Virus record (IMG/VR): IMGVR_UViG_3300009102_000003
Location: 1 to 45,928 of that record
Direction: 5' to 3' (one strand)
DNA: 45,928 bases
Origin: a virus
The position numbers and the translations under genes are program-made. The notes below the pieces were generated by a model. The model was given only the letters and a program-made list of their open reading frames with translations. It did no database searches and was not told where the DNA came from. Shown here piece after piece: positions 1 through 45,928 of the stretch (position 1 is its first letter; each line of letters begins with the position of its first letter).

Positions 1-2
1 AA

Positions 3-353
3 TTCTTTCCTCCACCTGGAAACCCTGGACACCGAGATCCTGAGGCAGAAGAGGTTATGCTTAAGATTAGGCTGATGATAGAGGAGCTAGCTGAGTTGGT
101 AGCTGCAATGCAATTGAATCTTTGCCATCCTAAGGACGAGCACTTTCAATTGGTTGCAGACTCCATAGCGGATTTGCTATATGTAACATACGGATCAGCA
201 GTATCTTATGGGATTAACATTGATGCAATCCTCAGAGAGGTTCATCGTTCTAACATGACTAAAAGTCTAGATAAGGATGATGGTGGAAAGGTAATAAAGG
301 GAGAGGACTTTGAGACTCCCAATCTAAGGGAAGTGTTATGGCCGAAGAAGTAG
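3..353 (+). CDS. MazG-like nucleotide pyrophosphohydrolase, 5' end cut by window edge
   Basis: The reading frame is open to the left edge. Residues upstream of the first ATG (57) keep the family pattern of a proline-rich stretch followed by an acidic helix (EAEEV), so the gene starts outside the window and 57 is probably internal. The all-alpha MazG/HisE-like fold is suggested by the EELAELVAAM helix, the ADLLYVTYG helix and the closing EVHRSNMTK motif, which is typical of phage MazG-like proteins that hydrolyse (d)NTPs or related nucleotides. It overlaps the next gene by 16 bases and heads the recombination operon. Family assignment is firm; substrate is unknown. Confidence 0.8.
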   Translation, partial: FFPPPGNPGHRDPEAEEVMLKIRLMIEELAELVAAMQLNLCHPKDEHFQLVADSIADLLYVTYGSAVSYGINIDAILREVHRSNMTKSLDKDDGGKVIKGEDFETPNLREVLWPKK

Positions 354-826
354 TACTATCAAAGTTTAAGGTTCACGTAGAAGAAATCGTAGAGAATGAT
401 AAAGGTGTCCTTTCGTGGCAGCCTAGGGAAGTGGAGATTGATGCTAGCGAAGATACCTTTATAGATGATAATGCTGTGGACAAGGAGTTGACAAAGATAG
501 GCAATTTGCTAGCCTACTATAGTGATATAGCGGCTCACTTGAAGGCTCAGTATATTAGGAAGGAAGAGCAGCTTGATGCTGTTGTATCCGCTGTTGATGA
601 CCAGCTTCGACAGGCTATCATAGCGGCTGGGGACAAGCCCTCTGAGGCTAGGCTGAAAAAGGCTGTAATCAAACATCCTGAGTATCAAAAGACGGTTGAC
701 ATTTTAGGGGTATATAGACTATATCACTATCAACTTGACGGTTTAGTCAGAGCGTTAAGGGCAAAGGCTGAAGCGCTGAATGTCCTAGCTCATAATCAAC
801 GACTAGAGAAAAAGCAATATAGCTAA
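338..826 (+). CDS. UvsY-like recombination mediator candidate
   Basis: A 162-residue protein predicted to be helical from about residue 45. After a short beta-like N-terminus come a helix containing LLAYYSDIAAHLKAQY, a lysine-rich link (SEARLKKAV), and a long C-terminal helix with YRLYHYQLDGLVRALRAK. This layout resembles T4 UvsY: an N-terminal helix with tyrosine, a middle basic segment, and a C-terminal helix that drives oligomerisation. UvsY loads the recombinase onto ssDNA coated by gp32. The position directly before a gp32-like gene and a UvsX-like gene supports the call. Sequence identity is low, so this is inference from architecture and neighbours. Confidence 0.5.
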   Translation: MAEEVVLSKFKVHVEEIVENDKGVLSWQPREVEIDASEDTFIDDNAVDKELTKIGNLLAYYSDIAAHLKAQYIRKEEQLDAVVSAVDDQLRQAIIAAGDKPSEARLKKAVIKHPEYQKTVDILGVYRLYHYQLDGLVRALRAKAEALNVLAHNQRLEKKQYS

Positions 827-839
827 AGGAGTAAAAGGA

Positions 840-1718
840 ATGCCGATTCAAAACGTACCTGTAGACGATCAAGCTATGCAAGAAGAGCTTGAGAAAGACA
901 GTGGAATAAAGACTACCCAGCAGGGAGCTATCTATGTCCTGAAGAAAGGTATAACTCAGCTTAGGGTTATGCCTCCGATGCCTGGACAGAAGAAGTTTTT
1001 CAGAGAGTTTCGTGAGCACCCCTGGAATCCAGGTGGAAGGTTTCGTCGGGATACCTGCCCTACCAATTTAGGGGCACCCTGTCCTGTCTGTGATGAAGGG
1101 AAGCGACTCTTTCAGACTAGCGATCCCGATAGTGTGATAAGGTCTAAGAAGCTCCGGCCTCGTAGACAATTCATCCTGAACGCTGTTATCCTTGCTGACC
1201 CTGATGGGGCAGGGGCTAAGAGTGGAGTACAGGTGATGCGCTTCGGAGTCAAGGTCAAGCGCCAGCTTGTTCGCTATGACAGGGACTTTGATGGTAGCTG
1301 GGGTGGCATGACTGACCTCCAGACAGGCTTCGATGTTCGGATCGAAAAGACTGGGGATACCATGGAGACTACCGAGTACTTTGTCCATGGAGTACCTAAG
1401 CGGACAGACATTGGGCAGGCCTTATCAGCACAGGGGATCGACTTCAGCAAGTTTGAGTCTCATGACTTGGATCTGGTTGCCCCTCCTCCGACTCACGCAG
1501 AGCTCGAAGCTCTTCTGAAGGAGGACTTTGTGCCGGGGTTCGACAACTCACCTACCATCTCTGAGGGAACCCCGACTCCGGTAGAGCCTGACGCTCCGGT
1601 CACGTCCGAAGTGGAGGCTGCACCTGGGATCGTAGAACAGGCAGAGATTTCTAGAGAGTTTGAAGCTCCGGTGGCTGCACCTGACGTACCGCCACCGTTC
1701 ACAACTGAGGAGAAGTAA
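840..1718 (+). CDS. gp32-like zinc-containing single-stranded DNA-binding protein
   Basis: A 292-residue protein with a gp32-type zinc site: H60, C73, C81 and C84 (H-x12-C-x7-C-x2-C), close to the H-x12-C-x9-C-x2-C spacing of T4 gp32. The zinc subdomain sits in an OB-fold-like region (about 25-200) with many aromatic and basic residues. The C-terminal 80 residues are acidic, proline- and alanine-rich and low in complexity, like the tails through which SSBs recruit partners. The start has a strong ribosome binding site (AAGGAG). Expected role: coat ssDNA in replication and recombination with the UvsX and UvsY-like neighbours. Confidence 0.85.
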   Translation: MPIQNVPVDDQAMQEELEKDSGIKTTQQGAIYVLKKGITQLRVMPPMPGQKKFFREFREHPWNPGGRFRRDTCPTNLGAPCPVCDEGKRLFQTSDPDSVIRSKKLRPRRQFILNAVILADPDGAGAKSGVQVMRFGVKVKRQLVRYDRDFDGSWGGMTDLQTGFDVRIEKTGDTMETTEYFVHGVPKRTDIGQALSAQGIDFSKFESHDLDLVAPPPTHAELEALLKEDFVPGFDNSPTISEGTPTPVEPDAPVTSEVEAAPGIVEQAEISREFEAPVAAPDVPPPFTTEEK

Positions 1719-1994
1719 ATGGCTAGACGAGTCAAAGTAGATGAAGATGCCCTTGAGGCAGCTTACACAAAGGGCGACGGTCTTGCTCAGCTTCAGAGGG
1801 ATTTCGGGATCAATAGAATGACTGCCCGTAAAATTCTCTTGGAGCGTGGGGTAGTGATTCGTAGTCCAGGTCGTCCCCGTAAGACTCTAGCTGTAGGGGG
1901 AACAGCAACAGGTCGGACTTCAGCGGTTGCTCCAGAAGTGAGCTCACCTAAGAGTCCATTCGCAATGATTGACAATTCAGAAAGAAAGGTATAA
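1719..1994 (+). CDS. small helix-turn-helix protein with AT-hook-like motif
   Basis: A 91-residue protein. Residues 8-45 look like a homeodomain/resolvase-type helix-turn-helix (GLAQLQRDFGI, NRMTARKILLERG), followed by a basic GRPRK motif of the AT-hook type at about residue 52 and a disordered tail. It starts one base after the stop of the ssDNA-binding gene, so it is translated with it. Likely a DNA-binding accessory or regulator of the operon; target unknown. Confidence 0.6.
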   Translation: MARRVKVDEDALEAAYTKGDGLAQLQRDFGINRMTARKILLERGVVIRSPGRPRKTLAVGGTATGRTSAVAPEVSSPKSPFAMIDNSERKV

Positions 1995-1996
1995 CA

Positions 1997-2170
1997 ATGG
2001 CTAGTCTATTGACCACTCGCAATCTGTTGATCGGCGCTGCTGTGGCAGCTCTTTTGGCAGGGGGACTCTTCTTCAAGAACCGTTCGGTTACTGAAGAGAC
2101 TGTGGTCCCTACCGTTGCGGTAGAGATCTTTGTTCCATCCGTTGAGCTCCCCGATCCAAACGCGGAGTAA
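1997..2170 (+). CDS. small single-pass membrane protein, 57 residues
   Basis: This short ORF fills the gap between the helix-turn-helix gene and the recombinase gene. It has a polar N-terminus (about 9 residues), one hydrophobic segment at about residues 10-26 (LLIGAAVAALLAGGLFF), then a positively charged KNR and an acidic, valine/proline-rich tail. The ATG lies two bases after the preceding stop and the reading frame uses up the whole gap. No family recognised; an inner-membrane anchored peptide is inferred. Confidence 0.6.
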   Translation: MASLLTTRNLLIGAAVAALLAGGLFFKNRSVTEETVVPTVAVEIFVPSVELPDPNAE

Positions 2171-2173
2171 TCA

Positions 2174-3232
2174 GTGACACAAAAGGACGACCAGGTAGAT
2201 GATTTCTTTTCTAGGGTTGAGAAAGCCCTAGCCAAAAAGGAGTTGAATATACCTGGCTATCGCGCTTCAGATGTGAGGGTAGCGTCTCACATTCCCTACG
2301 GGATAAGAACCCGGATGCCTCAGCTAGATTTAGCTATGGGTAGACCGGGTTATCCCGTGGGTCGTGTAATCGAATTGTATGGACTCCCTTACTGTGGGAA
2401 GTCCACTGCGGGTTTCCTTGCAATTGCTGAGACTCAGAAGCAAGGGGGAATGGCAATCTTGATAGATACGGAGACTGCCTTTGAACCCATGCGGGCTGCC
2501 GAGATAGGTGTTGATATAGATAATTTGAAAATCTATTCTCCTGAGACAATTCAGGAAACCTTTACTTTGATTGGGCAACTCTTGGACTCGCTGATAAACT
2601 TCAACAAGCCTATAGTTATCGTAGTGGATTCAGTTACGGCAGTCCCTACGAAGTGGCAAGGAGAAAAAGGTCTAACCAATCAGAAGCCAGGTGAGTTAGC
2701 TCAACAGATAAAGATGGGCATGAAGATGATTACATCTAAGGTGGCTAAGAAAAAGGCTCTCCTTCTCTTAGTGAATCATGCCCACGAAACGATGGCCATG
2801 TATGGTAAGAAGACTACATCAAGTGGTGGTCATGCCATCAAGTTCTTTTCCTCTAATAGGATTGAGTTCAAGCACGCCAAGACGTTGAAGACTGCGGATG
2901 GCAAAGAAAGGCTAGGACAAGAGATCAAGGTGAACATCGAGAAGCTGAAGGTGGCTAAGCTTCGGCACCCTGACTTCAAAATCAATTTGATGGTAGACGG
3001 TGGATTTGACACGATGGGTTCTCTACTTGAAGCCATGATTAGTATTGGGATGGTGAACCACCCGAAGGGAAGCAAAGTCTATACCTTGGAGACAGGTACA
3101 GAGTTTGCTAAGATTGAGTGGCCACAGGTTGTGGCAGACAATGGTGGGCTGGATGCAATGTATGAACATTTCATTAAAGAGGCATGTGCTAGAGGGCACA
3201 TGATTCCTTGGGGTAGTCAAGAAAATGGTTGA
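2174..3232 (+). CDS. uvsX: RecA/UvsX-like recombinase
   Basis: A 352-residue RecA-fold ATPase. Walker A is G-L-P-Y-C-G-K-S-T (70-78). A following strand AILIDTETAFEP carries the catalytic-glutamate region (RecA DAEHALDP position), and VIVVDSVTAVPT is Walker B. The LLLVNHAHE strand corresponds to the NQ sensor of RecA, with H for Q. A glycine-rich GGHAIKFFSS segment matches the loop 2 region. The start codon is GTG, with GGAG seven bases upstream inside the previous gene. Role: ATP-driven strand exchange on ssDNA, working with the gp32-like, UvsY-like and gp46/47-like proteins around it. The gene name follows the phage paralogue by context. Confidence 0.92.
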   Translation: MTQKDDQVDDFFSRVEKALAKKELNIPGYRASDVRVASHIPYGIRTRMPQLDLAMGRPGYPVGRVIELYGLPYCGKSTAGFLAIAETQKQGGMAILIDTETAFEPMRAAEIGVDIDNLKIYSPETIQETFTLIGQLLDSLINFNKPIVIVVDSVTAVPTKWQGEKGLTNQKPGELAQQIKMGMKMITSKVAKKKALLLLVNHAHETMAMYGKKTTSSGGHAIKFFSSNRIEFKHAKTLKTADGKERLGQEIKVNIEKLKVAKLRHPDFKINLMVDGGFDTMGSLLEAMISIGMVNHPKGSKVYTLETGTEFAKIEWPQVVADNGGLDAMYEHFIKEACARGHMIPWGSQENG

Positions 3233-3389
3233 GATTTCGCTTGTACTCATTGTTCTTCCTAGGTATTGGACGTTTGGCTTTGACAAGGTAGGGGCGGCTA
3301 CTCCTGATGGAGAAATGGATGCCACCTGTTTTGCCTTTCGCTTTGGCTTTATAGGTATTGACGTTACTCTCTATAGGCCAAATGATTGA
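3225..3389 (+). CDS. small hypothetical protein, 54 residues
   Basis: A short ORF bridging recombinase and SbcD-like genes. Its ATG overlaps the recombinase stop (ATGGTTGA) and its own stop overlaps the TTG start of the next gene, so it is locked into the operon. The protein begins with a hydrophobic strand (EISLVLIVL) and is rich in aromatic residues (RYWTFGFDK, CFAFRFGFIG), suggesting a small beta-sheet protein. No family recognised. The exact overlaps on both sides make it more likely real than chance. Confidence 0.6.
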   Translation: MVEISLVLIVLPRYWTFGFDKVGAATPDGEMDATCFAFRFGFIGIDVTLYRPND

Positions 3390-4336
3390 GATTCATTGTC
3401 TACTCGGACTTGCACCTTCATTGCTGGAGCTATGGTTCTAAGCTAATCGAAGGTCGCAACAGTCGGCTGCTTCAACAGATAGACGTTCTAAACCAAATGA
3501 AAAAGTATGCTGTGCAGCATGGCATACGGGACATCTTCTGTTGTGGTGATGTTACACATACTCAAGGCAGGACTGATGCTGAAGTATTGATGGCAGGCCA
3601 TGAGGTCTTTTCAGGGATCTCTGCGGATGGGATAAAGCAATGGTGGATTCCAGGGAACCACGACTACAAGGATCGGGCAGGCACAATACACTCGCTCTCC
3701 TGGCTAAAGGAGCTAGGAGCACTGGTCGAGAAGCAAGAATTTTTCTTGAACTATACCAATGGTACTTCTCTAGCGTTTTTACCTTACACCGAAAGCAAAG
3801 ACGAACTCCTAGCTTTTTTCAATAACGTCCCCGTAAACTCTATCTGCTTTATTCATCAAGGAGTTTCAGGGGTTCCAGTCAACAGTAAAATTTTCTTAGA
3901 CGAAATCTTTGATCCCGCTATAATTCCAGAGCATGTTGCCCATGTTTTCTCTGGACATTACCATGACCATAAGCTAGTATCCCCTAAGCTGACTATCCCT
4001 GGTGCGCCTATGCAACATACATGGGGAGATGCGGGACAGCCTAGAGGTTGGCTAGATTGTTCAGTAGATGAATTCGGAATAGTCATTAAGCATATCGAAT
4101 CAGATCATCCTAAGTTTATTCGTGATCTAGCTGAGCCTCATAAAGAGGGAGACTGGCGCGAGACTCTTGAGGATACTATGGCTGCTCCTAAGATCAAGCT
4201 AAGCGCAGCCGACTTCTCCGATCTAGACTTAATTGCAGAAGAGTATGCTACGAAGAAGAAACTTAATGCTCACACCAAGTCCATAGGAAAACAACTTCGA
4301 GCAGGAAAGTATGAAGTTCCAGTGGCTAAAGACTGA
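3386..4336 (+). CDS. SbcD/Mre11/gp47-like metallophosphoesterase nuclease subunit
   Basis: A 316-residue calcineurin-type phosphoesterase with the metal-binding motifs in order: D8-x-H10 (YSDLHLH), GDVTH, GNHD, an IHQG histidine and GHYHDH. These define the di-manganese nuclease centre of SbcD/Mre11/T4 gp47. The start codon is TTG, overlapping the preceding stop; no earlier start fits the conserved N-terminal strand. It overlaps the SbcC-like gene by 26 bases, as expected for subunits of one complex. Role: resect DNA ends to give ssDNA for the recombinase. Confidence 0.9.
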   Translation: MRFIVYSDLHLHCWSYGSKLIEGRNSRLLQQIDVLNQMKKYAVQHGIRDIFCCGDVTHTQGRTDAEVLMAGHEVFSGISADGIKQWWIPGNHDYKDRAGTIHSLSWLKELGALVEKQEFFLNYTNGTSLAFLPYTESKDELLAFFNNVPVNSICFIHQGVSGVPVNSKIFLDEIFDPAIIPEHVAHVFSGHYHDHKLVSPKLTIPGAPMQHTWGDAGQPRGWLDCSVDEFGIVIKHIESDHPKFIRDLAEPHKEGDWRETLEDTMAAPKIKLSAADFSDLDLIAEEYATKKKLNAHTKSIGKQLRAGKYEVPVAKD

Positions 4337-6206
4337 TAATGTATTCTCGATTAACTCTATCACTCTGGGCCTTGCTGACCTTGGCCTTGTCCTTGTTACC
4401 GGACATTCGTATGATGACGGTGGTTCTAATGGTAGTGGCAAGTCAAGCCTTGTATCAAAGTCCCTGGTATGGGGTCTGTTTGGCACTAGTCCTGACGGGG
4501 TTAGAGCAGACGATGTTGTTAATCGGCATTCTGGTCGTGGTCACGCCTTTGTAGAGATCTGCTTTACTTCTGATGATTCCCAGCACTACATCATAAAGAG
4601 AAGCCGAAACCCCAATAGACTTTGGCTAAAGACTGGGGCTGGCCAAGACCTAACCTGCCGCCTTGAGGTAGACACTCAGAAGCTTATCAACAAACTCCTG
4701 GGCAGAGATTTCAAGACCTTTGCTCAGACAGATTTCTTCGGCCAAGGCCGTCTTCTTTCTTTCCCTTCCTTGAGCTCAGCCGAGCAGTACAAAGTTCTAG
4801 AAACCATCCTGCCTCTAGAGAAACTCCAGACCTGGCACCAAACTACAATAGCCTTCCTTAAAACTATTGTCCATGAGAAGGAGGTATGCAGGATAGATGT
4901 GTTGCAATGCGCTGCTGTCATCTGCGCTCATGGGTTTACTATAGATAGGATTGAAGAGAACGCTAAGCAGTGGGAGATAAAGCAAGCTGAAGATATTAAG
5001 CAAGTTGAATTTCTAGTGAAGGAAGCCCTAGAAAGAAAGGTAACTAACGACAAAGATAGAGCTAACTTAGATACAGAGATAGAAAATCTTGGAGCTCCTA
5101 GATCTTTGAAACCTCTAAAGGAGAGAACAAAGGAAATTGGTAATGCATTTTTGAAATGGAATGAGGCTTTTCAAGAAATATTAACCCAAAGCGGACAATA
5201 TATATCACATAAAGATAGCCTAGAAAAACAAATTGCTTGTCTTAACTCTGATAGTTGTCCAACGTGTAAGCAGATCTGGCCAGACTTGCAGACTAGATTA
5301 GAGAAGAAAGTAAGTTTAAGTCTTGAGTTAGATGATTATAAAGAGAAGCTTAAGAAAACTATACAAGCTAAACAGAATATTACACAAATAATAAAAGGAT
5401 TAAATGAAGAGAGAGACCAGATTCAAGAGGAGATTACGGAGGAAGCTAATAAAGTCCATCACCTTCAGCTTCTTCAGGCTAGACGAATAGCTCTAAACAA
5501 AACTGTAGCCGAAGCAGACGTTATCGTTCAGACTGAGAAGCTGGAAAAGTACAAAGGATATTGGAATCCTTATCTAAAATCAATCGAGCAAGTGAAAGAA
5601 AGTATAGAACAAGAGTCGAGCAAAGAGGTTAAACTTAAGAATAGGCAAGCGACACTAGAAAAAGAAATAGATGCTATCGTTGTATGGAAGGAAGCATTCT
5701 CAAAGGATATCAGAACCTTATTGTTCGATAAGATATGTTCCTTCCTAAACACAGGTACGGAACAACATCTGAAGAAGCTGAACAATTCCCAGCTCCACGT
5801 AGAATTCTCCACTAATAAGTCTATGAAATCTGGTAAGACTAAAGAGGAATTTGCTCTACGTTGTTGGAACGACTTTGGTGGTAACTCCTTTGCTTCTCTC
5901 TCTGGTGGGGAAAAGCAAATGATTTCCTTCGCTATTGGTCTATCCTTAGCTGATCTAGCTGAGACACAGGTTAGACATTCTTCCAATGTCTTGATTTTAG
6001 ATGAGCCTTTCCTATACTTGGATGACAAGAACTGTGAAAGTGTGGTAAACTACTTAGTGGATGAGCTCATGAAAAGAAAGTCTACTGTCTTTCTTATCTC
6101 TAATGAGGATCATCTTAAAGCTCTTATACCCAATAGGATTCATGTCACTAAAAGAAAAAGGATAACCAGTGCTTCAGGAAAAGGAGTGATAACTAAAGAT
6201 GGGTAA
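4311..6206 (+). CDS. SbcC/Rad50/gp46-like SMC-type ATPase
   Basis: A 631-residue ABC/SMC-type ATPase. Walker A is G-S-N-G-S-G-K-S (38-45). A coiled coil (about 220-480) is interrupted by a zinc-hook C-P-T-C (C316, C319). The C-terminal half has the signature LSGGEK (about 540) and Walker B VLILDEP (about 562). The ATG at 4311 has an AGGAAAG site upstream inside the SbcD-like gene. The coiled coil is short compared with cellular Rad50 and similar to phage gp46. It should form the end-processing complex with the preceding subunit, consistent with recombination-dependent replication. Confidence 0.92.
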   Translation: MKFQWLKTDNVFSINSITLGLADLGLVLVTGHSYDDGGSNGSGKSSLVSKSLVWGLFGTSPDGVRADDVVNRHSGRGHAFVEICFTSDDSQHYIIKRSRNPNRLWLKTGAGQDLTCRLEVDTQKLINKLLGRDFKTFAQTDFFGQGRLLSFPSLSSAEQYKVLETILPLEKLQTWHQTTIAFLKTIVHEKEVCRIDVLQCAAVICAHGFTIDRIEENAKQWEIKQAEDIKQVEFLVKEALERKVTNDKDRANLDTEIENLGAPRSLKPLKERTKEIGNAFLKWNEAFQEILTQSGQYISHKDSLEKQIACLNSDSCPTCKQIWPDLQTRLEKKVSLSLELDDYKEKLKKTIQAKQNITQIIKGLNEERDQIQEEITEEANKVHHLQLLQARRIALNKTVAEADVIVQTEKLEKYKGYWNPYLKSIEQVKESIEQESSKEVKLKNRQATLEKEIDAIVVWKEAFSKDIRTLLFDKICSFLNTGTEQHLKKLNNSQLHVEFSTNKSMKSGKTKEEFALRCWNDFGGNSFASLSGGEKQMISFAIGLSLADLAETQVRHSSNVLILDEPFLYLDDKNCESVVNYLVDELMKRKSTVFLISNEDHLKALIPNRIHVTKRKRITSASGKGVITKDG

Positions 6207-6810
6207 GGACTCTAAGAATGGGAATGGGATTCATAAGAAACTCGAATTCCTATTTGAGTATGGAGTTGATACAGAGAAGCGAATCATCTACTTCAATGAT
6301 GATGTTGAGCAGCATTCCGTAGATAGAATTATCAAGGCTCTATCCTTTTTTGAGAATACTCCTAACAGGCCTGTCTCGCTTTCCATCTGTTCCTATGGTG
6401 GCTCTATGGACCAGATGTTTGCCCTCTATGATGCCATTGTCACGACACCTACTAAAATCATCACAGTGGGCACTGGCTGCATCTGTAGTGCCGCTGTCAT
6501 CCTGCTCGCCTGTGGAGATGAGCGCTACGTTACTGAGAACTCCATGCTCATGTCCCACAATGCTGAGAGCATCGGGGTGGGGAATCCCGCTACCCTGATG
6601 TCCCAGGCCAAGGCCTTTCAAGCAATGGAAGATCGAGCATGGATGTTATTGGAGCGGCATTCAACTTGGTCTGCTAGGAAGTGGAAGGAGAGCGCTCAGA
6701 AGAAGGGGGAAGTTTGGCTCACCCCTTCTCAGATGTTAAAGGCTGGAGTCATTGATGGAATTCGTGCAAAGAATAAACCACCTATGCCTATTAAGAAAAA
6801 GAAGAAGTAA
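6199..6810 (+). CDS. ClpP-like serine protease
   Basis: A 203-residue ClpP/crotonase-fold protein. It shows the RIIYFND start strand, the SICSYGGSM oxyanion-type loop, the nucleophile S97 in TGCICSAAV and H120 in MLMSHNAE. Where E. coli ClpP has the catalytic Asp (RDRFLS), this protein aligns EVWLT, so the third residue may be E171. The C-terminal strand KAGVIDGI is conserved. The C-terminus ends in a run of lysines. It overlaps the SbcC-like gene by eight bases and lies in the recombination operon, not beside the capsid genes where phage ClpP-like prohead proteases usually sit, so its substrate is uncertain. Confidence 0.85.
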   Translation: MGKDSKNGNGIHKKLEFLFEYGVDTEKRIIYFNDDVEQHSVDRIIKALSFFENTPNRPVSLSICSYGGSMDQMFALYDAIVTTPTKIITVGTGCICSAAVILLACGDERYVTENSMLMSHNAESIGVGNPATLMSQAKAFQAMEDRAWMLLERHSTWSARKWKESAQKKGEVWLTPSQMLKAGVIDGIRAKNKPPMPIKKKKK

Positions 6811-6962
6811 TGCAGTTAGACATTCGGTGCTCAGACTGTGGCAGGAAATTTGACCAGAAGGGTAGCAGAGGACGACGGCCCAAGCGGTGTATTGAGTGTC
6901 GGGAGAGAGTAAAGGATAAGTGGCGTGCTACGAAAGGTACAGATAGTACGGGATCGAGATGA
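6810..6962 (+). CDS. small zinc-ribbon protein, 50 residues
   Basis: A short ORF whose ATG overlaps the protease stop (TAATG) and whose stop overlaps the next start. It carries two CxxC knuckles: C-S-D-C near residue 7 and C-I-E-C near residue 27, separated by a basic loop (GSRGRRPKR), then a basic tail. This is the pattern of a small treble-clef or zinc-ribbon nucleic-acid-binding protein. Partner unknown. Confidence 0.65.
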   Translation: MQLDIRCSDCGRKFDQKGSRGRRPKRCIECRERVKDKWRATKGTDSTGSR

Positions 6963-7186
6963 GTCCTGATTTTATAGGTTGGATTGCAACTGCAATAGTC
7001 ATCTTTGGAACCTGTCTTCTCTCACAAAAGAAAAAGTCTGGATGGCTTATTAGAGTAGTAGGTAATGTTTTGTGGGTAGTCGTAGGTTTCATGACAGGTC
7101 TAACGTCTATCATTGCTTGTGAGGGAACATTTATTTTGGTTGATATGATAGGGTACTTTAAGTGGAAGAAGGATGAAGACAAGTAG
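6959..7186 (+). CDS. small PnuC/YgjV-like integral membrane protein
   Basis: A 75-residue protein with three hydrophobic segments: about 5-22, 32-46 and 48-66. The arrangement of a GW motif, a lysine-rich turn (QKKKSGW), then VGNVLWVVVG and a final segment ending in MIGYFKW, resembles small PnuC/YgjV-type phage membrane proteins. PnuC carries nicotinamide riboside; such short versions are of unknown activity. It overlaps genes on both sides. The family link rests on pattern only. Confidence 0.55.
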   Translation: MSPDFIGWIATAIVIFGTCLLSQKKKSGWLIRVVGNVLWVVVGFMTGLTSIIACEGTFILVDMIGYFKWKKDEDK

Positions 7187-7535
7187 CGCCAAAGCTAAGG
7201 GTCGCAAGCTTCAGAAGATGGTAGTTGAAACTATCTTAGAAGTTAATCCTTCCCTGCATGAGGATGATGTTGTCAGTCGCCCTATGGGTAGTGGCGGTGA
7301 GGATATCATGCTGAGTGAAAATGCAAGGTCATGGGTTCCTTTCAGTTTCGAGTGTAAGAATACAAGGGCCTTTCCTGGTCTGCCTGCATTGAGGCAAGCC
7401 GAGGCCAATAGCAAAAGAAGGGGGCTGCCTATTGTTTGTTGGAAGCCTGCCGGTAAGGGGAAAGACGACGTGATTGCTTATTTCAACCTAAAAGACTTTT
7501 TAGTCTGGGTTAAAGGGGAGAAAATGAATGGCTAA
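7173..7535 (+). CDS. PD-(D/E)XK nuclease, Holliday-junction-resolvase-like
   Basis: A 120-residue protein with the core signature of archaeal Hjc/VRR-type nucleases: E19 in the first helix, a GGED44 turn, and E60-C-K62 on the next strand, followed by a helix rich in Q/R (ALRQAEANSKRR). The N-terminus is basic (SSAKAKGRK). The position after the recombination genes fits a branched-DNA resolving nuclease. The exact substrate is inferred. Confidence 0.7.
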   Translation: MKTSSAKAKGRKLQKMVVETILEVNPSLHEDDVVSRPMGSGGEDIMLSENARSWVPFSFECKNTRAFPGLPALRQAEANSKRRGLPIVCWKPAGKGKDDVIAYFNLKDFLVWVKGEKMNG

Positions 7536-8409
7536 GAAACGAACGATCAAGAAGCGGAAGTACTTGCGCGGGGTCAAGAATGTAAAGCCCGCGACCAAAC
7601 GAACGGTCAAGAGGCCAAAGAGAAAAGGAACAGTCTCGCGGGCAAGGATTGTTAAGGCTATAAAGTCTGTTAAAGCTGCGAGGATGGCTCCTAGGAAGAA
7701 AGCCAAGATAGTTTTGTGGGACCTAGAAACCACGAACCTCAAGGGTAACTATGGCTACATCCTGTGCGGAGCAACGAAGCTAGTAGGTCAGCCGAAGATC
7801 AAATGCTGGAGCATAGCAGACTCTTCTACTTTCAATGATGATCCGACCAATGACAAGGAGATCTGTAAAGCGATCTTGGAGTCCTTGGAAGATGCGGATA
7901 TGTGGGTAGCCCATTTTGGTAAGTGGTTCGACCGACCTATGATGAACACTAGACTTTTGGGTCATGGTCTTCCTCCACTTCCACCTATCCCTCTAATAGA
8001 TACGTGGAAGATTGCCAAGGACAATCTCAGGCTCAACTCAAACAGGTTAGCGACAATCGCTGCTTGGGCTGGGTTAGAAGAGAAGACTCCGCTCAGTGGT
8101 CCTATCTGGATCAAGGCGATGGCTGGACATAGGCCATCTATCAAGTATGTAATCAAGCACTGCAAGCAAGACGTGGTAGTTCTAGAGCAGGTATATGAGA
8201 AGATCAAGTGCCTCTCCACTACGCATCCAAACGTCAACCTTGTGGATGGCAGGGACGATGCCTGCCCTATCTGTGGAGCACAGAATCTCCAAAAGCGAGG
8301 ATTCCAGTTTGCTCGCACAAGGCTGTATCAGCGGTATCAGTGTCAGAAGTGTGGGGGCTGGAGTCGGTCTTCCGCTGCTGAGAAGTACCCGAAGTTAACT
8401 ATCCGTTAA
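7528..8409 (+). CDS. DEDDy 3'-5' exonuclease (RNase H-like) with C-terminal zinc ribbon
   Basis: A 293-residue protein in three parts. Residues 1-58 are very basic (KKRTIKKRK, KRPKRKG), probably a nucleic-acid tether. Residues 60-235 form a DnaQ/YprB-like exonuclease: D65-x-E67 (WDLETT), AHFGKWFD, and YVIKHCKQD with the Y-x4-D spacing of DEDDy enzymes. The C-terminus has two CxxC pairs (CPICG, CQKCG) of a zinc ribbon with an aromatic basic face. It overlaps the nuclease gene by eight bases. Likely proofreading-type or end-trimming exonuclease; RNA as substrate cannot be excluded. Confidence 0.78.
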   Translation: MAKKRTIKKRKYLRGVKNVKPATKRTVKRPKRKGTVSRARIVKAIKSVKAARMAPRKKAKIVLWDLETTNLKGNYGYILCGATKLVGQPKIKCWSIADSSTFNDDPTNDKEICKAILESLEDADMWVAHFGKWFDRPMMNTRLLGHGLPPLPPIPLIDTWKIAKDNLRLNSNRLATIAAWAGLEEKTPLSGPIWIKAMAGHRPSIKYVIKHCKQDVVVLEQVYEKIKCLSTTHPNVNLVDGRDDACPICGAQNLQKRGFQFARTRLYQRYQCQKCGGWSRSSAAEKYPKLTIR

Positions 8410-8419
8410 GGAGGATTGT

Positions 8420-8881
8420 TTGATAGTTACATATAAGAATAAACCCTTCGTCTACCTGGCGGGGCCAGTAGAGTATGGTGGGGATACGTGGAGAGAACGA
8501 GCTGGAAAATTCTTATTGAAGCTGGGATTCATTCCTATTGATCCCCTCAGGAATGAAAAGATTACGAAGAAGGGTAAGCATCTAGAGTCAAGTATTTCTG
8601 ATGAGGCCATAGTTGGCCGTAATAAATATGATCTTCATAGGTGTCGTATCTCTGGTGGGTTTGCTATAATGAACCTGAGCACAACCAAAGATGGAAGACG
8701 ACCAATAGGAACATTGTTTGAGCTTGAATGGTGTGCTGAAAGGGACGTACCAGTGGTAGCAATTTTAGGTAAGGACTGTGATCCAAACATTAGAACACAT
8801 CCATGGATCGTATCTCAGGTTATCTATAAGGCTACTTCTGTTACGGATGCTTTGAACTTCATCGAAAACTATATGGTTTGA
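8420..8881 (+). CDS. nucleoside 2-deoxyribosyltransferase-like protein (first copy)
   Basis: A 153-residue Rossmann-like protein. It opens with a VYLAGPVEY strand and glycine turn, has a mid-region helix with NKYDLHRC before a hydrophobic strand (GFAIMNLS), and a GTLFELEWC helix whose glutamate sits where the nucleophilic Glu of deoxyribosyltransferases lies. The start is TTG with GGAGG five bases upstream; no ATG fits the conserved first strand. Family members swap or hydrolyse bases on deoxynucleosides or nucleotides. Paired with a second, divergent copy and ThyX, so a role in deoxynucleotide supply or modification is likely. Confidence 0.65.
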   Translation: MIVTYKNKPFVYLAGPVEYGGDTWRERAGKFLLKLGFIPIDPLRNEKITKKGKHLESSISDEAIVGRNKYDLHRCRISGGFAIMNLSTTKDGRRPIGTLFELEWCAERDVPVVAILGKDCDPNIRTHPWIVSQVIYKATSVTDALNFIENYMV

Positions 8882-8882
8882 T

Positions 8883-9314
8883 ATGCTCGTTTACTTGATT
8901 GGCAGCTTACGCAACCCAGAAATTATACCAATTGGCGTTAAGCTACGAGAAGCTGATCTTGAGGTGTTCGATGACTGGATTGCCCCTGGCCCTGAGGCAG
9001 ATGATTGGTGGAAGAAGTATGAGGAAGCCAGGGGCAGAACGTATAAGGAAGCCTTGAAGGGTTGGGCTGCCACCCATGTCTATCAGTTTGACAAGCATCA
9101 CTTAGATAGATCTGATATAGCTCTTCTAGCTTTACCTGCTGGTAAGTCTGCTCATTTAGAGCTAGGCTATATGCTAGGCAAAGGTAAGAAAGGCTACGTT
9201 CTATTTCCAGAGGTTAGTGAAGAAGATCAAAGATGGGACGTGATGTACCAATTTGCCACTGGGATCTTTTTCAATTTAGATGAGCTCATTGTGGAGCTGA
9301 AAAGTATACAATGA
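8883..9314 (+). CDS. nucleoside 2-deoxyribosyltransferase-like protein (second copy)
   Basis: A 143-residue protein starting one base after the previous stop. It has the opening strand VYLIGSLRNP, a conserved WIAPGPEADDWW loop, the HHLDRSDIALLALPAG strand and the SAHLELGYMLGKGK helix, where the glutamate is the expected active-site residue. The layout matches the N-deoxyribosyltransferase-like superfamily but residues differ strongly from its neighbour, so the pair probably act on different substrates or form a hetero-oligomer. Confidence 0.65.
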   Translation: MLVYLIGSLRNPEIIPIGVKLREADLEVFDDWIAPGPEADDWWKKYEEARGRTYKEALKGWAATHVYQFDKHHLDRSDIALLALPAGKSAHLELGYMLGKGKKGYVLFPEVSEEDQRWDVMYQFATGIFFNLDELIVELKSIQ

Positions 9315-9931
9315 AGACCGCTCTGATCTGGATTACTCCTGAAGCTGAAAAGAAGATTCTCTATATTGGCAGGGTTTCCAATCCGCAGAATCAGGAGAGC
9401 AAGAACACAGGACTCATCAGATACCTAATCAGGAACCAGCACTGGTCTCCCTTTGAAATGGCTAATGCTTGTTTTGAGATTGTGACTAGCCGGTCCATCA
9501 CAGCACAGATTGTTAGACATAGAAGTTTTAGCTTCCAAGAGTTTTCCCAAAGGTATTCCAAGGCCTCTGGATATGAGAAGTATGAAGCTAGGAGACAAGA
9601 TAAGTCTAACAGGCAGAGTAGCATAGATGATCTTGATGAGGGGACAAAAACAGATTTTAATTTAGCCCAAGAGTACTTGTGGAATTATTCAAATTCGCTA
9701 TACTGCAAGGCACTAGAGGACGGCATAGCTAAAGAGCAGGCCAGGTTTCTACTTCCAATGTCTACCACTAGCAGACTATACATGAATGGTACAATCCGTT
9801 CATGGATGCACTATATCAATCTGCGAACTGGAAATGGTACACAAAAGGAACACGTAGATATAGCTTACTCGATACGAGATCAGCTTGTAAAAGAACTACC
9901 AGTAATAGCGGAGGCTTTAGAGTGGAAGTAA
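9311..9931 (+). CDS. thyX: flavin-dependent thymidylate synthase ThyX
   Basis: A 206-residue ThyX with the diagnostic RHRSFSFQEFSQRYS segment (family motif RHRxxSxNExSxRY, with Q for N). It also has a QARFLLPMSTTS segment and a late HYINLRTGNGTQKEH segment, which hold the FAD and dUMP contacts in the family. It converts dUMP to dTMP using methylene-tetrahydrofolate and FAD/NADPH. It overlaps its upstream neighbour by four bases and the DUF3310 gene by ten. It belongs to the phage nucleotide-supply block. Confidence 0.93.
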   Translation: MKTALIWITPEAEKKILYIGRVSNPQNQESKNTGLIRYLIRNQHWSPFEMANACFEIVTSRSITAQIVRHRSFSFQEFSQRYSKASGYEKYEARRQDKSNRQSSIDDLDEGTKTDFNLAQEYLWNYSNSLYCKALEDGIAKEQARFLLPMSTTSRLYMNGTIRSWMHYINLRTGNGTQKEHVDIAYSIRDQLVKELPVIAEALEWK

Positions 9932-10206
9932 AAGTAGAGGATATGGATGATGAAGAGTTCTTCACACATAAACGTGTCCAGAAATATGAGCATATAGATC
10001 ATCCTCCGCACTACACTAAGGGCGGGATCGAAACCTTAGACTTTATTGAAGCTAAGGACTTGAATTACCATAGAGGGAATGTTGTCAAGTACCTTGTTAG
10101 AGCAGGGCATAAGCCGAGCACTCCTGAGATAGAAGATTTGAGGAAGGCCAGATTCTATCTCAACAGAGAGATCGAGATGATGGAGAAAAAGCTTGCCGTT
10201 CGTTAA
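9922..10206 (+). CDS. DUF3310 family protein
   Basis: A 94-residue protein with the DUF3310 pattern: HPPHYTKGGIETLDFIEA, a GNVVKYLVRAG helix, and DLRKARFYLNREIE. I chose the GTG at 9922 because GGAGG lies seven bases upstream; ATG 9943 is the alternative. The family is common beside phage nucleotide metabolism and is often labelled nucleotide kinase without direct proof. Overlaps thyX by ten bases and the glycosyltransferase gene by 14. Confidence 0.8.
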   Translation: MEVKVEDMDDEEFFTHKRVQKYEHIDHPPHYTKGGIETLDFIEAKDLNYHRGNVVKYLVRAGHKPSTPEIEDLRKARFYLNREIEMMEKKLAVR

Positions 10207-13200
10207 GCAAGATGACGGGACACTCGTATGGGTGGACCCTACTGCTGCTAATGTAAAGGTCGTAGAGGCTGAAATCTCTGAGGCTCTGTTCGGTAAGCCC
10301 AATGTTACGTACCAGGAGAAGGTTAAGGCGCAACAAGAAGAACAAACCAAGGACCCCAGACCTCTTTTCACAGGGTCCAATAACTCTATCAATACCGCCC
10401 TCGCTAATATTGCTAGTCAAGGGGTCCAGCCTGTAGACATTATCCTTCCCATCTATGGCTCTATCCATATCGCATCTAAATGTATAGATGCAGTACTTCG
10501 TAGGACTAACTGGCCTTACAATCTAATCATAGTTGACGATGCCTCCGACTCTCCCACCAGAGAGTACCTCAAGACCAGGAAGTTTCCTGATAATGTGCGG
10601 GTTATATTCAACAACAAGAACAGAGGGTTTGCTGCCACTGTAAACCGAGGGATGAAAGAGAGCAAGAACCCCTACATCTGCTTCCTGAACTCAGATGTTC
10701 TCGTCACTCCCAATTGGCTTACGAAGATGGTCATGGCTTTGGAGTCCAATCCGAAGAACCAGATCATTAATCCTATCACTAACAACACCGCTCTAATCAA
10801 TGTTGATATGCAACAGGGACATTCCTACCTGGATATGAACCGAGCCCTGGAGGCTACTACTCAGCGTAGTTATCCTGAAGTCATGCCTACTGGATTTTGC
10901 TTCCTGTTCAAACGAGAGTTGATCTGGAAGATTGGCTTTCTAGATGAGGCTTACAAGAACTATGGTGAAGAGACTGACTACTGGATGAAGGTGATTACCT
11001 ATCTAGAGAATGGCTACTACATGAAGTATAGGGCTGCTCTTGCGGATGATACCTACCTTTTCCATGAGCGCGGCTCATCCTTCGGAGCTATGGGTGAATA
11101 CGCCCATCTTAGTCTTAGGCGTGGGTCCAATGATAGGTTCCATAGAGTCTGGCCACAATACGCTCAATGGATCAAGGGACATAATGCTAACAAAACTATG
11201 GCACCATTCAGAGCACCCTTTCCTGAGAAGATCATTACGAATAGGGACTCTGACTACAAGATTTGTTGGGTGGTTCGATCTGCTGCTATGTGCGGAGGGA
11301 TGAAGTACATAACAGATGTTGTCAATGAAATTAATGAGAGAGGTGGAGATGCTAAGATTGCCTTAGTTCATCGTAAGAAGGGCACCCCTGTAACAACCCT
11401 TACAGAGCTCCGCACTGCTCCAATTATATTTGACTCAGATAATGACTTTGAAAAGAACTTCTCCAGGCGGGTTTTCAAGAGTGGCATAGTCGTTGCAGCT
11501 ATCTCTGAAACTGCCTACCTAGTGAGTAAGATCTGCCAGAACAATTCTAGATTGGTTGGAGTCAATCACGTTCAATCATACGATCCAGCTATCGCTCCTG
11601 ATGCTAACACTAAAGCTATAGCGCATAAATCCTATGAACTGCTACCTCATACAATTGTGAATTCTAAGCAGATAGAACAGATACTAAAGAAAGACCATAA
11701 GGTTTCTCCTATGGCAACCATTTCTCCTGGTGTGGATAGGATGCTGTTCTACCCGCGTGGTAGAGAGCAGGGAGATGATAGACCTACCATTCTGCTGTCC
11801 CTGAATAGGGCGTATCCTTTCAAGGGAGCTGATAGAGGAGTTGCGTTAGCCAAGGAGATATGGATGCTATTCTCCAAAGCCGGGGTAGACATTCGTATCA
11901 TGGCGTATGGAGTTGAGGTAGTCCCCACAGCTCCATTCATTATCTGTCAGGGTCCTGTGAGCCAAGTCAGACTGGCCAATCTTCTTTCAACAGAAGTCGA
12001 TATCTTTGTAGATCCTTCCTCGTATCATTCCTATGGCCTTCCTGCCCTAGAGGCAATGGCTTCTGGTGTCCCTGTCGTTAGCTGGGATAACGGAGGGATT
12101 GGTGAGTTTGGGAAGGATGGCGAGAACTGTAGGATCTTTGCTAATGACAAATCTCCTAAGGAAGTCGCTCAGGGAATTTTTGATCTCTTGTCAGATGCAG
12201 AGCTACGAGAGAAGCTGGCTAGGAATGCTCTTACCAAGACTGTTCCAGACCATGATAGAGCTACATCGGTCCATGAGTTCATCTCTACGCTGGAGACTGG
12301 ACTAAAGCTTTCCTATCCCAAGCGAAAGATAGTATTCATCACACCCCATCTTAGGAAGTACGGTGGGCCAACTACTATCATCAAGGCTGCCAATGAGCTA
12401 GCCAAGCGGGGACATGACGTATCCATCAGCGTTATCTACACAGATATTAATCCTGATGTGTCACTTCAGAGTAAGGTCCCCATCAATGTAGACATTCAAA
12501 ACATCCCGGCCTGTGACGTTCTCTTTGTCAATTCAGACAACCCGGACAGCAAGTTCTTCTCTAATCTCCCTCAAGCCAAGCATAAGATTCTTTACAAGCT
12601 TTCTCATAATCCTAGGTTTCAAGATCTTGAGACCGCTTCTCTGAAAGAGAAGTGGAGCAAGATCGTTACCACCTCGGACTGGCTTGCTGAAGCCTGCAAG
12701 AACCCACAGAAGGGTTGGAAGCATCCCTCCCGAGAAGCCGAGAGGGTTGGCTGGTTTCACTATGCACACGGAACTTTCAATTGTCATCCAACAAAAAGAC
12801 AGTATGGATCAAAGGCTACTTCAATTATCATATCGACTCTTATCCATCATCATGAGCTCAAGGGAACAAAAGAAGTTATTGCTGTACTGGATAAGCTGCG
12901 AAGAAAGTATACCATGGAGGTCGTTGGAATAGGCGAAGTTCCACCTGACAAGGTAAAGCATCCTGATTGGCTAACTTATGTCTATGCTCCAAGTCGAGCC
13001 AAGATGGCAGATATCTTCAGGCAGACAGACATTTGGGTAGGAGCAAGTAGGACTGAAGGGTTGGGAAGGCTTGGCCTAGAATCTATGAGTGCCGGAGTGG
13101 CCTGTGTACTTTCAGATACCGGCCCCGAATACGCTAAGCATGAAGAAAACTGTCTGTTGTATCCCATAGGAGATAGTGCTGCGATGGAAGCTAGCATTGA

Positions 13201-13333
13201 GCGTCTCATCGAAGATAAGGAATTGTTCAAGAAGATTGTTATCAACGCATATGAAACGGCTGACCTGTACTCAGATTCAACAGAATTCGTACAAAACTTA
13301 GAGAAGGTAATCTACGAGCTATGTCAGAAGTAA
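10193..13333 (+). CDS. three-domain glycosyltransferase (GT2-GT4-GT4)
   Basis: A 1046-residue protein. An N-terminal GT-A/GT2 domain (about 80-330) has DIILPIYGS, LIIVDDASDS and an LNSDV metal-binding motif. A middle GT-B/GT4 domain (about 360-700) has CGGMKYITD, ISPGVD and YGLPALEAMASGVPVV followed by an NGGIGE loop. A second GT-B domain (about 710-1046) has YGGPTTIIKAANELAKRGH and a C-terminal EGLGRLGLESMSAGVACV. Start is TTG with GGAGA upstream. No membrane segment is visible. It heads four consecutive glycosyltransferase genes, suggesting a phage-made glycan on DNA, virion or host surface. The acceptor is unknown. Confidence 0.88.
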   Translation: MPFVKQDDGTLVWVDPTAANVKVVEAEISEALFGKPNVTYQEKVKAQQEEQTKDPRPLFTGSNNSINTALANIASQGVQPVDIILPIYGSIHIASKCIDAVLRRTNWPYNLIIVDDASDSPTREYLKTRKFPDNVRVIFNNKNRGFAATVNRGMKESKNPYICFLNSDVLVTPNWLTKMVMALESNPKNQIINPITNNTALINVDMQQGHSYLDMNRALEATTQRSYPEVMPTGFCFLFKRELIWKIGFLDEAYKNYGEETDYWMKVITYLENGYYMKYRAALADDTYLFHERGSSFGAMGEYAHLSLRRGSNDRFHRVWPQYAQWIKGHNANKTMAPFRAPFPEKIITNRDSDYKICWVVRSAAMCGGMKYITDVVNEINERGGDAKIALVHRKKGTPVTTLTELRTAPIIFDSDNDFEKNFSRRVFKSGIVVAAISETAYLVSKICQNNSRLVGVNHVQSYDPAIAPDANTKAIAHKSYELLPHTIVNSKQIEQILKKDHKVSPMATISPGVDRMLFYPRGREQGDDRPTILLSLNRAYPFKGADRGVALAKEIWMLFSKAGVDIRIMAYGVEVVPTAPFIICQGPVSQVRLANLLSTEVDIFVDPSSYHSYGLPALEAMASGVPVVSWDNGGIGEFGKDGENCRIFANDKSPKEVAQGIFDLLSDAELREKLARNALTKTVPDHDRATSVHEFISTLETGLKLSYPKRKIVFITPHLRKYGGPTTIIKAANELAKRGHDVSISVIYTDINPDVSLQSKVPINVDIQNIPACDVLFVNSDNPDSKFFSNLPQAKHKILYKLSHNPRFQDLETASLKEKWSKIVTTSDWLAEACKNPQKGWKHPSREAERVGWFHYAHGTFNCHPTKRQYGSKATSIIISTLIHHHELKGTKEVIAVLDKLRRKYTMEVVGIGEVPPDKVKHPDWLTYVYAPSRAKMADIFRQTDIWVGASRTEGLGRLGLESMSAGVACVLSDTGPEYAKHEENCLLYPIGDSAAMEASIERLIEDKELFKKIVINAYETADLYSDSTEFVQNLEKVIYELCQK

Positions 13334-14088
13334 TCCTTGATTGGGTTCCACAAAGAGGGATAGCGGTCTGTACTTTTAACCGAGCCAAGCATCTACCAGA
13401 AATCTTGGATGCTGTTGTCAAGAGTCAGCCTAGCAATGCCAAGCTTGTCCTTTGTGATGATGGCAGCACAGATGAAACTCCTGAGATTGCTAAGCAGTTC
13501 CCTCAATTTATCTATGTCCGAGGCAAGAATCTTGGAGTCATTGCTAACAAGAATCGGGCACTCTTCTCACTTCAGAATTGTCCATTCTTAGTCATCCTAG
13601 AAGATGACCTCATTCCTACCGCACCTGGCTGGTTTGAGATCTATGAGGCTGCCTCACTAGCCACCGGGATTCACCACTTCTGTCGAGTCCAAGACAAAGA
13701 GGTTCCAGAAGCTTTCCCAGACTTTGCAGCCTTTATGGCTAAGAGAAATCTAACTCCTATCTATGGTCCCACTCCTAGGGGAGACTTAACTTTCGTCACA
13801 GCTAAGGCCGTAAATACAGTAGGTGCGTTTAATCCTAACTTCATCGGAGCTGGATACGGCCATGGTGAATGGTCAAACAGAGTTGTTAAGGCTGGTCTTA
13901 TTCCACATCCTAACAAGTGGGTGGATATCAAAGAGGCCCGAGATCTATTCATTCAAAAGGGAGATGTGGAAGGAGGCCGATGGGATCAAGATAAGAAGGA
14001 AATCAAGCAGCAGCTCAAGCGTAATAGAGCAATTCAAAAGAAGCTTAAACTAGCCAAATATCTATACTATCCTCTGGAACTATACTAA
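13321..14088 (+). CDS. GT2-type glycosyltransferase
   Basis: A 255-residue GT-A fold protein: an AVCTFNRAKHLPEILDAV start, LVLCDDGSTDETPE nucleotide-binding motif, and VILEDDLIP as the DxD-like metal site. The C-terminus is basic and helical. It overlaps the preceding glycosyltransferase by 13 bases. Likely adds one sugar in the pathway started by its neighbour; donor and acceptor unknown. Confidence 0.8.
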   Translation: MSEVILDWVPQRGIAVCTFNRAKHLPEILDAVVKSQPSNAKLVLCDDGSTDETPEIAKQFPQFIYVRGKNLGVIANKNRALFSLQNCPFLVILEDDLIPTAPGWFEIYEAASLATGIHHFCRVQDKEVPEAFPDFAAFMAKRNLTPIYGPTPRGDLTFVTAKAVNTVGAFNPNFIGAGYGHGEWSNRVVKAGLIPHPNKWVDIKEARDLFIQKGDVEGGRWDQDKKEIKQQLKRNRAIQKKLKLAKYLYYPLELY

Positions 14089-15023
14089 TGAAGATCATCC
14101 TCTCTTATCGCCGTGACATATGGCGAGACAGGGTAGTAGAATGCTATCCTACCTGCTATGGTAAGCGCCTCGTAGAGAAGGGGCATGACATAGTAGAGAT
14201 TGGAGAAGGCCACCGCATCGTCAAGTTAGACGATGTGGATGTATCTAAATGGGATTTACTTCTGGAGATCGAAAATGGTAGAGGAACAGACGGCAAGCTC
14301 AGGTTCCAACTTCAGAGTTCGACGACTTCTATCCCCTCTGCTGTGGTACTTATTGATAGCCACGGTCATCCTGATCTGCATAAAGACATTGCTGCTCTTT
14401 ACAGCCACGTATTTTTTGCTGTTCACGCTCAACGAGATCTCTTTGTTTCTCACCCATCTGCTCACTGGCTCCCTTGCACCTCTGATCCTGAGTTCTTCTT
14501 TCCTCATAATCCCGTAGGTAAGAAGCCCGGTAGCCGTAGACCAATATACAAACATCATATTCCCAAGTTCAACTGGGGCTTTTTCGGTTCTAAGACCGGG
14601 CTTTATCGTGGAGATATACTAAAGGAAGCGTGTCAGGATCTCGGAATGAGCTACGACATCAGGCAAGTTGGCAAGGCCCACAGACATAGGTGGCCTGAGA
14701 CTTGCGAAGCTATGCACGAATGCAGGTATCTCTTTAACAAGGGCCAGAAGCACGACGGACCCAACCAGCGAGTGATTGAGTCCATGGCTACGAGGCAGCT
14801 ATTGTTCAATGATATGGATGAAAGAGAGGGAATGTCTCTCCTATTTGAAGAAGGGAAACACTTCCTTGGCTATACGAATAAGACCGAGTTGGTGGAAAAG
14901 ATGATGTGGGCTTGTACTAATCCTGGTCTGGCAGAACTTATTGCTTTCAATGGCTACAACGAGGTCAGGACCAAGCACTTCGTAACCCATAGACTAGATA
15001 GGATTCTCGAAGTTGTCCGTTAA
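14088..15023 (+). CDS. CgeB/YkvP-like GT-B glycosyltransferase
   Basis: A 311-residue protein starting on the TAATG overlap. The N-terminal half resembles a Rossmann domain (KWDLLLEIENGRG, VVLIDSHGHPD, YSHVFFAVHAQRDLF). The C-terminal half has the GT-B style donor side: WGFFGSKTGLYRGDIL, a CRYLFNKG strand and a GPNQRVIESMATRQLLF helix-strand, matching the Glyco_trans_1_2/CgeB family. Third in the glycosyltransferase block. Confidence 0.75.
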   Translation: MKIILSYRRDIWRDRVVECYPTCYGKRLVEKGHDIVEIGEGHRIVKLDDVDVSKWDLLLEIENGRGTDGKLRFQLQSSTTSIPSAVVLIDSHGHPDLHKDIAALYSHVFFAVHAQRDLFVSHPSAHWLPCTSDPEFFFPHNPVGKKPGSRRPIYKHHIPKFNWGFFGSKTGLYRGDILKEACQDLGMSYDIRQVGKAHRHRWPETCEAMHECRYLFNKGQKHDGPNQRVIESMATRQLLFNDMDEREGMSLLFEEGKHFLGYTNKTELVEKMMWACTNPGLAELIAFNGYNEVRTKHFVTHRLDRILEVVR

Positions 15024-15801
15024 ACGTATACCTGATCTTGTACCTGTGATCCTTGTGATGAACGAGGAGAACTGGCTGGCCTACGTTCTAGGAGCAGTCC
15101 AGGGTAGGTTTGATCGCTATGTCATCTATGATATTGGAAGCCAAGACAGGACATGGGAGATCCTTCAGTCTTTCATCAACTCTGAAAAGAAAACCGCAGA
15201 GATGTTCTATCGTAGACTTCCCTTTGTCGATCCACTTATTCAGGGGATTTTCAGAAACTCTATGATTGCAGAAGCCAGGAGCGAGTGGTACTTCATTCTT
15301 GATGGGGATGAGATTTATAGTCAACCTGGACTAGATGCCCTTGCTGATGAAATGGTTAATATGAAAAAGCAGTATGAAGAGCATGGCAAGACGTATGGTA
15401 TCATACGTAGGGTAGAAGTTATGACTGATTTGAAAACTGCCTATGGACAAAACTTAGACTTAAAACATCATAGAGTTTACCATAGGGATATGATTTGGAC
15501 TGGGACTCATCCAGGCGAGATACCTTTCGTTGAACAGAAGAAAAGGAATGAGCACTGGTTCTCTAAGGATATTATATGTTACCATTTTCATAATTGCAAG
15601 AGGTCACGCTTAGACGAAAACGTACCTAAGCGTATCTCTAGGAGATTAAAGGCTACGTACCATAGAGGTGAAGCTACTCCCATTGAGATCTTTGAGAAGC
15701 TTCCTGTTCTACGGCATCGCTATGAAAACTTTCCCGTAGCCCCTGAACTACAAGCGTTATGGTTAGATGCAAGTGCGGAACGTGGACAGACGCCGGAATA
15801 A
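15013..15801 (+). CDS. GT2-like glycosyltransferase
   Basis: A 262-residue GT-A fold protein. It has LVPVILVMNEENWLAYVLGA at the start, YDIGSQDRTWEIL at the base-binding position, and WYFILDGDEIYSQPGL with the DxD-type D-G-D-E site. The HTGEIPF-like region here reads HPGEIPF. Start is TTG overlapping the previous stop by 11 bases. Fourth enzyme of the block; the small gene at 15759 begins inside its end. Confidence 0.75.
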   Translation: MSVKRIPDLVPVILVMNEENWLAYVLGAVQGRFDRYVIYDIGSQDRTWEILQSFINSEKKTAEMFYRRLPFVDPLIQGIFRNSMIAEARSEWYFILDGDEIYSQPGLDALADEMVNMKKQYEEHGKTYGIIRRVEVMTDLKTAYGQNLDLKHHRVYHRDMIWTGTHPGEIPFVEQKKRNEHWFSKDIICYHFHNCKRSRLDENVPKRISRRLKATYHRGEATPIEIFEKLPVLRHRYENFPVAPELQALWLDASAERGQTPE

Positions 15802-15932
15802 CCTGCACCCTATGCAGGATAAGCGCACCTATAGTTCCTGTGGGGAATAACCAAGATGAGCCAGAGGATGCCCCGGCTACTGATGAAGTCTTAAATGAGG
15901 TTACTGAAGAAGAACTTGAAACGGAAGATTAA
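15759..15932 (+). CDS. small zinc-knuckle protein with acidic tail, 57 residues
   Basis: A short ORF beginning inside the end of the last glycosyltransferase gene (43-base overlap, different frame). It opens M-V-R-C-K-C-G and follows with C-T-L-C, a CxC/CxxC pair typical of a tiny zinc ribbon. It then runs into a highly acidic tail (DEPEDAP, EEELETED) that ends at the tip of the operon. Codon-level conservation cannot be tested here, but the two cysteine pairs and coherent acidic tail argue against chance. Its stop overlaps the stop of the opposing - strand gene. No close family recognised. Confidence 0.6.
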   Translation: MVRCKCGTWTDAGITCTLCRISAPIVPVGNNQDEPEDAPATDEVLNEVTEEELETED

Positions 15933-16261
15933 ATCTCTTTGCAATTATCTAGAATAGCCGCTTTCAAATAATTGTCTAACTCATGCAGCACAGCATTCTG
16001 TATGTAGTATGGCAAGCATTTCCCCTCTTGATTTGTTCCACACTTATAAGCATCTGTCTCTCTTAGAATTCCTTCCTTCTCAGTTAGATCTCTCATATAT
16101 ACCATTTCATCACACGATAACAGAATCCTCGTTGATAATATTCCATCCATGTCGTAGATCTCATATTGAGGTATGATTAGAGGAGCAGTCTGGGCTGGGT
16201 TTGAAACTAACCAAAGACCTAGAGCAATTACAATTGCAAGTCCGGTCATCTTCCAATCCAT
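15929..16261 (-). CDS. secreted or membrane-anchored small protein
   Basis: A 110-residue protein with an N-terminal hydrophobic segment (about 5-20, TGLAIVIALGLWLVS) after M-D-W-K, then N-P-A-Q-T-A, which looks like a signal peptide with an AxA-type cleavage site near residue 26. The remaining 85 residues include three cysteines or more (SCDEM, YKCG, KCLPYY, DNC), which could form disulfides in the periplasm. It is the last gene of the - strand virion operon, a place where phages often put lysis or exclusion proteins. Function unknown. Confidence 0.65.
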   Translation of the reverse strand: MDWKMTGLAIVIALGLWLVSNPAQTAPLIIPQYEIYDMDGILSTRILLSCDEMVYMRDLTEKEGILRETDAYKCGTNQEGKCLPYYIQNAVLHELDNYLKAAILDNCKEI

Positions 16262-16263
16262 AC

Positions 16264-19200
16264 TTATCTCCTCATCTGTCTAAGCACGTACTCCCTAGAT
16301 AGTGCCTTTGCTCTTTTATCTCTGGCAACGGTTCTTTGCTTCTTAGACATCTTATCGTTTTCAACCATCATTCGGATAATGTCTTCTTCTGAGAAGCGCC
16401 TAAGTTGGGGGTGCCTATTGATCGACCTTCTATGTCGAATCACCCACTCGCTCATCTTCGATTGAGCAATAGGACCAGGACCATACTCCTTAATGAAAGT
16501 CTCTTGGATTTGTTGTAGGTATCCTGTTGCATCCTCTGCCTGGTCGGATCTAATGGCAGCATTCCATCGCCTAGTAAGTTCCCCTCTTACGTTTTCCACC
16601 TCTCGGCTTAACTTCAAACTCTGATTGAACATCTCCTGCTCAGCGCTACTTGCATAGTTTTTGAAAATAGTATTGTTCATCAGATGATCGAATAGCCAAG
16701 AGCCGGGCTTTCCGGTCTGAGGGTTCACTACCTTTCCTAGATCCTGTTCCATCTTATACGTATTCAGTCCCGTGATGCTCTGCTTACGTGGGGACGTAAT
16801 ATCAAACATATACTTCTGGACGTAGGGTGGAGATATAAATCCGATCATGTTAGCAATATTTTTTCCAATAAAATCTGCTGGGCCTGTAGAAGGCATGTCT
16901 TGTCCGAAGGGACCTTTCCCTGTGAAGACATTAATGATTCCTGCTAGGATGGGAAGAGGGTCACCGACTACGGGAATCTTATCCCGAATCCTTGCCTCTC
17001 CTGCATAGGTTGGAGGTAGAAGGGTACTGAAAGGAAGGAAGTCCATCATCATAGATCTAATATCGTTATTCTTATCCGTGAAAGGAGTGGTCACCGCAGT
17101 TGGTCGCTGAGCATGGATAGGAAGCTGTCGCCTAATTCCAAGGTGGTCATCGAATGTGAAAGGATCTCCAACTCCCAGTTGGCCAACACCATACATCATA
17201 GCCTGCATAATATTGGTGGCCTTCAGCCAGGGCATTACTTGCCAAGGATTCTCTATAAGGTTGTTCTTCATAATCCTAGCCGTTTCGGCTGGGAAAGAAA
17301 TCCAAGGGAACATACCCTTTCTTAGAGACCCAGGGCCAATTCGACCCAGCCCAGGAATTTTAGGACCTTCAGCAATTCCTCTATAGACAGGAAGAGCCTT
17401 CGCTACTTCTTGGACTGCCGCTGCTCGGCTAAACCCCTTGGCTCGTAGCTTCATGAAGTAAGCAAACTTAGGACCGGAGTCTCCTACGTTATAGAATCGC
17501 TTCCAAGTCGAAAGAAAATCTTCTGTCTTTCTAGTTGCAGCACCTAAGAACTGACTAATATTGTCTGCTTTCTCAGCAACTCCAGAAAGAAAGCCGAGAT
17601 TAGATCCCTCTGCATTAAGGAATGCTCCTTCCTCAAGGAGTTCCTTAACCATAGCACTGTCGAGTTCTGATGCAATCTCCGCAGGAGAGAAAGTCCTATC
17701 CCCAACCTTCATGGGCTTGAGCTTGACTACTCCTCCCTTTCCAGTCTTTTGTGCCTTTCTTAGAGCAGTCAGATTCGCGTTCATATTAGCCATTCCTGCC
17801 TGGAGAAGCTTCCAATTCTCTCCCGCTTCAGCTCCAGTAAAAAACCGCATACCTCTCATGGAGAGGAATACAATATTTCCCATGACATTCTGTGCTTGGG
17901 TATAAGCATTGAAGGCAGTCTTAGAAGTCTTATATATTTTTACTACCTCATGGAACGCGGCAACGGCCTCACCACTTTGGCCAACTATTCCATTCGGACC
18001 AAACATTTGATGAAAGGCGTCTTTACTAAGATAATGCGCTCCAAGATTATCCGCATTAACTCCGGTTTCCTTAGCAACCATTCTCTTGAGACGATTGCTT
18101 AGCCCGGCACCGGCAAGACCTGGACGTGTAGCATCTCCCCAAAGAGGAATCCATTCATCTTTGGCCTTCCTAAGTCCTCGGAGTCCCCCCCCAAATGTTT
18201 CTACTGCTTTGGCAAAGCCAGCAGCATCCGTTCCAAATCTAGCATCGGTGGCCATCTTAACAATGTTCATGTGGTTCTCATAGAGAAGAGTTCCTTCCAT
18301 GAGTCCACGAACAGTCAGAGTCTTCGGGTCCGTGAGAACCGTTTCAGCTTTCATCATATCAACGAACTCATCCAATCCCGTAGTTCTCTCTAGGAGAGCT
18401 GGAGATTCCATCCGTCCTATCTCATGAACTACAGGTCGGCCCTTCTCAAACAGAGTTATTTGTTGAGTAGGTCCACCAATAGCAAATTCTTTTCCCTTTG
18501 GTATAAGAGGGATGTATCTCTTGCCAACCTTCTCAACGGTCGAAGAATCAAGAAAGCCAGTATCAAGCATCTTCTTTTGGAGCTCTTCAAGAGTATTCCC
18601 CATTCCTTGAGCCCAAGCGCGAACTTCAAGAGGTACTTTATCTAGAGATAAATCATCTGCCCAGTAACGAGCGATAACCTGTCCATGCTTCTCATCGGGA
18701 GCTGTCATAACATAGGGAGAGATAACCTCATCTTGAAGCATCTTATCCAGTCGCTCTTTGAAGTGAAGGTCATGGACTGCGGAGGAACTGGGATCTGACA
18801 TCTTTGTAGACTGATGCGCCCAGTTTCGATAGAACCATATTTTAGTTGTGTCGATCTTGGTCATCTTCTCAGGAGTATTCGTAGCCTTATTGAGAAGATC
18901 AGCAAGCTCGGTCTCTTGCAGGAGTTGTGATCTGAGCCTATTTTGGGAGTCAATATCCATCTTGAGCCAGTCATCCACATTGTCAATCTTTTTTGCATCG
19001 TAAAGTTCATTCGCGGTGATACCAGCATACTTAGCCATACGCTTAGACTTGGCAATATGTCCCAGTCCAGGGAGTGCCCAAGTGGCCAGAGCTACAGTGG
19101 TTCGTAGAGGATGGTCGCTCCATTGCTTTTGAGCATTTGCCATAGACCAACTGATGTGATCGTTATCAAGCTTGATTCCAATGGCTCCCATCTCATCACC

Positions 19201-19533
19201 AAAAAGAAAATTAGCTACATCGCGAATCTTAATCCCCTGTGCTTTGGGAGTAACGTAATCAAGAATATCCGTATCATCTATTATGGCTTGGGTAGCTTGA
19301 TAAGCCTGAGCCTGACGGGTTGCCTCTCGTTCAGCATATTCATAGCCCAACTCACCTGTTCTATCAGGAGCTTTCGTTCCCATGATGGAAGCAGTACGTT
19401 CAGGTTGGGTAGCGAGTATCCGTTCGGATACAGATTCGTCACTCTCAGGATCAAACGGTGCAAAGGGATCTGGATCGTTCGCAGGGAAGTCCACCGCATC
19501 CTGAAATTCCTGTGGAATTCTAGGGTCAGCCAT
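16264..19533 (-). CDS. large candidate internal virion (ejection) protein, LPD38-like
   Basis: A 1089-residue protein, the largest in the window. The N-terminus is acidic and proline-rich; the middle is mixed helical (about 260-520). The region around 640-830 contains a long helical stretch with FLSTWKRFYN, FAYFMKLRAKGFSRAAAVQEV and a FPWISFPAETARIMKNNL segment, which recalls the C-terminal LPD38 domain of large phage proteins. The C-terminus is strongly basic. It is third of three adjacent large proteins (396, 499, 1089 residues) placed last in the tail operon, like T7 gp14, gp15, gp16, which enter the host with the DNA. No transglycosylase motif was seen. Function is by position and size. 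Confidence 0.55.
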   Translation of the reverse strand: MADPRIPQEFQDAVDFPANDPDPFAPFDPESDESVSERILATQPERTASIMGTKAPDRTGELGYEYAEREATRQAQAYQATQAIIDDTDILDYVTPKAQGIKIRDVANFLFGDEMGAIGIKLDNDHISWSMANAQKQWSDHPLRTTVALATWALPGLGHIAKSKRMAKYAGITANELYDAKKIDNVDDWLKMDIDSQNRLRSQLLQETELADLLNKATNTPEKMTKIDTTKIWFYRNWAHQSTKMSDPSSSAVHDLHFKERLDKMLQDEVISPYVMTAPDEKHGQVIARYWADDLSLDKVPLEVRAWAQGMGNTLEELQKKMLDTGFLDSSTVEKVGKRYIPLIPKGKEFAIGGPTQQITLFEKGRPVVHEIGRMESPALLERTTGLDEFVDMMKAETVLTDPKTLTVRGLMEGTLLYENHMNIVKMATDARFGTDAAGFAKAVETFGGGLRGLRKAKDEWIPLWGDATRPGLAGAGLSNRLKRMVAKETGVNADNLGAHYLSKDAFHQMFGPNGIVGQSGEAVAAFHEVVKIYKTSKTAFNAYTQAQNVMGNIVFLSMRGMRFFTGAEAGENWKLLQAGMANMNANLTALRKAQKTGKGGVVKLKPMKVGDRTFSPAEIASELDSAMVKELLEEGAFLNAEGSNLGFLSGVAEKADNISQFLGAATRKTEDFLSTWKRFYNVGDSGPKFAYFMKLRAKGFSRAAAVQEVAKALPVYRGIAEGPKIPGLGRIGPGSLRKGMFPWISFPAETARIMKNNLIENPWQVMPWLKATNIMQAMMYGVGQLGVGDPFTFDDHLGIRRQLPIHAQRPTAVTTPFTDKNNDIRSMMMDFLPFSTLLPPTYAGEARIRDKIPVVGDPLPILAGIINVFTGKGPFGQDMPSTGPADFIGKNIANMIGFISPPYVQKYMFDITSPRKQSITGLNTYKMEQDLGKVVNPQTGKPGSWLFDHLMNNTIFKNYASSAEQEMFNQSLKLSREVENVRGELTRRWNAAIRSDQAEDATGYLQQIQETFIKEYGPGPIAQSKMSEWVIRHRRSINRHPQLRRFSEEDIIRMMVENDKMSKKQRTVARDKRAKALSREYVLRQMRR

Positions 19534-19534
19534 T

Positions 19535-21034
19535 TTACTCGCTATCTATTAGACGAGGGGGAACAGTCGGAGCGGGGGAAGCGCCAGGCTTAGCTGTCTG
19601 TCCCTTTGCCTGCATACTTTCCTGAGCTCTTTGCAGGTATTCAGCCGCAGCCGGATCAATCTCCTTACCAAAGATCACTCCCATACCTGCTTGCCAAATA
19701 CTAATAGCCATATCAGGAGCATTAGCCATCTCGCCGATTATATCCCCCATTTTTTCAGCAACCCCGCCATATGCACCTTCTTCAAGTAGACGTTTCCGCC
19801 GCTCTTCTTCTCGGGTGAACATAAAATTCTCGTCTTCTGCGTCTAACATATCATCTATCTCTTTCACGATCTCTGATAAAGTAACCTGTCCAGCCTTATT
19901 ACCAATATCTAGAAACTGCTTAACGGCTATATCTACAGTACCAGTTTCATAAATCTGCTTTTTGGCTTGTTCATGACTAAGGCCATTAGGAGCGAGGCGA
20001 AGTCGAGCGTACATAGCTTTCACTTTCCCACCGATACTGTTACGATGCTTTTTCGTCATAACTGGCGAGAAGTCGGCAGCGCTTCCTTCACCCATAGCAG
20101 GATCATTCCAAAAGATGCGGTTCAAGGCGACTGTTCCTGACTTTAAAGCAGTTTTAAGTACAACGGGTTTCTTTGCATCCTCCACAGCCTGTCTAACTGG
20201 GCTACTCCGAATCATATCATTGACAAAAGAAGCTGCAACTTCTGGAGACTCACCTAGCTGTGCAACAGCCGACGTAAACATCTCCTTTTTAAACTGCTGC
20301 TTCTCCTTATCAGTTAGCGAATGCAGGTCGGTGAAGTCTTGCTGATTAGCCATCACACCCATTCTATCTCGATATTCTTGACCATCTTCTCCTTCCCAGG
20401 CTTTATTCGCAGAATCTAGTTTTCTATCCACATAAAGCTTAGCATACAATGGGGAGCCTTCTACGGTGGACGCCCATCCAATCGCATGACCTCTAAGATC
20501 CCCGAAGTTAGTTCGACGTGCCTTCCCTCTCTCGGCCTGTTTAAGCTGTGCCTCCGCTGCCTTGGTTTGAGCCTTCGAGGCCAAAATTTGCGCTGGCATA
20601 ACATCGGTACGCTTAAACTTTGCGGTTGCCTCCTGCTCCCGAGCTGTCCGAATGCCCTGCATATCCTTGAGGCCCTGAGTCATTTCTTGGAAAGAGCCTG
20701 AGAGGGCCTTAGTCATATTAGCGTGCTTCTTGGCGATATAGGGATTGTTCGGGTACTTGAGAGCTTCAGTTTGAACAGCGGATACGGCACCCTTCATCAT
20801 TGCCCATGCCCCACCATGGTCAGTGAAGTTCTCATCATTGGCTAATTCACCCAGCTTGGTAACAGCCTCCTTCATCTTTGGAATCGCAACTCGGTCGAAG
20901 TCTTCTAGCTCTTTTCTCCACCATCGCTCATACATAGCATTTTTGGCTAGACCAGTTATTCCACCTAGTTCACCCCTAGCGCCCCCGATATCCTCTCGGG
21001 GTTGCATAAGACTACCTGGAAAGTTTGCAGCCAT
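19535..21034 (-). CDS. candidate internal virion protein (gp15-position)
   Basis: A 499-residue, largely helical protein rich in Ala, Lys, Glu and Gln (for example AQTKAAEAQLKQAERGKARR at about 155-175). It has a Pro/Ala-rich tail (TAKPGASPAPTVPP). No enzyme motif or membrane segment stands out. The start overlaps the previous gene by one base. Position between the Gly/Ala-rich 396-residue protein and the 1089-residue protein supports an ejection-complex role. Confidence 0.5.
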   Translation of the reverse strand: MAANFPGSLMQPREDIGGARGELGGITGLAKNAMYERWWRKELEDFDRVAIPKMKEAVTKLGELANDENFTDHGGAWAMMKGAVSAVQTEALKYPNNPYIAKKHANMTKALSGSFQEMTQGLKDMQGIRTAREQEATAKFKRTDVMPAQILASKAQTKAAEAQLKQAERGKARRTNFGDLRGHAIGWASTVEGSPLYAKLYVDRKLDSANKAWEGEDGQEYRDRMGVMANQQDFTDLHSLTDKEKQQFKKEMFTSAVAQLGESPEVAASFVNDMIRSSPVRQAVEDAKKPVVLKTALKSGTVALNRIFWNDPAMGEGSAADFSPVMTKKHRNSIGGKVKAMYARLRLAPNGLSHEQAKKQIYETGTVDIAVKQFLDIGNKAGQVTLSEIVKEIDDMLDAEDENFMFTREEERRKRLLEEGAYGGVAEKMGDIIGEMANAPDMAISIWQAGMGVIFGKEIDPAAAEYLQRAQESMQAKGQTAKPGASPAPTVPPRLIDSE

Positions 21035-22224
21035 TAGAATATGCTCCCAAAGATACTGGAAATTTTACCCCAACCACTAGAGATAGCTCCACCAATAGCT
21101 CCACCAATATCTCCTACTATGCCCGCGCCTGGTTCTCCAATGCCAAAGAGAGATTGAACAGCTCCTCCTAGCGGACCCTGAGTTAGCCGCTGAGCTAGGT
21201 TAGGATCTTCCCCTGTTGCTGACGCTCCTGGGGCTAGGACACCATAGCCTTGTCCTTCACCGGGCTGTGGGGCACTAACTTCACCACCTCCGCCACCACC
21301 TCCGAAGAGCTGCTGAGCAGCACTACCTAGAAGTCCACCAGTCTGAATCATCTGCTCAAACCCCATGCCAGGTGCGGCGGCAGCCCCGGCAGCACCAATT
21401 CCACTAGAGATTAACTGTGACCCAAGAGGTCCACCAACGACTGCACCAGTAAGAGCTGCTAAGGCTCCACCCGCGATTGTGTAGGTACGTTGCCGTTTAG
21501 CCCTGTCCTCAACCGCCTTAGCCGAAGCCATCTCACCAACTTGTAGTGCCACCTTCGACGCGAAGGGAATTGAGGTCAAGGCCAGGAGCGATCCTGCTTT
21601 ATCCATTGCATCATTAAAAGAGTCCCTGATCCCGCCAGCATTCTCGGCATACAATTTGTTGTACTCTGTGACCTGTGAATTGGCGAATTGAGCACCCCAT
21701 TGGGTCAGGGCGAGATTTGCATTCCAGAGCTCTTGCTGCTTTGCAACATTGGCTGATTCAATGTTCCGTATCTGGAGTATGGCTTCCCTAGCCTGAGAGC
21801 GCCGCAGTCCTCCCCTTGCAAATTCATTGCGAAGGAGTTCAGCCTGGTCTCGCAACATGGCTGCCGAGCCTTCGATGATGGGGCCGGTGACGCTCTGAGT
21901 TAGCCTTTCCCATTCAGGCCCACTTCTGGTAGCAAGGCCCTGCGCCGTCCTGGTGAGGGCGCTCATGGTCTTGAATTCAGCGGTGCCTTTCTGGTAATCG
22001 ACCCAGGCATCAGGACTGACGCCTGGAGCTGCGTATTCAGCAGGGGAGGTAGGAGCATCCTCCTCAGGCTTCCCCAGTTCGCCTCTAAGCTTAGTAAATG
22101 CTTCTTCTTGTTTGAGACGCCTCTCCTTAGCTTCTTCGCCTTGCTGAAGCGACAGGGAGCTCAGGGAGGTGAGTTGAGCTGTAGTCGTCTCCCGTGGTGT
22201 ACCTGTGATAGTAGGTGTAGCCAT
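21034..22224 (-). CDS. candidate internal virion protein (gp14-position), Gly/Ala-rich C-terminus
   Basis: A 396-residue protein. Residues 1-60 are polar with a coiled-coil-like QQGEEAKERRLKQEEAF. The centre is helical. From about 250 it becomes hydrophobic and Gly/Ala-rich (GGALAALTGAVVGGPLG, GIGAAGAAAAPG) with a run of seven glycines, and the last 35 residues alternate Gly, Ile and Ser (GDIGGAIGGAISSGWG). This resembles pore-forming podovirus ejection proteins. A late promoter element (22257) lies 33 bases upstream, so this gene may begin its own transcript. Confidence 0.5.
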   Translation of the reverse strand: MATPTITGTPRETTTAQLTSLSSLSLQQGEEAKERRLKQEEAFTKLRGELGKPEEDAPTSPAEYAAPGVSPDAWVDYQKGTAEFKTMSALTRTAQGLATRSGPEWERLTQSVTGPIIEGSAAMLRDQAELLRNEFARGGLRRSQAREAILQIRNIESANVAKQQELWNANLALTQWGAQFANSQVTEYNKLYAENAGGIRDSFNDAMDKAGSLLALTSIPFASKVALQVGEMASAKAVEDRAKRQRTYTIAGGALAALTGAVVGGPLGSQLISSGIGAAGAAAAPGMGFEQMIQTGGLLGSAAQQLFGGGGGGGEVSAPQPGEGQGYGVLAPGASATGEDPNLAQRLTQGPLGGAVQSLFGIGEPGAGIVGDIGGAIGGAISSGWGKISSIFGSIF

Positions 22225-22256
22225 ACATTTCCTTAGATTAGTAGAGGCCTACTTAA

Positions 22257-22265
22257 ATTATAACC
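22257..22265 (-). promoter_or_regulatory. late promoter element GGTTATAAT
   Basis: The - strand reads GGTTATAAT here, 33 bases before the start of the 396-residue protein gene, in an AT-rich 70-base gap. It matches four other sites in the window (30512, 36795, 42711, 43501) in sequence and distance to a start codon. No recognisable -35 box is present. The shared core is G-T-TATAAT. Confidence 0.6.
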
Positions 22266-22296
22266 AATTAGAACTTAATTAAAGGATAATATACTT

Positions 22297-23325
22297 TTAG
22301 AATTTGACCACGGATTGCAACATCCAGCTTATTGAGGATCTGGCTTCAATATTAGGAGTATCATAGAATCCATCATCAAAGAAGTCTCCATGGGTTACGT
22401 CCCAATGGCGGTTCCCACTTGCACTAGCCTGATCTACCTGAAAGAAATGTATCATAGTATAAGTACTAGGACCTCCGACATAAGCTGTTGCTGGCTCATG
22501 GTAGAACCCTGGCTGAATATAAAAGGGATCAAAACCTTGTCCGGGGAGATGTTGATAAGTATAGAAAAATCCCTTTATTACCTCGTTCCCAAAACCTCTA
22601 CCCTGAGATTCTAGTAAGAGATCCTGCTCTTCTAAGGTTGCTACCTCAACATCAAATAGTTCATCTCCACTTCCACCTGCCCATCGAATATCTGGGCGCC
22701 CGGATACAAACAGTCGCCGCTTGCCACCCAGACAGGAGACTCCCATACCGACAAGTACGTTATCCCCTGCATTTACAAAAAAATCTTTACTGACTGTCTC
22801 ATTGTTAAATGCCGCATTGTCTCTCTGTTCAGGCAAAAAGAAATCTGCATCTGTTTTAAATCCCGCAGCACCTATGGTGACCTCCTCAGTATCAGAGTAT
22901 TCTCCAACCTTTCCAGTACGATCAACTACTCGTATGCGGACAAAGAAAACCCCACTCTCCAAACCTCTAATGACAAACTTATTGGTAAAGGCTTTCTTAG
23001 TTACAGGAGCAGAAAAGACACTACTTATATCTATATCAATTTCGTAGTGAGCAAGATTATCAAAGTCTACCGGATCAAAATTAATATCTATTCCATCTAA
23101 TGCAGAAGTGAGTTTGACGTTCTGTGGGATAGGAATTCCAGCAGCAGGTGTGCGTGACTGTTGATCTCCAACATTGGCTAAGCCTCTTGCAGCCTGCACG
23201 GTGGCATCAATCAGATTTCCAATACGGAGGAAAAGCTGTAGTTCGTCCTTCTCCATTCCCCGAATACTTCGGAGTTTGGATTGAATAGAAGGCAAGCGAT
23301 TTCGTCTGTCTTTATCAAATGGCAT
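22297..23325 (-). CDS. tail protein with FN3-like domain
   Basis: A 342-residue protein if it starts at ATG 23325, five bases after the upstream stop; a TTG at 23349 would add eight residues. N-terminal helix (QSKLRSIRGMEKDELQLFLRIGNLIDA), then an FN3/Ig-like beta domain (about 75-160: VKLTSALDGIDINFDPVDF through YSDTEEVTIG), then a beta-rich C-terminal region with many Phe, Tyr and Gly. Same plan as the next two genes, so all three are probably related tail appendage parts. Confidence 0.6.
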   Translation of the reverse strand: MPFDKDRRNRLPSIQSKLRSIRGMEKDELQLFLRIGNLIDATVQAARGLANVGDQQSRTPAAGIPIPQNVKLTSALDGIDINFDPVDFDNLAHYEIDIDISSVFSAPVTKKAFTNKFVIRGLESGVFFVRIRVVDRTGKVGEYSDTEEVTIGAAGFKTDADFFLPEQRDNAAFNNETVSKDFFVNAGDNVLVGMGVSCLGGKRRLFVSGRPDIRWAGGSGDELFDVEVATLEEQDLLLESQGRGFGNEVIKGFFYTYQHLPGQGFDPFYIQPGFYHEPATAYVGGPSTYTMIHFFQVDQASASGNRHWDVTHGDFFDDGFYDTPNIEARSSISWMLQSVVKF

Positions 23326-23329
23326 TACA

Positions 23330-25063
23330 TTAACACGGGTCGTCCCCAATGAGGACTATTGCTTGTTCTTTTTGTCCAAACTCTATAACATTAAAACATG
23401 CACCAAAAACTTCTCTTCGGAGATAGAAGTTAGACTGAGGTACTACATCTATAGATAGTCTAAGTCGCTTATTAGAATAGAACTCATCATAAGTCACTGC
23501 TATCTGTGCGTGGCGCAATGAGCCGGTCGATGACGCCACTATAGATCTTGCTACAAGCGAGACCCCGAAATTTGGACTGTTTATTTGTGCGGGATACCAA
23601 GTGGAGTACCACAGATCAGCTTCACCACCAAAAGTCTGATAGCCAATTGCTTGCTTGGTGTTGTTGTCGCGCTTGATCCATGGGAAAGTAGGATCAGCTT
23701 TGTTCTGTCCTACAGCAGTACCAGTATCATCTAATAGTCTAACAACATTATCTTCAATGGCTGTAGTGGCAGGGAAAAAGGAAACGAACCGTTTCATCCA
23801 GACTTCAATTCCCCTAATAGTTGCATCAAGTGGTACGCTGAAATTGTAGTCTTGAAATTTTGCAGTTCTGCTAAGACTGCCCACGCCAGGTAATACAATA
23901 GATGCCCCCCACCTGACTAACTCTGCTGCATCCTGGTCTGGAGGGTTAGGAACTTTTGCATTATTTAACCCGCCACCAATCGCCTCCCAGCTTATTCCAG
24001 CCCCACTTTCGGTTGCGCTACTAGGATCTTTAGGTCCTTGTCCTCTCCTCTTAGCTAGGTTTTCAAACGGCTCAAGCCAGGGACCAAAAGCAAAAGTATA
24101 TCCTCCTCTGGTATAGAATGACATGGGACCACTATCCGCTTCCCCTACGTCGAACCCCCCGCTACCGCCTTCTTGGAACCCTACCAATTCCGCCAAGTCT
24201 GAGTAACTACCCTCTGCCGCGTCGGCCCCTCGGCCAAGGCCAGTCGTCCATTCTCTCCAACCATCATCACAAAGTAGCGCCATATGCTCTTGTCGTGTAC
24301 GTCCATTAACATTAAATCTGATCCGATCCCATGGTCTAGTTAGACTATTGGGTATGAACTCTTTCATTCTATTAGAGATGTATCCCCAACATTGCATACC
24401 TCCATCTATACGCTCTTCATCAGGAAAGAAGTCAGCTACCATAATAGTATAGAAGTCGTTAGGAACTAGTTGACTTCCAGCGTAAGTTCTTTGGTCTACT
24501 AAGACAGTCTCACCAGCAGACTTTTGAGCTAGGCCTCCATGCTTACGCTGCACAGATTCATCAAGGTACTCTGGATAGAAGATAAAGGTCTGAGCTCGGG
24601 GTGCAGTTGTAAGAGGATTAATCGAAACCGTGTTAGAGAAGTTTCCAGTTCGTCCATCCTGGGTAACAGAACGAACACGGATGAATCTTACGGACTCAAT
24701 GTTCTCTATGGAGAAGAAGGGTTCGTAGACATTAAACGACTCGGGACTGGAGAAGATATTAATAGTATCAACTTGCACTTCATACATAGCAATACGCGGA
24801 TCATCAACTCTTTCCCATTCAACCGATCCCCCGAGAATGGATCGGCTTCCTACAATAATAGGAGCCTCAAGCAGACCAGAAAAGGACCGCTTGTTTATTT
24901 GATCTGGGTTGGAAAGGTTGTGGAAGTTGAGTAGATCTTCAGCGTCGGTAAAAGCGCTCTCAACTCTATTACGAATTACGGCAGGGAGATTGCCTAGAAG
25001 TTTAGCAAACCCCCTGATGGGGACCCTTGAAACTCCCGCTCTACCGCTACCTTGGAGCGCCAT
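23330..25063 (-). CDS. tail protein with FN3-like and jelly-roll-like domains
   Basis: A 577-residue protein. Helical N-terminus, an FN3-like domain (about 65-150, GGSVEWERVDDPRIAMYEVQV and FIRVRSVTQDGRTGNFSN), a long beta-rich middle with Trp/Gly turns, and a C-terminal domain (about 390-530) with VPLDATIRGIEVWMKR, GGEADLWYSTWYPAQINS and FGVSLVARS. That last pattern recurs in phage receptor-facing or appendage proteins. Directly follows (3-base gap) the 356-residue paralogue. Confidence 0.6.
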   Translation of the reverse strand: MALQGSGRAGVSRVPIRGFAKLLGNLPAVIRNRVESAFTDAEDLLNFHNLSNPDQINKRSFSGLLEAPIIVGSRSILGGSVEWERVDDPRIAMYEVQVDTINIFSSPESFNVYEPFFSIENIESVRFIRVRSVTQDGRTGNFSNTVSINPLTTAPRAQTFIFYPEYLDESVQRKHGGLAQKSAGETVLVDQRTYAGSQLVPNDFYTIMVADFFPDEERIDGGMQCWGYISNRMKEFIPNSLTRPWDRIRFNVNGRTRQEHMALLCDDGWREWTTGLGRGADAAEGSYSDLAELVGFQEGGSGGFDVGEADSGPMSFYTRGGYTFAFGPWLEPFENLAKRRGQGPKDPSSATESGAGISWEAIGGGLNNAKVPNPPDQDAAELVRWGASIVLPGVGSLSRTAKFQDYNFSVPLDATIRGIEVWMKRFVSFFPATTAIEDNVVRLLDDTGTAVGQNKADPTFPWIKRDNNTKQAIGYQTFGGEADLWYSTWYPAQINSPNFGVSLVARSIVASSTGSLRHAQIAVTYDEFYSNKRLRLSIDVVPQSNFYLRREVFGACFNVIEFGQKEQAIVLIGDDPC

Positions 25064-25066
25064 TTC

Positions 25067-26137
25067 TTAGAACTCTTCTTGAACTTCAATGACTTTTACG
25101 TTTCTAGCTAGAACTAGAGGCTCAATTTGGAAGGCACCTTCTGACCGGACAGGGGGTCCCTGGACTTCTTCAAACACACTCTCACGTAAGCCTCCCGCCC
25201 ATTCTGATCCTAAATTTAGAGCAGCTTGTAGTTTGATATTAATAGACAACTTTTCAGTCCTGAAAAACGGGGTTATCATTGTACCTTGAGCTATCACATT
25301 CCATGGTGCGAATGAAGTTGTCGGATCAAGAGGGCCGTTGGCCCCATTGAAGGGGCGCTCCGATAATAGAAATCTAGGAAATCTTGCTACCTTTCCATCT
25401 ATTACCCATCTGAATTGTGCGTGAGCAGGACCATATTGCTTGTGCCAAACTGGATCGAATAAATTCTCACCACGTCTGTCCCTGACCGGAATACCAGAGG
25501 GGGGGAAGCCGAAGGCGTTCGCGCCATCTGCGTCTCCTTCTGGAGCACATAATCCTACGTGAGCCATCATGGTTAGAGCACCACCGGAAGGGCGGAAGTC
25601 AAAGTCAACTACATCTGTAAATTCTCCTGCTGCCTTTTTCAGTTGGCTAACAATATTCTCTGTTCCAGAAACATTGAAAACTCCTACTTTTCTACTGGCT
25701 GATACAACCTCTAACGTCTCAGTAAAGGTACTGGCCTCGAACGAGCTATTCACCACTCTTGCTTTGAAAAATCTAGTCTCTCCTAGTCCCACTCCCGAGA
25801 TCATGACGTTAGTCATAGGAGTTCGTAAAATTGTTGGATCGGTAAAACCAACATTATCATCATGAAAAATCTCATAGAACAGAAGATCTACCAACCCTGG
25901 AGGAGTTGGAAAACTTACTTTGAAAAGGCGATAACCTCCATCAACTTTGAAATTGATGATGAAGGGAACCTGATCTGAAGTTATTCTCACGGGAGATTGA
26001 TCGACCTGAGCACCAAGAGTATTATTCAAAGCATCCTCTAGACGAGAGATCATCAGCTTTAAAGCTGCAACTCTGCCTCCAGGCCACTTTCTCAGCCTCA
26101 CATCTTGAAGAGGTCTTGCGCTTTGAAAGGAACCCAT
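25067..26137 (-). CDS. tail protein with FN3-like domain
   Basis: A 356-residue protein with a basic N-terminal helix (LRKWPGGRVAALKLMISRLEDAL), an FN3-like domain (about 65-150, YRLFKVSFPTPPGLVDLLFYEI, RFFKARVVNSSFEASTFTETLEV) and a beta-rich C-terminal half. Starts with a one-base overlap on the nozzle gene stop. First of three adjacent genes of shared layout. Confidence 0.6.
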   Translation of the reverse strand: MGSFQSARPLQDVRLRKWPGGRVAALKLMISRLEDALNNTLGAQVDQSPVRITSDQVPFIINFKVDGGYRLFKVSFPTPPGLVDLLFYEIFHDDNVGFTDPTILRTPMTNVMISGVGLGETRFFKARVVNSSFEASTFTETLEVVSASRKVGVFNVSGTENIVSQLKKAAGEFTDVVDFDFRPSGGALTMMAHVGLCAPEGDADGANAFGFPPSGIPVRDRRGENLFDPVWHKQYGPAHAQFRWVIDGKVARFPRFLLSERPFNGANGPLDPTTSFAPWNVIAQGTMITPFFRTEKLSINIKLQAALNLGSEWAGGLRESVFEEVQGPPVRSEGAFQIEPLVLARNVKVIEVQEEF

Positions 26138-28581
26138 TAGACCTCGAACTGCCCCTCTCGTATGTGGAAGTAGACTCTCACACCAGTAATGGTATTTTCT
26201 ACATCCAGCTCCGCATTGGTTAGAGTGACTCTCATATACTCTGCCCCGGTGAATGCACGGACAGCAACTCTACGCAGTGTCTTCTCAGCATCCTTAAAAT
26301 CTACCTCAACAGTTTGAGAATCTCGCACAGGCCCAACAGGACCGTCTGCTGTTTCAAGAAGGGCAGTCCATGTTGAGATATCGTCTGTTCGCTTCCTTAC
26401 CTCAATCCATCTAGGCTCAACTCTTCCACTTCCAGTTCCTTCCATGTGAGCATCGGTTGCAGGAGGATTAACAGCATCTCCTGGTCGAACGAACTTAGTC
26501 TGAAAGATGGTGGTGATAACCTTTTTATTCCCCTCAGCATCTAGCCAATTTTTCTCGTCGGTGTCGAAGAGCTCGAACAGCATTCCTTCTTCTGAACCTA
26601 CATACAGATGGAAGTCGCCATTCTCATCCTCGATCTCTCGCCCATCTATAAGGTTTACTTCAGTGGGAAGATCAAGTCTCCACCACCAACCATTTAAGAG
26701 ATCGCCTCGGGTCTGGACATCTTGTAGGTACTGATAGACTAGGTTGTCTGTATACCTTCCATTTGCGTCCTTTGCGAAGACAACAATGGCATTTCTAGAT
26801 TTGAGATGGGCACTCCACATCTGGGCGATGTTGGCTCGGTTGATGGCATCGAATTGGTCACGAATTGGCTCAGAGATTTTGACAGGTTCATTCAGGTCAT
26901 ATAAGTACATCCCATCTTCATCAATAGCCCACCCAGCTAGTCTTGCTTCTCCGGCAGCTCTATGCCCTACACAACCGATGCCGTCGATAACCTTATCGAA
27001 CTTGAAGTCTGGGTTGTCTCCAATGATCTGCCACTTTCCTGTAGCCGTTTCGATTACCAAACCGGATAGAGTTTCATACATAGCGGTGACAATATCATCT
27101 AACTGAACAGCGTTCAGAACGGGAAAGGATTCAGGGGTGTTGTCCTCACTGAAGAAGACCGTATCAGGTGCAGACGGATCTCCTGCCAAGAAGACAGTCC
27201 GCTTCCAAGTCTTTACGATTACGGCTTTTGGAGGAGGTGAAGCATCAAGATTTACAGAGCCCGCTACCGGAGGTTGTATGCTCCCCAGAGCAATATCCGC
27301 TGTGTTGTCTTCAAAGGTAGTAGTTTCATTGTCAGCGATGCGGGTAAGAAACAAGAAGATGTTTCCACTAGCTACAGTCCTATAGATTCTTCTAGCAATT
27401 ACTTGGGGGTCCGGCGAGACAGGAATATTCGTAAGGTCTATCTTCTTGGAGCTAGGCTCTATACTAATACTGGTCGCACCAGCATTGGACTCATGTCCAA
27501 ACTTGCTGGAGTATGTAACCTTATACTTATAAACTCCTGTGAGCTTGCCAGAGCTACCGCTAATAGCAGCGGTAAGCCTTCCCTCGTCAGTGGTGAAGAG
27601 CAAGTCCCAGCGCAGGCCAGTAATGAGAGTAGCTCCTGTTTTACTGATAGCCTCAAATCGAAGGGTCTTTACAATGGAGTTGTTGAAGGCACCAGAGGAT
27701 GTTCCATCCTCTCCAGTTGGAGCAGTGCTAGTATCCATTATAAGGAGATTCCAGCCTTCTGCAAGATCTCCTATAGTAAAATCGAACCTATAGAAGTTTG
27801 TAACTAGGTCGCTATCGGAACCTAGGTAGACAGAAACAGAACGGCCAGAGGTAGCAAAGTTTGTAATCTGACCACGAGGGATGAAGAGCCAAACGAATAC
27901 CTTGTCCTCTCCAGAGGCATTAGCACTGAAGGCGGTATCTAGGGTTTTCTGAATGGAGACATCGGTGGCGGTAGTGGTGGTTTTGTCTACCTTGACAGCG
28001 GACCCATCTCGGGTGGTGACAGTCTCATTGACAGCCGTTCCACCAACTACAGTGAAGGAGGAGGCATCGTCAAATTCTTCTTGATCGGTTTCTTCGGTGC
28101 CAGGAGCTACGATACCCCAGTTGGTGATATCAGTCCCGTCATACTTTACGGGGACATCTCCATCTCCGATAAGCTCAGGATTCTGATTCTGGATCAGAAG
28201 GAACTCACCGAATTGGTCAGCGGAGTGAACTCTATTGTTGCGTCGGCCTGTTGCTAGAGATGTAATCGAGCCGTTAGGTTCGACTCGTTGGATGGTTGTT
28301 CCTGCGGCAATAAGCGTGTGTCTGAGAAATTGACCGTCGAGGTCTGCGGCTTTATAGAATCCAACCCATGAAATAGGCTTAGTGATCCCAGCCTCTTTGT
28401 AGATCTCCGAGAGGATTCTGGACATTCCAGGCGGTTTAGACACAGAGCCGTACTTCGTGAAGAAGTCAACGTTCTGGGCGATCTTGAGCTGTTGTTCTGG
28501 TAGGACATCTTCTGAAGTCTTAGTGTTGAGTCCAGCCCACTTTGTAAAGTCTACGTAAGGTAGCTTTGGTCGTGCAGACAT
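26137..28581 (-). CDS. tail nozzle protein, T7 gp12/P22 gp10-like
   Basis: An 814-residue protein with the family opening: a GLNTKTSEDVLPEQQLKIAQN segment followed by NVDFFTKYGSVSKPPG. Then repeated beta blades with IAAGTTIQRVEPNG and FLLIQNQNPEL. A PVKYDGTDITNWG segment corresponds to the motif in podovirus nozzle (tail tubular protein B) proteins. The rest is beta-propeller-like with an inserted Ser/Thr-rich domain near 180-320. Lies just downstream of the adaptor gene, as in podoviruses. Confidence 0.7.
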   Translation of the reverse strand: MSARPKLPYVDFTKWAGLNTKTSEDVLPEQQLKIAQNVDFFTKYGSVSKPPGMSRILSEIYKEAGITKPISWVGFYKAADLDGQFLRHTLIAAGTTIQRVEPNGSITSLATGRRNNRVHSADQFGEFLLIQNQNPELIGDGDVPVKYDGTDITNWGIVAPGTEETDQEEFDDASSFTVVGGTAVNETVTTRDGSAVKVDKTTTTATDVSIQKTLDTAFSANASGEDKVFVWLFIPRGQITNFATSGRSVSVYLGSDSDLVTNFYRFDFTIGDLAEGWNLLIMDTSTAPTGEDGTSSGAFNNSIVKTLRFEAISKTGATLITGLRWDLLFTTDEGRLTAAISGSSGKLTGVYKYKVTYSSKFGHESNAGATSISIEPSSKKIDLTNIPVSPDPQVIARRIYRTVASGNIFLFLTRIADNETTTFEDNTADIALGSIQPPVAGSVNLDASPPPKAVIVKTWKRTVFLAGDPSAPDTVFFSEDNTPESFPVLNAVQLDDIVTAMYETLSGLVIETATGKWQIIGDNPDFKFDKVIDGIGCVGHRAAGEARLAGWAIDEDGMYLYDLNEPVKISEPIRDQFDAINRANIAQMWSAHLKSRNAIVVFAKDANGRYTDNLVYQYLQDVQTRGDLLNGWWWRLDLPTEVNLIDGREIEDENGDFHLYVGSEEGMLFELFDTDEKNWLDAEGNKKVITTIFQTKFVRPGDAVNPPATDAHMEGTGSGRVEPRWIEVRKRTDDISTWTALLETADGPVGPVRDSQTVEVDFKDAEKTLRRVAVRAFTGAEYMRVTLTNAELDVENTITGVRVYFHIREGQFEV

Positions 28582-28593
28582 TTTCTTGACCTC

Positions 28594-29274
28594 TTACGCA
28601 TCATTGTAGTGGGCTATGAACGGAGTCACCTGCGGTCGATTAATAGTCCTTCTTTCAATGAAGCGTTCCCAATCTGCATCCCATTCCTGTCTCAGTCGTA
28701 GCAGGGAAGTCATGCGACCTGACTCCTGCATCCCCTCAACATCAAGGGCAGCAACAGCGGTGTCCAGCACAAGGATATCATCTAGCTGGTCTGGAAAAGA
28801 AGGATGAATTGAATCTCCATCTTGAGTCAGCTTAGCAGGAAGACCCTCAAACTCTACTCGTAAGCCACCTGCAATATCCTGTAAAGGGGCAGGCTCTAGA
28901 ACAAAGCCATTTCCCATGGGTCGCCACGAAGGCAGATAATTATCTGCTACTCCGCTAGCTGCATCATTCCGTTCTCCATGTCTCTCAAATCTTGCGATAG
29001 GAAACGTGGCACCATCGGTGCGAACGAGCTCCAGCTTAGTCTCTCTTTGAAACCCTACCGGCCAGGCGTACCTAGCCTGATTCGCCGGAATGTCTCGAAT
29101 TGCGACGTTAATGAACCATCCCTCAAAGGTATGTTGAAGCTGGGCGCACCTTCGTAGATACTGAGCATTGAAAAGGTCTGTTAATAGCTGATCGTCCCAG
29201 TGTGACTTATCTGGATTTTCCTCTTGGAGATACCTTCGTGTTCTGCGAAGGAACTTGGCTAATGTATCGGCCAT
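28594..29274 (-). CDS. head-tail adaptor, tail tubular protein A-like
   Basis: A 226-residue protein. The N-terminus is the helical FLRRTRRYLQEENPDKSHWDDQLLTDLFNAQ, a pattern of the gp11/P22 gp4-like adaptors that join portal to tail. Central beta-rich segment (VAIRDIPANQARYAWP) and a C-terminal helix bundle (DILVLDTAVAALDVEG) follow. The gene precedes the nozzle gene, matching podovirus order. No enzymatic motif. Confidence 0.7.
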   Translation of the reverse strand: MADTLAKFLRRTRRYLQEENPDKSHWDDQLLTDLFNAQYLRRCAQLQHTFEGWFINVAIRDIPANQARYAWPVGFQRETKLELVRTDGATFPIARFERHGERNDAASGVADNYLPSWRPMGNGFVLEPAPLQDIAGGLRVEFEGLPAKLTQDGDSIHPSFPDQLDDILVLDTAVAALDVEGMQESGRMTSLLRLRQEWDADWERFIERRTINRPQVTPFIAHYNDA

Positions 29275-29559
29275 TTACTCCCTCCCTATACGTCCAGTCT
29301 GGACCTTCCAACCCTTCCGGCTTGATCTTCGTCTGATCTGGCGAAGGGTTTTCTCACCACGAATAAGTCTAGGCAGACCCCTGGCGAACTCTCTGACTTC
29401 TGTGCTTATGCCACGAAAAGCCCTCTTAGCTTCCTGCATGACAGTACCACGTCTTGCATCGGACTGTCGTTTAGCAGCAGCAGATTGACCTTCTCTCCAA
29501 CTAAACTTGGGAGAAAGCAAGTTGCCAAATAGTCCTGCCCGAATTCTGTGTTTACCCAT
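29275..29559 (-). CDS. small arginine-rich protein, virion region
   Basis: A 94-residue protein rich in Arg and Lys (RRSSRKGWK, RQIRRRS) with few acidic residues. It has a central helical segment (TEVREFARGLPRLIRG). No family recognised. It overlaps the neighbours by one base or less. It shares the basic character of the genes between portal and scaffold. Confidence 0.55.
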   Translation of the reverse strand: MGKHRIRAGLFGNLLSPKFSWREGQSAAAKRQSDARRGTVMQEAKRAFRGISTEVREFARGLPRLIRGEKTLRQIRRRSSRKGWKVQTGRIGRE

Positions 29560-30221
29560 TAGTCTAAATCCTCCCAGGTCGTCAGCCCAACGTCCTTATC
29601 ATTCAGAGGTCGAATAATTTTACTTTTATTCGTCTGCCCCCGATAGCTCATGATGATATCCTTTGTCGGATTCGTTGGAGCAGTACGTCCGAACTCAAAG
29701 TTTTCCATAGCATCTCTGGTCAGCTTCCTATTCTCACTCTCTAGGAAGGCAAACTTATCACCAGCTAGTTCTATCCTCTTCGACTCTTTCGCTTCTTCCT
29801 GACTCCGCTTCCAGACTCCATACTTCTTGGAGCCCATAGCGCTCATGATGGAATGTTCATGGATCGTTTCTACGATCTTTTTCAAATGGTTTGGATCGTA
29901 GGAATCAACATCTATGATATGAGACCAGCCATAGTCAGGAGCTAGTCTCCATAGATGCCACCTCTCGTCTGGGACTGGGTTGCCTTCATTGTCTCGTAGT
30001 GGCCACCCCCAACACTCACGCCCTTGAAACTCCCCGATACAAAATCGAGGATCTTCAAAAGACCCCGTATGGCCATTCATTACATCATCCCAGATGAGCC
30101 GCCACTTGTGATAGACAAATACAAAACGCTTATCTATCGCTTTTAAATCAGAGATAAACCATACAGGAAGGTCTATCCCTACGTGGAGCTCTCTTGTGAG
30201 AGGAAGCTTGCGCCTATACAT
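29559..30221 (-). CDS. hypothetical virion-region protein
   Basis: A 220-residue protein rich in Trp, His and Arg. The first 110 residues form a compact aromatic domain (VWFISDLKAIDKRFVFVYHKW, RECWGWPLRDNEGNPVPDERW, WHLWRLAPDYGWSHI) and the rest is a charged helix (EEAKESKRIELAGDKFAFLE) and a polar tail. No known motif recognised. Located between capsid-related genes and the adaptor, so probably a minor structural or assembly protein. Confidence 0.55.
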   Translation of the reverse strand: MYRRKLPLTRELHVGIDLPVWFISDLKAIDKRFVFVYHKWRLIWDDVMNGHTGSFEDPRFCIGEFQGRECWGWPLRDNEGNPVPDERWHLWRLAPDYGWSHIIDVDSYDPNHLKKIVETIHEHSIMSAMGSKKYGVWKRSQEEAKESKRIELAGDKFAFLESENRKLTRDAMENFEFGRTAPTNPTKDIIMSYRGQTNKSKIIRPLNDKDVGLTTWEDLD

Positions 30222-30233
30222 TTCAGCTCCTAT

Positions 30234-30488
30234 TTAGAAGCCAAATACTAGGACTACTACGGTGCTTGAGCTCAGATTAGAGTTATTCAGGGTAAGGGTC
30301 TTACCAGAAATCCCCACCTGAATCACGCCAATCGTGTTATTGTCATCTACGGTACTGACTGCAAACGCAAAATCAGGTCGCTGAATACGGGTAGAGACGG
30401 TATCCCCATCGTCTACCGCAGACAGACTAATGATCTCAAGCTTGATCGGTCCCTGTACGGTGATGATCTGTGTGGTAACTGTAGCCAT
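30234..30488 (-). CDS. small beta-rich protein (paralogue group)
   Basis: An 84-residue, beta-strand-rich protein with the pattern SAVDDGDTVSTRI, then NTIGVIQVGISGKTLTLNNS and a hydrophobic end. It resembles the 87- and 97-residue proteins at 35732 and 35423. No signal peptide. A late promoter (30512) and a terminator-like hairpin lie just upstream. Possible capsid decoration or minor head protein; inference only. Confidence 0.5.
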   Translation of the reverse strand: MATVTTQIITVQGPIKLEIISLSAVDDGDTVSTRIQRPDFAFAVSTVDDNNTIGVIQVGISGKTLTLNNSNLSSSTVVVLVFGF

Positions 30489-30511
30489 TGATTGCTCCTT
30501 TTGTCTTGTAA

Positions 30512-30519
30512 ATTATAAC
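30512..30519 (-). promoter_or_regulatory. late promoter element GTTATAAT
   Basis: The - strand reads AGTTATAATTTAC 24 bases before the start of the 84-residue protein gene and directly after a terminator-like hairpin. It is one of five equal elements in the - strand operon. No clear -35. Confidence 0.6.
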
Positions 30520-30534
30520 TAGTTAGAAAAGAGA

Positions 30535-30557
30535 AAGGGTAGGCATAGCCTACCCTT
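30535..30557 (-). terminator. perfect 10-bp hairpin with U-rich tail
   Basis: Perfect inverted repeat, 10-bp stem with a 3-base loop, followed on the - strand by UCUCUUUUCU. This is a normal intrinsic terminator layout. It lies between the 127-residue gene and the promoter of the 84-residue gene. Confidence 0.7.
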
Positions 30558-30587
30558 CTCTATTCTAGGTTGTGAAAGTAGAACTAC

Positions 30588-30971
30588 TTACGGAAGGAGT
30601 TCTACATGATCGGCTGCATCACCATTTGCGGAGAACGATAGTGTAACCACTACCGCATCAGCGGCCTCATTAAAACCTCCACCCACGTTCTGCTCTAGGA
30701 GATAGAACTGCTGGGCAGCGTCAGAATAGACAACTGAGCGGGTGCCCTGCACTGGGTTTGCACTCCGAACCGGCTCGACTACCCGGAGGTCCAAGTGGTC
30801 GATGGTTGAGAGGCCGAGGTCAATAGGCGTAAGTGACTCGCCGCCACGGGAATAAGACGTAACGGTAACGACACCGCGAATGTCTACTTTCCCTTGAACC
30901 GGGCTACCACCAGAGTCATGTCCTCCAGCGGCGTGACGGTTCCTAAAGCGGATTGCAACAGTCTTAGCCAT
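30588..30971 (-). CDS. small beta-rich virion-region protein
   Basis: A 127-residue protein, mostly beta by pattern: GKVDIRGVVTVTSYSR, SVVYSDAAQQFYLL, DAVVVTLSFSANG. It begins with a basic MAKTVAIRFRNRHA. It follows the major capsid gene after a 194-base gap with a hairpin, so it may be a decoration or minor head protein. No family recognised. Confidence 0.5.
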   Translation of the reverse strand: MAKTVAIRFRNRHAAGGHDSGGSPVQGKVDIRGVVTVTSYSRGGESLTPIDLGLSTIDHLDLRVVEPVRSANPVQGTRSVVYSDAAQQFYLLEQNVGGGFNEAADAVVVTLSFSANGDAADHVELLP

Positions 30972-31107
30972 TTTTGTATCCTCAACTGTCTAGAATCTCT
31001 GGTTCCCGCCTTAGGAACTCAGCTAAACTCTAGGTATACTTTCGGGAGTTTTCTACAAACACCCAGTATGCAAGATACTAGCAACTTCTTGTGAAGATTG
31101 CTAATAG

Positions 31108-31134
31108 CCCTGGGAGATTTGTAATCTCCCAGGG
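31108..31134 (-). terminator. perfect 12-bp hairpin after the capsid gene
   Basis: Perfect 12-bp inverted repeat (CCCTGGGAGATT and its complement) with a 3-base loop, 31 bases after the capsid gene stop. On the - strand no U-run follows it; a U-rich run (TTATTTTT) follows it on the + strand. It could be a - strand attenuator, an mRNA 3' end stabiliser, or a terminator for antisense reading. The rest of the 194-base gap (30972-31165) shows no ORF or clear promoter. Confidence 0.55.
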
Positions 31135-31165
31135 ACTTATTTTTAGCCAGCTTTCTAAGCAGTGC

Positions 31166-32380
31166 TTAGAAGGTTGGGACGCTGAGGCCCGTGATCTTTG
31201 CCGTCTGGTTGACTATCCGAGCAACGTTTTCCCCGTAGTACTTCATGAGTACTGTAAAGGAGTCCATTCCCGGCACCCACGCCATATTGACGCGCTCATC
31301 AATCGAGAGGGGTCTAACCACGCCACGCTCTATTGCGTCCAGGCGAATCATGAATACCTCATCCGGTAGAGCTGCCCATGAAATGAACCATGGACGACCC
31401 TCGAACGTGGTAAGCGCCTGATCCGCACCGAGCTCCAGCCTCATGTCGTTGAACCGACGGAAAGGAAGAGAGATCTCGGTGTAACGGTCGAACTGATCCC
31501 AGTTGGTGATGAAAGCAAAGCCTTCCATCGACCCAACGTCGGTCTCGACCAAGAGCTGCTTGCGCAGTCTACGGAGCAGGGATTCGTCTAGAGCTGCACC
31601 ACCTGCCGCAATCGTCTTCGATTGAAGGATTGGGAAGGTCGTTCTGCTGAGGTTGTAAATGGTCCCAGTAGAGCTTACGATACCTGGGAGGCCAAGTGCA
31701 GTGATCTCAGAAGGTGCGGCAGCTTCAGACTGCTCACCTGAGATATAGATCCCATCATTGTCTGTAACTGAAACGGTAGAAGAAACCGTAATGGTCGCTC
31801 CTGATACGCTTCGGCTATTGACCGTGACTGGACCAGCCTGTCGGAGTCCTGTGGTGTTATTGAGGAATACGAGAACCTGACCCGTTCGGAAAGGGCGTGC
31901 ATCATCAACTGAAATCGTGGTCACATTGGCCTGTGTACCAGCGATGTTGGTGAGGCGGCCAGTTCCATCTGAGCGTAGGAACGTAACCTCGAAGTTGGCA
32001 CCTGCGCGCTTAACTGCTGTGCTAATCGCGTCAGTAACACCGGCTGCGAATGCGTCTTCCCCGCCTCTGCGGGACACCGCTTCTGCCAGACCTGAGAACT
32101 CTACCGTATGGTAGTACTTCTTAGGCCGGACACGATGCTGCTTAACGCGCTCGTTACCGGCTGCGGGCAGACGGTTATCGTCTGTTCCACGCCAACCACC
32201 ACCTGACTCATTACCATCGAGGCGGATCGGGAAGAATGCACCATCACCGCTGGGGATGAACCTTGTGTTCTCACGCAGTCTAGAATAAATAGGAGCTGAG
32301 AGTTGCTGCGCTTGAGCGATAAAGTCCACCACGTAGCGGCGAAGAAGCATGTCCCCGAGAGTCGTAAATGTAGTAGCCAT
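31166..32380 (-). CDS. major capsid protein
   Basis: A 404-residue protein. N-terminal helices (LLRRYVVDFIAQAQQLSAPIY) are followed by the GGGWRGTDDNRLPAAG and HRVRPKKYYHTVEFSG segments typical of HK97-fold capsid proteins of podovirus-like phages. An inserted beta domain (about 165-230, VDDARPFRTGQVLVFLNNTTG to SSTVSVTDNDGIYIS) lies mid-protein. The end has the long-helix/axial pattern DMRLELGADQALTTFEGRPW and VNMAWVPGMDSF. It directly follows the scaffold gene, and the pair are bracketed by hairpins, as high-expression genes would be. Confidence 0.85.
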   Translation of the reverse strand: MATTFTTLGDMLLRRYVVDFIAQAQQLSAPIYSRLRENTRFIPSGDGAFFPIRLDGNESGGGWRGTDDNRLPAAGNERVKQHRVRPKKYYHTVEFSGLAEAVSRRGGEDAFAAGVTDAISTAVKRAGANFEVTFLRSDGTGRLTNIAGTQANVTTISVDDARPFRTGQVLVFLNNTTGLRQAGPVTVNSRSVSGATITVSSTVSVTDNDGIYISGEQSEAAAPSEITALGLPGIVSSTGTIYNLSRTTFPILQSKTIAAGGAALDESLLRRLRKQLLVETDVGSMEGFAFITNWDQFDRYTEISLPFRRFNDMRLELGADQALTTFEGRPWFISWAALPDEVFMIRLDAIERGVVRPLSIDERVNMAWVPGMDSFTVLMKYYGENVARIVNQTAKITGLSVPTF

Positions 32381-32408
32381 TATTTACTCCCTAATGCTAG
32401 GGACTGAT

Positions 32409-33299
32409 TTATGCCTGATTGATCCGTTTCAGTTCGGCAGCTAGACCTTTACGGAAATCGTCCTCTGATTGGACAGGCTTTAGAAGCGTGCCCGTTGGAG
32501 TCTTGACTTCCTTGAGCTCTCCCCATTCGGTCTTGAGGTGCTGTGGAACTTCCTCTTCAGCAACCGGCTCAGTCACCTTAGCGGTTTGCTTAGTTTCTTC
32601 ACCCTTTGCTTCTGCATCAGGCTTCCCGCGTGGCTCACCGAAAAACTGAAGTACCTCTTCAAACGCTGCGGGAATCACTTCCGACAATGCGTTGGGGTCT
32701 TCTTCGATGGCCTCCCAGTCTACTGCGTCGGTCAGGAGTGTTGAGATAATCTCTTTATCCTGATCGCTGTAGTCTGGAGGCAGAGCGTCAAAATACTTCT
32801 CAGCCAAAAGGTCTGCTTTCATAAGCAGTAACTCGGCTTGCTGCTCACCAGCAATGTCTTCCATTGCTGTCTGTGTGGCGGCAAGAGCTGATTTTGTATC
32901 TACTGCTGCTTCCTCAGGAGTTTTGTCACCCTTGTCTACACTCTTTTCGATTCCTTGCAGAATATTGTCTAGATTCTGCACAAGATCTCGATGCTCGGGA
33001 TTGCCGTCAGCGGCTAGTTGCCGAATAGAGTTTACGAGTTGGGTATCGCTTTCCCTTGCTTCCAACAGTGCGACCATCTGTCCAAGTTCTTTGGTCCGGT
33101 CCTGTGACTCTGCTTCCAGAGCGTCAAACTTTTCCTTGAACTCATTCTTTTGATCGACTACCTCTTTGAATCTATCATAGGGAATTGGTTCATTTGAGGC
33201 TTTGCCCTGCTCTTCCTTGGAGCCTGCTTCTACTTTGTCAGTGGACGTTTCTGACTCTGTGGCTACTGCGTTGGCAGCAGCAATTTCGTCCTTCGCCAT
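32409..33299 (-). CDS. capsid scaffolding protein
   Basis: A 296-residue acidic, coiled-coil protein. It has a disordered acidic start, the IPYDRFKEVVDQKNEFKEKF helix common to phage scaffolds, continuing coiled coil (ALEAESQDRTKELGQMVALLEA), an acidic middle, and a basic C-terminal helix (FRKGLAAELKRINQA) of the type that contacts the capsid shell. It lies just upstream of the capsid gene. It organises procapsid assembly and leaves the mature particle. Confidence 0.85.
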   Translation of the reverse strand: MAKDEIAAANAVATESETSTDKVEAGSKEEQGKASNEPIPYDRFKEVVDQKNEFKEKFDALEAESQDRTKELGQMVALLEARESDTQLVNSIRQLAADGNPEHRDLVQNLDNILQGIEKSVDKGDKTPEEAAVDTKSALAATQTAMEDIAGEQQAELLLMKADLLAEKYFDALPPDYSDQDKEIISTLLTDAVDWEAIEEDPNALSEVIPAAFEEVLQFFGEPRGKPDAEAKGEETKQTAKVTEPVAEEEVPQHLKTEWGELKEVKTPTGTLLKPVQSEDDFRKGLAAELKRINQA

Positions 33300-33432
33300 G
33301 TCATCCCCCTTAACGGTTTTGGGTGTTACCGAATGACTGTGTTTTTACAGACCTAGCTAAGGTCAACCCTAAGAGGGAAACAAAGTCTTCGCTAGTTTCT
33401 ATTTATATTTTAACATATATTTTGATAAAGGT

Positions 33433-33458
33433 ATGCCCCTAGAGAGTTCTAGGGGCAT
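33433..33458 (-). terminator. perfect 11-bp hairpin upstream of scaffold gene
   Basis: Perfect 11-bp stem (ATGCCCCTAGA with its complement) and a 4-base loop, in the 176-base gap between the 107-residue basic protein and the scaffold gene. On the - strand it is preceded by CTTTTCTTTTT and followed by an AT-rich stretch containing TATAAATAG, a possible promoter for scaffold and capsid. The hairpin likely separates two transcripts. Confidence 0.5.
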
Positions 33459-33475
33459 TAAAAAGAAAAGAAAGT

Positions 33476-33799
33476 CTATTTAAAGGTACTTAGTAGACCT
33501 TTTGTATATGACTTGAAGCTTTCTATACTTTGTACTTTAGGTCTTGGGCCTGTTCTAATGGAGGCGGCAGTCATTCTCATAGCACCCTTGCGACCTGTTT
33601 CTAGAAGTTTCCTGGTCTGGCCGGTTACAGCCCTGCGGATCTTTGAAATGTCTCTGGGCTTAGACCTTGGAGCTCCCCGGCGTATGGCTAGCTCTCTAGG
33701 TCTTCCTTGGATTTTCCCACCTAGGATATTGTGTCGGCGCTTGGCAGTAGGATACTTTCGCATTACCTGCTCACCCAATGTAGCCATTGTCATAGACAT
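33476..33799 (-). CDS. small basic protein, basic-battery member
   Basis: A 107-residue basic protein rich in Arg and Lys (KYPTAKRRHN, RGAPRSKPRDISKIRRAV, RKLLETGRKGAMRM), with a mild hydrophobic start. Start ATG overlaps the previous stop as TAATG. No family recognised. Belongs to the run of basic low-complexity genes. Confidence 0.55.
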   Translation of the reverse strand: MSMTMATLGEQVMRKYPTAKRRHNILGGKIQGRPRELAIRRGAPRSKPRDISKIRRAVTGQTRKLLETGRKGAMRMTAASIRTGPRPKVQSIESFKSYTKGLLSTFK

Positions 33800-34299
33800 T
33801 AGTAGTCTTTAAGAGCTTTCCTCATCTGTTCGCGCCTACTACCAGACATACCCGTCTCGCCACCGTACCGTATTGGACGCCGCCCTCGACCCCCGGTTCG
33901 CTGATACTGAGACTTAGGTTGCCCTTGCTGAGGCCGTTGCTGAGCTCTCTGACGAAGAGTAGGAGCCGCTCGACCCCCGGCAGCCTTAGCACGCTCTTGA
34001 CCAAAACGTCTACTCATAATGCCCTGCTTCATATACATAGCTCGTCTTTCGTGGCGTTGGCTGCCCTTCATCTGGCTCTTCATCTTTCCTGCTTCTGATT
34101 TCCCATAAAGGCCAGCCTCTTTTCTAGCTGTTCGGCGTCGAGCACGATGCTTCCGCATTAGCTGCATCCGACTCTCCATCCGCCCAGCTCGTCTAGTTCC
34201 TTTGTCCCCTTCAGTCTTTCCACCGTATCGTTTAACTCGATCTGCCAATCTCGCCGGTTTAGAACTATAATCACTTTTATGTGGGTTGCCGTATGCCAT
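33799..34299 (-). CDS. arginine-rich low-complexity protein, basic-battery member
   Basis: A 166-residue protein, close to 30 percent Arg plus Lys by eye (RKHRARRRTARKEAG, GRGRRPIRYG), with Gln-rich stretches (RQRAQQRPQQGQ) and little hydrophobic core. It looks disordered and would bind nucleic acid strongly. No family recognised. Confidence 0.6.
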   Translation of the reverse strand: MAYGNPHKSDYSSKPARLADRVKRYGGKTEGDKGTRRAGRMESRMQLMRKHRARRRTARKEAGLYGKSEAGKMKSQMKGSQRHERRAMYMKQGIMSRRFGQERAKAAGGRAAPTLRQRAQQRPQQGQPKSQYQRTGGRGRRPIRYGGETGMSGSRREQMRKALKDY

Positions 34300-34310
34300 A
34301 CTTTTACTCC

Positions 34311-34820
34311 TTAGGCTTCCCCGCCACCTCTGGGGGTATAGCCTCCTGCTTGTCTTGCTTTACTACGACCCTTGCTTTCAAGGGATTGAACTCGTTCTGT
34401 CATTTTTCTAACTATACCTGGGACAGCGAATCCTCCTAGAATAGTCCTCGGTCCTCTAGGTAGCTTTTTCTTTGCGATGGGGTCGAACTTCCGCGCTATC
34501 TTTCGTACTTTCTGTTCTAGCTTGCGAAGAGGAGATGTGTGGGATTGTATAGATCGTTCATGTCTCATTAGGCCTTCTACATCTGTGAGGCCTACTCCCT
34601 TTTTAGCAGCCTTGAGGGTTGTTTGAGCTCCTCCCAGGGCTTTGCTTGCACTCCTTCTAGATGTAAGCCCCGTATCTCCTATTGCCCTAGCAGAGATCTT
34701 TAAGGACCTAGCAGCCTTCGCTTGATGTCGTAGTTCTTTGATCTTACCTTTAGGCTTTTCAGGAGCCTTGAGGGATTGGAACAGCCCTCTGGCCTCTGGA
34801 TCATATCTTTCTCCAGGCAT
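34311..34820 (-). CDS. basic, lysine/arginine-rich protein, basic-battery member
   Basis: A 169-residue basic protein with repeated alanine-lysine-arginine helices (AKAARSLKISARAIG, LRKLEQKVRKIARKFDPIAKKK) and a Gly/Arg-rich tail (GYTPRGGG). Weak helical structure. No family recognised. Confidence 0.55.
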   Translation of the reverse strand: MPGERYDPEARGLFQSLKAPEKPKGKIKELRHQAKAARSLKISARAIGDTGLTSRRSASKALGGAQTTLKAAKKGVGLTDVEGLMRHERSIQSHTSPLRKLEQKVRKIARKFDPIAKKKLPRGPRTILGGFAVPGIVRKMTERVQSLESKGRSKARQAGGYTPRGGGEA

Positions 34821-34822
34821 AA

Positions 34823-35203
34823 TTATACCGCCGATACTGCACTTGGTTTTTGTCGTTGCTGGCGCTTCTTCTGGAACTTGGACATCTGTTCCTCCGCTGG
34901 AGCTGCACCACCAGCCGGAACAATGTTCTGCTGAGCGGTTCGCCTCTGCAATGCTATATTGGCTAGAGCTTCTTCAGGAACCTGATTGTTCTGTCCTAGA
35001 GGTCCCTGTGCCTGTGCTCTCTGCCTAAGCATCGGTGGCTTAACATCTTCTGGATCTTTTCCTAGAATGCCCAAGCCAGCAGTTGAAGGAGCTGTAAGCG
35101 ATGGACGATTTCCAGCCGCACGTCCCCCTTGCTGTTTAGGCGTAGCCTTTTTCTTCTTAGAATTATTGTTATTTAGAATGCCAGTGCTTGTTCCACCAGC
35201 CAT
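34823..35203 (-). CDS. Gln/Lys-rich low-complexity protein
   Basis: A 126-residue protein with an Asn/Lys run (NNNNSKKKKATPKQQGG), Ala/Gln/Pro-rich middle, and basic end (KFQKKRQQRQKP). Probably disordered. No family recognised. It precedes the 169-residue basic protein. Confidence 0.5.
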   Translation of the reverse strand: MAGGTSTGILNNNNSKKKKATPKQQGGRAAGNRPSLTAPSTAGLGILGKDPEDVKPPMLRQRAQAQGPLGQNNQVPEEALANIALQRRTAQQNIVPAGGAAPAEEQMSKFQKKRQQRQKPSAVSAV

Positions 35204-35206
35204 GAC

Positions 35207-35407
35207 TTAATCGAATCCGCCGTCCAGTTCCTTCTCAGCCGCAGTGTCACCAGGAGTGGGAGACTGCGAATGCCCGCCTTCATTATAGGCATCCTTAGTG
35301 GTTGGCGTTGAGCTAGAAGCTGTATTCGGATCGCCTTTGGTTTCTGACCAGTTAGCGCCTGAGAGAGCGTTGTCGTCAAAGCCCTTCTCTAATCCCTTTT
35401 CAGCCAT
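35207..35407 (-). CDS. small acidic low-complexity protein
   Basis: A 66-residue acidic protein, the opposite of its neighbours in charge. It begins EKGLEKGFDDN and ends AEKELDGGFD, two similar ends around a Ser/Thr/Pro/Asp-rich middle. Function unknown; it may pair with the basic proteins. Confidence 0.5.
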   Translation of the reverse strand: MAEKGLEKGFDDNALSGANWSETKGDPNTASSSTPTTKDAYNEGGHSQSPTPGDTAAEKELDGGFD

Positions 35408-35422
35408 TTTCTACTCCTTTAC

Positions 35423-35716
35423 TTATGCCTCTAGACCGAGATTGATATTCCGGTGCAGAGTTATCAGGGTTACCTTATTGCCAGCCGAGCCAACAAGGGT
35501 AACCGTATTTACACCGTCATCAGTGACGGTTACAGCCGCTTCGCCAGCATCTCGAACCTGTGCTGAAGAAGCGTTAGCGGCGGTATTCGCTAGACGTGGC
35601 ACCGTTACGGTGTCGCTAGCAGATACCAGAGTCACGTTACTGACGCCAATAACCACGTCAGCTCCCAGTTGTTTGACATCATTGAATGATTGTCCTGTTG
35701 GTGCGATAAGAGCCAT
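35423..35716 (-). CDS. small beta-rich protein (paralogue group)
   Basis: A 97-residue protein, beta-rich: GVSNVTLVSASDTVTVPRLA, an Ala/Asn-rich loop, then VTVTDDGVNTVTLVGSAGNK and VTLITLHRNIN. It closely resembles its neighbour at 35732, including the TLxTLH motif at the C-terminus. A jelly-roll or Ig-like domain is suggested. Confidence 0.6.
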   Translation of the reverse strand: MALIAPTGQSFNDVKQLGADVVIGVSNVTLVSASDTVTVPRLANTAANASSAQVRDAGEAAVTVTDDGVNTVTLVGSAGNKVTLITLHRNINLGLEA

Positions 35717-35731
35717 TTATTTTCTCCTTTC

Positions 35732-35995
35732 TTAGAGACCAGCAGCATTGCCAGTGTGTAAAGTAGTAAGACGAGTCTTCCCCTTCGATCCACCAGTCAA
35801 TGTTGCTACAGTACCAGAAACGGTAACCGTAGGAGCGGTTTGACCTACCCCTGGCAGGACTGCGGCACTGACGATTCTTTCACCAATATCCACTGTGTCC
35901 CCATCATTGTCGAAATTGACAATACTTGTTACGTAATGAACACCATCACGAAACGGATTGTCAATACTCTGTGCTTGAATTGCTAATGAAGCCAT
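35732..35995 (-). CDS. small beta-rich protein (paralogue group)
   Basis: An 87-residue protein: SIVNFDNDGDTVDIGERIV, PTVTVSGTVATLTGGS, then GKTRLTTLHTGNAAG. It shares the (D/S)DTV motif, the V(T)VSGxxxTL stretch and the final TTLHxGN with the 97-residue neighbour, and the first two with the 84-residue protein at 30234. Virion decoration is the favoured guess. Confidence 0.6.
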   Translation of the reverse strand: MASLAIQAQSIDNPFRDGVHYVTSIVNFDNDGDTVDIGERIVSAAVLPGVGQTAPTVTVSGTVATLTGGSKGKTRLTTLHTGNAAGL

Positions 35996-36038
35996 ATACT
36001 TCCCTCCTTTATTTTCCTTACTCAGGAAAATCTATTGA

Positions 36039-36761
36039 TTACTTTCCAGTCATAGCCTTTCGTGTACGAGCCGCTTTTTCGAGAGTTCCATACTTCTCTT
36101 CAGATCTTATTCTCAGACGCCTCTCCGCAATCTTTGGTTTAATAACTCTCTGGTGTATACGTTTGCCTGCTTTGATAATATCTCTGGTGCCTTCAACAGC
36201 GCCACGGCCCACACCGAGAGGACCAGCTATCCGAAGGACATTACCGGCCCCCCATGCAGCGGCCTTACGAAGCAAACCTTTTCCAGCCGCACGTGTAATG
36301 ATATTCCTACCAGTTTGCCCCGTCATAAGTCTACCTGCTGGTGATTTGCCGATAGCTCCCGCGAAGCTTCCTCCTTGCTTATGCAGGCCTGCGAATCTAC
36401 GTACTGCTCCAGGCCGCTTAGGACCAGCAGCAGGCTTATCAGGAGTAGGAGTAGGAGCAGTAGGCTTCTTATACTCTACTAAGGCAGTTCCAGTCTTCTT
36501 TGCTGCTGTTTTCTGCATCGCTTCACGGAATCTCTCGCCTGTCACTTTGACAGCTTTTGCTTGCTTCTGGGAAGCAGCCGCTCTAATACGGGTTCTACCT
36601 GCCTCTTGAGTCTTTTTGAGCTTAGCCACGTCACGTTCTGTTTTACTAGCTATCCGCGCTTCCCAGCTTTGCTTTTGCAACTGGGGCAGACCCGCAGGCT
36701 TCGTCATTTTGAAGCCTGGACGGCCTTTGCCTCTAATGAGCTTAGGCTTATTATCAGCCAT
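36039..36761 (-). CDS. basic, Lys/Arg/Ala-rich protein, basic-battery member
   Basis: A 240-residue protein, strongly basic: KPKLIRGKGRPGF, KKTAAKKTGTAL, RRFAGLHKQGGSFAG, RKAAAWGAGNVLRIAG, and a basic end. The middle is Ala/Gly/Pro-rich and the C-terminal half contains short amphipathic segments (LRIAGPLGVGRGAVEGTRDI). The 43-base gap after its stop (35996-36038) holds a weak 8-bp AT-rich hairpin (36011-36031). The ribosome site AGGAGG precedes it and a late promoter lies at 36795. No family recognised. Confidence 0.55.
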   Translation of the reverse strand: MADNKPKLIRGKGRPGFKMTKPAGLPQLQKQSWEARIASKTERDVAKLKKTQEAGRTRIRAAASQKQAKAVKVTGERFREAMQKTAAKKTGTALVEYKKPTAPTPTPDKPAAGPKRPGAVRRFAGLHKQGGSFAGAIGKSPAGRLMTGQTGRNIITRAAGKGLLRKAAAWGAGNVLRIAGPLGVGRGAVEGTRDIIKAGKRIHQRVIKPKIAERRLRIRSEEKYGTLEKAARTRKAMTGK

Positions 36762-36794
36762 ATTTCCTCCTAGAAATAAGATAGCCTTAATCTA

Positions 36795-36803
36795 ATTATA
36801 ACC
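36795..36803 (-). promoter_or_regulatory. late promoter element GGTTATAAT
   Basis: The - strand reads GGTTATAATTAG 34 bases before the start of the 240-residue basic protein gene and just after the stop of the 410-residue gene. One of five matching sites. No clear -35. Confidence 0.6.
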
Positions 36804-36808
36804 TATAA

Positions 36809-38041
36809 CTATCCGCCAAAAAGTTGTGTAGACATTGTTGGGCTAAAAGATTGTCTAATTCGAGTGCTAGCTTTCCCAGCTACTTTAGACATTCTGCGCT
36901 GTCTAGAAGTCCTAGACGCAAATCCCTTAGCACCAATTCGCTCTAGGGGCGAGGTGGAGGTGAAGCTCGCCATAGGACGTTGGTATTCTGACGGTCGTCC
37001 AGGCCCTCCCAGCTCCGTGCCACGAGTAGCAAAGTATCTTGAGAGGTTCGCCCCAGGCATGTTATAGCTTTCTTCACTAACTCTTCCAGACTTATCTAGA
37101 ATAGGAGGCCTGGGAGTGACTCGTTTGTGAGTTCCCGGCCCAGGTGTAGGTGGGACTCCAGCACTTCTAAACGTCTTTTTCATTTCATTCTGTTGCTGTA
37201 CTCTCCACTTTTCCCAACTCTTATATGTGTCTCTCTGTTGCCTTTCCCTTAGGCGTGCTCCTCTGCCAATTCGTACAGGACCCATTCTAGGTGGCATGTA
37301 GCCTTGCCGAGCACGCATACTCAATTGTCCATACGCTTCAATCTCTTTCTCAGCACCGGACTTGCCCATTTTACCAAAAGTTTCTTTTATGAAATCTCTC
37401 TGTTCACCGACCCGAGTGGGTCCTCTAACGTCACCAACCCCTTCGCCAGTTATACTTCTAGCCCAATTCTTCCTGACTGCGTTGATCTTATCTTGAAGGT
37501 TTTGAGCTTCTGTTGGGCCTCTAACGATTCCTCCGGTAGAGGGGTCGAATTGCATTTGCCTTGCAGTAGCTCTACGTGTGGCTCTTCCAATCTTGCTAAA
37601 TCTCTCCATCGAAGTACTGAATTGATCGAGCCCTCTACGTTTTAGCCCCATACGTTTCTGCTGCCTTGGTTCGGTTCGTCCTTCACCAACAAGCTGAGTA
37701 CCACGGAATCCAGTCTTGCGATCAAAATCTCGCTGGAATCCCTTACCTCCGCTCAGAGTACGTCCCAATGGACTTGGTTGTAGTCTAGAGCTACCAAATC
37801 CCCCCGTAGCCCGTCGCATATCCCGAGGATGTAGGGGCCTTTTTGCCCATGTGGGCGTGAACGCTGGTTTGTGAATGGTACTAGGAGGTGCTTCCTTGGC
37901 TATCTGTTGCCTAAACCGTCTTCGCCTAGCTTGCTTCGCAGCTTGCTTCCCCTCTTCAATCGTAGTATTAGCTTCACTGCGTTGTTGTTGAGCAGCTTTA
38001 ACTCGATCTAGGTAAACTTGTTTTACAGGACCAATAGCCAT
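36809..38041 (-). CDS. large arginine-rich protein, basic-battery member
   Basis: A 410-residue basic, low-complexity protein. It has an N-terminal coiled-coil-like segment (EEGKQAAKQARRRRFRQQIAK), then a Gly/Arg/Pro-rich body with repeated GRATRR, KRRG, RPPI, GRGARLRERQQ motifs, and short conserved-looking blocks (MPPRMGPVR, YNMPGANLSRYF). No enzymatic motif and no family recognised. Its ATG overlaps the cREC stop (TAATG), so the two are co-translated. Confidence 0.6.
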   Translation of the reverse strand: MAIGPVKQVYLDRVKAAQQQRSEANTTIEEGKQAAKQARRRRFRQQIAKEAPPSTIHKPAFTPTWAKRPLHPRDMRRATGGFGSSRLQPSPLGRTLSGGKGFQRDFDRKTGFRGTQLVGEGRTEPRQQKRMGLKRRGLDQFSTSMERFSKIGRATRRATARQMQFDPSTGGIVRGPTEAQNLQDKINAVRKNWARSITGEGVGDVRGPTRVGEQRDFIKETFGKMGKSGAEKEIEAYGQLSMRARQGYMPPRMGPVRIGRGARLRERQQRDTYKSWEKWRVQQQNEMKKTFRSAGVPPTPGPGTHKRVTPRPPILDKSGRVSEESYNMPGANLSRYFATRGTELGGPGRPSEYQRPMASFTSTSPLERIGAKGFASRTSRQRRMSKVAGKASTRIRQSFSPTMSTQLFGG

Positions 38042-38415
38042 TACGTACCAAAGGGTGTGTAGACTGCTTTGAGTCCAAGTTTCTCAATCCGCTCAGTCAT
38101 CTCCCTACCAGCGGGAGGATTCCAAGAATGTACTATAAACTGACATCCTCGTATAGCGTTCAATCCATCTGAATCTAGACTTTCTAAGTATCTTACAACT
38201 GCCATTCCACAGTTTTTGTCAAAGCTGTTTTGAGCTCCGTCGCCTTCTAAGTCATGATCCAGCCGTGCTTGAACTAGAACTGTTGCATAGTCTCGTAAAA
38301 CTGAGATGGCTTCAGGCGCAGTCTTGCACCAGATAGTATGATCCCGTAAATCAGGGGTCATCCGCTGATAGGCAAGGGCCGCCCTATTGGGATTGTCATC
38401 TAGAAAGAGAATCAT
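38041..38415 (-). CDS. receiver-like cyclic-phosphate-processing (cREC) domain protein
   Basis: A 124-residue protein with a receiver-like fold. It shows FLDDNPNR at residues 4-11, LDHDLEGDG at 52-60, and a C-terminal VHSWNPPAGREM (about 95-106). This set matches the cREC family (cyclic-phosphate processing receiver domain) proposed to act on RNA repair ends, more than two-component receivers, which lack the H-S-x-N signature. It sits between two arginine-rich virion-region genes and overlaps one. The role is inferred; no phosphatase test is possible here. Confidence 0.7.
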   Translation of the reverse strand: MILFLDDNPNRAALAYQRMTPDLRDHTIWCKTAPEAISVLRDYATVLVQARLDHDLEGDGAQNSFDKNCGMAVVRYLESLDSDGLNAIRGCQFIVHSWNPPAGREMTERIEKLGLKAVYTPFGT

Positions 38416-38418
38416 CTC

Positions 38419-39636
38419 TTATCGCCTTGCGAAGGGCGTAAAGGATCTAGAGCTTGAGCGAGCCGGTGAGACTTTTACTTGCGAACGGAACGAAGCGTAA
38501 GATCTCTTAGGGGCGCTGGGCCGAGGAGAGGTTGGTCGTCGGTAAGCTGCACGGGAGGGATACGAACCTTTAGGGGTAGGGGCTCTCCGCGTGGGTGTTT
38601 TATACCTGCTAACGGTGCCACGTCCACTCGGAGCTACGTAAGTGGAACCGGAAGGGGTGTATCTGGTTCGACCCCGCTGCCCCATGGCAGCCGTGGAAGT
38701 AGAAGGTCTATAGGTGGAGACTCTAGCAGCTCCGGTATAAGGATCTCTAGCTGCTGAGCTTCCACCTGCGTATTGTCGAGCTGTGGGCATTCGTCCGATG
38801 GTGGTAGGTGCGACCCTACCAATCTGGCGGTTGTACCCGCGTGTGATGGGAGCCTGTCTCCTAGCCTGATACCCGCGTGGAGTAATAGTTCTTTCACGTT
38901 TCGCGAATGCGCTTCTACCTTTCAGAACCTCTCTTCGTCGAGAAGCTATATTGGCTCGCTGAATTGGCCGATTCCTTGCTTGTAGTGCTTTTCGTTGTCT
39001 GCTAGCTATCCTAGCTGCTGCGGGGCTCCGCTTAAATTCTTTCAGCGTTCGTTCTCTTAACTTAGGTGCGCGTTGCCAAGCTCGAAATTTTTTGAGGGCA
39101 CCTACAGCAAGCGCTCCTCCTGCTGCTCCTGCGGCTGCTCCAGCGAATTTACCAGCCTTAGAACCGAAAAACTTGTATGCGCTTTCTGGACTGCTCTTTG
39201 CGTAAGCCTGCGCCGCCATGCCAACGGCCATCCCACCTAGCTTTCTAGCCTCCTTTTGACCACGAACCCTTCCTGTACGGAAGCGTCTGGTTATCATTTT
39301 ACCACTGGCAGGATCACGAACCTTAACGGTCTGACCTCTACTCTGTTGTGTCCTTCTTGCTCCAAACAGGATATCTCCTACCGATGATGCCCGCGTCCCA
39401 AGAGGACCAAGGGCACCAGCACCAGCTCGTAGTATTGATCCAGTCGTCCCCTGCCAGCGTTTTTGAAGGAACCGTCCAACCTTACCAGTACGTTTTCCAA
39501 TAAGTCCCTCTCTTCGGAATCTGCTGTACGCACTTTTGGCGCCGGTCACAAGTCCACGCAACCCACCCTCACCCGCCTTTGTCTGGGCTGGTCGTGCTTG
39601 TAATCCTAGTGTTCGGGTTGCTGCTAGTGTAGCCAT
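38419..39636 (-). CDS. large arginine-rich protein, basic-battery member
   Basis: A 405-residue, extremely basic protein. By my count it has about 66 Arg and 25 Lys against about 11 Asp plus Glu. A segment near 155-200 is Gly/Ala-rich and hydrophobic (KFAGAAAGAAGGALAVGALKKF). The last 180 residues are Arg/Ser/Thr/Pro/Tyr-rich with repeated RxxY and SxRP motifs, like histone H1 tails or protamines. The hydrophobic stretch plus basic tail suggests a DNA-binding or membrane-touching internal protein. No family recognised. Confidence 0.65.
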   Translation of the reverse strand: MATLAATRTLGLQARPAQTKAGEGGLRGLVTGAKSAYSRFRREGLIGKRTGKVGRFLQKRWQGTTGSILRAGAGALGPLGTRASSVGDILFGARRTQQSRGQTVKVRDPASGKMITRRFRTGRVRGQKEARKLGGMAVGMAAQAYAKSSPESAYKFFGSKAGKFAGAAAGAAGGALAVGALKKFRAWQRAPKLRERTLKEFKRSPAAARIASRQRKALQARNRPIQRANIASRRREVLKGRSAFAKRERTITPRGYQARRQAPITRGYNRQIGRVAPTTIGRMPTARQYAGGSSAARDPYTGAARVSTYRPSTSTAAMGQRGRTRYTPSGSTYVAPSGRGTVSRYKTPTRRAPTPKGSYPSRAAYRRPTSPRPSAPKRSYASFRSQVKVSPARSSSRSFTPFARR

Positions 39637-39812
39637 TACCTACCTAACCTCCCCTTAGACTTCGCCTTTCCTCTAAGAGGAATCTTTGCCCCATGCTTTC
39701 GTGCTTCACTTAGCGCAATAGCAATAGCCTGCTTCTGGGGTCTTCCAGAATGCACCAGCTCACTAATATTTGAGCCGACTGTCTTCTTTGATGTTCCTTT
39801 GAGCAGAGGCAT
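39636..39812 (-). CDS. DUF6496-like small basic protein
   Basis: A 58-residue protein starting [16 protein letters not shown]. The [22 protein letters not shown] pattern is that of the DUF6496 family of small phage proteins of unknown function. I chose the ATG at 39812, on the TAATG overlap with the previous stop, because family members start MPL; ATG 39821 adds three residues. Confidence 0.65.
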
Positions 39813-40183
39813 TAGTTCCATGCTCCTCTAAACCCTAAAGACCCAAGTCGTTTCCTAGCTCTGACATTACCAATAGCTCTAGATATTGGATCAGTGTTAG
39901 GAATATTTTGATCTCCAGCCATAGCTTTCTGAAAACGTGAAGGAGTAGTCTGGCCTACCTGGTATGCTTCGTTGTAGATTCCATCTATAAACTTGCGAGT
40001 ATCTTTCGGGTCTCGCTTTTCCCCAGGGGGAGGCTTAGGAATCCCAGTAACTCTTTCATATAGATTCTCTACATTGTCATTAAGCCGTTTTACTTCCTTG
40101 TCTTTAGCTGTAAGGGGTTTCCCTGTAGTAACAGCCTTCTTAGCTTTCGTGCGTAGCTTTGACTTTTTCACTTTTTCAGCCAT
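39812..40183 (-). CDS. small basic protein, basic-battery member
   Basis: A 123-residue basic protein. Lysine-rich start ([16 protein letters not shown]), a helix with [16 protein letters not shown], a Pro/Lys/Arg linker ([10 protein letters not shown]), and a C-terminal region ending with [11 protein letters not shown]. No family recognised. Overlaps the gene before by one base. Confidence 0.55.
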
Positions 40184-40386
40184 TAGAGTGCCCTTCGAGG
40201 CCTAGGTCTATGGCCAAGCTTGAAATTCTTTTGTCCTTTAATACGCCCACGAATCCTACTCTCAGCTCTGTTTTGCATTAAGAGTTTAGTAGGAGACATG
40301 CTATCTAGGAATTCTTTCGCACGTGTCCTGTCACCCATGAATGATGGGCTTTTAAGAATTGCAAAAGCTCGCCCTACACTAGCCAT
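40183..40386 (-). CDS. small basic protein, basic-battery member
   Basis: A 67-residue protein ending in a basic run (IRGRIKGQKNFKLGHRPRPRR). No family recognised. It lies between the portal gene and the 123-residue basic protein with a 9-base gap. Confidence 0.5.
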   Translation of the reverse strand: MASVGRAFAILKSPSFMGDRTRAKEFLDSMSPTKLLMQNRAESRIRGRIKGQKNFKLGHRPRPRRAL

Positions 40387-40395
40387 TACTTCCCT

Positions 40396-42681
40396 TTAAA
40401 CTGCTGGAGCTGCTGGGGGTGCGCCCCCTTGGCCTCCTCCACCTCCCGGTGGTTGCCCCTGCATCATCGCCATCTGCATCTTAGCAGCCTCCATTCTCTG
40501 AACGGCCTGCTTGTAGACCTCAATTAGTTGCAGCATCACCATCTGCTGCTCATCTGATAGGTCTTGGAATGCGTCCGACTTCATCTCGTCGGTTAGAATC
40601 TCCATCATGACATAAGGATCATCCTCAGGGAATGGAATGAGCCGGTCGAATTGTCCTGTCCTAATCCACGAAAGCATTCTCTTAGCCCGTTCAACATCTG
40701 GTCCCTGTGGTGCCAGACTCTTCTTGAAGCCGAGCTCCTCAACGAGTGCCTGCCGTAACTGTAGAGGCAAGGTCATGAGACCTGGAGCATACTGCATAAC
40801 CTCAAGTGCCTTAGCTTCTCGGGCTTCCTTACTGGTAAGGGCCATCGAAGCAGTGTCAATGCGGAGCACAACGTTGTCGGAAATGTCTGTTCCCTTGAAC
40901 GCATTAATCGTTAGTCTCGAATGTCGTTCCCTAGCTAGGATTCTAAGTCGCTCAGCATAGATTGGATCATCATCTACGTGCTTCATTACCTCTTGTAGCT
41001 GAGAGATTCCCTCTTCCTGAAGGGACTCATCCCATGATTGGAGAATGGCTGAACGAGAGGCTAGAGCCTGCCGTCTTAGAATCTCAATCATCGCCGCAGA
41101 AGAGACGCCAGTAGGGCGCTGTCCTCTTAGGATCTCTTCAGTTCCCGCAATGGACTCCATCTCCGCAAGCTGGGTCTCACGCTCACGCATGGCCCCTTCA
41201 GGGAAGGGAGGCGGGAAGATTGGCTCTGGCCTCTGGTTATTTGTTCGGCGTGGGTCCCACTGCCAAATCAGGCCTGGCCGACCAGACCAAATGTCATCAA
41301 CTGGGTGGGCACCCATCGGAACGCTCCAAGCTGAAATCGGAACGGTCCTTCGCCACATAATCATGGCTGTGTCAATCGCATTTACTCGCTTGAGCTTGGG
41401 GAGGAGCTTAGATATTAGAGAGCGTCCGTAGATACTCCCTACAATAGGCTCCCACCTGAATCTAACATAAGGATGCCACCTGTCGGGCCAGCGGTCATCA
41501 TAAGCTCTAGCCCCTATCTCTTTAGGAGAATCATAGATGACCTGATTCCCCGCAATTAAGATAGTCCGACCCTTAGGCCACCTTGGATTTGGCTTCCTAT
41601 CAAGGACACGAACTACGGTATGGTTATCCCAGGACTCAGGAGTTCCTACATAAAGAGAAGGACCGGGACCTTCAACTAGATCCGAAAGCCTCTCCCACCA
41701 CCATAACGGGAGATTCTGAATACTGTAGGTTCCTACTTCCTCTAGGCGATCAAGATACCATCCCTTTTCTTTTGTCAGATTTTTCTGTACCTCAACATTT
41801 CCGTACTTATCTTGTATCATCTCAATGGAGGTGTAGGTCTCCTTCATGATCCAGCCCATTCTCTCGCCATTCCATGTGTGGGCTGTAGGAAGATGCATGT
41901 TGAATGCAGAGACAACGTTACTTTCGATATCTCCGTAGACTATCTTTTTCTCATACTCGGGTCGGCCCTCCGCATCGAACTTTGTAACTTCTCTACCATC
42001 TAGAGGAAGATTAATTGCACGACCACCACCTTCAGGTGTAGCCTGTGCTCCTTCGGTCATCGTAGCTGGAACCGCCATGAGCCTAGGCTTAGTTGGGTCC
42101 CAGATGGTCTCACTCCAGCAAACACCAGTGCAGAGAAGCAACCTAGCAATCTCTCGCTTCTTCTCAGGCTGTTTTAGCTTCTCCCATAGATACTCAAGAG
42201 TGAGCTCTGCAATCTCAGCAGCAGCCTGATCTTCGGATCGGTCACTCTTTGAAATCGCTCTGGGCCTGGGCTTGTTCTCAGTTAGGAGGGCAATGTTAGT
42301 TTCGACGTATCGGCCCAGGAGATCGTTGACAGGCCTTGGAATATTCTGAAGAGCTTCTTTGATAACTGAGAGGTTGCCGTCTGAGTCCTTGGACAGCCGG
42401 GAGACAAGGATATCATCAATGTAATGTCTACCCGTCAGGAAAAGGATATTCTCAATCCACTGGACGGCTCGTACCCACTGCCTAGCCTGACGGTTTGCTT
42501 CGATGTAATAGGCGTAGTTGTTGATAGCAGCGGCAATCTGAGGATCGCCTGCTTCAAAAGAGTCAAGCAGATGGAGGTTGCCGTATTTCCAACGGTTGTC
42601 CTTAGGATCGACCCTAGGGACGTTAGGAGCATTATAGGCTAGCTTAGTTGTCTTAGGAGGCCTGCCTCGTCTTTTAGCCAT
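40396..42681 (-). CDS. portal protein
   Basis: A 761-residue portal. The N-terminus is basic (KRRGRPPKTTK). Then come the YIEANRQARQWVRAVQWIENILFLTG helix, IPRPVNDLLGRYVETNIALLTENKPR, and the mid-protein segment with RFRWEPIVGSIYGRSLISKLLPKLKRVN. A VSSAAMIEILRRQALASRS helix matches the stem of podovirus-type portals. The Gly/Gln/Pro-rich C-terminus (QGQPPGGGGGQGG) is disordered. It forms the DNA-entry ring of the head. A late promoter element (42711) lies 30 bases upstream. Confidence 0.8.
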   Translation of the reverse strand: MAKRRGRPPKTTKLAYNAPNVPRVDPKDNRWKYGNLHLLDSFEAGDPQIAAAINNYAYYIEANRQARQWVRAVQWIENILFLTGRHYIDDILVSRLSKDSDGNLSVIKEALQNIPRPVNDLLGRYVETNIALLTENKPRPRAISKSDRSEDQAAAEIAELTLEYLWEKLKQPEKKREIARLLLCTGVCWSETIWDPTKPRLMAVPATMTEGAQATPEGGGRAINLPLDGREVTKFDAEGRPEYEKKIVYGDIESNVVSAFNMHLPTAHTWNGERMGWIMKETYTSIEMIQDKYGNVEVQKNLTKEKGWYLDRLEEVGTYSIQNLPLWWWERLSDLVEGPGPSLYVGTPESWDNHTVVRVLDRKPNPRWPKGRTILIAGNQVIYDSPKEIGARAYDDRWPDRWHPYVRFRWEPIVGSIYGRSLISKLLPKLKRVNAIDTAMIMWRRTVPISAWSVPMGAHPVDDIWSGRPGLIWQWDPRRTNNQRPEPIFPPPFPEGAMRERETQLAEMESIAGTEEILRGQRPTGVSSAAMIEILRRQALASRSAILQSWDESLQEEGISQLQEVMKHVDDDPIYAERLRILARERHSRLTINAFKGTDISDNVVLRIDTASMALTSKEAREAKALEVMQYAPGLMTLPLQLRQALVEELGFKKSLAPQGPDVERAKRMLSWIRTGQFDRLIPFPEDDPYVMMEILTDEMKSDAFQDLSDEQQMVMLQLIEVYKQAVQRMEAAKMQMAMMQGQPPGGGGGQGGAPPAAPAV

Positions 42682-42710
42682 TTATACTCCCTTTAGGATG
42701 TCCTACCTAA

Positions 42711-42718
42711 ATTATAAC
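42711..42718 (-). promoter_or_regulatory. late promoter element GTTATAAT
   Basis: The - strand reads AAGTTATAATTTAGG 30 bases before the portal start. One of five matching sites in the - strand operon. Confidence 0.6.
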
Positions 42719-43177
42719 TTAGCTTTCAGTATTTCCATGGACAGATTTAGGCTCAATGGTTTTGGCAGCTCCAACCATTTGGAGGGTTTCAATCATCTCT
42801 TCTGCGCTATTGAAGATTGGCCCTTCCAGGGAGTCTAGATATTTATCTTGCCACTGCTTGCGCTGGCGAGACTCCTTGCTAAATGTCTCATCCATGTCAG
42901 GATAATTGGCGTCGTACTGATCTTCCTTCACCTGCTTGTAAGCAACCGGGTGCTGTACGGCCAGATAAGCGTCTTGTAGCCTATCTACCTGGGTGCGAAG
43001 GTGTAAAACTTCCTCTTGTTTCTGGCCCAGAAGTCCTTCCTTAATGGCTACTTGGACTTCTAATGCAGAGGCCTTCTCCGTTAGAGAGGTCAGCCGAGCT
43101 CCTAGCTCATCAAGGCTAGCCTGTTGCTCCTCAATTCGAGCCCGTAGCTCAGCCTTTTTTCTACCAAAAAGAGCCAT
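42719..43177 (-). CDS. coiled-coil protein upstream of the portal
   Basis: A 152-residue protein with a basic start and a long coiled coil (about 10-75, ELRARIEEQQASLDELGARL through LHLRTQVDRLQDAYL), then a mixed charged C-terminal half. No family recognised. It shares a one-base overlap with the next gene and its stop lies on the portal promoter. Confidence 0.5.
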   Translation of the reverse strand: MALFGRKKAELRARIEEQQASLDELGARLTSLTEKASALEVQVAIKEGLLGQKQEEVLHLRTQVDRLQDAYLAVQHPVAYKQVKEDQYDANYPDMDETFSKESRQRKQWQDKYLDSLEGPIFNSAEEMIETLQMVGAAKTIEPKSVHGNTES

Positions 43178-43470
43178 TAGTCCTCATCCCGCTCCCAAGG
43201 CTGGGGCTCGTACCCGGTGATGATCTCATCATCAGGTCCGAATCCTTCCCGGTGTTCGGGTCTCGGTCCTCGGCCAGATCGTGCGTCTGCTAGTGAGTTA
43301 GTAAATTGCTCACCTAGGCCTTTTGCAGTGCTTCCCTTTTTGAGAGCCGCAACTAGACCTTTCTTCATCTGGTCTTCAAGGGCGTCTGCCTTAACCTTAT
43401 CCTTAGCACGCTCTCGCCTAAATTCCTCAATAACCGCTTCTGATCTTGGATCAATTCTTTGTTCTGCCAT
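43177..43470 (-). CDS. hypothetical charged protein
   Basis: A 97-residue protein, helical and charged for the first 45 residues (EAVIEEFRRERAKDKVKADALEDQ), then GRGPRPEHREG and an acidic C-terminus (YEPQPWERDED). No family recognised. First gene after the late promoter at 43501. Confidence 0.5.
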   Translation of the reverse strand: MAEQRIDPRSEAVIEEFRRERAKDKVKADALEDQMKKGLVAALKKGSTAKGLGEQFTNSLADARSGRGPRPEHREGFGPDDEIITGYEPQPWERDED

Positions 43471-43500
43471 GATGACTCCTTACAAAACAATACTATTAAG

Positions 43501-43509
43501 ATTATAACC
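43501..43509 (-). promoter_or_regulatory. late promoter element GGTTATAAT
   Basis: The - strand reads GGTTATAATCTTAATAG 31 bases before the start of the 97-residue gene, with AAGGAG before the ATG. It lies just after the LamG-like gene stop. One of five sites. Confidence 0.6.
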
Positions 43510-43517
43510 TATTTTGG

Positions 43518-44774
43518 TTATATTGCCCATTTGTTAATTAGATATTGACGTATGTCTGACTTCTCCTGAGCAGACAGTATACGCGCATAAGCCATGAATT
43601 CACCGATATTCCCTATATGGCCAAGGCCACCCGACACGGCATCCTGCCCTAGATTTGTCACGGCGCTGTCCACATCCGTTCCTTGGGGAACGTCTTCTCG
43701 TCCTATGACGGTTCCAGTACCAACAGAATTGGGTCCGTTCAAAACATCTTCGGAAGAAAGAACTGTTAGAACAGTGGTGGAGGCAGCGGCGATCTCAAAG
43801 GTGATGTTATTGCTAGAGGTGATTCTGTTGTCCGTACTAGTTTCGTCAGCCAAATCATCTTCTGTTCCGGTGTCCATGGTAAGAGTATCCGCAGCCACCG
43901 CGAAGAGGGTCCTGTCTTGTGCAGCATCTCCACGAGCATGATTATTCTGACCAGTACTAAATCCGGTAGCTTCAATACCCATACCAACCTCGAATCCATC
44001 ATCAATAAAGCTGCCACCGTCTGAGCGTGTGTATCTATCCCGACCTCCTACTCCTCCTCCCTCATGTGCCGTGATATCAATAGTGCCCGTATCACCTTCA
44101 GGTAAGTCCGTGAAGTCGATCTTCATTCCCACTACACCGAGCCCCAAGTTAGGCCAGTTGGTCTCGCTTCCGCTAGCCACGAATCGGTCGTTTGCATCTC
44201 CCTGTGGGTCCAGGCCAAGAGCAGGACCGCGTGCCGGTATAAGGGCTACCCCGTCTATCTCCATACGCATAATGTCATTCTCGAACTGGCATATGATTAC
44301 TTTGTAGGCCGTGTCTAATGCAACCCTATTCGTACCACCGTTTAATCTATTAGCCAGGTCAGCTCCAGTTTGTAGTTCTATAGCATTGACGGAGCCATGT
44401 CGGCTCTTCAATCGAAACTTCTCAGACTCAAACATAACATCATCCGCAGAACCCGCAGCAGTCTTATTGGCTAGTATGATCCAAGTCATAGGACCTACGC
44501 CAAGTAGGTTTGAGTCTCGGTCTAAGCCGTCCTCGGCGAAACTTAGAACTCTTAGTCCATTCTGGGTATTAGCTGTTCCTGGCCGTTGTGCTGTAGTGCC
44601 CTGTGCAAAGTTTACCTTGGCTGTGGATTTGTCCTGCATTGCAGATACATTGTTCGATCCATCCAAAGTTTGCGTAGCAGTGTCGGCCCCATCTAGCCAG
44701 ACTAGATCGACTGGACCACCAGGTAGGGTATCCGGGGAGATGCCTCTATTGAAGAGAATCGAACGGCGAGCCAT
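43518..44774 (-). CDS. LamG-like (concanavalin A fold) protein with an inserted domain
   Basis: A 418-residue protein. It opens with the phage LamG-like pattern LVWLDGADTATQTLDGSNNV, AMQDKS, then GVGPMTWIILANKT. The final strand-helix (IGEFMAYARILSAQEKSDIRQYLINKWA) is the usual end of the same fold. Between about 205 and 380 sits an extra, acidic, Gly/Thr-rich segment (TGTIDITAHEGGGVGG, STVTVLSS-like repeats). This resembles a jelly-roll lectin with an insertion, as in carbohydrate-binding tail or head proteins. It follows the tail-fibre-like gene by a one-base overlap. Confidence 0.65.
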   Translation of the reverse strand: MARRSILFNRGISPDTLPGGPVDLVWLDGADTATQTLDGSNNVSAMQDKSTAKVNFAQGTTAQRPGTANTQNGLRVLSFAEDGLDRDSNLLGVGPMTWIILANKTAAGSADDVMFESEKFRLKSRHGSVNAIELQTGADLANRLNGGTNRVALDTAYKVIICQFENDIMRMEIDGVALIPARGPALGLDPQGDANDRFVASGSETNWPNLGLGVVGMKIDFTDLPEGDTGTIDITAHEGGGVGGRDRYTRSDGGSFIDDGFEVGMGIEATGFSTGQNNHARGDAAQDRTLFAVAADTLTMDTGTEDDLADETSTDNRITSSNNITFEIAAASTTVLTVLSSEDVLNGPNSVGTGTVIGREDVPQGTDVDSAVTNLGQDAVSGGLGHIGNIGEFMAYARILSAQEKSDIRQYLINKWAI

Positions 44775-45928
44775 TAGTCTCTCTGGGTTTGTAGATTGAA
44801 AGCGACATCCAGGGCACTAGCGTTATCGAAGATAGAGAGTGTCAGCTTGTCGCCAGGGATAAGGGAGAGAGCCCCAGTGGGGATAACTATGTTTTGCTGT
44901 GGGTAGAACGTAACTGGATCAAGGCCAGTAACGCTAATGTTATTGATGTAGAATCCACCGACGGCACCACCACTCTCAGTCTGACCCACAAAGCGGTTAA
45001 TGCGGTATGCGTAATCAGCGAACAGATCCAGCACATAAGTCTTGATGGAGGCAACTTCAATTTGAACCGTCTGAGTCTCTATGAGGCCAGGAGGACTATC
45101 CTTCAGAGCGACAATGACGGGATTACCGGCTCCTCCTGAAGAGAGGTAGAATGCACTATGGAAGGCTAGTGTATTGGCAGACTGGCTAAATCCACCAGCT
45201 TCCGTTTCCTTGAAGGTGGGGTTGCTTCCAGCCGCAGCAGCAATTGTAATCGTGTCATCGGTCGGAGTTAGGGTGATATTAGAACCAGCAGTGAGACTCT
45301 TGAACTCTAAGTCTACTCCGCTCTTCTGGAAGAAGATACCCTCGTCTCCGGGTAGGTTGCTAGCAGTATTAGCTTCTCCCCCACCAGCTCCAGCAGATCC
45401 ACGAAAGTTGAGAGTTACTTCATCAGTATTAGGAAAGTTCTGAGTTAGGTAGAACTCATCTGAGTTGACGTTGATTACGTTGATGCCACCGAAGCTCTGA
45501 AGACCGTTAGTCTGCTTAACAGTTAGGTAGAACCCAGCACCATCTGCTCCGGCTGCTCCAGTAGCGCCTGTTGCTCCGGTAGCGCCTGTCGCTCCTGTGT
45601 CTCCAGTATCTCCCTTAACCTGGTCAAGGTTGACAATTACTTCATCAGTATTCGGGAAGTTCTGAGTGACGTAGAACCCTTCACCAAAGCTTATGAGGTT
45701 AATCCCACCAAAGCTAGCTAGATCATTAGTCTGCTTAACGGTCAGATAGAAGCCTTCACCTGCGGGTCCGCTAACAGCAACACAGATAAAGGCAGTCTGG
45801 TTATTTGCAATATCATCTCCACTATCAATATTCGTTATAGCAGGTACGCGAACATACCCACCTGCATCTACTGCATCGGCATCAATTGTATATGAATGGA
45901 ATCTTGTAGCATCATTCTCTTGCTGTAA
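44774..45928 (-). CDS. tail-fibre-like protein with collagen-like segment, 5' end cut by window edge
   Basis: The frame stays open to the right edge, so at least 384 residues are present and the start lies outside the window. In fragment numbering, residues 59-101 and 132-174 are two copies of a beta unit with GFYLTVKQTN and QNFPNTDEV. Between them lies a collagen-like G-x-y stretch (106-131, mainly GAT). The C-terminal part (from about 180) is Gly/Ser/Thr-rich and beta-like. Such collagen-like plus repeat architecture is typical of phage tail fibres and head fibres. The only in-frame start-like codon nearby (GTG 45034) is internal. Confidence 0.7.
   Translation of the reverse strand, partial: LQQENDATRFHSYTIDADAVDAGGYVRVPAITNIDSGDDIANNQTAFICVAVSGPAGEGFYLTVKQTNDLASFGGINLISFGEGFYVTQNFPNTDEVIVNLDQVKGDTGDTGATGATGATGATGAAGADGAGFYLTVKQTNGLQSFGGINVINVNSDEFYLTQNFPNTDEVTLNFRGSAGAGGGEANTASNLPGDEGIFFQKSGVDLEFKSLTAGSNITLTPTDDTITIAAAAGSNPTFKETEAGGFSQSANTLAFHSAFYLSSGGAGNPVIVALKDSPPGLIETQTVQIEVASIKTYVLDLFADYAYRINRFVGQTESGGAVGGFYINNISVTGLDPVTFYPQQNIVIPTGALSLIPGDKLTLSIFDNASALDVAFNLQTQRD
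45407..45754 (-). repeat. two-copy 43-residue protein repeat around a collagen-like core
   Basis: Copies at 45626-45754 and 45407-45535 both translate to GFYLTVKQTN-like and QNFPNTDEV-like segments with the FGGIN motif between. The DNA is also partly similar. Between the copies lies the GxT-rich stretch. Confidence 0.75.
45536..45613 (-). repeat. collagen-like coding repeat, 9-base period
   Basis: Short tandem repeats of the type GCNCCNGTN on the + strand, which translate on the - strand to G-A-T triplets (8 to 9 G-x-y triplets in a row). The period is a multiple of nine bases, so slipped-strand changes would keep the frame and vary fibre length. Confidence 0.7.

Follow-up and report, generated by a model that had tools for sequence, protein, structure and literature searches.

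The cREC (cyclic-phosphate processing receiver) domain was defined by comparative genomics, in which its genes were associated with those of RNA ligases, sirtuins, and Nudix proteins (PMC7824862; PMC9503650). The whole family is experimentally uncharacterised, and the hydrolysis of cyclic phosphates is its predicted activity (PMC9503650). In the literature that we found, cREC is known only by its gene neighbourhood, as a predicted enzyme of RNA repair or of NAD-derived signalling. The RNA-repair cassettes of the Vequintavirinae, such as Escherichia phage V5 and Proteus phage Mydo, carry cREC with a T4-like RNA ligase on one side and a sirtuin on the other, and the acidic residues D6, D7, and D53 are retained there. 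Another predicted cyclic-phosphate domain, the 2H phosphoesterase, has an unrelated fold and is tied to portal-type genes: 2H domains, and not cREC, have been found fused to MuF or portal proteins, and these fusions are proposed to be injected enzymes (PMC9503650).

Here, we analyse a cREC gene from a different setting. The window, by which we mean the whole stretch of 45,928 nucleotides of IMG/VR virus record IMGVR_UViG_3300009102_000003, and its relatives represent an uncultured podovirus-like lineage whose cREC belongs to the same Pfam family as those of V5 and Mydo but follows the portal gene in the head module. Compared to other cRECs, the lineage copies lack RNA- or NAD-related partner genes in the records searched, have repeatedly lost the acidic pocket, and carry invariant residues of their own (W29, R75, E78, R109, and PFG). 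Unlike the 2H domains, they are encoded by a separate gene and have often lost the pocket, and unlike two-component receivers (REC, PF00072; PDB 3cfy, 2pl1), with which they have an alpha/beta core in common (TM about 0.6), they do not match PF00072, lack a conserved lysine as well as the fifth helix, and do not conserve the phospho-acceptor. The family is already known, while its occurrence in a head module and the repeated loss of the pocket seem to be new; a literature search, which left out most subscription journals, yielded no paper on a cREC in a head module.

Identity and predicted fold of the cREC protein

The gene lies on the minus strand at 38041-38415 and encodes 124 amino acids, from ATG to TAA. 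The initial annotation, made from the sequence alone, had described a cREC-like receiver protein of 124 residues with the motifs LDDNPNR, LDHDLEG, and HSWNP, overlapping a basic gene by its stop, and the sequence agrees on each point, on the minus strand. The protein matches PF20274 (cREC_REC) with 50.6 bits against a gathering cut-off of 27 (E 3e-13) and phrog_1479 of PHROGs with an E-value of 4e-10, and the strength of these scores indicates that the match is not due to chance. All residues of the presumed pocket (D6, D7, D53, H54, D55, H96, S97, and N99) are present. In the alignment, the acidic pair of beta-1 (D6-D7) is encoded at 38395-38400, the LDHDL residues D53-H54-D55 at the end of beta-3 at 38251-38259, and H96-S-W-N99 at the end of beta-4 at 38119-38130, and the protein therefore carries the beta-1 acidic pair, the beta-3 acid, and the H-[S/T] motif that mark the family. 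Other viral contigs carry relatives of 45-56% identity at the corresponding position. Two observations had been named in advance as evidence against a cREC, a better match to a true two-component receiver and the absence of H-S-x-N from close relatives. Neither was made, as PF20274 is the only Pfam family matched at E<=1, PF00072 included in the search, and 28 of 30 relatives have H-[S/T]-x-N. These sequence features support the assignment of the ORF to the cREC family, rather than to the true two-component receivers.

An AlphaFold2 model of the window protein, computed from 19 aligned sequences of the window and the loci, has five strands, a pLDDT of 91.8, and a pTM of 0.86. The modelled chain ends right after beta-5 and thus, unlike a classical receiver, has no fifth helix. 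Among the 50 best PDB matches in Foldseek nearly all are response-regulator receivers with a TM of about 0.6, and the top match among viral proteins carries the name cREC (TM 0.74). As modelled, the protein has the receiver-like Rossmannoid fold of cREC_REC.

Position of the gene beside the portal

On the minus strand of the window, the portal gene (40396-42681; phrog_156, E 5e-12; 55-61% identity to relatives) is followed by a gene for a 67-aa basic protein (40183-40386), which by phmmer recurs shortly after the portal in relatives, a 123-aa ORF, a 61-aa DUF6496 protein (39636-39821; PF20106, E 2e-7; phrog_2423, E 5e-17), a K/R-rich ORF of 405 aa with a net charge of +80 (38419-39636), cREC, and a K/R-rich ORF of 410 aa with a net charge of +51 (36809-38041). 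The upstream basic ORF ends 3 nt before the cREC start, while the downstream one overlaps the cREC gene by 1 nt (gap -1), the TAA of cREC and the next ATG having one base in common in a TAATG at 38039-38043. Small ORFs come next, then an ORF at 32409-33299, called scaffold-like from its position just before the capsid gene and conserved with that gene in relatives, and the major capsid gene (31166-32380; phrog_14242, E 2e-15; 70-93% identity to 47 loci). The capsid gene is followed by a match to SU10_adaptor (PF24175) and an internal-virion-protein match (phrog_511), which are the points of likeness to the SU10-type short-tailed head-tail module (PMC9509320); the comparison with Kuravirus covered the adaptor. 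The proposed description of this region as a basic virion block is fair in that K/R-rich ORFs lie between portal and capsid genes, while its wording as "ejected-type" is unproven, as the basic proteins flanking cREC have no family match in Pfam or PHROGs. Two small proteins of about 90 aa encoded at 35423-35716 and 35732-35995 share a repeated "FGIHKV...SSDTVTVP" pattern, and such proteins occur in tandem near the capsid gene of several relatives, including L013 (11991-12834) and L153 (7558-8163).

A first pass, combining cREC and portal scans, found 12 distinct lineage cRECs besides that of the window, each with the portal or capsid gene of the lineage on the same contig (L001, L003, L005, L006, L011, L014-L017, and L019-L021; L004 duplicates L003 and L018 duplicates L017), and it also met cRECs in unrelated contexts, for example beside glycosyltransferase or replication genes. 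As this sample had been picked mostly by cREC, it could not show how general the association with the portal is. Scans with patterns from single proteins missed most relatives and the capsid alignment was the productive anchor; used in a second scan that was blind to cREC, it returned 47 loci, which gave 25 non-redundant and complete-enough portal-to-scaffold intervals after repeats of one contig and near-copies were merged. cREC is present in 22 of these 25 intervals, starting in all scored cases 21-2,350 nt past the portal stop, while the next most shared family occurs in 8 and 88 of the 223 ORFs are singletons. In the other three intervals cREC is missing, and an HMM search at maximum sensitivity detected no hidden divergent copy there; these three form one clade nested in the capsid tree and need one change. 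Distances between cRECs track those between capsid proteins (Mantel r 0.66, p 2e-4). The presence in 22 of 25 intervals, the single loss clade, and the capsid-congruent distances show that cREC is a near-core gene of the head module, inherited vertically with the capsid gene. A single origin of the lineage cREC is not rejected (AU p 0.295), although the tree has long branches when other cRECs are included and cannot prove it. Members of the cREC-free clade (L012, L013, L066, and L070) have in the same interval a common ORF of 256-304 aa, a possible replacement.

The same gene had been expected next to basic proteins in relatives. This holds for many of them and not for all, and the constant feature is the position past the portal. 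Flanking ORFs are seldom alike between contigs and range in net charge from -13 to +149, and the idea that cREC always lies between basic genes was dropped on these grounds. In L006 only, a DUF1937 gene (PF09152, 9024-9395) is found directly downstream of cREC. Two cREC-bearing viral contigs of another kind carry arrays of short ORFs with "NSVWDSVYNSV" repeats (L156, 7906-10153; L159, 7946-9934).

In tblastn against 50,697 phage records neither the cREC nor the capsid protein of the window had a match, and the portal had a single one, of 22% identity. Scans of genome contigs returned none in the first round and one MAG in the second. Across 400 genomes of the phylum of this MAG PF20274 gave 39 matches, 12 of them above the cut-off, and most of the remaining genome matches are weak, partial, and located in longer frames. 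Two candidates, L103 and L109, were set aside as ordinary receivers from their LDVDM and KPFG receiver-type motifs.

Erosion of the acidic pocket

For comparison, cRECs from outside the lineage were taken from Escherichia phage V5, Serratia phage BF (three copies), Proteus phages Mydo and PM135, other viral contigs, and two MAG copies, with eight added by a later scan. In these non-lineage cRECs D7 is found in 23/23, D53 in 24/24, and H96 in 24/24, and one (L155) has E at position 6. Among 30 distinct lineage copies, which are related sequences so that the counts are not independent, D6 is kept in 28, D7 in 18, and D53 in 14 (E in 11, G in 5), while H54 is kept in 25, D55 in 28, H96 in 29, S/T97 in all 30, and N99 in 29. 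All five of D6, D7, D53, H96, and S/T97 are retained in 13 of the 30, the copy of the window included. The capsid tree requires at least six changes of D7, at least six of D53, and at least three of H54. D7 and D53 are both lost in 12 copies, D53 alone in 4, and D7 alone in none, a pattern which suggests that loss of D7 follows that of D53, although a phylogenetic pair test of this order had too few pairs.

The pocket was lost while the gene stayed under purifying selection. Across the measurable pairs, dN/dS of cREC is 0.07-0.22, and in the pair L043/L045, both of which are pocket-less (K7/G53/Y54), it is 0.084, compared to 0.063 for the capsid gene. Nine residues (A12, W29, R75, E78, M106, R109, G114, F122, and G123) are found in all 30 lineage copies and are variable elsewhere. 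Despite the loss of D6, D7, D53, and H96, the model of L044 (pLDDT 92.6) has the same fold, with receivers as its best PDB matches. From the dN/dS of L043/L045, the fold of L044, and the nine lineage invariants it follows that selection holds the fold and residues particular to the lineage, and not the pocket. The lineage is in this respect a natural experiment, in which a gene is fixed and under selection and its presumed active site has been lost repeatedly, and its natural pairs of pocket-intact and pocket-less copies make the cyclic-phosphate prediction of the family testable.

Possible roles in the head module

Since cREC is kept in relatives that have no presumed active site, a role in building or loading the particle is more likely than one in RNA repair. 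We suggest that cREC was recruited, probably once, into the late portal-capsid or head module in an ancestor of the lineage, where it is now the one constant gene of a hypervariable portal-to-scaffold interval. Its present role would most likely be binding by fold and surface, either as a portal-proximal assembly factor or as a packaged core factor, and by binding the portal or the basic proteins it may contribute to the loading or retention of the variable basic cargo whose genes surround its own. Some members, the window among them, keep what would be the ancestral cyclic-phosphate pocket; in others the pocket has degenerated, and there the protein would be a pseudoenzyme. Late expression and packaging in, or action on, the particle are suggested by the position of the gene, although location in a head module need not mean a head protein, and the loss of cREC from one clade indicates that it is not essential for the particle. 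For recruitment as a portal-proximal head-module protein that acts by binding, with catalysis optional, we consider the chances about even. We put forward more tentatively the full account in which a cREC of a defence and repair family became a nearly core protein of the head module, close to the portal, that acts as a pseudoenzyme in several branches and is constant amid variable, mostly basic, and possibly ejected cargo genes; the cREC fold would here have been put to structural or assembly use for the first time. As a counterpoint, 13 copies including that of the window have a whole pocket, and H96 and N99 are each kept in 29 of 30, and judging from these residues a ligand or a reaction of cREC may still matter.

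These whole pockets bear on the main rival explanation, that of an active cREC enzyme, packaged or expressed late, which acts in counter-defence by opening the cyclic phosphates in immune signals of the host (ADPr>p, cyclic nucleotides, or 2',3'-cyclic ends). The fusions of 2H domains with MuF or portal proteins would be a parallel case, and the predicted activity of the family (PMC9503650; PMC7824862), the intact pocket of the window, and the fixed place beside the portal are in favour of this explanation. However, pocket residues that other cRECs keep always or nearly always are lost in 17 of the 30 lineage members, by at least seven changes and with the gene retained, no fusion to the portal was seen, and no Nudix or sirtuin partner was found in the lineage records searched, which makes this explanation on the whole doubtful.

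The variability of the interval would also suit a passenger gene (moron) in a permissive portal-scaffold stretch, which is unconnected with the particle: genes other than cREC are gained and lost here, and one clade is without cREC. We regard this as unlikely, as cREC itself stays in place, with its presence in 22/25 intervals, a single clade without the gene, distances congruent with the capsid, and the low dN/dS of the measurable pairs.

The function proposed in the initial annotation, repair of RNA ends cut by host anticodon nucleases during infection, is very improbable. In V5-like and jumbo phages, cREC genes are associated with RNA ligases and sirtuins (PMC9503650), and our controls agree: V5, BF, and Mydo alike matched a T4-type RNA ligase and a sirtuin, which in V5 and Mydo lie with cREC within about 2.5 kb, while RNA_ligase was matched in BF and Mydo and Nudix only in BF. 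In contrast, none of 15 lineage records matched RNA_lig_T4_1, SIR2, KptA, Nudix, or 2H, and the single RNA_ligase match lies 75 kb from the cREC of its record; as these records are fragments, the result is suggestive and weakens the proposal rather than excluding it. KptA and 2H matched none of the 18 lineage and comparison records and both were matched in control genomes. In the window, a Pfam scan of 20 early/middle and 10 late ORFs identified RecA, gp32-like, SbcD-like, ClpP, RNase H-like, ThyX, and glycosyltransferase proteins and no RNA-repair enzyme, consistent with the earlier remark that no RNA ligase or Pnkp was recognised there. Among the window ORFs scanned there is thus no RNA ligase, kinase/phosphatase, KptA, or sirtuin near cREC of the kind that makes up a phage RNA-repair cassette, and the association with NAD/ADPr or RNA-repair genes, a contextual trait of the family rather than a sequence criterion, is absent from the lineage records searched. 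Neither the placement among head genes nor the loss of the pocket fits such a function. A true two-component receiver, accepting a phosphoryl group from a host kinase, is the least credible explanation, for although the fold is that of a receiver and the window has D6, D7, and D53, the model has no fifth helix, PF00072 is not matched, the beta-5 lysine is found in 6 of 30 copies (T in the window), and 16 of 30 have E or G in place of the phospho-acceptor.

Recruitment as a head-module protein would point to an unrecognised portal-proximal component in a lineage whose capsid is foreign to the phage records searched, and it makes the portal-to-scaffold interval a place to seek unknown cargo proteins. 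Outside the head module, the plus strand of the window has at 3386-6206 a gene for an SbcD-like calcineurin phosphoesterase adjoining that of an SbcC-like protein, in an early cluster which also holds the RecA, gp32-like, ClpP, and ThyX genes. Further along the same strand, at 10193-13333, a chain of 1,046 aa combines one GT2-type and two GT4-type glycosyltransferase regions, and three more glycosyltransferase-like ORFs come after it.
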